From a virus: a stretch of DNA of 35,746 nucleotides. Both the position numbers and the translations under genes were made by a program. How positions within the stretch are numbered: the first letter of the stretch is position 1; every line of letters begins with the position of its first letter. The notes beneath the pieces are model-generated. The model did no database searches. It was given only the letters and a program-made list of their open reading frames with translations, and was not told where the DNA came from. The stretch covers positions 1-35,746 of IMG/VR virus record IMGVR_UViG_3300044633_000120; one strand, written 5' to 3'. Below are positions 1 to 35,746 of this stretch, piece by piece.

Positions 1-1
1 T

Positions 2-190
2 GTTGCGAAAACACCACAGTTTGATAAATTATTAGAGGTCTTTGGCACATATAAGGACATCGCGCATCACCTTGGGATGAAGTATGTAACTGTCTATGCC
101 TGGTCTATGCGGAACTCTATCCCCAAGAAACACCACGAAGCCATCATAGAAGCCTCGTTTGGCAAGATAACAGAAGAAGACCTTGCCTAA
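2..190 (+). CDS. Cro/YdaS-like HTH regulator, 5'-truncated copy
   Basis: This partial gene lacks its first codons because the window begins inside it; the reading frame starts with GTT at base 2. It matches the complete 65-aa gene at 34840-35037. The product is a small helix-turn-helix protein with the pattern YKDIAHHLGMKYVTVYAWSM, where the second helix would contact DNA. It differs from the right copy at three residues near the N-terminus (T-P-Q in place of K-Q-H), while changes elsewhere are synonymous. It overlaps the next gene by 8 nt. Confidence 0.75.
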   Translation, partial: VAKTPQFDKLLEVFGTYKDIAHHLGMKYVTVYAWSMRNSIPKKHHEAIIEASFGKITEEDLA

Positions 191-494
191 CTACAATCAG
201 CGTACAAAGGCTCTATACGAGTCTCAGGGATATAAATGCGAAGTGGTCGAATCCTACAACTCTTTTACAAAACGAAAAAAAGATATGTTTGGCATACTAG
301 ACATGGTGGCTATTGGAAACGGAGAGTCTTTAGGCATACAAATGACATCCAAAAGTAATATGTCATCCAGAATTAAAAAGATCCAAGAAAGCGAATATTT
401 CCCTGAACTTATTAGGTCTAAGTGGAGAATTATAGTAATTGGCTGGTTTAAAAAACCAAATGGGAGGTACGACTTTAAAGAATTTGAGTTTTAG
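183..494 (+). CDS. PD-(D/E)XK-like nuclease-fold protein (left copy)
   Basis: The 103-aa protein begins at a TTG that overlaps the stop of the HTH gene, so translation is probably coupled. It has the layout of small phage proteins with a restriction-endonuclease-like core: an N-terminal helix with RTKALYESQGY, then KKDMFGILDMVAIG, a strand LGIQMTSK, and WRIIVIGWFKK near the C-terminus. D39 and the Q-x-T-S-K segment (53-57) sit where the metal-binding Asp and (D/E)xK would lie, but the canonical E/D is replaced by Gln, so activity is uncertain. The right copy differs at F72L and a Phe-to-Tyr change in the C-terminal tail. Confidence 0.6.
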   Translation: MPNYNQRTKALYESQGYKCEVVESYNSFTKRKKDMFGILDMVAIGNGESLGIQMTSKSNMSSRIKKIQESEYFPELIRSKWRIIVIGWFKKPNGRYDFKEFEF

Positions 495-502
495 TTTATA
501 AT
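474..502 (+). promoter_or_regulatory. Promoter for the left pseudoknot RNA
   Basis: A perfect TATAAT lies at 497-502, just after the nuclease-like stop codon. A weak -35 (TTTAAA, 474-479) sits 17 nt upstream, inside the coding sequence. Start of transcription is expected near 509, directly before the structured RNA. The right copy has the same TTTATAATT block at 35410-35418. Confidence 0.55.
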
Positions 503-508
503 TTAGTT

Positions 509-625
509 ATCGCAGATCGACCCTGTGGAAGATACCCTTAATGGGTGTTTTGAGGCTTTAGAAAAGTGTTATGCAAGCACATTTTCCTAAAGGGTCGAAC
601 TCAGAACATCCTTTAAGGGTTTTTT
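509..625 (+). ncRNA. Pseudoknotted small RNA, allele A
   Basis: Helices seen directly: P1 CGACCCT (518-524) with AGGGTCG (591-597); P2 534-547 with 607-620, 13 of 14 positions paired; P3 hairpin 556-568 with 578-592 and a 9-nt loop (569-577). P1 and P2 strands interleave, so both together form a pseudoknot; P1 and P3 compete for bases 591-592. P2 is followed by a run of six T at 620-625, giving an intrinsic-terminator end. The P2 5' strand can also fold locally (ACCC/GGGT), so the RNA may be bistable. A TATAAT box lies just upstream. No known RNA family was recognised. Confidence 0.7.
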
Positions 626-637
626 GTTTTCTGCGTT

Positions 638-849
638 CGCACTCCAGGCGAAACATAGTGCTTAGATCGGCAGCGTGGAAGAAAAGATAGGCTCATTACC
701 CGATGGCAAGCCTCGCAGACTTAAATGGGTACTGCACAAAATTGTAGATAATAGGGTGAGCTAATCTGCAATTGAGTAGAACATTATCTTAGGAAGGACT
801 AGTCTGGTAACAGATGGGTCAGGGTGGCAGAATAAATGCCTATCACCCT
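638..849 (+). ncRNA. Conserved structured non-coding element (left copy)
   Basis: No ORF fits here. The part present in both end repeats (638-820) has only 3 differences in 183 nt, better conserved than the adjacent coding genes. Possible helices: ATCGG (666-670) with CCGAT (700-704), crossing AGGCT (689-693) with AGCCT (709-713); AATTGTAGAT (740-749) with ATCTGCAATT (764-773); a hairpin at 797-820 with a GUAA tetraloop (807-810); and AGGGTG (821-826) with CACCCT (844-849). Its 5' motif, AGATCG followed by GTGGAAGA, echoes the 5' end of the small RNA at 515-532. Function unknown; it could be a separate RNA, a long leader or a DNA site. Confidence 0.55.
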
Positions 850-869
850 TTAGTAGAGTATTGTCAAAA

Positions 870-965
870 TGTATACAAAAGCTATTTTTTTATACAAGTT
901 AAGATTGATATATATAAAATATATACAAGATGTATAGATATCTAAATATTTACCTACAAGTTGTA
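870..965. promoter_or_regulatory. AT-rich region with 31-bp-spaced TACAAG repeats
   Basis: TACAAG occurs at 893-898, 924-929 and 955-960, exactly 31 bp apart (about three helical turns). The last is part of a perfect inverted repeat TACAA-g-TTGTA (955-965), the middle of TACA-aga-TGTA (924-934), and a TGTATACA palindrome lies at 870-877. The surrounding 860-1020 is very A/T rich and precedes the rightward gene block. It could be an operator array, a promoter region or a replication origin; the sequence alone does not decide. No gene is seen between 850 and 1020. Confidence 0.45.
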
Positions 966-1020
966 TATTGTTATATAAACATTACCTAAAGGTTAATTAA
1001 TGTATTAAATATGAAACATT

Positions 1021-1680
1021 ATGGATGAACAAACATACAGAAAACAAGCTCTACAATTCCTAGAAAAAGAAGATCGTTTTGCTTGTAATGCCTTTCCCTG
1101 TCTAGGAGACGATAACGGACATGGGTTTGATGAACATTATGTTTACCATGTTGCCTGGGCAGTTAGAAAGATAAACGAAGTAAACCCTAAGATCCATTAC
1201 GACATCAGCTCATCTCTACACCTTTGCACTACCCTAGCTGCCACCATTCCCACCAAGTTCTTAGACTATCGCAAACCTAACCTACAAGTACCAAATTTGT
1301 TAGTAGGGCATATCGACATTAGCTTAGAAAACCTAGAACCTGTAGAGTCTCTTTCTTGTTGCCATGTTGTAGAACATATTGGTCTTGGTAGATACGGAGA
1401 TAACCTAGACAACACAGGTGATCTAAAAGCTATCCAAAACCTCAAGAAAAGCGCAAGAAAGCATTTATTTTTTGTCGTGCCGGTAGGTATCCCCTGTGTG
1501 GAATTTAACGCCCATAGGATCTATAGCCCTGTTTATATTGCATCTCTGTTTCCAGAGTTCAAGTGCCAAGAGTTTTACCTTATTCCCAACAATGGAGAAA
1601 AGCCAAGTGTCAGTTTTATACAAGAGTTAGACCTACCTTATGCCTGTGGATGCTTTCACTTTATTAGGGAAAATACTTAA
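1021..1680 (+). CDS. DUF268-family protein
   Basis: The 219-aa product carries hallmarks of the DUF268 family, proteins of unknown function with a methyltransferase-like fold: HVVEHIGLGRYGD (115-127), a VVPVG strand (152-156) and FNAHRIYSP (162-170). Family members often occur among sugar and glycosylation genes, which fits the three glycosyltransferases elsewhere in this phage, but no substrate can be assigned. It is the first gene after the repeat-rich AT region and starts at an ATG with no strong Shine-Dalgarno sequence. Length is near the usual size of the domain, so it appears intact. Confidence 0.75.
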   Translation: MDEQTYRKQALQFLEKEDRFACNAFPCLGDDNGHGFDEHYVYHVAWAVRKINEVNPKIHYDISSSLHLCTTLAATIPTKFLDYRKPNLQVPNLLVGHIDISLENLEPVESLSCCHVVEHIGLGRYGDNLDNTGDLKAIQNLKKSARKHLFFVVPVGIPCVEFNAHRIYSPVYIASLFPEFKCQEFYLIPNNGEKPSVSFIQELDLPYACGCFHFIRENT

Positions 1681-1737
1681 GACTTATTTGTAGAACTCGT
1701 ATAAGATTATTAAAGTTTCATGCACAAAGGGGAAAAA

Positions 1738-1803
1738 ATGATTATCAAATCAAAGTTTTGGCATATTTTACAAAAGCACATAGAGTTAAGAAAGAAAAAA
1801 TAA
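1738..1803 (+). CDS. Tiny basic peptide
   Basis: A 21-residue ORF (MIIKSKFWHILQKHIELRKKK) preceded by a good Shine-Dalgarno run (AGGGGAAAA directly before the ATG). It is amphipathic and lysine-rich. No family recognised. The ribosome site and the tight packing of the following genes are the only support. Confidence 0.35.
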   Translation: MIIKSKFWHILQKHIELRKKK

Positions 1804-1819
1804 GATTGTGTAAGAAAAA

Positions 1820-1966
1820 GTGAGTGCTTGGCTTATCATTGTTACTGGTCTTATTTATGCCTATATAGGTATAGAACAAGCCCTAAAAGGTAATGTGCCT
1901 ATGGCAGTTGTATATACAGGATATGCGTTTAGTAATGTGGGTCTTTACATCTTGGCGAGTAAATAA
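1820..1966 (+). CDS. Small two-helix membrane protein
   Basis: A 48-aa protein from a GTG start preceded by AAGAAAAAG. It has two hydrophobic stretches, the first about residues 3-18 (WLIIVTGLIYAYIG) and the second about 27-46, joined by a short EQALKGN turn, so it probably spans the inner membrane twice. Similar tiny membrane proteins are common in phages of proteobacteria; function unknown. Its TAA overlaps the ATG of the next gene (TAATG). Confidence 0.6.
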   Translation: MSAWLIIVTGLIYAYIGIEQALKGNVPMAVVYTGYAFSNVGLYILASK

Positions 1967-2223
1967 TGCATTGGAATCATAGAGTGGTAGACTTTTCAGA
2001 TGAGAACGATGGAGACCCTTGGGTCGAGGTGTGCGAGGTCTTTTACGATAAGAACCATGAGCCTTATCTCTACACAGCAAGAGGGGTTGGTGTGATGGGA
2101 GAGGACTTAGAAGAAGTAAAGCAGAATCTATATAAAATGTTAGATTGCTTAAATAAACCAGTTCTTATGAAAGCAGACTTTAATAAAAACATAAAGGTGT
2201 TTATAGATGAAGATACAAGTTAA
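1966..2223 (+). CDS. Conserved phage hypothetical protein (85 aa)
   Basis: This 85-aa acidic protein begins MHWNHRVVDF and contains EVCEVFYDKN and a helical EDLEEVKQNLYKMLDCLNKPVL segment. The pattern, a short beta-sheet region then a helix, recalls small HicB-like or phage accessory proteins, but I do not assign a function. Start and stop codons overlap both neighbours (TAATG upstream, 17 nt downstream), so it is part of a translationally coupled early operon. Confidence 0.6.
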   Translation: MHWNHRVVDFSDENDGDPWVEVCEVFYDKNHEPYLYTARGVGVMGEDLEEVKQNLYKMLDCLNKPVLMKADFNKNIKVFIDEDTS

Positions 2224-2506
2224 TATAATTAAAGAATTACCAGATGGATCGGCAGAGTGCGAACTCACGATGGATAAAGCTGGTCATAAGTTTTTAATGC
2301 AAGCAGGTTTTACAGCAGTAATGGAAACAGTAGTAAACGAAAGGAAAAGGGAAAATGACATTCGAGAACTTTTGGTCGCAATACCCAAAAAAGGTCGGAA
2401 AGCTAACAGCAAAAAGATCGTGGGAAAAGCTAAGTCTAGACAACCAACAAAAAGCACTAGAGGCAATAGTAGAGCATCGAAAATACTGGGTAGCAAAGGG
2501 AACTGA
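2207..2506 (+). CDS. Small phage protein with long out-of-frame overlap
   Basis: The first 50 residues (starting MKIQVNIIKELPDGSAEC, with helix HKFLMQAGFTAVMETVVNER) look like an ordinary small phage protein. The remaining 49 are Lys/Arg/Ser-rich and come from DNA that also encodes the start of the 127-aa gene in another frame: the two ORFs share 152 nt (2355-2506). The tail may simply be shadow translation after a lost stop codon, or a basic nucleic-acid-binding extension. Function unknown. Confidence 0.5.
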   Translation: MKIQVNIIKELPDGSAECELTMDKAGHKFLMQAGFTAVMETVVNERKRENDIRELLVAIPKKGRKANSKKIVGKAKSRQPTKSTRGNSRASKILGSKGN

Positions 2507-2738
2507 TTGGGAGTTTATCCCTCATGCCTCTACCTGGCTAAATCAGGAGAGGTTCGAGGATGAGCTTGTAATCGAGCAGAAAGAAAACAAGAGACCACCT
2601 TTACCTTGGTATGCAAGCGATGAACTAACATTAGCCAAGGGTAGAGAACTAGGATTAAACCCATATGCAGGAGAAACTTTCGCGCAGTTTAGGGCTAGGC
2701 TGTCGGCTAAGATTGGGTCTGTAGGTGTAGGATCGTGA
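2355..2738 (+). CDS. Replication/helicase-loader-like protein
   Basis: The 127-aa protein opens with FENFWSQYPKKVGKLTAKRSW and continues to a PHASTWLNQERFEDE motif at about 56-70. This FW-YPKK / STWLN-RW signature is typical of the C-terminal domain of phage replication-organiser and helicase-loader proteins. The usual N-terminal HTH domain is missing, so it may be a stand-alone loader-type domain. The C-terminal ELGLNPYAGETFAQFRARL helix would suit binding to a helicase. The ATG follows AGGAAAAGGGAAA. Its stop overlaps the GTG of the Mom-like gene. Confidence 0.6.
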   Translation: MTFENFWSQYPKKVGKLTAKRSWEKLSLDNQQKALEAIVEHRKYWVAKGTDWEFIPHASTWLNQERFEDELVIEQKENKRPPLPWYASDELTLAKGRELGLNPYAGETFAQFRARLSAKIGSVGVGS

Positions 2739-3391
2739 AGGTCTTGCCTATTAAGAATGATGAGACTTATTCTTGGTTACTGCAAAAGCATTATGCAAAA
2801 CGAATACCACAAATTATGTATGCTTTTGGTTTATATGATGACGAGCATCTTGTTGGTGTAGTTACTTATGGAATACCAGCAAGCCCCTCATTATGTATGG
2901 GAATTTGTGGAAAAGAATGGTCTGACAAAGTTTTAGAATTAAATCGCCTTTGCTTGCAAGATAACACTAAAAATCAATCTAGTTTTCTTGTATCTAATTC
3001 TATAAAACTTCTACCAAAGCCAACTATAGTAGTTTCTTACGCTGATACTGGTCAAGGTCATGTTGGATATGTGTACCAAGCTACAAACTTTTTATATACT
3101 GGTTTGTCTGCAAACAGAGTTGATTGGACTGTTAAAGGTTTAGAACATAAACACAGCAAAACATTGTCAGATGGCATGACATTAGAAAGCATTAAAGAAA
3201 AATATGGTGATGATTTTTATTACGCAGAAAGAAGTAGAAAACACAGGTACATATATTTTCATGGCACAAAGCAACAAAAGAAATTGCTAAAAAGTTTACT
3301 TAAATATAATATCGAACCTTACCCGAAAGGAGATAGTAAAAAATATGACTCAGGAAGTAGAGTCGAAACACAAGCACTCTTATTCGGATGA
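2735..3391 (+). CDS. Mom-like DNA adenine-modification enzyme
   Basis: The 218-aa product resembles Mom of phage Mu, a GNAT-fold enzyme that converts DNA adenine to a carbamoylmethyl derivative and shields phage DNA from host restriction. Visible signature elements: QKHYAKR (18-23), ELNRL (68-72), SYAD (101-104), and GHVGYVYQATNFLYTG (108-123), which contain the conserved acidic and aromatic residues of the family. It begins at a GTG overlapping the previous stop. In Mu, mom needs host Dam and the regulator Com; no Com-like zinc-finger gene is adjacent here. The sequence is more A/T-rich at third positions than its neighbours, suggesting separate acquisition. Confidence 0.75.
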   Translation: MKVLPIKNDETYSWLLQKHYAKRIPQIMYAFGLYDDEHLVGVVTYGIPASPSLCMGICGKEWSDKVLELNRLCLQDNTKNQSSFLVSNSIKLLPKPTIVVSYADTGQGHVGYVYQATNFLYTGLSANRVDWTVKGLEHKHSKTLSDGMTLESIKEKYGDDFYYAERSRKHRYIYFHGTKQQKKLLKSLLKYNIEPYPKGDSKKYDSGSRVETQALLFG

Positions 3392-3560
3392 GTATAGAGT
3401 TCAATGTGCAGTAAGACAGTTGTTAATTTGGAGAGCAGTTTGGGGTCTGACAAAGTGGAGAAAGTATTTATCAGACCATACGATAGATAAAGACCTATTA
3501 GTTCTGTATGGAGAACAATGGTCTAAAGGGAATAAAGGGGAATGGGGAAAATGGATATAG
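3345..3560 (+). CDS. Small conserved phage protein (71 aa)
   Basis: The 71-aa basic, Trp-rich protein (MTQEVESKHKHSYSDEYRVQ; later LLIWRAVWGLTKWRKYL) overlaps the end of the Mom-like gene by 47 nt in another frame. A good ribosome site (AAAGGAGAT) lies shortly before its ATG, which supports it as real. Similar short proteins are frequent in the early regions of proteobacterial phages; function unknown. Confidence 0.55.
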   Translation: MTQEVESKHKHSYSDEYRVQCAVRQLLIWRAVWGLTKWRKYLSDHTIDKDLLVLYGEQWSKGNKGEWGKWI

Positions 3561-3877
3561 ATCCAACAAAAGCAGTAGAGTACATTATGAAATACTCAGG
3601 AGATTTTGCTAAAGCCAAGGCAAACAGAATCTACCTAGAGAACTTCCTAAAGTCTAAGCGCAGTATCCTTATGTCTAAGTCATCGGCTAAGTCTGTTGCA
3701 GCAGCCGAGGTAGATGCCTATGCAGACCCAGAGTATATAGGGCTACTAGATGGCTTAAAAGAGGCTGTGGAGTGCGAGGAAAAGATTAAGTGGATGCTGA
3801 CAGCAGCACAACTCAAAGTCGAGATATGGCGCAGTCTAGAGGCTACTAATCGGTCTGTAGATAATCATGCTAGATAG
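3542..3877 (+). CDS. Helical phage hypothetical protein
   Basis: A 111-aa, almost entirely helical protein (YIMKYSGDFAKAKANRIYL; SAKSVAAAEVDAYADPEY; EKIKWMLTAAQLKVEIWRSL). The arrangement resembles small coiled-coil early phage proteins found next to nuclease or replication genes; no activity can be assigned. Two starts are possible: ATG 3542, or ATG 3551 just after GGGGAAA, giving MDIDPTKAVEY. It overlaps the previous ORF and the next gene. Confidence 0.55.
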   Translation: MGKMDIDPTKAVEYIMKYSGDFAKAKANRIYLENFLKSKRSILMSKSSAKSVAAAEVDAYADPEYIGLLDGLKEAVECEEKIKWMLTAAQLKVEIWRSLEATNRSVDNHAR

Positions 3878-3950
3878 CGATGTTGTCTACATTTGGGCAT
3901 TGATTGTGTTTCTTATAGTTTACATTTCTATACGGATTGGTACAGAATAG
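3867..3950 (+). CDS. Tiny single-pass membrane protein
   Basis: A 27-aa ORF whose residues 6-23 (VVYIWALIVFLIVYISIR) form one transmembrane segment. Its ATG overlaps the end of the previous gene and its TAG shares a base with the GTG of the next, the tight coupling seen throughout this operon. The position and hydrophobicity are the evidence; no family recognised. Confidence 0.45.
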   Translation: MLDSDVVYIWALIVFLIVYISIRIGTE

Positions 3951-4090
3951 TGGACTCTACAAATTACAACTTATACCTTAATAGGTATAAAGAGATGCTA
4001 AAGACAGCACACCATTTATCTCAGTTGCTAAAGAAAACAAGAGAAGAAAACGAATACCTAAGAAAATGTATAGAAACAAAAAACTCCTAG
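3950..4090 (+). CDS. Short coiled-coil protein
   Basis: From the GTG at 3950 the product has 46 residues, with heptad-like spacing in LKTAHHLSQLLKKTREENEY, so it likely forms a coiled coil. A longer ATG start at 3893 exists, but its extra 19 codons overlap the tiny membrane gene in another frame, so I prefer GTG. It overlaps the YbcO-like gene by 25 nt. Function unknown. Confidence 0.45.
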   Translation: MDSTNYNLYLNRYKEMLKTAHHLSQLLKKTREENEYLRKCIETKNS

Positions 4091-4362
4091 AACTTGCTAG
4101 ACTATTACCATGTCAACATTGTGGGATAGAAGATGGAACTGTTGTGGCTGCACATTCCAACCAGTTACGAGATGGAAAAGGTCGTGGACTTAAGGCATCC
4201 GATTTTCGCATTGCAAGCCTCTGTTTTCGCTGCCATGCGGAAGCCGATACATCTAGCACATTATCGAAAGTCGCAAGGATTGAGATGTGGGAACAGGCGC
4301 ACCGCGCAACCATTGGTGAACTTTTTGAACGAGGACTTGTTGTAGTTAAGTCAAAGCTCTAA
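4066..4362 (+). CDS. YbcO-like (DUF1364) nuclease
   Basis: The 98-aa protein matches the YbcO/DUF1364 family, small HNH-type nucleases of lambdoid and other phages thought to act on branched or recombining DNA. Zinc or active-site residues are visible: C16 and C19 (CQHC), H30 after VVAA, then C53, C56 and H57 (CFRCH). Family length is about 95-100 aa, so it is full size. It closes the rightward early block, and its last 12 nt overlap the end of the leftward protease gene. Confidence 0.8.
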   Translation: MYRNKKLLELARLLPCQHCGIEDGTVVAAHSNQLRDGKGRGLKASDFRIASLCFRCHAEADTSSTLSKVARIEMWEQAHRATIGELFERGLVVVKSKL

Positions 4363-4707
4363 GGGATCAAACCCTAGAGATTCTGATACTAACTTAGCTC
4401 TGTATCTAAAAGTCTTATCGTGCTTAGTCCAGGCACAAGTAGAAGTGTTCCACCTACTAGCGTGGATCATTTCATGCGACATGGTACGAATAGTTGTTTC
4501 TAAAAAACCATTTCTAGCTGCTGATATTGTGATTATGTGTTCGTATTTGTCTGCACCATCATCGTACAAGTAAGTTCCCATTGTGTCTGGATCGTAATCC
4601 ACGATAAACTTTATCTGCTCTGCAAGAGGCATATCCCACTTATCAAAAGGCTCACACACCACAAGCATGGTGTAGATATTCTTTAGGATAGTGGAGGTCA
4701 ACTTCAT
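4351..4707 (-). CDS. SprT-like zinc metalloprotease
   Basis: The 118-aa product contains the zinc-protease motif H78-E79-x-x-H82 (SHEMIHASR), followed by WTKHDKTFRYRAKLVSESLG, the usual downstream helix of SprT-like minimal metalloproteases. Phage members of this group have unknown substrates; cellular relatives act on DNA-protein crosslinks. It is transcribed opposite to its flanks and its start overlaps the stop of the phosphoesterase gene by 4 nt, so the two form a leftward pair. Confidence 0.7.
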   Translation of the reverse strand: MKLTSTILKNIYTMLVVCEPFDKWDMPLAEQIKFIVDYDPDTMGTYLYDDGADKYEHIITISAARNGFLETTIRTMSHEMIHASRWNTSTCAWTKHDKTFRYRAKLVSESLGFDPLEL

Positions 4708-5726
4708 ACCTTTAAAATCTCTCCTCGAAATTCTACTTCGTCTTCACCACAAACTTGGATCATCTCCGGCATAAGCATCTTGCCTCGTTCCCAAGACAAC
4801 ATAACAAAGCCAGAACGCCAATCTTTAGGCGAATCCTCGGTATAGTCTGCAAACTGCATATTATTGGGTTCTGCTAGTGTGCCTGTCTGTACTCCCCAAA
4901 TAGTCTTAGAATAGCCCGTAATCGGCTGACAAGCTAATACATGGGTATGACCTGTGATGATGTTGGTTTGTGCAGCTACAGCGTTGTTATAGCCTGCGTA
5001 TCTGCCACCCTTAAACCTGTGTTTAATTACAGTATCGTCATTAACCCAAAACGACCAACATCCCTCCCATAGAGGGAAGTGGTCTTTTAATTGGAATCCT
5101 TCTACACCCTCAAACTGACTAGCCTGTGCAGCAAGCATGGTCTCAAATCGGGCATCGTGATTACCAAGACACCAAATAAGCCTACACCCTGCTGGTCGTA
5201 TCTTTTCTATCTCGCCTAAGTAGAGCTTGTTGGCTTCGAGTTCTTCTTGGACAGAAGGTTTCTTATCCCAACCGATACGAGGAAACCGACTAATAGAACC
5301 GCCATCAAAGGAATCACCATTATTAACAATAATCGTTGGCTTAAAATACTCAATAAATTTAAGCAAAGCCTTATAAGCTGTAGTAGTATCATCAGGATAA
5401 AAATGGGCATCGCTAAAAACAATAATACGACCTTTATCAAGTGCTGTTCCCCTTCTAACTGAGATTGGTGCTTGTTCTATTCTGTTTTCGTTTTTTGCTT
5501 TAAGCCTGGCAATGCGTTCTTCTTTTTGTTTTTTATTGTAATCGTCTCTAGGGTTTATTTCAGTTTCTAACTTAATGCCTAACCGAACTTCTACAGACCT
5601 TCTTCTATTCTGTACACTTCTAGGACTCATCTTAATCTCGTTTGCCATTAACATTGGACTAGGAAACTGTTTCCATTTGTCGGCAAACTCTTGGTCGGGT
5701 AAGTAATATCCGTATTGATTTTTCAT
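4704..5726 (-). CDS. Metallophosphoesterase with N-terminal HTH region
   Basis: The 340-aa protein shows all blocks of calcineurin-like phosphoesterases: SDAH (105-108), NNGDSFDG (135-142), GNHD (188-191), H236 and GHTH (259-262), which together bind two metal ions. The family includes phosphatases and DNA/RNA nucleases; the substrate is not evident. An N-terminal segment (about 12-50, MANEIKMSPRSVQNRRRSVE) looks like a DNA-binding helix-turn-helix, followed by a basic helical linker, which suggests action on nucleic acid. It begins a leftward pair divergent from the late-regulator gene. Confidence 0.8.
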   Translation of the reverse strand: MKNQYGYYLPDQEFADKWKQFPSPMLMANEIKMSPRSVQNRRRSVEVRLGIKLETEINPRDDYNKKQKEERIARLKAKNENRIEQAPISVRRGTALDKGRIIVFSDAHFYPDDTTTAYKALLKFIEYFKPTIIVNNGDSFDGGSISRFPRIGWDKKPSVQEELEANKLYLGEIEKIRPAGCRLIWCLGNHDARFETMLAAQASQFEGVEGFQLKDHFPLWEGCWSFWVNDDTVIKHRFKGGRYAGYNNAVAAQTNIITGHTHVLACQPITGYSKTIWGVQTGTLAEPNNMQFADYTEDSPKDWRSGFVMLSWERGKMLMPEMIQVCGEDEVEFRGEILKV

Positions 5727-5732
5727 ATATAG

Positions 5733-5760
5733 TTGAAACCATTAAGAAAATAGTTACAAT
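5733..5760 (+). promoter_or_regulatory. Promoter for the late-regulator gene
   Basis: TTGAAA (5733-5738) and TACAAT (5755-5760) are separated by 16 nt, in the 63-bp divergent gap between the phosphoesterase and the Q-like gene. Transcription would begin about 20 nt before the ATG at 5790, which has an AGGA ribosome site. A start for the leftward pair must also lie here. Confidence 0.5.
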
Positions 5761-5789
5761 TATACAGTCCATTAAATACAGGAATGTGA

Positions 5790-6233
5790 ATGACACTCGA
5801 TGACCGCTTACGAAACTGGGCTTGGTATGTCTCTGGATCAGTTATTCCACAGCCAGACTCTACTTGTCGATCCTTCGAAAAGAACTACATTCCCGAACTC
5901 GGCAACCTTTACGCACCAGAAGAACCACACTACGAACCCGACAACAAAGATGGTGAGCTAATAGAAGAAACAATAAAGGGTTTACCCTTAGAACTCAGAA
6001 AGATACTAAAAGCTCGGTATGTGAGCCATCCCTATGCTAGTCAGAATCAACTAGCCCATCACCTTAGAATATCTACAAGACGATTCGAGACAGACCTACA
6101 CAATGCTAAAAAGCGACTGCAAGACCAACTCGACAAGAAAGCCAAATCTAAAGACTATGCGGATCTGCTCAAGGTGTCAGGAGAGAAAGACAACCGAGAA
6201 CGGGATTTTCGAGATCTACAACAATGGGATTAA
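5790..6233 (+). CDS. Q-like / sigma-region-4-like late transcription regulator
   Basis: The 147-aa protein has an N-terminal part rich in Trp/Tyr/Pro, then a helical domain (about 56-112: LPLELRKILKARYVSHPYAS, then NQLAHHLRISTRRFETDL) typical of sigma-70 region 4 and of phage late regulators of the Q/ArpU/RinA type. These proteins act on RNA polymerase to switch on late genes. Context supports this: 22 nt downstream lies a strong promoter, then an intrinsic terminator, then the packaging and structural genes. Whether it is an antiterminator or an activator cannot be decided from sequence. Confidence 0.65.
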   Translation: MTLDDRLRNWAWYVSGSVIPQPDSTCRSFEKNYIPELGNLYAPEEPHYEPDNKDGELIEETIKGLPLELRKILKARYVSHPYASQNQLAHHLRISTRRFETDLHNAKKRLQDQLDKKAKSKDYADLLKVSGEKDNRERDFRDLQQWD

Positions 6234-6254
6234 TGAACGATTTGTTTGTTTTCA

Positions 6255-6283
6255 TTGTAGAAAGCCTAAAAATGTTTTATAAT
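6255..6283 (+). promoter_or_regulatory. Late promoter (pR'-like)
   Basis: TTGTAG (6255-6260), a 17-nt spacer and a perfect TATAAT (6278-6283). Transcription should begin near 6290. It lies right after the Q-like gene and ahead of the terminator at 6327-6350, with the first late gene at 6361. Confidence 0.75.
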
Positions 6284-6326
6284 TTGCTTGGGTCATTGCA
6301 CCCAGAATTTAGTGATTCTTCTTTAT

Positions 6327-6350
6327 AGCCCTAGAAATAGGGCTTTTTTT
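6327..6350 (+). terminator. Intrinsic terminator in the late leader (tR'-like)
   Basis: Perfect 7-bp stem AGCCCTA (6327-6333) / TAGGGCT (6338-6344) with a GAAA tetraloop, followed by T6345-6350. A flanking GCACCCA (6298-6304) can pair either with TGGGT just upstream or with TGGGTGC (6351-6357) downstream, giving alternative leader folds. The stop lies about 60 nt into the predicted late transcript. Confidence 0.85.
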
Positions 6351-6360
6351 TGGGTGCGAT

Positions 6361-6726
6361 ATGAAAGAAAAAGGTATGTCAATAATGATCGGTCTGCTAG
6401 GCAAAGAGCCTAAGATGGCTGAGAAGTCCGAGGGCGGTCTATTAGAGTCCGATACCGAGTCTTGCCCACTATCTACTGTTGATGCCGATATAAACAAGGG
6501 CAACAAGAAGAAAGCCATTTTGACTGCCAATTATGGGGCGCGCAAAGATGGTGAGGGCAAGTGCAAAGCCTGCGAATACTACGAAACAGGCGAAGAAATG
6601 ACTAAGTGCGGAGTTGGTAAAGGCATGGGTCATTGTGCTATATTCGACTTTGTATGTTCCGATGAAAATGGCTGTCAGGCTTGGGAAGCTGTCGGTGAGG
6701 AAGAAGAATACGAGGAGGAAGAATGA
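6361..6726 (+). CDS. Cysteine-rich small phage protein
   Basis: The 121-aa protein has a disordered N-terminal half, then a compact segment with six cysteines from CKACEYYET (about 77-80) through KCGVGKGMGHC and FVCSDENGCQAWEA, and an all-acidic tail. The Cys pattern suggests metal or Fe-S binding, or disulphides. Proteins of this kind sit at the head of late operons in several phages; role unknown. ATG 6376 has a better purine-rich site (AAAGAAAAAGG) than ATG 6361 and may be the true start. Confidence 0.6.
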   Translation: MKEKGMSIMIGLLGKEPKMAEKSEGGLLESDTESCPLSTVDADINKGNKKKAILTANYGARKDGEGKCKACEYYETGEEMTKCGVGKGMGHCAIFDFVCSDENGCQAWEAVGEEEEYEEEE

Positions 6727-6881
6727 AACAGGGTCTCTACAGTAATATCGCAGCAAAGAGAAAACGGATTAAAGAAGGATCAGGCGAGAAGATGAATAAG
6801 CCTGGTAGCAAAGCAGCACCTTCCGCAGCAGACTTTAAACAAGCAGCTAAAACTGCTAAACCTTACAAAAAGAAATCTTGA
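6723..6881 (+). CDS. Small Lys/Ala-rich phage protein
   Basis: A 52-aa basic protein (MKQGLYSNIAAKRKRIKEGS, later GSKAAPSAADFKQAAKTAK) of a type very common beside phage terminase and head genes, function unknown. A GAGGAGGAA ribosome site lies inside the upstream acidic tail. It overlaps the previous gene by 4 nt and the next by 4 nt. Confidence 0.65.
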   Translation: MKQGLYSNIAAKRKRIKEGSGEKMNKPGSKAAPSAADFKQAAKTAKPYKKKS

Positions 6882-7624
6882 GATTAGGGATAATAATCCC
6901 ATATAGAGACAGAGAGGCGCATCTAAAAAAGATGCTACCTCATACTGTCTCATTCTTTCGTAGAAATACCGACATAGAACCCTTGTTTGTTCTAGCCGAA
7001 CAAGACGATGATCTACCTTTTAACCGAGGCGCAATAGTCAATCACGCTTACGCAGCTTGTGCAGGCATGATCGATTATGTGTGTTTTCACGATGTAGACT
7101 ATATGCCAATGTGGGCAGACTACACAGAACCTAACCTACCAAGCAGAATAGTCTGGTATGGCATGGATAAACGACCAGTAGGACATGGCACAGACAGAGC
7201 AGTATGCGCCCAACGCTACGGATTAGCAGCAGTCGCAGTCATGCGGAAGTGGCATTTTGAAGCCTGTAATGGATACTCCAATACTTATTGGGGATGGGGC
7301 TACGAGGACACAGACCTCGCTAAGAGGCTCGAATCAGTCGGGATACCCCTAGGGTACAAGGATGGTACTTTTATCGCCCTAGACCACGATTCTAACGGCT
7401 ACGATGCCAACGGAGAGTCCGAGGCAAGCAAGGCAAACGCAGAAAGATTTAAGCATAGGGTTTACCCTGATATGGTAGATGGACTAAGTACATTAGGTGC
7501 TACAGTTGTTTCTATAAAACAACATATGGCAAGAGGCATGGCAGACGGAGAAGAAGCACCTTTGTTATGGTGCAAATACAACCTAGAGGATCTCTATGAA
7601 CAAGGCACAGAAGAAAATCGGTAA
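6878..7624 (+). CDS. GT7-like (beta-1,4-galactosyltransferase-like) glycosyltransferase
   Basis: The 248-aa protein carries the conserved elements of GT family 7: IIIPYRDREAHLKKMLPH (5-22), FNRGA (48-52), the metal-binding D-V-D (72-74, HDVDYMP) and NGYSNTYWGWGYEDTDL (131-147), the acceptor/catalytic loop. Family enzymes transfer galactose or GalNAc from UDP-sugars; donor and acceptor here are unknown. It starts at a TTG overlapping the preceding TGA. Phage glycosyltransferases may decorate the virion, phage DNA or the host surface. Confidence 0.8.
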   Translation: MRLGIIIPYRDREAHLKKMLPHTVSFFRRNTDIEPLFVLAEQDDDLPFNRGAIVNHAYAACAGMIDYVCFHDVDYMPMWADYTEPNLPSRIVWYGMDKRPVGHGTDRAVCAQRYGLAAVAVMRKWHFEACNGYSNTYWGWGYEDTDLAKRLESVGIPLGYKDGTFIALDHDSNGYDANGESEASKANAERFKHRVYPDMVDGLSTLGATVVSIKQHMARGMADGEEAPLLWCKYNLEDLYEQGTEENR

Positions 7625-7751
7625 AGTAATGGGCGAGTACAAAGAAGGAAAGCTACATTCTGGCAAGGGCGGTAAGGTTGTTAAGAACCCCAAGCAAGCT
7701 ATGGCAATTGCTATGTCAGAAGCCGGTAAGTCTATGCGAGTCAAGAAGTGA
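7596..7751 (+). CDS. DUF6496-like small basic protein
   Basis: A 51-aa basic protein with the pattern KKIGKVMGEYKEGKLHSG, then GKVVKNPKQAMAIAMSEAGK. This matches a widespread small phage family (DUF6496-like) of unknown function, often near terminase genes and possibly DNA-associated because of its charge. It overlaps the glycosyltransferase gene by 29 nt. Confidence 0.7.
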   Translation: MNKAQKKIGKVMGEYKEGKLHSGKGGKVVKNPKQAMAIAMSEAGKSMRVKK

Positions 7752-8038
7752 AAATCCGAGAGGCTGCTGGAGTATTGGAAAGAATTGGTGTAGCAGGGTA
7801 TAACAAACCCAAAAAGACACCTAGCCACCCTACTAAAAGCCATGTAGTCGTGGCAAAAGAAGGCGATAAGGTAAAGACCATCCGATTTGGTCAGCAAGGG
7901 GTTAAAGGTGCTGGTAAAAACCCTAAGACAGCAGAGCAAAAGGCTAGAAAAAAATCTTACTACGCTAGACATAACGCACAAGACCCAAACCCAGATAAAT
8001 TATCTGCTCGGTATTGGTCTCATAAAGTTAAGTGGTGA
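7748..8038 (+). CDS. Small basic phage protein
   Basis: A 96-aa basic protein from a GTG overlapping the previous stop. Conserved-looking blocks are GYNKPKKTPSHPTKSHVVVA, KTIRFGQQGVKGAGKNPKT and SARYWSHKVKW. Such proteins recur next to the previous gene in many phages; they may bind DNA, but no activity is known to me. Confidence 0.6.
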   Translation: MKIREAAGVLERIGVAGYNKPKKTPSHPTKSHVVVAKEGDKVKTIRFGQQGVKGAGKNPKTAEQKARKKSYYARHNAQDPNPDKLSARYWSHKVKW

Positions 8039-8041
8039 TAT

Positions 8042-8437
8042 ATGCCAGGACTATTAGACTTACTTATGCCTCAAAAACAGCCCACAAGCGGTTTGTTAAA
8101 TGTGCCATCAGGATTTGATGAACAAGGCTTTCAAAATTGGATTAGAAATACAGATTGGTTTAAAGAATTTGTAAAAGAATACAAAGAAGAACCAGACCTA
8201 AACACTTCTGATTACGATTACAGAAAAGCATGGTTAAGTGGCATTGTTCCTGAGAGAGACCCATACGATCAAAATAGATACCATTGGGCATCTTCTACAA
8301 ATACAGGAGAGATGCTAAAAGCATTAGATCATCCAACTGCTTGGAAAGAGTATTTCATGCGAGACTATGGTGCAAATCCAGATTCTCTAGGAATTACAAA
8401 GCAGATGTACGAAAACATGATTTTTAATGCAGAGTAG
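8042..8437 (+). CDS. Phage structural-region hypothetical protein
   Basis: The 131-aa protein includes DYDYRKAWLSGIVPERDPYD and HWASSTNTGEMLK, a pattern seen in uncharacterised phage proteins that accompany terminase genes. No enzyme motif is visible. Only 3 nt separate it from the previous gene, and a 60-nt gap follows it. Confidence 0.5.
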   Translation: MPGLLDLLMPQKQPTSGLLNVPSGFDEQGFQNWIRNTDWFKEFVKEYKEEPDLNTSDYDYRKAWLSGIVPERDPYDQNRYHWASSTNTGEMLKALDHPTAWKEYFMRDYGANPDSLGITKQMYENMIFNAE

Positions 8438-8497
8438 TAATGTATAAATCTGTTGTAGAATAGCAACATCATCAACCATCAACCCCTAGGGAATGGA

Positions 8498-8803
8498 ATG
8501 GAAAACTCTACAGAAAACAATAATCTACAAGTTGAGCCAACTAATAAAGGTGGCGCACCTACAGGCAACCAGAATGGTAAAAAGGGAAAGCTCTTTTACG
8601 ATGCATTGAGACTAGCCTTAGTACAAGAGGATCGAAAGAAACTCAGGAACATTACCGAGAAGTTAGTCAAGTCAGCAGAAGCCGGAGAGCCTTGGGCAAT
8701 CAAGGAAGTCATGGACAGGATAGATGGTAAGCCTGTCAACACTACCGAACTAAGCAATGCAGAAGGTGGAATCTTTAAGATGGTGGTCGCTTGGGAGAAG
8801 TAG
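8498..8803 (+). CDS. Terminase small subunit
   Basis: The 101-aa protein has the typical small-terminase opening GGAPTGNQNGKKGKLF (18-33), a helical core (ALRLALVQEDRKKLRNITEK) and EPWAIKEVMDRIDGKPVNT. It would recognise the packaging site and load the large subunit. It overlaps the large-subunit gene by 13 nt. The 60-nt upstream gap holds CATCAACC twice and the palindrome CCCTAGGG, a possible but unproven packaging or operator site. Confidence 0.8.
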   Translation: MENSTENNNLQVEPTNKGGAPTGNQNGKKGKLFYDALRLALVQEDRKKLRNITEKLVKSAEAGEPWAIKEVMDRIDGKPVNTTELSNAEGGIFKMVVAWEK

Positions 8804-10077
8804 AGTACGCAGACGATGAGGTAAAACGAGTCGTTATCCCTTACAAGCCAAGAGAACCTCAGTTACAGATACATGAGGCGATGGAGAACAATCGTTTCGT
8901 AGTGGTAGTGGCACATAGGCGTATGGGTAAGACAGTAGCAGCACTCAATGCGCTAATTAAAGCAGCGATGGAAAACGATAAGCCTAACCCTAGGTACGCA
9001 ATCATTAGTCCAACATACTCACAAAGTAAGCGAGTAGCTTGGGATTACCTTTTAGAGTTTGTAAGACCACTAGATGCTACAGCTAATATTGCTGAACTTA
9101 GGGTGGACTTCTTTGGTAGACGAATACAGTTATACGGATCAGATAACCCAGACTCTTTGCGCGGGCAATATTTTGACGGAATAGTGCTAGACGAAATTGG
9201 CGATCAGAATCCTAAGATATGGAATGAGATCATCAGACCGGCTCTTGCAGACAGAAAAGGGTCGTGCTTGTTTATTGGCACACCAAAGGGCAATAACCAC
9301 TTCAAGGACTTGTTTGACAGAGCAGGCAAAGAAGAAGGATGGGCAGCACTACAGTTTAAGGCAAGCGAAACAAAGCTAATAGATGAACAAGAGTTATGGT
9401 CTGCCAGAAAAGAAATGGGAGACGATAAGTACAACCAAGAGTTCGAGTGTTCATTTTCGGCTGCTGTGGAGGGAAGCTATTACGGAAAACTTCTCAACGA
9501 GGCAGAAGAAAAAGGTAGGATGTGCAATATAGATCGAGATGATCTATGTAGAACTTATGTGGCTTGGGATTTGGGCATGGGTGATAGCACAGCGTTGTGG
9601 GTGGCACAGGCAACAGGACAAGAAGTAAGACTACTAAACTATGTAGAGAATCATGGTCAAGGACTCGATTGGTATGTCAACTGGCTAAAAGATAATAAGT
9701 GGGAGAAAGCAGAGCAACTCCTACCACACGATGTAGAAGTAAGAGAACTAGGCACAGGCAAGAGCAGATTGGAAGTGTTGAGAGAAGCTGGACTAGATGT
9801 TCGGGTTCTGCCAAGACTTTCTGTAGATGATGGTATTCAAGCAGTCCGTAGACTCCTACCGAGATGTTGGTTCAATATGCCACAGGTAAAGCAAGGGCTA
9901 GACTGTCTTAGGAACTATAGGCGCGATTATGATGAAAAGCGTAATGTCTTTTTTGACAAGCCAATGCACGACTGGGCAAGTCATGGATCAGACTCGTTTA
10001 GGTATCTAGCATTAGGAATGGAACAAAACACTACTTGGTCGCAACCGATAACAGTAAAAACTTCATGGATCGTATAA
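8791..10077 (+). CDS. Terminase large subunit
   Basis: The 428-aa packaging motor has Walker A AHRRMGKT (41-48), Walker B GIVLDEIG (about 131-138), the coupling motif IGTPKG, and a C-terminal RNase-H-like nuclease whose first acidic residue is in AWDLGMGDS (about 258-266). It pumps DNA into the prohead through the portal and cuts concatemers. It begins at a TTG inside the small-subunit gene; no ATG is available before Walker A except M31, which would remove the conserved lead-in. Length is normal for this subgroup. Confidence 0.92.
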   Translation: MGEVEYADDEVKRVVIPYKPREPQLQIHEAMENNRFVVVVAHRRMGKTVAALNALIKAAMENDKPNPRYAIISPTYSQSKRVAWDYLLEFVRPLDATANIAELRVDFFGRRIQLYGSDNPDSLRGQYFDGIVLDEIGDQNPKIWNEIIRPALADRKGSCLFIGTPKGNNHFKDLFDRAGKEEGWAALQFKASETKLIDEQELWSARKEMGDDKYNQEFECSFSAAVEGSYYGKLLNEAEEKGRMCNIDRDDLCRTYVAWDLGMGDSTALWVAQATGQEVRLLNYVENHGQGLDWYVNWLKDNKWEKAEQLLPHDVEVRELGTGKSRLEVLREAGLDVRVLPRLSVDDGIQAVRRLLPRCWFNMPQVKQGLDCLRNYRRDYDEKRNVFFDKPMHDWASHGSDSFRYLALGMEQNTTWSQPITVKTSWIV

Positions 10078-12090
10078 ATGGATGAACAAAAACTAAAGGT
10101 CATTCTCGAAGCAGAGATAGACGATTCTATCGGCTATGTAGAGACCGAGACAGTAGAGCAACGCACAAAGGCGATCAACTACTACAATCGTTACGAGTAT
10201 GGTAACGAGATAGATGGTCGTTCTAAGATCGTAACAGGCGAAGTAGCCGAGGTCGTAGATGGTGCTTTACCTCAACTTATGCGTATCTTTGCTGGATCAG
10301 ACGAATTAGGTCGGTTCGAGCCAAGGATGCCAGGAGACGAGGAGTTTGCCAAGCAAGCTACCGAACTTACAAACTATGTGTTCTTCAACGATAACGATGG
10401 TGTTATCCTCATGCATAACTGGATGAAGGATGCACTTCTACAGAAGAACGGAATCGTTAAGTATTGGTGGGAGGATAGCGAAGATCCTACTAAGGAAGAA
10501 TACAAAGGTCTAAACGCAGAAGAACTAACACTTCTGTTTGCTGATAATGAGATGGAACTTATTAGCCAAGAGACCGAGGAAGTCGGCATAGACCCAATGG
10601 GTATGCCTATCCTTTCTTACAATGTAGTCATCAAGAAGAAAAAAGAAGTCGGCAAGGTCTGTGTAGAGAATGTGCCACCAGAGGAGTTCTTAATCGCCAA
10701 GCGCGATAAGAGCATCAAGAACGCCAAATTTGTCGCACATCGCACAGTTAAGACACGATCAGACTTAATCGCTATGGGCTATCCACAAAAGCAAGTGGAC
10801 AAGATGCCAGCGTACAACGACCTTACTTATACTCCTGAAAGAGTAGCAAGGTACAGCGCAGGCGAGATGCCAGACGAGACACAAAGCCTAGACTTTACGA
10901 TGCAAGAAGTAGAGTTGTTCGAGTGCTATATTCGTACCGACTTTGATGGTGATGGGATTGCAGAACTCCGCAAGGTAGTTTATGCAGGCGATCAGATTAT
11001 TGACAACGAGGAAACAGATCACATTCCCTTTGCAAGCATCTGCCCTATTCCTATGCCACACAAGTTCTTTGGTCAGAGTCTAGCCGACAGAGCAATGGAC
11101 ATACAGCTTATTAAGTCTACGATTACTCGTCAGATCCTAGATAACTTGTACCTTACCAATATGCCTAGGGTTACAGCCCTAGATGGACAAGTAAACCTAG
11201 ATGACCTACTAACCACATCACCAGGCGGTGTAGTGCGGATTAAGTCTCAAGGTGCGGTTCAGCCATTATCTGTACCGGCAACAGCATCACAGTCGTTCCC
11301 AATGCTAGATTACATGGATCAAGTATTGCAGAAGCGCTCAGGTGTTACTTCTACAAGCCAAGGCATAGATCCTAACATTCTACAAAACACCACAGCCACA
11401 GCGATTGCAGCAATGCAACAAGCAGGCTCTGGGCGTATAGAGATGATTGCTAGAATATTTGCAGACACAGGTGTAAAAGACTTATTTGCAGGCATATTCC
11501 ACTTAATCCTAAAGTATCAGGACAAGCCAAGGGTCATTCGTTTACGAGGCAAGTATGTCTCTATCGACCCAAGAGAGTGGAAGAACAACTACGATGTAAC
11601 AGTCAATGTCGGTCTAGGCACAGGTAGCCAAGATCAGAAGATGGCGATGGCAGCGATGGTTATGCAAAAACAAGAGCAGATTCTACAGACTCAAGGCTTT
11701 GCTAATCCGTTAGTAAGCGTAGGTCAGTATCGCAATACACTTGGTAAGTTTATCGAGGCAGCAGGGTACAAAGACTCAATGGAGTTTTTCAAAGAGATTC
11801 CACCAGAGCTAGACCAACAGTTGTCTCAGCCACAGCCACCACAACAACAGCCTAACCCTGCGTTAGATATGATGATGCAACAGGCACAGGCACAGATCGA
11901 AACAGACAGAGCCAAAGCAATTAACGAGATTGAGATTGCCAAGGCTAAAGCACAAGCCTCTATCCAACTCGAAAGAGAGAAGGCAGCAGCTAACCTAGAA
12001 CTCAAGACAGCAGAGTTCCAAGCAGAGGCTCAGTTAAAAGCAGCACAAGTCGGTGCTAAATTAACAGGTGATGTCAGGATACCTGGATGA
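10078..12090 (+). CDS. Portal protein (P22-like)
   Basis: The 670-aa protein begins right after the terminase stop and resembles P22-type podovirus portals: an N-terminal clip/wing region, the conserved core LADRAMDIQLIKSTITRQIL, then SGVTSTSQGIDPNIL followed by TATAIAAM, and a long C-terminal Gln/Ala-rich helix (QQPNPALDMMMQQAQAQIE and onward) that would form the barrel. It is the dodecameric DNA channel and the docking point for terminase and the tail. Confidence 0.9.
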   Translation: MDEQKLKVILEAEIDDSIGYVETETVEQRTKAINYYNRYEYGNEIDGRSKIVTGEVAEVVDGALPQLMRIFAGSDELGRFEPRMPGDEEFAKQATELTNYVFFNDNDGVILMHNWMKDALLQKNGIVKYWWEDSEDPTKEEYKGLNAEELTLLFADNEMELISQETEEVGIDPMGMPILSYNVVIKKKKEVGKVCVENVPPEEFLIAKRDKSIKNAKFVAHRTVKTRSDLIAMGYPQKQVDKMPAYNDLTYTPERVARYSAGEMPDETQSLDFTMQEVELFECYIRTDFDGDGIAELRKVVYAGDQIIDNEETDHIPFASICPIPMPHKFFGQSLADRAMDIQLIKSTITRQILDNLYLTNMPRVTALDGQVNLDDLLTTSPGGVVRIKSQGAVQPLSVPATASQSFPMLDYMDQVLQKRSGVTSTSQGIDPNILQNTTATAIAAMQQAGSGRIEMIARIFADTGVKDLFAGIFHLILKYQDKPRVIRLRGKYVSIDPREWKNNYDVTVNVGLGTGSQDQKMAMAAMVMQKQEQILQTQGFANPLVSVGQYRNTLGKFIEAAGYKDSMEFFKEIPPELDQQLSQPQPPQQQPNPALDMMMQQAQAQIETDRAKAINEIEIAKAKAQASIQLEREKAAANLELKTAEFQAEAQLKAAQVGAKLTGDVRIPG

Positions 12091-12317
12091 ATACAACCGA
12101 CAGAGCTAAAACATTATTAGGCGATGAGTTTTTCCAAGAGCTATTACAGGCTCAGAAAGACTCATTCAAGTCGTATATCTTTAGTTCTGCCGAGCATGAT
12201 GTAGAAGGTAGAGAAAGAGCCTTAGTTAAACTAAAGGCACTAGAAGAATTTGAAGCATCTATTCAATCAATCGCACACAATGGCGAAATTGAAAAGAAGC
12301 GAGTTAAGATTTTTTAA
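12087..12317 (+). CDS. Small head-region protein
   Basis: The 76-aa helical protein overlaps the portal stop (ATGA). The segment EGRERALVKLKALEEFEASI and the ending EIEKKRVKIF are typical of short uncharacterised proteins between portal and scaffold in podoviruses. A structural or assembly role is inferred only from position. Confidence 0.6.
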   Translation: MNTTDRAKTLLGDEFFQELLQAQKDSFKSYIFSSAEHDVEGRERALVKLKALEEFEASIQSIAHNGEIEKKRVKIF

Positions 12318-12335
12318 CAACCATAGAGGTCGAAA

Positions 12336-13292
12336 ATGAGTGAAAACACCAACCCACAAGGGAGTGTAGACAATTCTGTATCAGGTGCAGCTAATGCATT
12401 TATGTCTTTTCTTGAACCACAAGCGGAGGAGGCGCAAGCCCAACCAGAACCTAGTGAGGCAGAGTATTCTGCCGAGTCCGAGGAGCAAGATGTAAGTGCA
12501 GAAGAAGCTGAAAGCCAAGAAGAAGAAGTAGAGGAACTCCCTAAATACCGAGTTAAAGTCTCTGGTGAAGAAGTGGAAGTTAGCCTTGATGAGCTTTTGA
12601 ATGGTTACAGTAGGACTGCCGATTATCAGAAGAAAACTCAATCTTTAGCGGAACAACGAAAGGCTGTAGAAGCTGATCGAGTAAAGATTGATGAAGCAGC
12701 AAAGACTAGAGAAACATATGCCCAACGACTCCAAGTCATTGAACAATTGTTACAGCAACAAGATCAAAGCCAAGACCTAGCATCACTCAAGGCAGAAGAT
12801 CCGATTGCTTACGCAGTTGCAATGGGAGAGAAGATGGAAAGAGATAAGCAGTTGCAGGCGGTGCAGATGGAAAGACAGCGAGTTCACCAAGAACAGCAGT
12901 CTTATACACAAGCACAGTTGCAAAAGCATATCCAAGCAGAGCAGGCAAAACTTGTAGAGGCTATCCCAGAGTTTAAGGATGATGTGAAAGCCGAAGTAAT
13001 CCGTAGAGACATTCGCAATTATGCAAAGGCTCAAGGATTCTCAGATCAAGAACTGTCTCAGGTTTACGATAGTCGCGCTGTACTAGCCCTCTATAAAGCA
13101 GCACAGTACGATAAGTTGATGGCAAACAAGGGTGTTACTTCTAAGAAAGTAGCTACTGCTCCAAAGACGATTCGACCAGGAACTTCTAATCCGCAGAGTT
13201 CTGATAATGAAGCATTAAAAAAAGAAAGAGCTGCATTACGCCAATCTGGCAATAAAAAGGATGCAGTTCGTTTATTTGAACGATTTTTATAA
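12336..13292 (+). CDS. Scaffolding protein
   Basis: A 318-aa, strongly charged protein: acidic N-terminal third (EEAQAQPEPSEAEYSAESEE), then YRVKVSGEEVEVSLDELLNG with a SRTADYQKKTQSLAEQR helix, long Gln-rich coiled coil, and a basic C-terminus (LKKERAALRQSGNKKDAVRL). This is the usual build of phage scaffolds, which direct procapsid assembly and bind the capsid protein through the basic C-terminal helices. It lies directly before the major capsid gene. Confidence 0.82.
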   Translation: MSENTNPQGSVDNSVSGAANAFMSFLEPQAEEAQAQPEPSEAEYSAESEEQDVSAEEAESQEEEVEELPKYRVKVSGEEVEVSLDELLNGYSRTADYQKKTQSLAEQRKAVEADRVKIDEAAKTRETYAQRLQVIEQLLQQQDQSQDLASLKAEDPIAYAVAMGEKMERDKQLQAVQMERQRVHQEQQSYTQAQLQKHIQAEQAKLVEAIPEFKDDVKAEVIRRDIRNYAKAQGFSDQELSQVYDSRAVLALYKAAQYDKLMANKGVTSKKVATAPKTIRPGTSNPQSSDNEALKKERAALRQSGNKKDAVRLFERFL

Positions 13293-13304
13293 AGGAATTT
13301 AATC

Positions 13305-14255
13305 ATGGCAGCATATGATCGCTATACCGCTATTGGAGCTAGGGAAGACTTGACGGATGTCATCTATGATATATCGCCAACAGATACGCCCATCATGTCA
13401 TCCATTGGCAAAACCAAAGCAACTTCCGTTAACCACGAATGGCAGACTGATGCCCTCGCAGCAGCTACCACTTCCAACGCATTAGTTGAAGGTGCAAGTG
13501 CTTCTGAGGCAACAATCACCCCAACCACACGCCTTGGCAACCTTACACAGATCGTTGGTAAGACTGTTATGGTTTCTGGTACTCTCTTGGCTTCTGACCT
13601 TGCTGGTCGTAAGTCTGAGATGGCTTACCAGTTGGCTAAGGCTTCTGCTGAGATCAAGCGTGATATTGAGACAATCATTACCGCTAATCAAGCTCAAGCT
13701 GCAGGTACATCTGGCTCTGTAGCTCGTAAGATGAGTTCGTTGTTGTCTTACATCAAGACAAACACCAACAAATCTGCTGGCACAACTGCTGGTGTAGATC
13801 CAACAACAATCGGTGTTTCAGTTCGTACCGATGGTACAACTCGTACCTTTACTGAGACCATCCTCAAGGATGTTATCAGCAAGGTATTCGTTAGTGGTGG
13901 TACGCCTTCCGTATTGATGGTATCGCCTGCTCTCAAGCAGACAGTATCTGGCTTCACAGGTTTGGCAGCACAACGCTATCAAGTGCCTACGAATGGTCAA
14001 GCAACCATCCTAGCCGGTGCTGATTTATATCAGTCCGACTTTGGTGTATTGCAGATTGTTCCTAACCGCTTTATGCGTACTCGTGATGCCCTCGTACTCG
14101 ATCCTGAGTATGCAGCATTAGCGTACCTCCGACCATTCCAAACCAATGATATTGCTAAAGTTGGCGATGCTGACAAGAAGCAAATCTTGGCTGAATTGAC
14201 CTTGGAAGTTCGCAACGAAGCTGCTCATGGTGGCGCATTTGACTTATCTGCTTGA
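13305..14255 (+). CDS. Major capsid protein (DUF5309/SU10 type)
   Basis: The 316-aa protein starts MAAYDRYTAIGAREDLTDVI and contains ISPTDTPIMSSIGK, GNLTQIVGKTVMVSGT and the C-terminal QILAELTLEVRNEAAHG, all typical of the DUF5309 capsid family with an HK97-type fold. It follows the scaffold after 12 nt with a GGAAT ribosome site. Codon use is richer in G/C-ending codons than in neighbours, as expected for the most highly expressed gene. An intrinsic terminator follows. Confidence 0.92.
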   Translation: MAAYDRYTAIGAREDLTDVIYDISPTDTPIMSSIGKTKATSVNHEWQTDALAAATTSNALVEGASASEATITPTTRLGNLTQIVGKTVMVSGTLLASDLAGRKSEMAYQLAKASAEIKRDIETIITANQAQAAGTSGSVARKMSSLLSYIKTNTNKSAGTTAGVDPTTIGVSVRTDGTTRTFTETILKDVISKVFVSGGTPSVLMVSPALKQTVSGFTGLAAQRYQVPTNGQATILAGADLYQSDFGVLQIVPNRFMRTRDALVLDPEYAALAYLRPFQTNDIAKVGDADKKQILAELTLEVRNEAAHGGAFDLSA

Positions 14256-14279
14256 TATTAAGTAGATAATAAGTAGAAT

Positions 14280-14307
14280 AGAGGGTAGACAAAATCTACC
14301 CTCTTTT
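14280..14307 (+). terminator. Intrinsic terminator after the capsid gene
   Basis: Perfect 10-bp stem AGAGGGTAGA (14280-14289) / TCTACCCTCT (14295-14304), loop CAAAA, then TTTT-C-T. It should end or lower transcription between the abundant capsid gene and the fucosyltransferase that begins 3 nt later. Confidence 0.88.
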
Positions 14308-14309
14308 CT

Positions 14310-15008
14310 ATGATCGTTTACATTATGGGAGGTCTGGGCAACCAGATGTTCCAATACGCAGCAGGATACGCAGTTGCTAAGACATTAGGGGAAACCCTAG
14401 AGTTGAACACAACATTTTATGAAGTAAACAAAAATAGACAGTATGAACTAGGTGTTTTCCCTATATCGTTTCATGTAACAGATAATTTTGCGGAATCAAT
14501 AAAGGAAAGACAACATAGTTACCAAGAGATCACCAAGTCAGGAATGATGGTGGGCTACTGGCAGACAGAGAAATACTTTGATTGTGTAGAAGATGAGATC
14601 CGCAAGGAGTTCTATTTACCCAAGGCAGAGATAGACGATAACATGGTGGCAGTAACAGTCCGTAGGGGCGATTATTTGAGCCTACCAGATGTTTTCGTAC
14701 AGTTGGATGAGGCTTACTATAGGGAGGCTAGAAAGAACTTCCCTAACAGCGTTTTTGTGGTTTTCTCAGATGACCCTGAGTGGTGTGTAGAGAATCTAGA
14801 ATGGGCTGATATGGTCATGCCTTGTAGCAATCCTGTGCAAGATTTAGCGTTGCTTTCTTCCTTTAAAAACCATATCATAGCGAATAGCTCGTATGGATGG
14901 TGGGGTGCTTGGCTTGCTAAAGGAAACAAAGTAGTAGCACCGAAAAAGTGGTTCACCAATGGGCTAGACCATAGCGACATTATTCCTGAAAGGTGGATCA
15001 AACTGTGA
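14310..15008 (+). CDS. GT11-like alpha-1,2-fucosyltransferase
   Basis: The 232-aa protein has the GT11 hallmarks: GGLGNQMFQYA (7-17), VTVRRGDY (115-122), which binds GDP-fucose, FSDDPEW (152-158) and SSYGWWGAWL (193-202). Family enzymes transfer fucose in alpha-1,2 linkage. At 232 aa it is shorter than typical bacterial members (about 290), with the mid-region reduced. It sits within the structural genes, directly behind the capsid terminator, so decoration of the virion or host glycans is plausible but unproven. Confidence 0.85.
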   Translation: MIVYIMGGLGNQMFQYAAGYAVAKTLGETLELNTTFYEVNKNRQYELGVFPISFHVTDNFAESIKERQHSYQEITKSGMMVGYWQTEKYFDCVEDEIRKEFYLPKAEIDDNMVAVTVRRGDYLSLPDVFVQLDEAYYREARKNFPNSVFVVFSDDPEWCVENLEWADMVMPCSNPVQDLALLSSFKNHIIANSSYGWWGAWLAKGNKVVAPKKWFTNGLDHSDIIPERWIKL

Positions 15009-15334
15009 AGAAATATTTAGAAACTGTAGATGGTGAAATTCGTACAGCATTATCGGATGGCGATGGTGGGATTATTATTCACTCGCAGACCGATTTAACG
15101 GATTTTGCAGAGCATACAAAAGCGCAGTACAACAACAATCCTGGCAAAACAGGATGGTCAGGCGAAGTGTTTGACCCAAAGAACAAGATAGCAGAATTAC
15201 CCCTAGCAATTATTAATGATCTGAACGCTAAAGGCATTATGCGTGGCTTTCATATCCAAGACCCTAAAGCCCTCAAGAAATGGCTAAATGACCCCGATAA
15301 TAGGGTGTTTAGAACCAGAGGGGGTGAGGTATGA
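15005..15334 (+). CDS. Uncharacterised head-region protein
   Basis: The product (109 aa from the GTG at 15005, which overlaps the previous TGA; a GTG at 14993 would add four residues) contains DGDGGIIIHSQTDLTDFAEH and PKALKKWLNDPDNRVFRTRG. This resembles uncharacterised proteins encoded just after the capsid gene in many podo- and siphoviruses. It may be a virion component, but I see no diagnostic motif. Confidence 0.55.
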   Translation: MKKYLETVDGEIRTALSDGDGGIIIHSQTDLTDFAEHTKAQYNNNPGKTGWSGEVFDPKNKIAELPLAIINDLNAKGIMRGFHIQDPKALKKWLNDPDNRVFRTRGGEV

Positions 15335-15969
15335 GAATCGCTATTTGTATCCCTGCTAGAGGGCAAATGGAGGTTGCTACAGCGTTTGATTTGGTGGCAA
15401 TGTGTGCGTATACCATTAAGACCACAAAACACGATATAGACCTGTTTACGAGTGCTGGAACGCTAATATTTGACCAGCGCAATAGTTTAGTTAAGACAGC
15501 ACTAGAAATAAAAGCAGATTATCTACTATTTGTAGATGCTGATATGCGGTTTCCAAAGGACACACTCAAGATCCTCATGGCTTACGATAAGGATATTATC
15601 GGAGTCAATGCGACAACACGATCTGAGCCTGTCAAACCGACAGCCAAAAACTTCAAGATAAGCGAAGTGGATGGATCTGTCGATTGGTTTCCTATTTATT
15701 CCAATACAATGTCAGGAATCAGTAAAGCTGATGGCATTGGCTGCGGAGTAATGCTGGTTAAAACCAAAGTATTTAAGGCAATGGAAGAACCTTATTTCTA
15801 TTTTGAGCAACTTGGTAACAACAAAATACTAGGTGAGGATATTTACTTCTGCATTAAGGCAAAAGACGCAGGATTTGATACTTGGGTAGATCACGATCTA
15901 TCTAAAGGCATCCGGCACATCGGGCAGTATGTCTATGGCTGGGATAACATCGAAATACCAAAAGAGTAA
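15331..15969 (+). CDS. GT2-like glycosyltransferase
   Basis: The 212-aa protein has a GT-A layout: IAICIPARGQ at the N-terminus, IFDQRNSLVKTAL (46-58), the metal/nucleotide-sugar motif VDADMRFP (68-75), and a later GEDIYFCIKAKDAGF segment with conserved acidic residues. Phage proteins of this type are annotated as glycosyltransferases; donor and acceptor are unknown. It overlaps the previous gene by 4 nt. Confidence 0.72.
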   Translation: MRIAICIPARGQMEVATAFDLVAMCAYTIKTTKHDIDLFTSAGTLIFDQRNSLVKTALEIKADYLLFVDADMRFPKDTLKILMAYDKDIIGVNATTRSEPVKPTAKNFKISEVDGSVDWFPIYSNTMSGISKADGIGCGVMLVKTKVFKAMEEPYFYFEQLGNNKILGEDIYFCIKAKDAGFDTWVDHDLSKGIRHIGQYVYGWDNIEIPKE

Positions 15970-15977
15970 GAGAGATT

Positions 15978-16598
15978 ATGGCTTATACAAACTTTACCGA
16001 TCTCAAAGCATCGGTGGCTAACTACTTAGGTCGATCAGACTTAACCTCGGTTATCCCCGACTTTATTAGCTTTGCAGAGCTACGCATGGCAAGAGACCTA
16101 CGCACTCGGCAGATGTTAGAGTCAGCTACAGCATTAACAGTAAGTGGTGATGGCAAGGTAGCCCTACCTACAGATTTCTTAGAGATTCGTGATTTGCATA
16201 TCCAAGGCAACCCAAGATACCCTATTACCTTTATGTCTCCTAGTCTGTTTACTAGGGATGCTCCGGCAGACGAGAGTGGCAAACCAATTTATTACACAAT
16301 CCTGGCAAGCGAGTTTGAATTAGCACCAAAGCCAGACACAGCGTATACATTGGAGATCCTCTACTATGCTAAACCTACTGTACTGTCTACTGGTAATGCA
16401 AGCAATGTATTTCTTGCTAATTATCCAGATGCTCTCCTCTATGCCTCTCTTTTAGAAGCAGAGCCATACTTAATTAACGATGCAAGAAGTCAGACATGGG
16501 CAACCCTGTACGACAGAGCAATTAAAAACATATCCGATGCAGACCAAAATAGCGAGTATTCGGGTGTTCCATTACAAATGCGCGTAACCTCACGATAA
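15978..16598 (+). CDS. Head-tail adaptor protein (SU10-like)
   Basis: The 206-aa protein starts MAYTNFTDLKASVANYLGRS and shows FISFAELRMARDLR, LPTDFLEIRDL and YPDALLYASLLEAEPYL, the pattern of podovirus adaptor proteins that attach below the portal. A GAGATT ribosome site precedes the ATG. Position after the capsid module and before the fibre genes agrees. Confidence 0.75.
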   Translation: MAYTNFTDLKASVANYLGRSDLTSVIPDFISFAELRMARDLRTRQMLESATALTVSGDGKVALPTDFLEIRDLHIQGNPRYPITFMSPSLFTRDAPADESGKPIYYTILASEFELAPKPDTAYTLEILYYAKPTVLSTGNASNVFLANYPDALLYASLLEAEPYLINDARSQTWATLYDRAIKNISDADQNSEYSGVPLQMRVTSR

Positions 16599-16607
16599 GG
16601 AAATACC

Positions 16608-16994
16608 ATGGCTGAAATGTCAAACTACCTAGAGAACGCACTAATCAATGCAACTCTACGAGCAACAACTTTTACCTCTCCTGCAACAGTCTATGTTGGT
16701 CTTTATACAGCAGACCCAACAGATGCTGGTACAGGCACAGAGGTAAGTGGTGGATCGTATGCTCGCCAATCAGTAACTTTTGGTGCGCCGAGCAATGGTG
16801 TATCTACAAACTCTGCTGCGGTAGAGTTTCCACAATGCACATCGACTTGGGGAACTGTAAGCCATATTGGAATATTGGATGCAAGCACAAGCGGTAATCT
16901 GTACTACCATACAGCACTAGACAGTTCTAAAACAATAGAAACAGGAGATGTATTTAAGATCGCAATCGGTAATCTATCAGTTACCTTAGCTTAA
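16608..16994 (+). CDS. Tail-fibre-like virion protein
   Basis: The 128-aa beta-rich protein (MSNYLENALINATLRATTFT; VYVGLYTADPTDAGTGTEVS; ARQSVTFGAPSNGVSTNSA) belongs to a widespread phage group usually annotated as tail fibre or tail accessory protein. It is probably a small virion surface component. The next gene begins 1 nt after its stop. Confidence 0.65.
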   Translation: MAEMSNYLENALINATLRATTFTSPATVYVGLYTADPTDAGTGTEVSGGSYARQSVTFGAPSNGVSTNSAAVEFPQCTSTWGTVSHIGILDASTSGNLYYHTALDSSKTIETGDVFKIAIGNLSVTLA

Positions 16995-16995
16995 T

Positions 16996-19122
16996 ATGTC
17001 TACTATTGTTACCAGAGCCGGTAAAGGCTCTCCGCTTACCCATGTAGAGGTAGATGCTAACTTTACCAATCTTGATACAGACAAAGTAGAAAAGACTGCT
17101 GCTGCTATTACAGGCGGCACAATCAATGGCACTACTATCGGTGCTACTACCCCATCTACTGTAAACGCTACTACGATTACAGGACAGACAGGAGTGTTAA
17201 GGGGTACTGGAAGTAATTTAATATTAAATTCTCAAGGAATTGGCGGTACTAGCTGGGTTAATTCTGGAACAGCAACAAGCACGCAAAATAGTGCAGTAGC
17301 CCCTGATTTAACAACAACAGCAAGCACAATAACAAGCGCATCTAATTTAACATTTGGAGGCAATAATACAAGAAGTGCTTCTACTAATATTGTTAGTGGT
17401 ACTACTTATACTGCTTCTTGCTATGTTAGATTAGGAACTGCTACTACTTGTAGCATTGGACTAAGAGATAACTCAACAGGAACTGTTGTTAGTTCAACAA
17501 CTACAACTGCTGGTTCTTGGGTAAGACTTACGGCAACAATTACATACGGCTCATCAACAACTAGCACAGTTTTAATTCTTGGTAATGCTGATGGAACATT
17601 TTTTGCTTGGGGCGCACAATTAGAACTAGGCTCAACCGCCAACACCTACATCCCCACAACCACTACAGCAGTCTACGGAACTCCTACCCTATCCTTTAGT
17701 GGAGTATCTGAAATAGGTTTACTGTCTACTGGTGCATTGTATTTACAACCAGCAGGAACAGGCGCATTACAAGCACAAGCTACTACATCTACTACAGCAG
17801 GTGGTAATGCTAGGGGTACTAATGCTGTTGATTGGCAGACAAGTAGAAGTGCGGCAAGTCAAGTAGCAAGTGTTATTTCATCCGTAATTGGCGGTGGTGC
17901 AAACAATACCAATACAGGCACTTATTCGTTTGTTGGTAGTGGCTTTCAAAATACTAGTTCCGCAAATGGTGCAGGTGTAGTTTCTGGTGCAACCAATACA
18001 GCATCAGGACAATACGCATTTGTTGGCGCAGGAGTTTTAAACACAGCAACAGGATTTTATGGTTTTGTTGGCAATGGAAATAGAAACAGTACAACTTCAA
18101 ATTCTGCGGTAACTACTCAAAGCGGCACAATGAACGCTACGACTGCCGTAACGCTGTCAGGTTCAAACGCTAACATTAAAGTAGGTCAATACATATCAGG
18201 CACTTCAATAGCTAATGATACTTATGTAGCCGCCATATCAGGAACAAGTCTTACCCTTTCCCAAAATGCATCAGGTTCATCTACAAGCACTCTATCTTTC
18301 TTTACTCCTCATGGAGTAGTAGTAGGCGGTGGTAATAACCAAGCTACAGGTAGTTATTCATTTATCGGTGGTGGTGGTGATGCTGGAACTGCGGCTAATA
18401 GGAATGTGGCTAGTGGTGATTGGAGTACAGTAGGTGGTGGTCAGTCTAATACAGCATCAGGCATTGGTTCTGTCGTAGCTGGTGGTGGAACATTTGGTAG
18501 CGGTGGGTCAGGTAATACAGCGAGTGGAGTTGGTTCTGCCATATTAGGCGGTTGGGGAAATACCGCAAGTGGAACAGGTGCAAGCGTTATAAGCGGAAAT
18601 AATAATACTTCAAACGCAAGCAGAACAACAGTTTTAGGTTCTTTAGCAAGCGCAAGAGCTATAAATGGTATTTTTTCAATGCAACCTTGTAATAGCCCAA
18701 TATCAGCTAGTGGTGGCATTAATCAAACATCTATTTTAGTTCTTGCTAGACAAACAACCGATGCTACCGCTACAGCCTTAGCATCTGATTCATCAGCCGC
18801 AGGAACAACAAACCAAGTAATACTACCTAACAACTCTGCCTATTTATTTAAAGCTACTGTTATTTCTAATGTAACAGGCGGTGGCAATACATCTGCATGG
18901 AAACTAGAAGGTGCTATCAAGCGTGGTGCTAATGCGGCTTCTACAACGATTGTAGGTTTAGTTACTACGACTTTACTAGCACAAGACGCAGGTGCGGCAA
19001 CATGGGCTATAGCGGCTACGGCAGACACTACAAATGGTGGATTACGCATTACCTTTACTGGACAGGCTAGTACGACTATACGAACAGTCTGCAAGGTAGA
19101 AACGACAGAAGTAACTTTTTAA
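16996..19122 (+). CDS. Tail fibre with CBM-like and YadA-head-like repeats
   Basis: The 708-aa protein starts with a fibre-type segment (THVEVDANFTNLDTDKVEKT). A beta-sandwich domain follows at about 75-225, ending FFAWGAQLELGSTANTYIP, which resembles carbohydrate-binding modules. From about 295 to 545 there are tandem G-x-x-N-x-A-x-G-x-x-S-x-V-x-G-G repeats (for example GGGANNTNTGTYSFVGSGFQ, GGGNNQATGSYSFIGGGG), the left-handed beta-roll of trimeric autotransporter heads, interrupted near 365-440 by a different domain. It is most likely the trimeric receptor-binding fibre. Confidence 0.82.
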   Translation: MSTIVTRAGKGSPLTHVEVDANFTNLDTDKVEKTAAAITGGTINGTTIGATTPSTVNATTITGQTGVLRGTGSNLILNSQGIGGTSWVNSGTATSTQNSAVAPDLTTTASTITSASNLTFGGNNTRSASTNIVSGTTYTASCYVRLGTATTCSIGLRDNSTGTVVSSTTTTAGSWVRLTATITYGSSTTSTVLILGNADGTFFAWGAQLELGSTANTYIPTTTTAVYGTPTLSFSGVSEIGLLSTGALYLQPAGTGALQAQATTSTTAGGNARGTNAVDWQTSRSAASQVASVISSVIGGGANNTNTGTYSFVGSGFQNTSSANGAGVVSGATNTASGQYAFVGAGVLNTATGFYGFVGNGNRNSTTSNSAVTTQSGTMNATTAVTLSGSNANIKVGQYISGTSIANDTYVAAISGTSLTLSQNASGSSTSTLSFFTPHGVVVGGGNNQATGSYSFIGGGGDAGTAANRNVASGDWSTVGGGQSNTASGIGSVVAGGGTFGSGGSGNTASGVGSAILGGWGNTASGTGASVISGNNNTSNASRTTVLGSLASARAINGIFSMQPCNSPISASGGINQTSILVLARQTTDATATALASDSSAAGTTNQVILPNNSAYLFKATVISNVTGGGNTSAWKLEGAIKRGANAASTTIVGLVTTTLLAQDAGAATWAIAATADTTNGGLRITFTGQASTTIRTVCKVETTEVTF

Positions 19123-19132
19123 GGAGAATTAA

Positions 19133-19399
19133 ATGGCATTAAAGCTATCAGTACAAACCCAATTTGGCGTACCAGCCCCACAAGCCTACGCACGAATCAC
19201 GAATTTCTTTGGCACTAAAGACCAAATCCAAGTGCAAGTCGCTATTCATTATGATGAGTCGGCAAGGCATGGCAACATGGCTACAGTCAAAGAAAACGCA
19301 CACTACATCGCTATGGAAGATTTAAAGGGTGATTTAATCCCAGCTATATATGAGGTTCTAAAGACTTATAGCGATTACGAAGGCGCAGAGGACTGCTGA
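19133..19399 (+). CDS. Small tail-region protein
   Basis: The 88-aa protein (MALKLSVQTQFGVPAPQAYA; then IQVQVAIHYDESARH) with mixed beta-strands and a C-terminal helix follows the fibre gene with a clear AAGGAGA ribosome site. Similar short proteins neighbour fibre genes in podoviruses. It may be a fibre accessory protein; function unknown. Its stop overlaps the next start. Confidence 0.55.
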   Translation: MALKLSVQTQFGVPAPQAYARITNFFGTKDQIQVQVAIHYDESARHGNMATVKENAHYIAMEDLKGDLIPAIYEVLKTYSDYEGAEDC

Positions 19400-20004
19400 T
19401 GGCTTTTGCAGACCAATATGTCGTATATGGATATTGGGATATAGGATATTGTGTAGGTGATGTAACCCCTACAGAAGCAAATGGATCTATTAATTGTGTA
19501 GCCTCTGTTACTGTACTTGGAAGTAAAGTTCAATCTGCTAACGCTAGTATTACAGCAAATGCAACCATAGATATTATTAGTACAAGAGTACGAGATTTTA
19601 GTGGTTCTATATCTGCTAGTGCAACAATAACAGCAAATGCAATTAGACAAAGACTAGCAAACTGTGAAATTCTATGTGTAACGACAGTTAGTACACTTGG
19701 TAATGTAGACTTTTCTGGCAACGCTAGTGTTAACGCATTGGCTAACATAGCGTGTTATGCAAACGCAGTATTTTCTGCTTTAGGTTCTGTTTCTAACACT
19801 TCTACAGTAAGTTGCCTGGGCAGAATATTAGGCGATAATTGGACAGGCGAGACAGCAGGAACAGAGGCTTGGACAGGTATAGCACCTAGTACGACAGTTT
19901 GGACAGTATCATCGGAAGGCTCAGAGCCTTGGACAGGAACAACACCAACATCGACTACTTGGACTACAAGTTCTGGTAGTAATAATTCATGGGTAAATAA
20001 TTAA
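19399..20004 (+). CDS. Repetitive Ala/Ser/Thr virion protein with Trp-rich tail repeats
   Basis: The 201-aa protein has repeated strand-turn units built from alternating small residues (ANASITANATIDI; SGSISASATITANA; NASVNALANIACYANA), likely a beta-solenoid. The C-terminal tail repeats a tryptophan about every 8-12 residues (W-T-G-E-T-A-G-T-E-A-W-T-G; then TTVWTVSSEGSEPWTG). It is probably a virion structural or surface protein. The ATG overlaps the previous stop and its stop overlaps the next start. Confidence 0.55.
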   Translation: MAFADQYVVYGYWDIGYCVGDVTPTEANGSINCVASVTVLGSKVQSANASITANATIDIISTRVRDFSGSISASATITANAIRQRLANCEILCVTTVSTLGNVDFSGNASVNALANIACYANAVFSALGSVSNTSTVSCLGRILGDNWTGETAGTEAWTGIAPSTTVWTVSSEGSEPWTGTTPTSTTWTTSSGSNNSWVNN

Positions 20005-21443
20005 TGGCAATCAGCAGAATAACATTCGGAGAATGGACACCAGATCAGCCAGGCATTACTAATGGTCTAAGGAGAGCAGAGAATGTTTACTCTAAGGCAG
20101 TAGGCTATGGTGCATTGCCTACAGTAGTAAATTACTCGGCATCCGCATCCGAAAACCTAAACAATGTAGTGGCAGGAAAAACAACTGCAGGAGCTACATT
20201 AGTATTTGCTGGTGGCTCTACAAAGTTATTTAAGTTAGATTCTGCGGATTTGTCTTTAGACAATGTGTCAAAATCTGGCAACTATACGACACCTACAGAT
20301 CAACGATGGAAGTTTACGCAATTTGGTAATGTCATTGTTGCAGCTAACGGATTCGATAGATTACAAGGATTTAATTTAAATAGTTCTTCTTTGTTTGCAA
20401 ACCTAGCAGCAGATGCACCAGAGGCGCGATATGTAACTGTAGTCCGAGACTTTGTAGTATCTGGCTATCAATCTAGTTATCCAAATAGGGTTCAATGGTC
20501 AGCATTGGGAGATGAGTCTAGTTGGACAGCTTCCGCTACGACCCAAGCAGATTTTCAAGATATTCCTGATGGTGGCTCTGTAGTCGGTGTTACAGGTGGT
20601 GAATATGGTCTAGTCTTTATGGATCGTTCTATCCATCGGATGTCTTATGTTGGCAGTCCTCTTGTATTCCAGTTCGACAACATTAGTCGTAATTTAGGAT
20701 GCTATGAGGCTAACTCGATTATCCAGTATGGTGGAACATCATTCTTCTTAGGCGATGATGGCTTTTATGCCTGCGATGGTCAAAATGTAGTGCCGATTGG
20801 TAACGAAAAAGTAAACCGATTCTTTTTTGACAATGTAGATGAAGGTATTTTGTACCTTATGTCGGCAGCAGTAGATCCAACAAAGAAACTTATTATTTGG
20901 GCATATGCCTCTAACAGTTCTGCAACTGCTGATAGCTTGTTAATTTATAACTATCAGACTCAGCGTTGGACTAGCGGAACAACTACTGTAGATAGAGTTG
21001 CATCTACATCAACCCCTGCGGTTACATTAGAAGGGTTAGATGTCTATGGAACATTAGAAACAATCCTTACTACCTTTGATAGCCGAATTTGGCTTGGTGG
21101 AAAACTACAATTAGCCGGTGTAGATGGTGCAAAAATTGTTACTTTTTCAGGTGCTAACGCTACAGCGTACATAGAAACAGGCGATATAGAAGTGCCAGGC
21201 GCAACCTCATCTATTACATTAGTAAAACCTACTGTTGAGGGTGGCTCTGGTAGCGTGGCTTTGCTATCTCGTAGGCTTTTAACAGAGTCCACAGTATTTG
21301 GCTCTCAGACTGCAGCAGATGCCGAAAATAGAGTGTCTGTGCGTGGTATTGGTCGCTATCATCGTCTACAATTAACCCCTACAGGTAGTTGGACATCCGC
21401 AGTTGGAATGGACATCGATTTAAGCCCTCTAGGAACTAGATAA
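20004..21443 (+). CDS. Tail hub / DNA-stabilisation protein (P22 gp10-like)
   Basis: The 479-aa protein begins MAISRITFGEWTPDQPGITN and has repeated beta-propeller-like blades (FGNVIVAANGFDRLQGF, PNRVQWSALGDESSW, GGTSFFLGDDGFYACDGQNV, LLIYNYQTQRWTSG). This matches the P22 gp10-type hub that seals the portal and anchors tail spikes. A homologous role here is inferred from the fold-like pattern and the position among tail genes. Confidence 0.75.
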   Translation: MAISRITFGEWTPDQPGITNGLRRAENVYSKAVGYGALPTVVNYSASASENLNNVVAGKTTAGATLVFAGGSTKLFKLDSADLSLDNVSKSGNYTTPTDQRWKFTQFGNVIVAANGFDRLQGFNLNSSSLFANLAADAPEARYVTVVRDFVVSGYQSSYPNRVQWSALGDESSWTASATTQADFQDIPDGGSVVGVTGGEYGLVFMDRSIHRMSYVGSPLVFQFDNISRNLGCYEANSIIQYGGTSFFLGDDGFYACDGQNVVPIGNEKVNRFFFDNVDEGILYLMSAAVDPTKKLIIWAYASNSSATADSLLIYNYQTQRWTSGTTTVDRVASTSTPAVTLEGLDVYGTLETILTTFDSRIWLGGKLQLAGVDGAKIVTFSGANATAYIETGDIEVPGATSSITLVKPTVEGGSGSVALLSRRLLTESTVFGSQTAADAENRVSVRGIGRYHRLQLTPTGSWTSAVGMDIDLSPLGTR

Positions 21444-22240
21444 TGTTTAGAGCATTACCCCCATTTGGTAGCGATCCTCGCGGAGTAGCCGAGGTAGTCA
21501 ATGGGATTATGAATGGCAAGACAAACAATACAGGGTCGGTAACTCTAGCGACAGGCGGTGCATCTACTACAACAATTACAGATGCTCGTATTGGTGTAGA
21601 TTCTGTCATTCTGTTGATGGCTACAGACGATGTATCAGCTACATCGTATTACCCTTATTTAGCGGTACAAGACGATACAGACCAAGCTGCGACAACAACT
21701 ACAGCAGCCAATATTATGTCGTTTAGCACTACAGACTATGCATTAGGTGCAAGTCTAGTAACTAGTACGAAACTAACAGCAGGTTACTCTGGACTCTACA
21801 ACATTCAGTTTAGTGTGCAGTTTAAAAGCACAGTTAATGATCCTGAGTTTGTAGATGTATGGTTTAGAAAAAATGGTACTAATGTAGCAGCATCAAACAG
21901 TAAATTTGGTATCTCACAAAGAAAAAGTGCAGGCGTTCCAAGTCATATGATTGGCTCATTAAACTTTTTTATTGGTTTAGAGAAAAACGATTATGTAGAG
22001 TTAGCTTGGAGACCATCTGATATTGGTGTAACGATTGAGCATTTTGGTACAGATACTTCACCTACTAGACCAGCAACACCTAGCATCATAGCCACAATGA
22101 GTTATCTATCATCGAATGGCTATACCAGTAATCTTTTTACAATGCCTTATATATCAGCAGTAACCAACGGAAGTGCCACTATTAGCCATCCAGCTAATAC
22201 AGTATCAGGCATGAATTATAAATACATCATCGTAGGATAA
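21443..22240 (+). CDS. Tail protein with C1q/TNF-like domain
   Basis: The 265-aa protein opens MFRALPPFGSDPRGVAEVVN and GKTNNTGSVTLATGGASTTT, a segment shared by many phage tail proteins. The middle (about 95-205: TTDYALGASLVTSTKLTAGY, SGLYNIQFSVQF, VDVWFRKNGTNVA, FFIGLEKNDYVELAW) has the strand order of C1q/TNF-like jelly rolls, which trimerise and often bind receptors. The start overlaps the hub stop. Confidence 0.65.
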   Translation: MFRALPPFGSDPRGVAEVVNGIMNGKTNNTGSVTLATGGASTTTITDARIGVDSVILLMATDDVSATSYYPYLAVQDDTDQAATTTTAANIMSFSTTDYALGASLVTSTKLTAGYSGLYNIQFSVQFKSTVNDPEFVDVWFRKNGTNVAASNSKFGISQRKSAGVPSHMIGSLNFFIGLEKNDYVELAWRPSDIGVTIEHFGTDTSPTRPATPSIIATMSYLSSNGYTSNLFTMPYISAVTNGSATISHPANTVSGMNYKYIIVG

Positions 22241-22244
22241 AACT

Positions 22245-23159
22245 ATGGCAACAACTACACAAACCTCATCAGTAGATCCAGCGTTACTACCATACCTTAC
22301 CCAAGGTTTGCAAAGGGCGCAGAGTCTATTCTTAACAGGACAGCAACCTGAGTTCTTTCCTGGACAGACCTATGTAAGCCCATCGGCTGCGACTACTGAG
22401 TCGATTGCACAACAGGAAGCTATTGCTCGCCAACAGTCTCCTGTTCTACAACAAGCTCAACAGGCTTATACATCATCTTTAGGTCAAGTTGGACAGACTG
22501 CTGCCGGTGGGTTCTTAAACGCTAATCCTTACCAACAAGCGATGATGGAGGCAGCTACTCGCCCACTAACCCAACAGTTTAGCCAATCCGTATTGCCAGG
22601 CATTTCGAGCCTTTACAGCCGTTCTGGTCGTTTGGGTAGCGGTAGTATGGAAAGAGCCTTGGGAACTGCTACAGAGGCTTATGGGCGGTCTCTAGGGGAT
22701 ATTACAGCCAATATCGCAGGATCACAGTACCAACAAGAAAGAGGACTACAGCAACAGGCTCAACTAGCCCAAGCTCAGTTGGCTGGTGCAGCACCTAGCT
22801 TTTATGGTCAACAATTCCTACCTTCTCAGACACTAGCTCAAGTGGGCGCGCAACAAGAGGCAATCTCTGCACAACCTCTACAAGAGCAATTGGCTCGTTA
22901 CCAGTTTGGACAACAGTTACCCTATCAGCAATTACAAGGGTATCTGTCATCGGTATATGGCACTCCATTAGGAAGTTATGGAACACAAACCACAAATGCA
23001 CCTACCTATCAGAATCGTGGTGCAGGCATCTTGGGCGGTGGTATAGCTGGCGGTCTAGGTGGTTACGCACTAGGTCAAGCGTTCCCAACTCAAATCGGTG
23101 GTACTTATGGTGCATTAGGCGGTGCAGCACTCGGTGGATTATTAGGCGGTTACTTCTGA
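22245..23159 (+). CDS. Gln/Ala-rich internal virion or ejection protein with glycine zipper
   Basis: The 304-aa protein is rich in Gln, Ala, Ser and Tyr (SLFLTGQQPEFFPGQTYVSP; RLGSGSMERALGTATEAYGR) and ends in glycine-zipper-like repeats (GILGGGIAGGLGGYALGQAF, then GALGGAALGGLLGGYF) that can insert in membranes. Podovirus ejection proteins share this composition and position after the tail hub. An ejection role is inferred. Confidence 0.6.
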   Translation: MATTTQTSSVDPALLPYLTQGLQRAQSLFLTGQQPEFFPGQTYVSPSAATTESIAQQEAIARQQSPVLQQAQQAYTSSLGQVGQTAAGGFLNANPYQQAMMEAATRPLTQQFSQSVLPGISSLYSRSGRLGSGSMERALGTATEAYGRSLGDITANIAGSQYQQERGLQQQAQLAQAQLAGAAPSFYGQQFLPSQTLAQVGAQQEAISAQPLQEQLARYQFGQQLPYQQLQGYLSSVYGTPLGSYGTQTTNAPTYQNRGAGILGGGIAGGLGGYALGQAFPTQIGGTYGALGGAALGGLLGGYF

Positions 23160-23599
23160 TAGTAGAAAAACTAACCCTACATCGTTTAGAGGAGTTTTTT
23201 GAACTAGTTACCAAGATGGTAGCCGAGGCAGAGTTTGCTTACGCAATACCAGAAAAGCACAAGATTCTACATTTATTTAAGAATCCTAATGCAGTCGGAT
23301 TTATCGCAATAGAACACAACAGAATTGTTGGGTTTATATCGGGTCTAGCCCATGAGTATTTCTTTAGTAATCGTAAAAGAGTAAGTGATCTAGGATTCTT
23401 TGTATTACCTGAGTATCGAGGTAGTAGAGCAGCACTTAAACTAGTAAAATCACTAGAAACATGGGCTAAAGATATGGGTGCAGATGATCTGCACTTAGGA
23501 CAAACAACAGCAGTAGACATGGATAAAACCAGACAGTTTTATGAGAGACTAGGTTATAAAACTGTTGGCTTTAATACAGTCAAACACTTAAAGGATTAA
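23156..23599 (+). CDS. GNAT-family acetyltransferase, probable non-ATG start
   Basis: From the ATG at 23216 the protein is 127 aa and would lack the first strand and helix of the GNAT fold. The frame continues upstream to a CTG at 23156 overlapping the previous stop, adding 20 residues (LIVEKLTLHRLEEFFELVTK) that supply exactly that strand and helix. I therefore take CTG as the probable start. Conserved parts: GFIAIEHNRIVGFISG, LGFFVLPEYRGSRAALKLVK, which binds acetyl-CoA, and TRQFYERLGYK. The substrate is unknown. Confidence 0.7.
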   Translation: MIVEKLTLHRLEEFFELVTKMVAEAEFAYAIPEKHKILHLFKNPNAVGFIAIEHNRIVGFISGLAHEYFFSNRKRVSDLGFFVLPEYRGSRAALKLVKSLETWAKDMGADDLHLGQTTAVDMDKTRQFYERLGYKTVGFNTVKHLKD

Positions 23600-23601
23600 T
23601 T

Positions 23602-24315
23602 ATGTGCGGTGGATTCGTAGGAGATTTTGTAGAAAATACTGTGAGTTCTGCTAGTGATGTTGTAGGAAATCAATTACAAGAAATAGTAGATGATCCTGTA
23701 AAAGCTGCTGCTAAAGTTGCTGCCGTTGCTAGTGGAAACGCATGGGCATTACCTATTATTGAAGGTGTAGACACAATAGAAGAAGGTGGAACTATAGGAG
23801 AAGGTCTTTTATCTGCCGGTAAGTCTTATGCAGGACAACAGATTGGTGCTGAATTAGGTAGTCAATTTGGTGGTGGTGGGTATGGCACAGGCGAAGATTT
23901 TGATATGGGTGGTGGGGCAAACTATAATCTTACAGGCGAAGATTTCAATATGGGAGGCTCGCTTGGTGATGCTGATGTGCAACCAGGCGGTTTTTATGGT
24001 GGCGGTGAAGCACCACAGGCAACCATCATTCCTGGAGAACTAGGCGATATTATTCTAGATGCAAATGGTAATGTAATTACATCATCTGGATCTGACATAC
24101 TACCAGCACCAAGCACTTTTAACATATCGCCAAGTCAAGCATTACAAGCACTAAGAGGTGCTAGTGGTTTATTAGGTAAACGACAACCACAAGCAATACC
24201 ACAAATGCAGATGGGTGGTAGAACACAAATGCCTCAAGGAGCAGTAGATTACTCTGGCATTTATAACTTATTGGCTCTACAAAGAGCAAGAAATCCAAAT
24301 TCTTTACTAGGATAA
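23602..24315 (+). CDS. Gly-rich internal virion protein
   Basis: The 237-aa protein has a helical Ala-rich N-terminal part (DDPVKAAAKVAAVASGNAWA; AGQQIGAELGSQFGGGGYG), two repeats of the type TGEDF-D/N-MGG (about 97-103 and 111-118), and a Gln/Met-rich C-terminus. Composition and position among the ejection-type genes suggest an internal virion role; no enzymatic motif. Confidence 0.5.
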   Translation: MCGGFVGDFVENTVSSASDVVGNQLQEIVDDPVKAAAKVAAVASGNAWALPIIEGVDTIEEGGTIGEGLLSAGKSYAGQQIGAELGSQFGGGGYGTGEDFDMGGGANYNLTGEDFNMGGSLGDADVQPGGFYGGGEAPQATIIPGELGDIILDANGNVITSSGSDILPAPSTFNISPSQALQALRGASGLLGKRQPQAIPQMQMGGRTQMPQGAVDYSGIYNLLALQRARNPNSLLG

Positions 24316-24318
24316 ATT

Positions 24319-25680
24319 ATGGCAATTGATCTATCAGCTTTATTCGGACAACAACCAGACTATTCTCAGTTTATTAGTCCTGCTGAGACACAAAGGATGC
24401 AGTCTGGTGCTGGTCAGCAAGCCTTACTAAACGCTGCTATTGCTTTACTAGGATCGTCTGGACAAACAAGACAACCTATCAGCACAGGACAGGCTTTAGG
24501 TGGTGCTTTGGGCGCAGCCTCAGAAGGTTATAACCAATCGTTTGATCGTAATCTAAAGCAAATGTTAACTGGTATGCAGTTGGGTGAGTTTTCTAGAAAA
24601 CAAAAGCAAGCAAAAGAAATAGAACAAATTAGAAAGGGTGCTTTTACTCCTACTGTAACAGTAGCTCCTGGAATGTCATCCCAAGATCCAATGGTAGCTA
24701 AAATGATGGAAGAAAATCTATTAATGGGTGATGTAGGTTTGCAATCATTAGCTAGATCAGGTAATTTTCCAGTTCAAGGAAAACCACAAGAAATTACAAC
24801 ACCACAAGTTTCGCAAGAATTTGACATAAAAAAATTGGTAAGTGGGCTAATGGGTGCTGGTTATATAGACGAAGCAAAAAAATATGCACCAGAATATTTA
24901 ACTGCTGGAGATTCTGTTTATCAAAAAAACATTACTGGTGGTTTAACACCTGTAATTAATAATCAAGGAAAACTAACTGGTGATTTTGGTAATTATGCAA
25001 AACTGTTTTATGGATCAGACAAAGTATCTGATCTTCCAAAAGGTGCTAGTCAAAATATAGTTCAATACATTAACAAAGGACAAGCACTTACTGGTGGTGT
25101 TGCTATGCCAGTTGGAAAAGAAGGTGCTAATTTGGTAGATAAAGATTTGTTGGAGTTAGGAAGAAGCCGTCTTAACTTTCAATCTGCAATAAATCAATTT
25201 AGACCTGAGTTTTTAACTAGACCTTTCCAAGCAAAAATGACATTGTTGTCAGAAGCTGAAAAACTTAATAGACCATTAAGTGAAACAGAAAAATCTGATT
25301 TAACTGCCTATACAGCATTTCAACAAAATGCAATGTCTAATTTGAATCTGTATATTAATCAATTAACTGGTGCTGCTATAGGAGCAGGAAGCGAAGAAAA
25401 TCGTTTAAGATCCGCCATTCCTGATCCACAAAAAGATAGCCCAACACAGTTTGAATCAAAAACAACTGAAGTTTTAAGGCTTGGTAAACTAGCAGAAGTA
25501 AGACTGTCTTATGTTAAAAAGAATGGACTTAAAATTACTGATGTTTCTTTAGATAACATACCTTCAATTATGAAAGCTAGAGAAGCAGAAATAGCCAGAG
25601 ACTTAAAACTAGATCCAAATAAGCCTGCCGATAGAGATGCAATTAGAACTAAATTAGCCCAAGAATTTGGCTTGTTATAA
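24319..25680 (+). CDS. Internal virion / ejection-type protein (453 aa)
   Basis: The N-terminus (MAIDLSALFGQQPDYSQFIS; ALLNAAIALLGSSGQTRQPI; GQALGGALGAASEGYNQSF) has the hydrophobic Gly/Ala-rich helices common in podovirus ejection proteins, followed by long alpha-helical segments (RKQKQAKEIEQIRKG; FQQNAMSNLNLYINQLTGAA). A role in forming the periplasm-spanning DNA channel is inferred. Third codon positions are markedly more A/T-rich than in the capsid genes. Confidence 0.6.
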   Translation: MAIDLSALFGQQPDYSQFISPAETQRMQSGAGQQALLNAAIALLGSSGQTRQPISTGQALGGALGAASEGYNQSFDRNLKQMLTGMQLGEFSRKQKQAKEIEQIRKGAFTPTVTVAPGMSSQDPMVAKMMEENLLMGDVGLQSLARSGNFPVQGKPQEITTPQVSQEFDIKKLVSGLMGAGYIDEAKKYAPEYLTAGDSVYQKNITGGLTPVINNQGKLTGDFGNYAKLFYGSDKVSDLPKGASQNIVQYINKGQALTGGVAMPVGKEGANLVDKDLLELGRSRLNFQSAINQFRPEFLTRPFQAKMTLLSEAEKLNRPLSETEKSDLTAYTAFQQNAMSNLNLYINQLTGAAIGAGSEENRLRSAIPDPQKDSPTQFESKTTEVLRLGKLAEVRLSYVKKNGLKITDVSLDNIPSIMKAREAEIARDLKLDPNKPADRDAIRTKLAQEFGLL

Positions 25681-25691
25681 CAGGACACAAT

Positions 25692-27707
25692 ATGAGCATA
25701 ACAGAAGAATTATTAGGTTTAGGTGTTCCAAAACAAACATCCAAATTACCTCCTGATGTTGCAAGTATTACAGATGAAATATTAGGATTGTCTCGCCCAA
25801 GACCAATGGAACACAAAGGGGCAGATGTTCCTAAAGGTGCTATTGCAGATCCTACAAAAAGTGCAGGAGTATCACGAGCATTTGCTGGTGGATTGCCAAC
25901 TGAAAAACAAGAAACAATTAAATATTTTGCAAGACAACGAGGTATTCCAGAAAGCAAATATAAAATTATAGATGGAAATATTGCTTATCTAGCAGATGAT
26001 GGTAAATACTACAAAGAAATTGCAACACCATTAGAAACAACAGCCTATTATGCCCCTGATGTTTTAGAAGCAATACCACCTACAGTTGCTGGTATTGCAG
26101 CAGCACCATTAAGCCCTGCTGTTAACATTCCGTTAGCAACTACTGTAGGTGGTGGATCAAACTATCTTAGACAGTTAATAGCAGAACAAGTTACTGGCGC
26201 ACCAATAAATCCAACTGATGTAGCACTATCTGGATTGTTGTCTGGTGTATTTGAGTCTGTTCCTGCTATTGCAAGAGGATTAAGAGAAAGAAGTTTAGTT
26301 AGAGATGTTGGTCAAATAGACACAAAATCACTTCAAAATTTACTAAAACAATCATCTCAATTTGGTGTTCAATTAACTCCAGCAGAACTTACTCAACTTT
26401 CTAGTCTTGCATCACAACAAAAAGTAATTGGTAATTTGCCAACTAGTGCAAAACCAATGCAACAATTTTATGAAAAAAGAGAAGTTGAGCAAATTCAACC
26501 AGCTATAGATAAATTCTTAACATCTATATCAAAAGTTACAGAGCCAACACAGGCTGGTCAATTAGGACAAAAAGCACTTACTACAACAAAAGAAACACTA
26601 GAGCAAGCAAGAACAGAAGCGACAGATCCTTTATATACAGAAGCATTTAGGTTATCAAAACCTGTAGATATTACAAGTGTTGTTGAAAATATCGACAATC
26701 AATTAAAAACGGCAAAAGGCGCGCAAGCAGCAACATTAAGCAAGATAAAATCTTTAATGTATAAAGAAGCACCAAGACTTGATGACAATGGCAATATTAT
26801 CTCTAAGGGTGTATTGGATGATAGATTGCCTGCTTTGCAAAACACAAAATTTAACATCGATTCTATTTTTAAAGAGGAAACATTTGGTTCTTTAGACAAA
26901 AGAATACAGGGTCAAATTAAAAAAATTCAAGATGATCTTCTTACTGCTATGGGAAAAGAAAACCCTGCATATTTAGAAGCAAATAAAGTTTTTGCTGATT
27001 TATCTAAACCATTAGAAGAATTTGCCGAAAGAAAAACTGGCACAAGTCTTACTCAAATGAGTTCAGATAATTTAAATCAATTTGCTAAACGAGTATTTGA
27101 AGGTGGAAGTCCAGAAACAGTAGCTTATGTAAAAGAACAAATTATTAAGTCAAATCCTGATGCATGGAGTGCTGTAACACGAGCATATCTACAAGATGCT
27201 TGGGAAACTGCATCTAAAGCATCTACACAACAAAAAGGTAGAGTAAAATTAGATGTAGGAAATGCATGGCAAAATATACTTTTAGGTGATGTTAAAAGAC
27301 AAAAAGCATTACAAATTGCACTAGAACCACAACAGTTTCAAGCATTAAGAGATTTGTCTGATGTTTTACAGGCTGCCGGTAGCGTTAAAAAATTAGGATC
27401 TGACACTACATTTAATTCAATGATTCTAAAACAAATGTACCGAGAAGCAGAACAAGATCCAGTTGGAATGGCTGCAACTTTAATTGGCACAGGAATTCAA
27501 CCACAAAACTGGGGTCAAAAGGTTTCAGAGTGGGCAGCAGAAAGAAGCCTTGCTAAAGATGCAGAAAAAATAGCAAACATTATTACAGACCCACAAGGTA
27601 TTAATAAATTAAAAGAGTTAAGACAATTATCACCAACATCGGCAAAAAGATGGGCAGGAACTGCTCAAATTTTAGGCAATTACGGCATTATTGAAATGAA
27701 AGACTAA
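25692..27707 (+). CDS. Large internal virion protein (671 aa)
   Basis: The largest protein of the ejection block. It has an N-terminal GLGVPKQTSKLPPDV-type region, a hydrophobic Ala/Pro-rich stretch near 125-180 (ALEAIPPTVAGIAAAPLSPAV-like, possibly membrane-active), then about 450 residues of helices with many Gln, Lys and Glu (TLEQARTEATDPLYTEAF; FQALRDLSDVLQAAGSVKKL). This is the usual build of the third ejection protein in podoviruses. No lytic transglycosylase motif was seen. The DNA is strongly A/T-rich at codon position three. Confidence 0.6.
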   Translation: MSITEELLGLGVPKQTSKLPPDVASITDEILGLSRPRPMEHKGADVPKGAIADPTKSAGVSRAFAGGLPTEKQETIKYFARQRGIPESKYKIIDGNIAYLADDGKYYKEIATPLETTAYYAPDVLEAIPPTVAGIAAAPLSPAVNIPLATTVGGGSNYLRQLIAEQVTGAPINPTDVALSGLLSGVFESVPAIARGLRERSLVRDVGQIDTKSLQNLLKQSSQFGVQLTPAELTQLSSLASQQKVIGNLPTSAKPMQQFYEKREVEQIQPAIDKFLTSISKVTEPTQAGQLGQKALTTTKETLEQARTEATDPLYTEAFRLSKPVDITSVVENIDNQLKTAKGAQAATLSKIKSLMYKEAPRLDDNGNIISKGVLDDRLPALQNTKFNIDSIFKEETFGSLDKRIQGQIKKIQDDLLTAMGKENPAYLEANKVFADLSKPLEEFAERKTGTSLTQMSSDNLNQFAKRVFEGGSPETVAYVKEQIIKSNPDAWSAVTRAYLQDAWETASKASTQQKGRVKLDVGNAWQNILLGDVKRQKALQIALEPQQFQALRDLSDVLQAAGSVKKLGSDTTFNSMILKQMYREAEQDPVGMAATLIGTGIQPQNWGQKVSEWAAERSLAKDAEKIANIITDPQGINKLKELRQLSPTSAKRWAGTAQILGNYGIIEMKD

Positions 27708-27709
27708 TC

Positions 27710-29086
27710 ATGGCATATACAAAGTATTCTTTAACCCCTGCTAATAACACAGCAGCACCTCCAGATGGTGCGCCAGAGGGAATGTTGCCATCAGCAGTAA
27801 ACGATACTATGCGCGATATGATGGCGCAGATCCGAGATGCTGGAGATGGTATTCGTGATGGCACATATACCATGACTGCACCTAAGATCACAGGTGGAAC
27901 GATTACTGGTGTTACATTTAGCTCTATTGTTGTTACTGGTGGCTCTATCACAGGTATTACCGATCTAGCAGTAGCAGATGGTGGTACAGGTGCATCGACA
28001 GCAGCTAACGCTAGAACAAACCTTAGTGCTGCTGCTAGTGGCGCAAACTCTGATATTACTTCTTTAACAGGACTTACTACTCCTTTATCCCAAGCACAAG
28101 GTGGTACTGGAACTACAACAGGTTATTACGGATTTAAAAACAGAATCATCAATGGTGCGATGGTTATTGACCAGCGTAATGCTGGTGCTAGTGTTACTTT
28201 AAGCACAACAACACAATATCCTGTGGATAGATTTGCTTCGTATGAAGGAACATCTGGAGCAACAATAACAGCACAACGCTCGACAATCGCTCCAACAGGA
28301 TTTACAAATAGTATTTTATATACTGTAAGTACAGGAACTACCCCTGCGGTTGGTGATATTAATGCGTTTTGGCAATCTATTGAAGGTTTTAATGTTGCTG
28401 ATTTAGGATGGGGAACTGCTAATGCACAAACAGTAACTTTGTCTTTTTGGGTTCGTTCTAGTGTTACAGGAACTTATTCTGTTTCGTTTAATAACAACGC
28501 ATCAAATCGTTTTTATGTTGGAACATATACGGTAAATTCTGCAAACACTTGGGAACAAAAAACAATAACCGTTGCTGGTGATACAAGCGGAACTTGGACT
28601 ACTGACAATACTACTGGTATTCAAGTAACTTGGGATATTGGTTACGGAACAAACTTTAATGGAACTGCTGGTGCTTGGGGTTCTTCAACAATTCGCAGAA
28701 CATCAGGTTCAGTTCAATTAGCAGCAACTACAGGAGCAACTTTCTACATCACAGGAGTTCAGCTAGAGGTAGGCTCTACAGCTACTAGCTTTGATTACAG
28801 ACCTTATGGAACTGAATTTGCACTTTGCCAAAGATATTACATAGAGCCAAATAGCACATTTTGGGCGTTCTTATATCGAGGTGATAACTACCAAATGTCT
28901 GCATATCAATATCCAGTAACTATGAGAGCTACTCCAACATCTACCTATACATGGAATGCTGATGGTGGTTCAGGTGATGGAACTCCTGTAATTACTGCTT
29001 ACCAATGGTATGTTTCAACAAGTGCAACAAATGGTGCAGGAGTAAATCCAAGAGTTACTGCATTAAAGTTAAGTGCGGAGTTATAA
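27710..29086 (+). CDS. Second tail fibre with carbohydrate-binding-like domain
   Basis: The 458-aa protein starts with a fibre-base pattern (GAPEGMLPSAVNDTMRDMMA), has ADGGTGASTAANARTNL and AQGGTGTTTGYYGF turns typical of phage fibres, then a beta-sandwich from about 145 (NRIINGAMVIDQRNAGASV) ending YITGVQLEVGSTATSFDYRP. That last block is clearly related to the WGAQLELGSTANTY block of the 708-aa fibre, so the two fibres share a domain by duplication or recombination. The C-terminal 90 residues would carry receptor contacts. Confidence 0.78.
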   Translation: MAYTKYSLTPANNTAAPPDGAPEGMLPSAVNDTMRDMMAQIRDAGDGIRDGTYTMTAPKITGGTITGVTFSSIVVTGGSITGITDLAVADGGTGASTAANARTNLSAAASGANSDITSLTGLTTPLSQAQGGTGTTTGYYGFKNRIINGAMVIDQRNAGASVTLSTTTQYPVDRFASYEGTSGATITAQRSTIAPTGFTNSILYTVSTGTTPAVGDINAFWQSIEGFNVADLGWGTANAQTVTLSFWVRSSVTGTYSVSFNNNASNRFYVGTYTVNSANTWEQKTITVAGDTSGTWTTDNTTGIQVTWDIGYGTNFNGTAGAWGSSTIRRTSGSVQLAATTGATFYITGVQLEVGSTATSFDYRPYGTEFALCQRYYIEPNSTFWAFLYRGDNYQMSAYQYPVTMRATPTSTYTWNADGGSGDGTPVITAYQWYVSTSATNGAGVNPRVTALKLSAEL

Positions 29087-29087
29087 A

Positions 29088-29291
29088 ATGTATAAACAAT
29101 ATCCAAATAGTCCTATTTTTGGCGAACCAAAAGCTGTAGAAAGATTATCCGACAATGCTTGCATCCCATTCGACCCAGCCAACACAGACTACCAAGCCTT
29201 CAAAAAAGATGTCTTAGCTGGTGCAGAACTGCAAGATGCCGATGGGAATGTGATGACGGATGCTAGTGCGTTTATAGCGAGCTTGCCATGA
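29088..29291 (+). CDS. Tail-fibre assembly-like small protein
   Basis: From ATG 29088 the protein has 67 residues (MYKQYPNSPIFGEPKAVERL, then PANTDYQAFKKDVLAGAELQ), the pattern of short proteins that follow phage fibre genes and may help fold them or form the fibre tip. A GTG at 29073 would add five residues but lies inside the fibre gene. It overlaps the next gene by 4 nt. Confidence 0.6.
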   Translation: MYKQYPNSPIFGEPKAVERLSDNACIPFDPANTDYQAFKKDVLAGAELQDADGNVMTDASAFIASLP

Positions 29292-29458
29292 CAGATTTAG
29301 TTGACAAGAACGAGGCAGCTTTGTCTGCTCACGAAGCTGTCTGTGCTGAACGCTATACAGGTATCAACGCTAGGCTAAAACGCTTAGAACAGATCCTAAT
29401 AGGTTCGGCAGCTTTTATTATTGCTATTCTACTTTCTCTTGTCTTGAAATTAAATTAA
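29288..29458 (+). CDS. Small membrane protein of the lysis region
   Basis: A 56-aa protein: a charged, helical N-terminal part (KNEAALSAHEAVCAERYTGI, then NARLKRLEQIL) followed by one transmembrane segment (GSAAFIIAILLSLVLKLN). This resembles XhlA/haemolysin-type or holin-associated phage proteins. ATGA overlap with the preceding gene; the holin and lysozyme follow. Confidence 0.6.
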   Translation: MTDLVDKNEAALSAHEAVCAERYTGINARLKRLEQILIGSAAFIIAILLSLVLKLN

Positions 29459-29469
29459 GCCTATGAACT

Positions 29470-29922
29470 ATGTCCGATCAATTTGGGTTTTTAGAGGGTG
29501 CAAAGTCATTTAGCGAAAGCGTAAAGACAGGCAAAGAAGCAGGCAAGGCTATCGGATCATCTATCGAGGATGTCCAAAAAGAAGCAGCCTCGGTAGCACA
29601 ACAAAAAGCCTTAGAACGCAGAAGGCAGATCAGAGAAGCAGAAGTAGTAAAAGAGCAGTATTTCAAACGAGCCATGATGCAATGGCAAAAACAAGAAGAT
29701 GTAAGAATAAAAGAAGAACAAGTAAAGAAAGACTTTGTGAAACATCATGGTCAAAAACGATGGTCAGAAGTAGAAACTATCAAAGCAAAGATTGAAAAAC
29801 AAGAGAAGGAAATAGAAAATGAATTTAGAAAAGATTTGGCAGAAGTGCGTAGAGTTATGTATATGTGCTATGCGTTGGCTGCAATCGTTGCCTGGTATCT
29901 TACTTGGGGTCATAAAGGGTAA
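29470..29922 (+). CDS. Helical protein with C-terminal membrane anchor
   Basis: The 150-aa protein is mostly a charged coiled coil (QQKALERRRQIREAEVVKEQ; IKAKIEKQEKEIENEFRKDL) with a single hydrophobic C-terminal segment (YMCYALAAIVAWYLTW, about 131-146). It lies between small membrane protein and holin genes. A spanin-like or lysis-accessory role is possible, but there is no lipobox or signal peptide. Confidence 0.55.
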   Translation: MSDQFGFLEGAKSFSESVKTGKEAGKAIGSSIEDVQKEAASVAQQKALERRRQIREAEVVKEQYFKRAMMQWQKQEDVRIKEEQVKKDFVKHHGQKRWSEVETIKAKIEKQEKEIENEFRKDLAEVRRVMYMCYALAAIVAWYLTWGHKG

Positions 29923-29925
29923 ATA

Positions 29926-30411
29926 ATGCTTACACTCATCTCTACAGCTTTGTCTTTCCTAATGGGTGGACTACCTAAACTCTTAGACTTCTTTCAAGAC
30001 AAGTCCGACAAAGCCCACGAATTAGAATTAGCCAAGATGCAAACGGAGAGAGAACTCCAGATGCTAGAAAGAGGTTATGTTGCACAGGCTAAGATCGAGG
30101 AGATTCGTACCGATCAAGTCCAGATGCAGACCCAAGCACAAGAACGCACAGCTATGTACCAACACGATATAGAAATCGGTAAAGGTGCAAGCCAATGGAT
30201 CATTAACCTACGAGCCTCGGTTCGCCCTGTCGTTACCTACCTGTTTGTTTTCCTACTAATTATCGTAGACATCGCCTCTATTTGGTGGGCATGGTCTAGC
30301 GGAGTAGCGTTTGCAGAAGCTATCCCTATGGTATTTGATGCAGATGAGATGCAGATCCTAGCCTCTATTATTGCCTTTTGGTTCGGTACGCAAGCCTTTG
30401 CTAAGAAATGA
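29926..30411 (+). CDS. Holin (3-TM type)
   Basis: The 161-aa protein has a hydrophobic N-terminus (LTLISTALSFLMGGLPKLL), a central Gln/Glu-rich helix, and C-terminal membrane segments (RPVVTYLFVFLLIIVDIASI, then MQILASIIAFWFGTQAFAKK). This matches the GTA/3TM holin family, which forms inner-membrane holes that release the lysozyme. It overlaps the lysozyme gene by 4 nt. Confidence 0.75.
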   Translation: MLTLISTALSFLMGGLPKLLDFFQDKSDKAHELELAKMQTERELQMLERGYVAQAKIEEIRTDQVQMQTQAQERTAMYQHDIEIGKGASQWIINLRASVRPVVTYLFVFLLIIVDIASIWWAWSSGVAFAEAIPMVFDADEMQILASIIAFWFGTQAFAKK

Positions 30412-30881
30412 TTGACCATAAAGTCATTGAGATGATTAAGCACCACGAAGGGGTCAGAACTACCCCTTATCGGTGTCCAGCTTTACTTTGGACTGTTGGT
30501 GTCGGTCATGTCATAGATCCTAGTCATGCTAGAGTATTACTAGCAGAACGAAAAGCTCTGCCTATCCCTAGCGGATGGGATAGAGTCTTAACGATGGGAG
30601 AAGTAGATGAAATTCTTGCTAAAGATTTGGCGCGGTTTGAAAGCGGAGTACAACGATTATGTCCTAGTGGGCTTACTACTGGTCGGTTTGGCGCACTTGT
30701 GTCTTTCGCCTTCAATGTTGGACTCGGTAATCTCCAAAATTCTACCCTTCGGATGAAACACAATCGAGGTGAGTTTGAGGGTGCTGCCGAGGAGTTCTTA
30801 AAATGGAACAAGGCAGGCGGTAAGGAATTAAAAGGACTGACTACTAGACGCAAAGACGAAAGAGCTTTGTACCTCTCATAG
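30408..30881 (+). CDS. GH24 lysozyme (endolysin)
   Basis: The 157-aa endolysin has the T4-lysozyme signature: E14 (KHHEG), C23 at the T4 D20 position, and T29 in WTVGVGH, with spacing identical to T4 E11-D20-T26. Further GH24 blocks: FGALVSFAFNVGLGNLQNST and GLTTRRKDERALY near the C-terminus. It cleaves peptidoglycan glycan strands. There is no signal peptide, so export depends on the holin. Its last 6 nt overlap the end of the leftward nuclease gene. Confidence 0.9.
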   Translation: MIDHKVIEMIKHHEGVRTTPYRCPALLWTVGVGHVIDPSHARVLLAERKALPIPSGWDRVLTMGEVDEILAKDLARFESGVQRLCPSGLTTGRFGALVSFAFNVGLGNLQNSTLRMKHNRGEFEGAAEEFLKWNKAGGKELKGLTTRRKDERALYLS

Positions 30882-31295
30882 AATCTTGCCATACTTAAAC
30901 AGGGTGTTCTTATCTACTAAGAAAGCCTTTTTGATCTGACTATCCCCTTCCCCTATAAATTCTACATACTGTAGTTTACTGAGGAAGATGCACTTAAATA
31001 TGTGCTTGACTGGCATGATGACAAACATCTCTCCATCATAAAAAACCCAGTAATCAGCTTGGGTAGCCATTAGACCTGAGTCTTTCCCATACATCTCTAT
31101 CTCTACAACGATATTGCCTGTGCGTTGGCTCATCGGGTCAAACTTCACCTCTACTGCCTTATCTATCTCTGGTATCCATATATCGTAACCCTTAAAAGCG
31201 TTTACAAGGGTCGCACAAGGGTATTTCTTCTGTAGGATAGCCAAGACCCTTTCCTCTACCTCCAAACCCCTCTGTAGGTCTGTTTGGAAGGTCAT
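30876..31295 (-). CDS. PD-(D/E)XK nuclease-like protein
   Basis: From the ATG at 31295 (139 aa; an ATG at 31346 would extend through a hairpin-rich gap) the protein has the endonuclease core: a leading helix EVEERVLAILQKKYPCATLV, then KGYDIWIPEIDKAVEVKFDP with D in the PD position and E-V-K as the catalytic (D/E)xK, and NIVVEIEMYGK. Phage relatives are resolvase- or VRR-type nucleases. It is the last gene of the leftward early operon. Confidence 0.65.
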   Translation of the reverse strand: MTFQTDLQRGLEVEERVLAILQKKYPCATLVNAFKGYDIWIPEIDKAVEVKFDPMSQRTGNIVVEIEMYGKDSGLMATQADYWVFYDGEMFVIMPVKHIFKCIFLSKLQYVEFIGEGDSQIKKAFLVDKNTLFKYGKIL

Positions 31296-31379
31296 AAAGC
31301 CACCCTGATCGGAAGGGGGGTGGCACTCCTTGAAAGGGTGTGGCATTGCGCCACTAATGCCGATCTCATCGGGGATTAC
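31296..31379 (-). promoter_or_regulatory. Hairpin-rich intergenic leader of the nuclease gene
   Basis: Read on the minus strand, three inverted repeats follow each other in 84 nt: CCGAT-gag-ATCGG (31372-31360), GGCATT/AATGCC (31361-31342) and GCCACCC/GGGTGGC (31324-31299, 12-nt loop). The last arm ends 3 nt before the ATG at 31295 and holds the GGGTGG ribosome-binding stretch, so the stem would hide it. A role in translational control is inferred. Confidence 0.45.
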
Positions 31380-31628
31380 TTAAAAAGCAAAATCATCGTC
31401 TTTAATCTTGGGCATCTCATCATCTCCCTTGGGAGTAAAGCCTTTCTGTTTCGGATCACCAATACGACCCGATATAAACTTCCCATTCTTGCCTTCTTTA
31501 GTCCAGGCATCAAACCAATGCTCTACTCCGTTAATCTTAATCGACCCTTTAAAATCAGGGTGTTTCTCTGTGAGCTTTTTGTCGTTCTTAAATAGACTAA
31601 AGCTGCCATCTTTCATCTCATAGGTCAT
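31380..31628 (-). CDS. Small SSB-like or replication accessory protein with acidic tail
   Basis: The 82-aa protein has a strand-rich body (MKDGSFSLFKNDKKLTEKHP; GSIKINGVEHWFDAWTKEG; GKFISGRIGDPKQ) and ends in an acidic tip with terminal Phe (DDEMPKIKDDDFAF), like the partner-binding C-terminus of single-stranded-DNA-binding proteins. It stands beside a YqaJ exonuclease and a Sak3 annealing protein, so an SSB-like role in recombination is likely but not proven; the body is shorter than a standard OB-fold SSB. Confidence 0.5.
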   Translation of the reverse strand: MTYEMKDGSFSLFKNDKKLTEKHPDFKGSIKINGVEHWFDAWTKEGKNGKFISGRIGDPKQKGFTPKGDDEMPKIKDDDFAF

Positions 31629-32233
31629 TTCTGCCTCGCTTTTAATTGGTTAAATAGGTCTAAGACCTCGCTTAAAAACTGCTTTACTTCTACTTCCATC
31701 GAGTCGATATACTCCTGATCCCTCTCGACTCGTACTACTAACAACTGCAAGTCCTCTGGCACTCTAGGGTCAAATGATACAAAGTCGCACCATTTCGCAC
31801 CTGTACAAGCCATTTGACATTGCATTTGTGGGATGTATTTACTTGGAGCTTTATTCTCCAAGACTGTCTCAATATGGTTAGCTGTATTCGGACACTTAAT
31901 CTCAATAAGACCTTCCCCTACAATGCCATCAGGAGAGCATCCAAAGCCTTCTATCGTGGGATGGTCTACGAACCCATCCTCCTTTACAAAAGTGCCTGTA
32001 TGAGCCTCGTATGCCATCCTAGCGAATGGCTCTTGCTCTGTACCCCATTCCATTGCAGCGTTAGTAAACGACTCCCCTGCTTTGCCGGTCAATCGCTGAA
32101 CCACTAACTCCATCTTGTAGTTCTTACGACTTGCCGATTCGCCAGACTTAATCTTGGCTAAGACATCTGCGACCCGACTAGCGGTAACTTTGCCTAATCT
32201 GGCAGCAAACCATTCTTCTGTTCTTTGTTCCAT
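31625..32233 (-). CDS. YqaJ-like phage exonuclease (lambda Exo type)
   Basis: From ATG 32233 (GAAAGGG ribosome site; a longer start at 32287 would overlap another gene) the 202-aa protein shows REase-fold exonuclease motifs: TEEWFAARLGKVTASRV (5-21), EWGTEQEPFARMAYE (62-76), SPDGIVGEGLIEIKCP (100-115) with D102 and the E-x-K of EIK (111-113). It resects DNA ends 5' to 3', feeding the annealing protein encoded upstream in the same operon. It overlaps the SSB-like gene by 4 nt. Confidence 0.85.
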   Translation of the reverse strand: MEQRTEEWFAARLGKVTASRVADVLAKIKSGESASRKNYKMELVVQRLTGKAGESFTNAAMEWGTEQEPFARMAYEAHTGTFVKEDGFVDHPTIEGFGCSPDGIVGEGLIEIKCPNTANHIETVLENKAPSKYIPQMQCQMACTGAKWCDFVSFDPRVPEDLQLLVVRVERDQEYIDSMEVEVKQFLSEVLDLFNQLKARQK

Positions 32234-32243
32234 ACAATCCCTT

Positions 32244-32411
32244 TCAATGGATTTTTTGATCCGCATGAATCTGCTGTAAGCAGTCATTCAGAAACTTTAC
32301 CATAATTTGTGAAACTTCTAAAGATAAATCTGATCCCTCAATCTCGATAGCAAACCGAAAAGGAGCAACCTCGGTTATCGTCATTACTGCTTGAGATACT
32401 GGTTCAGACAT
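32244..32411 (-). CDS. Small hypothetical protein upstream of the exonuclease
   Basis: A 55-aa ORF (MSEPVSQAVMTITEVAPFRF, then IEIEGSDLSLEVSQIMVKFL) that fills the gap between the exonuclease start and the zinc-binding-like gene, overlapping the latter by 8 nt. It has beta-alpha character and no recognisable motif. Operon packing supports it. Confidence 0.5.
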   Translation of the reverse strand: MSEPVSQAVMTITEVAPFRFAIEIEGSDLSLEVSQIMVKFLNDCLQQIHADQKIH

Positions 32412-32598
32412 ATTTTGATCGTTGCATAGCCTCTGCTATAAAACACCGATTCTCCCCTTTCATTTTCTTTTGGTACTCATCACTACAGTCATCGCAGACT
32501 GTAACTCTTTCTCCTGATCCCCTCCTGTAATACTGCCATTTTCTATAATCTAATTTGGAATGAAAGCATACAGGATACCAATCATTCTTTATCGTCAT
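32404..32598 (-). CDS. Small putative zinc-binding protein
   Basis: From the ATG at 32598 (inside the end of the 74-aa gene) the protein has 64 residues, with C-F-H in WYPVCFHSKLDYRKWQ and C-D-D-C in TVCDDCSDEYQKKM, a likely Cys/His metal site. A longer ORF from 32727 is out-of-frame overlap with the neighbouring gene and is not favoured. Confidence 0.5.
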   Translation of the reverse strand: MTIKNDWYPVCFHSKLDYRKWQYYRRGSGERVTVCDDCSDEYQKKMKGENRCFIAEAMQRSKYV

Positions 32599-32806
32599 CG
32601 GCAAGAGGTTCTTGGGGGTCTCTGCGAATAAGCTGTGTATCGACTCCATCATTTTCAAACTGCCTTTGGTATGCGAGAGACAAGGCATCAATGGCTGCAT
32701 CCCAACCCGAAGCAAAGAAATGCTCACAGATAATAGACTGCCCAGAAGGAATATCTGTCTCCTTTAGGGTTCTATAGAACGCCTCCATACAATGCTTGTT
32801 TCTCAT
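32582..32806 (-). CDS. Hypothetical early protein (74 aa)
   Basis: From ATG 32806, which shares an ATGA overlap with the upstream membrane gene, the 74-aa product reads MRNKHCMEAFYRTLKETDIP and contains IICEHFFASGWDAAIDALSLA and an acidic tail (EPLADDDKE). A longer in-frame start at 32926 would overlap the membrane gene entirely. Function unknown. Confidence 0.5.
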   Translation of the reverse strand: MRNKHCMEAFYRTLKETDIPSGQSIICEHFFASGWDAAIDALSLAYQRQFENDGVDTQLIRRDPQEPLADDDKE

Positions 32807-32919
32807 TTTATTAATTCCTCGATCCAAGAAGTTGCCAATTCCCAAGACACCTTTATTATCGCAAAAGGTAACAAAATGTAAACACCTATCCCTACTAGGA
32901 TTTTTGCCACTTTTTCCAT
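32803..32919 (-). CDS. Tiny membrane protein
   Basis: A 38-aa ORF (starting MEKVAKILVGIGVYILLPFA) with one transmembrane segment, residues about 6-24, and an amphipathic C-terminal helix (SWELATSWIEELIK). ATGA overlap downstream; overlaps the 68-aa gene by 25 nt upstream. Confidence 0.5.
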   Translation of the reverse strand: MEKVAKILVGIGVYILLPFAIIKVSWELATSWIEELIK

Positions 32920-33101
32920 TGCACAACTCCTGGTATCTCTGGTATCTCTACATTCTCTAAAGTCCTCGCTGTTAATGCGCGAAACTCTGCCCACTTCTTT
33001 TGGTACTTAGTCTGTTCACTTGCCGGTACATAGCCATAGACTTTGCGCCACCGAATTGTAATATCTGTAGAACTTGGTGTATAAATAAAATCATTTTCCA
33101 T
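32895..33101 (-). CDS. Hypothetical early protein (68 aa)
   Basis: A basic 68-aa protein: FIYTPSSTDITIRWRKVYGY followed by VPASEQTKYQKKWAEFRALT. The pattern resembles small helical DNA-interacting or accessory proteins, but no family is assigned. Its ATG overlaps the end of the zinc-ribbon gene. Confidence 0.5.
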   Translation of the reverse strand: MENDFIYTPSSTDITIRWRKVYGYVPASEQTKYQKKWAEFRALTARTLENVEIPEIPGVVQWKKWQKS

Positions 33102-33240
33102 ATCGTCTCTCCGACTCTCGTTTTAAACAATGTTCGCACTTCCATCTCATAACTGGTCGAACCCGATTTCCTGCTGCTACCAACTTAAAACCAGCTTTTG
33201 GTCTATCAGCCTGACAAGAACTACACCACTTTTTCTCCAT
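33091..33240 (-). CDS. Small zinc-ribbon protein
   Basis: A 49-aa ORF with two CxxC pairs, CSSC (6-9) and CEHC (35-38), separated by a basic stretch (GFKLVAAGNRVRPVMRWK), the layout of a zinc ribbon. Overlapping starts and stops on both sides support it. It may bind nucleic acid or a host protein; function unknown. Confidence 0.55.
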   Translation of the reverse strand: MEKKWCSSCQADRPKAGFKLVAAGNRVRPVMRWKCEHCLKRESERRYGK

Positions 33241-33418
33241 CCCATCCTTCCTTCATATATCCATATTCCGAGGCATCTGCTACGGCTGTGAGTTTTAAAC
33301 ATACATCGCAAAGGTCTATCCATGATCTGTGGTTTTCCGAACTTTTGAGTGGATGTGTACCCCAAGCCTTACCGCACTCGAAACACACATTGTCTGGCTG
33401 CTCATCAGCTAGTCTCAC
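33221..33418 (-). CDS. Small Cys-rich protein
   Basis: A 65-aa protein with CFECG (12-16) and CDVC (37-40), another likely zinc-binding module, plus H22 and H30 in the loop between. It overlaps the annealing-protein gene by 14 nt. Function unknown. Confidence 0.5.
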   Translation of the reverse strand: MRLADEQPDNVCFECGKAWGTHPLKSSENHRSWIDLCDVCLKLTAVADASEYGYMKEGWDGEKVV

Positions 33419-33938
33419 TCAGTTCTGCCTTCCGCTTTTCTTTGGCATCGTTTACCTTCTTCATAGCCTCTTTGTCCTTAGACACTTCCTTAAACGCTTG
33501 GGCAAAGTTCACCTTTAGTTCTGGGATGTCCTGAGAACCTAATATCTTTTCTACAAACTTTGTAGAATCTACCTCTATATCATCCCACAAATCCTCACCG
33601 ACATAAAGTGAAAGTCCTAAACCATGGAGTGCGATTGCCTTTGTCAAAGCCCTTTGCATTGCAGTATTAACGGCAAACGCATCGGGGTTAGGTACTGCCT
33701 TGTTGCGATAGTCCATGACCGGCAACTGCGCTGTCATCGACTTACCAAAGGCATTAACTGTACAGAACACCATCACAGTCTCACCAAACACTACAGGCTG
33801 ACCATACGACCAAGTGGCTTGTGGATCGTGTTGTAGTAATGTGTCTACAGCCCATGCCCAAGACAGATAAGACAAACCATTCTTCTTCTCGATCTTATCC
33901 GAGACATCTACATTTCTAAGTTCTAAATATTTACTCAT
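33405..33938 (-). CDS. Single-strand annealing protein (Sak3/DUF1071)
   Basis: The 177-aa protein has the DUF1071 signature: LSYLSWAWAVDTLLQHDP (22-39), LPVMDYRNKAVPNPDAFAVN (72-91) and MQRALTKAIALHGLGLSLYV (94-113), ending in GEDLWDD. Sak3-type proteins coat ssDNA and anneal complementary strands. With the YqaJ exonuclease and SSB-like protein it forms a Red-like recombination module. The C-terminal 50 residues are charged and helical. Confidence 0.85.
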   Translation of the reverse strand: MSKYLELRNVDVSDKIEKKNGLSYLSWAWAVDTLLQHDPQATWSYGQPVVFGETVMVFCTVNAFGKSMTAQLPVMDYRNKAVPNPDAFAVNTAMQRALTKAIALHGLGLSLYVGEDLWDDIEVDSTKFVEKILGSQDIPELKVNFAQAFKEVSKDKEAMKKVNDAKEKRKAELSETS

Positions 33939-34092
33939 AATAAAGCTCCGTTTTCATTGTTTTAAACAATTCCCATAACAGGTGATTTTGTCTATTTGCT
34001 TTAGCTAAATCTCTTTCAAGATCAATAATCTTCCATTCAAGATCATCAACTTTTTCTTCTAAATTTTTTGCCACTACTTTCTTTTTATTCAT
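33931..34092 (-). CDS. Coiled-coil early protein
   Basis: A 53-aa Lys/Glu-rich helix (VVAKNLEEKVDDLEWKIIDL, then ERDLAKANRQNHLLWEL) with heptad leucines, preceded by an AGGGGGATGT ribosome site. It overlaps the annealing-protein start by 8 nt, so expression of the two may be coupled. Function unknown. Confidence 0.55.
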   Translation of the reverse strand: MNKKKVVAKNLEEKVDDLEWKIIDLERDLAKANRQNHLLWELFKTMKTELYYE

Positions 34093-34101
34093 ACATCCCC
34101 C

Positions 34102-34371
34102 TTATAAAAGTTCATCTTCAATATGATCGTGGACTAAAAAATAAATAGCCCTACCAAAGTTATGCCAATCACCCTTCTCTGCGTATTGGCGATATAACTC
34201 CCACTTCTCAGCACCCTTCTTACTTTCTACTGCTTTACCAAGATACTCTACAAAGTTATCTACATCAAGCACATCGCAGTCAGCACCTTTCTTCATGTGG
34301 TTCTCCCATAAATACTCTTGCTCACTAAAAGCTGGTCTGCTCTCAAAGTCAGGCATAAAGTTCTCTTTCAT
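34102..34371 (-). CDS. Hypothetical acidic protein (89 aa)
   Basis: From ATG 34371, overlapping the stop of the membrane gene, the product has 89 residues, with FSEQEYLWENHMKKGADCDV and ELYRQYAEKGDWHNFGRAIY. It is an acidic helical protein of unknown role. The longer start at 34461 would overlap the small membrane gene throughout and is rejected. Confidence 0.5.
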   Translation of the reverse strand: MKENFMPDFESRPAFSEQEYLWENHMKKGADCDVLDVDNFVEYLGKAVESKKGAEKWELYRQYAEKGDWHNFGRAIYFLVHDHIEDELL

Positions 34372-34481
34372 GACACACCCCCTGTTTTCCAAACATACAC
34401 AATCATCGCTGGTGCAAGCATAAGGATAGCTGCCACAGCACCCCAAAATATATCTTTCCATTCGCCTTTAAAGTCTTTCAT
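34368..34481 (-). CDS. Tiny single-pass membrane protein
   Basis: A 37-aa ORF with residues about 12-31 (FWGAVAAILMLAPAMIVYVW) as one transmembrane segment. The ATG overlaps the previous stop and its TGA overlaps the next ATG, so it is embedded in the coupled early operon. Function unknown. Confidence 0.5.
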   Translation of the reverse strand: MKDFKGEWKDIFWGAVAAILMLAPAMIVYVWKTGGVS

Positions 34482-34687
34482 TATTTACCTTTCCATTTTT
34501 TAACAAATTTGGTAAGTTTTACATAATCAGATTTTGGTAATACATAGTCAATGTATTCGTTTTCGCCTTCATCCTCAAGGTCTAATTCATGTTGTGCGCG
34601 AAACACTAGATGGTCAATAGTGCCATCAAGGTCATCGCTATTTACATGAGGTAACCTATCAAATTCTGCTTTAGCTTTTTCGTACAT
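34481..34687 (-). CDS. First gene of the leftward early operon (68 aa)
   Basis: A 68-aa acidic protein (MYEKAKAEFDRLPHVNSDDL, then HLVFRAQHELDLEDEGENEY). It has a GAAAGGGAAAT ribosome site and lies directly downstream of the operator cluster, so it would be made earliest. Acidic composition is common among phage host-takeover proteins, but no function is assigned. Confidence 0.55.
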   Translation of the reverse strand: MYEKAKAEFDRLPHVNSDDLDGTIDHLVFRAQHELDLEDEGENEYIDYVLPKSDYVKLTKFVKKWKGK

Positions 34688-34727
34688 TTGATTTCCCTTT
34701 CAAAGAAATAAGCAAACATCGCCTATA

Positions 34728-34827
34728 TGTAGAATATCATAAATGTAGAATAAATGTAGAATAATTACTAGGGATATACCCTAATATCTACATTTACCTA
34801 TTTTGGGTGTAGAATCAATGTTCTACA
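34728..34827. promoter_or_regulatory. Operator cluster of the divergent control region
   Basis: TGTAGAAT occurs at 34728-34735, 34744-34751, 34755-34762 and 34808-34815; the last forms a perfect inverted repeat TGTAGAA-6 nt-TTCTACA (34808-34827) ending 4 nt before the GGAG ribosome site. A reversed half-site (ATCTACA, 34786-34792) and an inverted repeat TAGGG-5 nt-CCCTA (34769-34783) lie between. The region separates the leftward early operon from the rightward HTH gene. The small HTH protein is the natural binder (inference). Confidence 0.65.
34787..34815 (+). promoter_or_regulatory. Promoter of the HTH regulator gene
   Basis: TCTACA (34787-34792), 17-nt spacer, TAGAAT (34810-34815). The -10 box lies inside the perfect inverted repeat 34808-34827, so a bound repressor would block it. 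Transcription would begin about 20 nt before ATG 34840. Confidence 0.5.
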
Positions 34828-34839
34828 AAAGGAGATAAC

Positions 34840-35037
34840 ATGAATACTGTTGCAAAAAAACAACACTTTGATAAATTATTAGAGGTCTTTGGCACATATA
34901 AGGACATCGCGCACCATCTTGGTATGAAGTATGTAACTGTCTATGCCTGGTCTATGCGGAACAGCATCCCCAAGAAACACCACGAAGCCATCATAGAAGC
35001 CTCGTTTGGCAAGATAACAGAAGAAGACCTTGCCTAA
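34840..35037 (+). CDS. Cro/YdaS-like HTH regulator
   Basis: The complete 65-aa protein has a helix-turn-helix at about 20-40 (YKDIAHHLGMKYVTVYAWSM) and a helical C-terminal part, matching Cro/YdaS-like small repressors. A strong AGGAGATAAC ribosome site precedes the ATG. The operator at 34808-34827 overlaps its own promoter, so it probably regulates itself and the leftward operon. No separate CI-type repressor gene was seen, so it may be the only switch protein. It overlaps the nuclease-like gene by 8 nt. Confidence 0.75.
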   Translation: MNTVAKKQHFDKLLEVFGTYKDIAHHLGMKYVTVYAWSMRNSIPKKHHEAIIEASFGKITEEDLA

Positions 35038-35341
35038 CTACAATCAGCGTACAAAGGCTCTATACGAGTCTCAGGGGTATAAATGCGAAGTGGTCGAATC
35101 CTACAACTCTTTTACAAAACGAAAAAAAGATATGTTTGGCATACTCGACATGGTGGCTATTGGAAACGGAGAGTCTTTAGGTATACAAATGACATCCAAA
35201 AGTAATATGTCATCTAGAATAAAGAAGATCCAAGAAAGCGAATATCTCCCTGAGCTTATTAGGTCTAAGTGGAGAATTATTGTTATTGGCTGGTTTAAGA
35301 AACCCAATGGGAGGTACGACTACAAGGAGTTTGAGTTCTGA
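35030..35341 (+). CDS. PD-(D/E)XK-like nuclease-fold protein (right copy)
   Basis: The 103-aa protein has the same TTG start and coupling to the HTH gene as the left copy, with Leu at residue 72 and Tyr instead of Phe in the C-terminal RYD-x-KEFEF. Seventeen of the 19 nucleotide differences between copies are silent or in the stop codon, so both are under selection for protein sequence. The stop is TGA here and TAG on the left. Confidence 0.6.
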   Translation: MPNYNQRTKALYESQGYKCEVVESYNSFTKRKKDMFGILDMVAIGNGESLGIQMTSKSNMSSRIKKIQESEYLPELIRSKWRIIVIGWFKKPNGRYDYKEFEF

Positions 35342-35423
35342 TCGGGAAATTATTGGCTAATTTGCCTATTTTTTAAACAGAATGAACTGATCGGGATATA
35401 AGTTTTTGGTTTATAATTACATT

Positions 35424-35553
35424 AGCAGAGTGATGTCTGTTTGGTAAGTGGCTCTATACACAAGACCCTTTTGGGTTGTTCTGAGTGTTTAGTAAATGAT
35501 TTAGAGCCATTTATTAAGCAACATCACCTTAGAGCAACCTAAAGGGGTTTTTC
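35424..35553 (+). ncRNA. Pseudoknotted small RNA, allele B
   Basis: Same fold order as 509-625 with different sequence: P1 GTGATGT (35430-35436) with ACATCAC (35521-35527); P2 35465-35478 with 35535-35548, 14 of 14 paired with two G-U; P3 TGTTTAGTAAATG (35486-35498) with CATTTATTAAGCA (35508-35520) and a 9-nt loop; then a T run from 35548. TATAAT lies at 35412-35417. A 5' insertion adds TGGCTCTA (35449-35456), complementary to TAGAGCCA (35502-35509) in and beside the P3 loop, so a second loop contact is possible. Confidence 0.7.
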
Positions 35554-35563
35554 TATTTCTGCT

Positions 35564-35746
35564 CGCACTCCAGGCGAAACATAGTGCTTAGATCGGCAGC
35601 GTGGAAGAAAAGATAGGCTCATTACCCGATGGCAAGCCTTGCAGACTTAAATGGGTACTGCACAAAATTGTAGATAAATGGGTGAGCTAATCTGCAATTG
35701 AGTAGAACATTATCTTAGGAAGGACTAGTCTGGTAACAGATGGGTC
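35564..35746 (+). ncRNA. Conserved structured non-coding element (right copy)
   Basis: This segment is 98% identical to 638-820; the three differences are C-to-T in the GCCTCGC block and a two-base change in the loop of the 10-bp hairpin. The C-to-T change keeps pairing possible with the upstream GCG (G-U in place of G-C). The element is cut by the window end, so the last hairpin is missing here. Confidence 0.55.

Follow-up and report, generated by a model that had tools for sequence, protein, structure and literature searches.

Transcription attenuators act through alternative terminator and antiterminator folds, as in the leaders of amino-acid operons and in antisense-controlled plasmid leaders such as that of pT181. 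The temperate satellite elements P4 and phiR73 employ a processed, trans-acting RNA for immunity. In the repZ/repA leaders of IncI-alpha/IncB plasmids, a pseudoknot of a hairpin loop and a downstream strand controls the gene at the level of translation; the antisense RNA is known, and its target sets incompatibility.

Here we describe an RNA locus of bacteriophages in an IMG/VR record of 35,746 bases (the window, meaning the whole stretch of DNA analysed) and in its relatives. Like the attenuators, it is a leader directly following a promoter-like box, with helices predicted to be mutually exclusive, a U-tract and early genes downstream; unlike in attenuators, no leader peptide or ligand domain was recognized, the helix that would act as antiterminator is hypervariable, and a second structured RNA serves as cargo. 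With the P4 and phiR73 immunity RNA it shares its position in a phage leader, a predicted premature termination and an allele-specific pairing that differs between relatives, but it differs from them in that neither an integrase nor a trans partner was found, as detailed below. As in the IncI-alpha/IncB leaders, a hairpin loop pairs with a downstream strand, whereas here a terminator-like stem follows and there is no known antisense RNA. A leader switch with a terminator is of a known kind; new to us are the fast-changing matched helix, the order of parts that stays constant over unlike sequences, and the modularity of the RNA cargo.

Three further families were compared. The ornate phage RNAs GOLLD and ROOL (PMC12286853) are likewise phage-encoded, structured and of unknown function. 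The present RNAs are smaller, are exchangeable in both their 5' modules and their 3' domains, and have a terminator-like stem at the end of the 5' module; GOLLD and ROOL were dropped as candidates, there being no match to their Rfam models in the window, its relatives or the other module classes. The type III toxin-antitoxin RNA ToxI (PMC5772629) is also a pseudoknotted RNA tied to phage biology, but the phage module has neither tandem repeats nor a fixed toxin neighbour, and a type III antitoxin was rejected since each module is a single unit and the upstream genes differ among relatives. Finally, Rfam family RF02932 is one of the 3' domains that follow the same promoter and module in relatives, and its family model excludes the 5' module.

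Two alleles of an RNA locus at the ends of the window

The two RNAs of a preliminary description (509-625 and 35424-35553, here alleles A and B) were present where it had placed them, each behind a TATAAT box, and the order of parts given there, namely P1 5' strand, P2 5' strand, P3 hairpin, P1 3' strand, P2 3' strand and T-tract, was found in both (Table 1). P2 is paired in both alleles as well; this helix spans 21 positions and not the 14 described. By consensus scan, no -35 element was found for allele B.

Both RNAs had been assigned to the same locus of two end repeats. The ends (1-820 and 34848-35746) are indeed 94-96% identical outside the RNAs, with a flank identity between the two copies of 96% over 1-300 and 94% over 614-820, but the repeats probably do not belong to one genome, as the locus occurs as a single copy in each of eight other records of 34.6-37.2 kb. 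The two ends most likely represent two strains joined at the point of closure of a circular or terminally redundant genome, and the allele pair A/B would thus be natural variation between close relatives. With regard to the closure of metagenome assemblies, end-repeat tests of completeness would miss an overlap such as this, in which the ends differ by 4-6%.

Table 1. Features of alleles A and B and their surroundings, in window coordinates.
Feature	Position	Strand	Evidence or remark
103-aa gene before RNA, allele A side	183..494	+	second copy 35030-35341; query for 67 loci
-10 box TATAAT, allele A	497..502	+	sequence; paired by scan with TTTAAA at 474, spacer 17, 10/12 matches
H1 hairpin, allele A (CGCAG/CTGTG)	511..527	+	direct reading; loop 516-522 contains P1 5' strand
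P1 5' strand, allele A, TCGACCCT	517..524	+	partner 591-598; shuffle p 0.018 (6-bp core); P1 covariation in relatives
P2 5' strand, allele A (putative terminator 5' arm)	534..554	+	partner 600-620; shuffle p 0.0002
P3 hairpin, allele A	555..592	+	MFE fold; covaries in homologues of allele B
P1 3' strand, allele A, AGGGTCGA	591..598	+	covariation in relatives; shuffle test
P2 3' strand with T-tract, allele A (resembles an intrinsic terminator)	600..625	+	sequence; T-tract 620-625
3' structured RNA domain, type t1	634..860 (right end approximate)	+	helices with both-side changes, 21-sequence alignment
-10 box TATAAT, allele B	35412..35417	+	sequence and relatives
H1 hairpin, allele B (GCAG/CTGT)	35425..35440	+	stem pairing in relatives; covariation alignment
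P1 5' strand, allele B, GTGATGT	35430..35436	+	7/7 pairs changed on both sides; shuffle p 0.008
P4 5' strand, allele B, GGCTCTA	35450..35456	+	median helix 7 bp in 83 B modules; p 0.0026 in window
P2 5' strand, allele B	35465..35485	+	partner 35528-35548; covariation; shuffle p 0.0002
P3 hairpin, allele B (13 bp, 9-nt loop)	35486..35520	+	arms 35486-35498/35508-35520; both-side changes in 8/13 pairs
P4 3' strand, allele B, in P3 loop, TAGAGCC	35502..35508	+	permutation score; shuffle test
P1 3' strand, allele B, ACATCAC	35521..35527	+	covariation; shuffle test
P2 3' strand and T-tract, allele B	35528..35552	+	sequence, covariation; T-tract 35548-35552
3' structured RNA domain, type t1, truncated by contig end	35562..35746	+	94% identity to 614-820

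Relatives of the locus and covariation of its helices

Using the 103-aa gene in front of the RNA as query, 67 viral loci were fetched, most of which show this gene followed by a TATAAT-like box, the RNA module and a second conserved region. A short sequence pattern fetched many further loci, and 83 distinct modules of the allele B type were parsed from public viral contigs. As this pattern demands a B-type T-tract, the T-tract conservation within B partly reflects the selection of loci; scans anchored in the 3' domain are free of this bias, and a stem followed by a T-tract was found in 91 of the 94 distinct loci that were fetched via the 3' domain. A TATAAT- or TATACT-like box lies a few bases ahead of the module in nearly all relatives.

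Taken within each single allele of the window, the shuffle tests (Table 1) are modest evidence for P1, and it is the relatives that settle its pairing. Across 49 aligned B modules, 98.5% of the cells in H1, P1, P2 and P3 were paired, compared with 85.2% in column shuffles and 34-55% when the partners were slid by 1-3 columns. Cells with changes on both sides numbered 269, against 82 in shuffles, and the covariation score was 0.378 as opposed to 0.143 in shuffles and 0.05-0.07 in the slid controls. Both-side changes occurred at all seven pairs of P1 in this alignment, and the tested positions of the H1 stem were paired in all 81 relatives of allele B, two of which showed a change from A-U to G-C. 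The large-scale compensatory change, hard to ascribe to chance, that had been proposed from the two alleles was thus borne out by the homologues, in which both P1 and P2 covary. It is very improbable that the pattern stems from an assembly artefact, from chance pairing or from a DNA-level correction of inverted repeats devoid of RNA function. The probable origin of the two window copies from different strains would suit an artefact, but chance pairing is excluded by the 83 distinct B modules of public contigs together with the sliding controls, and P2 keeps mismatches and G-U pairs, so that a general correction is not acting.

A fourth helix, P4, overlooked in the preliminary description, is formed by a segment ahead of the P2 5' strand with the P3 loop; in B modules its score with the own partner was 18.0, compared with a mean of 9.9 and a maximum of 11.4 in permutations.

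The two RNAs had also been held not to align. A covariance model built from B alone, in contrast, finds allele A with 62 bits (E 5.7e-12) and the intermediate module L056 with 79 bits, and A and B are therefore distant members of one family. The same model did not detect classes C and D, and only the order of parts is common to B, C and D. This order is found again in the other classes (C, D and E), with H1 carrying the P1 5' strand in or beside its loop, followed by the P2 5' strand, an inner hairpin, the P1 3' strand, the P2 3' strand and the T-tract; P1 comprises 5-10 bp in these classes and the T-tract is kept. Class C modules have a P4 of 6-12 bp too, while their P1 is nearly constant. 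For 19 modules of classes D and E and others, the own-partner score was 20.1 against a permutation maximum of 16.8. Modules with little or no sequence similarity hence keep one architecture.

The class D modules L240 and L266, near-identical overall, are distinguished mainly by P1, which is changed on both strands (GTGAGAA/TTCTCAC versus GTAGAAA/TTTCTAC), and P1 is the sole difference within several pairs of B modules. The exchange between phages suggested earlier was confirmed in that modules are swapped between close relatives, P1 and P4 being fast-diversifying.

Predicted folding before and after completion of P2

Were all helices to form together, P1 and P4 would cross P2, whereas they are nested before the P2 3' strand is transcribed. 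In the nascent RNA up to the end of the P1 3' strand, P1 was part of the predicted MFE structure in 80 of the 83 B modules, and the full-length RNA is predicted to form P2. The calculated share of modules adopting the P1 state was 0.98 with 6 nt of the P2 3' strand exposed, 0.60 with 12, 0.25 with 15 and 0.02 with 21. In the window, the MFE structure is predicted to flip from P1 to P2 at 615-618 in allele A and at 35542-35545 in allele B, that is, near the T-tracts beginning at 620 and 35548, respectively. P1 overlaps the H1 stem by 2-5 nt in 10 of 16 hand-delimited examples and by 1 nt in two B examples, and is free of overlap in four; such overlap is as expected for alternative folds.

One pseudoknotted fold had been envisaged previously. 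Its helices are real and covary, but P1 and P4 can also make a nested alternative that would exclude the terminator. In the single fold, the H1 loop would pair with the strand before the P2 3' strand and the linker with the P3 loop, resulting in a compact, stable small RNA; with its hidden 5' end and terminator 3' end, it might act freely as a decoy or a protein-binding RNA. The helices covary jointly and for the most part draw on different bases, H1 itself is conserved, and kissing complexes provide known examples of 7-nt loops that are fully paired, all of which suits this fold. It agrees less well with the 2-5 nt of the H1 stem that P1 takes up in many classes, with the length of P4, which attains 9-10 bp in part of the B modules and 9-12 bp in the majority of the C modules and is hard to fit into a loop of about 10 nt, and with the nested folding being predicted first. 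P1 covaries and is nested before the P2 3' strand exists, as a terminator-excluding helix in an attenuator would be; a pseudoknot that leaves P2 and P3 intact would rest on identical pairs, so that covariation alone cannot separate it from a switch. On these folding predictions we favour two exclusive folds, which fit better than one, and regard the single pseudoknotted fold as unlikely, if still a serious contender.

Beyond the helices named so far, the data are suggestive of a P0 stem in read-through RNA, in which GCAGA could pair with TCTGC past the T-tract: the next pair is formed in 60 of 81 cases versus 45 expected, and the following one is not paired. There is weak support for the linker pairing with the 3' arm of P3. 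The consensus terminator scan covers only loops of up to 8 nt, and it is because of this limit that it misses the present terminator-like structures.

Rates of change and the question of allele specificity

Along nearest-neighbour links of at most eight differences, the changes per base pair and link amounted to 0.118 in P1, 0.015 in P2 and 0.005 in P3. Double-sided changes made up 20 of the 24 seen in P1, 11 of those 20 being of the transversion type. The P1 core is almost entirely Watson-Crick, with G-U pairs at 5 of 411, as compared with 17% in P2 and 14% in P3. The rate excess of P1 reflects either selection for difference or simply a stronger constraint on P2 and P3.

A self-specific RNA acting in trans, in immunity, incompatibility or interference upon co-infection, would give these data a function, in that the P1 and P4 alleles would decide which leaders are targeted and would hence diversify. 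The rate of P1, about eightfold that of P2 and 20-fold that of P3 among nearest relatives, is in line with such a role, as are the prevalence of double-sided changes, the scarcity of G-U pairs in the P1 core and the modules differing in P1 alone. Extra constraint on the P2 and P3 strands could also explain the rates, no antisense promoter was demonstrated, and neither a complement nor a copy of 13 nt of either RNA was found elsewhere in the window genome, which thus offers no trans partner. Moreover, nine records of this phage group yielded neither a tyrosine integrase nor a serine recombinase; a plasmid-like lysogeny is conceivable, but a role in classical lysogenic immunity becomes less likely, while interference upon co-infection may occur. 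We consider the trans-acting reading rather improbable. Immunity, one of the roles offered in the preliminary description, accordingly found no support in these records, and its notion of a specificity-determining RNA stands as far as a structured RNA with fast-diversifying P1 and P4 is concerned, but not as to specificity, since strands with a single partner may suffice for the variation.

Downstream RNA domains and neighbouring genes

The RNA domains 3' of the modules fall into five kinds or more, one of which is RF02932 while the others match nothing. Sorted by short motifs, 117 distinct downstream sequences comprised 42 of type t1 (that of the window), 42 of type t3, 16 of the RF02932 type, nine of type t5 and five of type t6. 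Type t1 is structured, with helices showing both-side changes among 21 sequences, and P1 alleles recur ahead of different 3' domains. The search of Rfam (release 15) suggested beforehand yielded no known family for either window RNA: nothing exceeded the gathering score, and nothing convincing appeared up to E 10 for the 5' module and t1, the window's 3' domain being without a match to RF02932. In the many relatives searched, the 5' modules of other classes were without a match, and the sole family was RF02932 in some 3' domains; Rfam confirmed it in ten loci (L041, L042, L045, L048, L053, L099, L101, L116, L139 and L189). Within the library searched, the literature contained no paper on RF02932 or on this locus.

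Several side observations concern these domains. RF02932 (Betaproteobacteria-1 RNA, function unknown) occurs in phage contigs directly 3' of the promoter-like box, with or without the 5' module. In L156, L020, L021 and L023 the 3' domain is recombinant, the first part of t1 running into unrelated, structured-looking sequence. Type t3 (L328 and relatives) carries the nearly invariant GAGCGAGGGTCGACACCTGCGATA. At some loci it leads with hardly any gap to a start codon region, and it may represent a 5' leader that has a function of its own. Type t6 (L183, L119, L129, L113 and L131) has the unusual T-rich and G-rich sequence GGGGGGGTAGGGGGGGTTTG after the module in these five loci.

The co-occurrence of module and 3' domain, which are nearly always together, and the expected start site at H1 would also suit a 5' module serving as a stability cap for the 3' RNA domain, with a T-tract that seldom stops the polymerase. 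This we hold to be quite improbable, as classes that share little or no sequence similarity repeatedly show a T-tract directly behind the strongest stem, and loci without a module exist.

No Pfam family over cut-off was found for the 103-aa gene. The genes upstream vary in relatives, where the one that ends immediately ahead of the box may be HNH-like, PAPS-reductase-like, a sugar-nucleotide gene or another, these names being a reading of the sequences rather than the result of profile tests. The window encodes a replication-initiation-like protein at 2355-2738, relatives of which are common within 2.5 kb downstream (60 of the 225 ORFs listed). A Mom-like DNA modification protein is encoded at 2735-3391 (PHROG 1384, E 7e-59). 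Between the divergent early genes and before the HTH gene (34840-35037), repeated TGTAGAAT and TTCTACA motifs at 34700-34840 look, from their sequence, like operators. In L234 (MW202674.1, 3690-4186), the deposited annotation has several tiny proteins on the opposite strand over the RNA locus, which are probably spurious.

A scan of bacterial genomes gave a single matching contig, a Bacteroidota MAG fragment, which does not indicate the host. The sample context of the closest reference records (Manatee Spring), as read here, points to fresh water as the source of the phages, which for the window itself is an inference.

Discussion

We propose, with about even confidence, that the element acts as a bistable attenuator of transcription, located where an early phage transcript begins. 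The RNA would start at or near H1, and during its synthesis P1, together with P4 in alleles such as B, would close a nested fold in which the P2 5' arm is kept from its partner. Once the P2 3' arm emerges, the P2/P3 hairpin could displace P1 and H1 could re-form, whereupon the T-tract would end transcription and leave a product of some 115-130 nt. Were P1 to hold instead, the polymerase would go on through the 3' RNA domain to the early genes. The attenuator would thus be poised at its own T-tract, gating read-through to the presumed benefit of the phage. P1 and P4 would vary fastest either since each of their strands has a single partner or because alleles must not cross-pair. Candidates for the signal are polymerase pausing, a phage or host protein on H1, or an RNA in trans.

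For this reading speak a promoter-like box followed by a stem and a U-tract, as read from the sequence, and the loci without a module, in which the 3' domain directly follows the promoter-like box, and, as a suggestive point, the P0 pairing in read-through RNA. Against it, folding predicts a much more stable terminator state once the P2 3' strand is complete; free-energy folding is not kinetics, which limits the attenuator reading. The four examples in which P1 and H1 do not overlap and the weakness of the linker pairing also tell against it.

If the attenuator reading is right, an RNA switch, in place of a known protein, would serve a widespread group of uncultured phages at a decision point in early transcription, and this switch would keep its architecture among modules of little or no sequence similarity. 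Direct tests are warranted by the strength of the covariation. The orphan RF02932 is placed among several interchangeable downstream domains of phages, which provides a context for asking its function. It is a doubtful but consequential idea that apparently lytic phages carry a large allelic series of such RNA switches, whose hypervariable helix is a private pairing code, as an RNA system of self and non-self; if true, the RNA of one phage would act on leaders of the same code and not on others among phages sharing a host.
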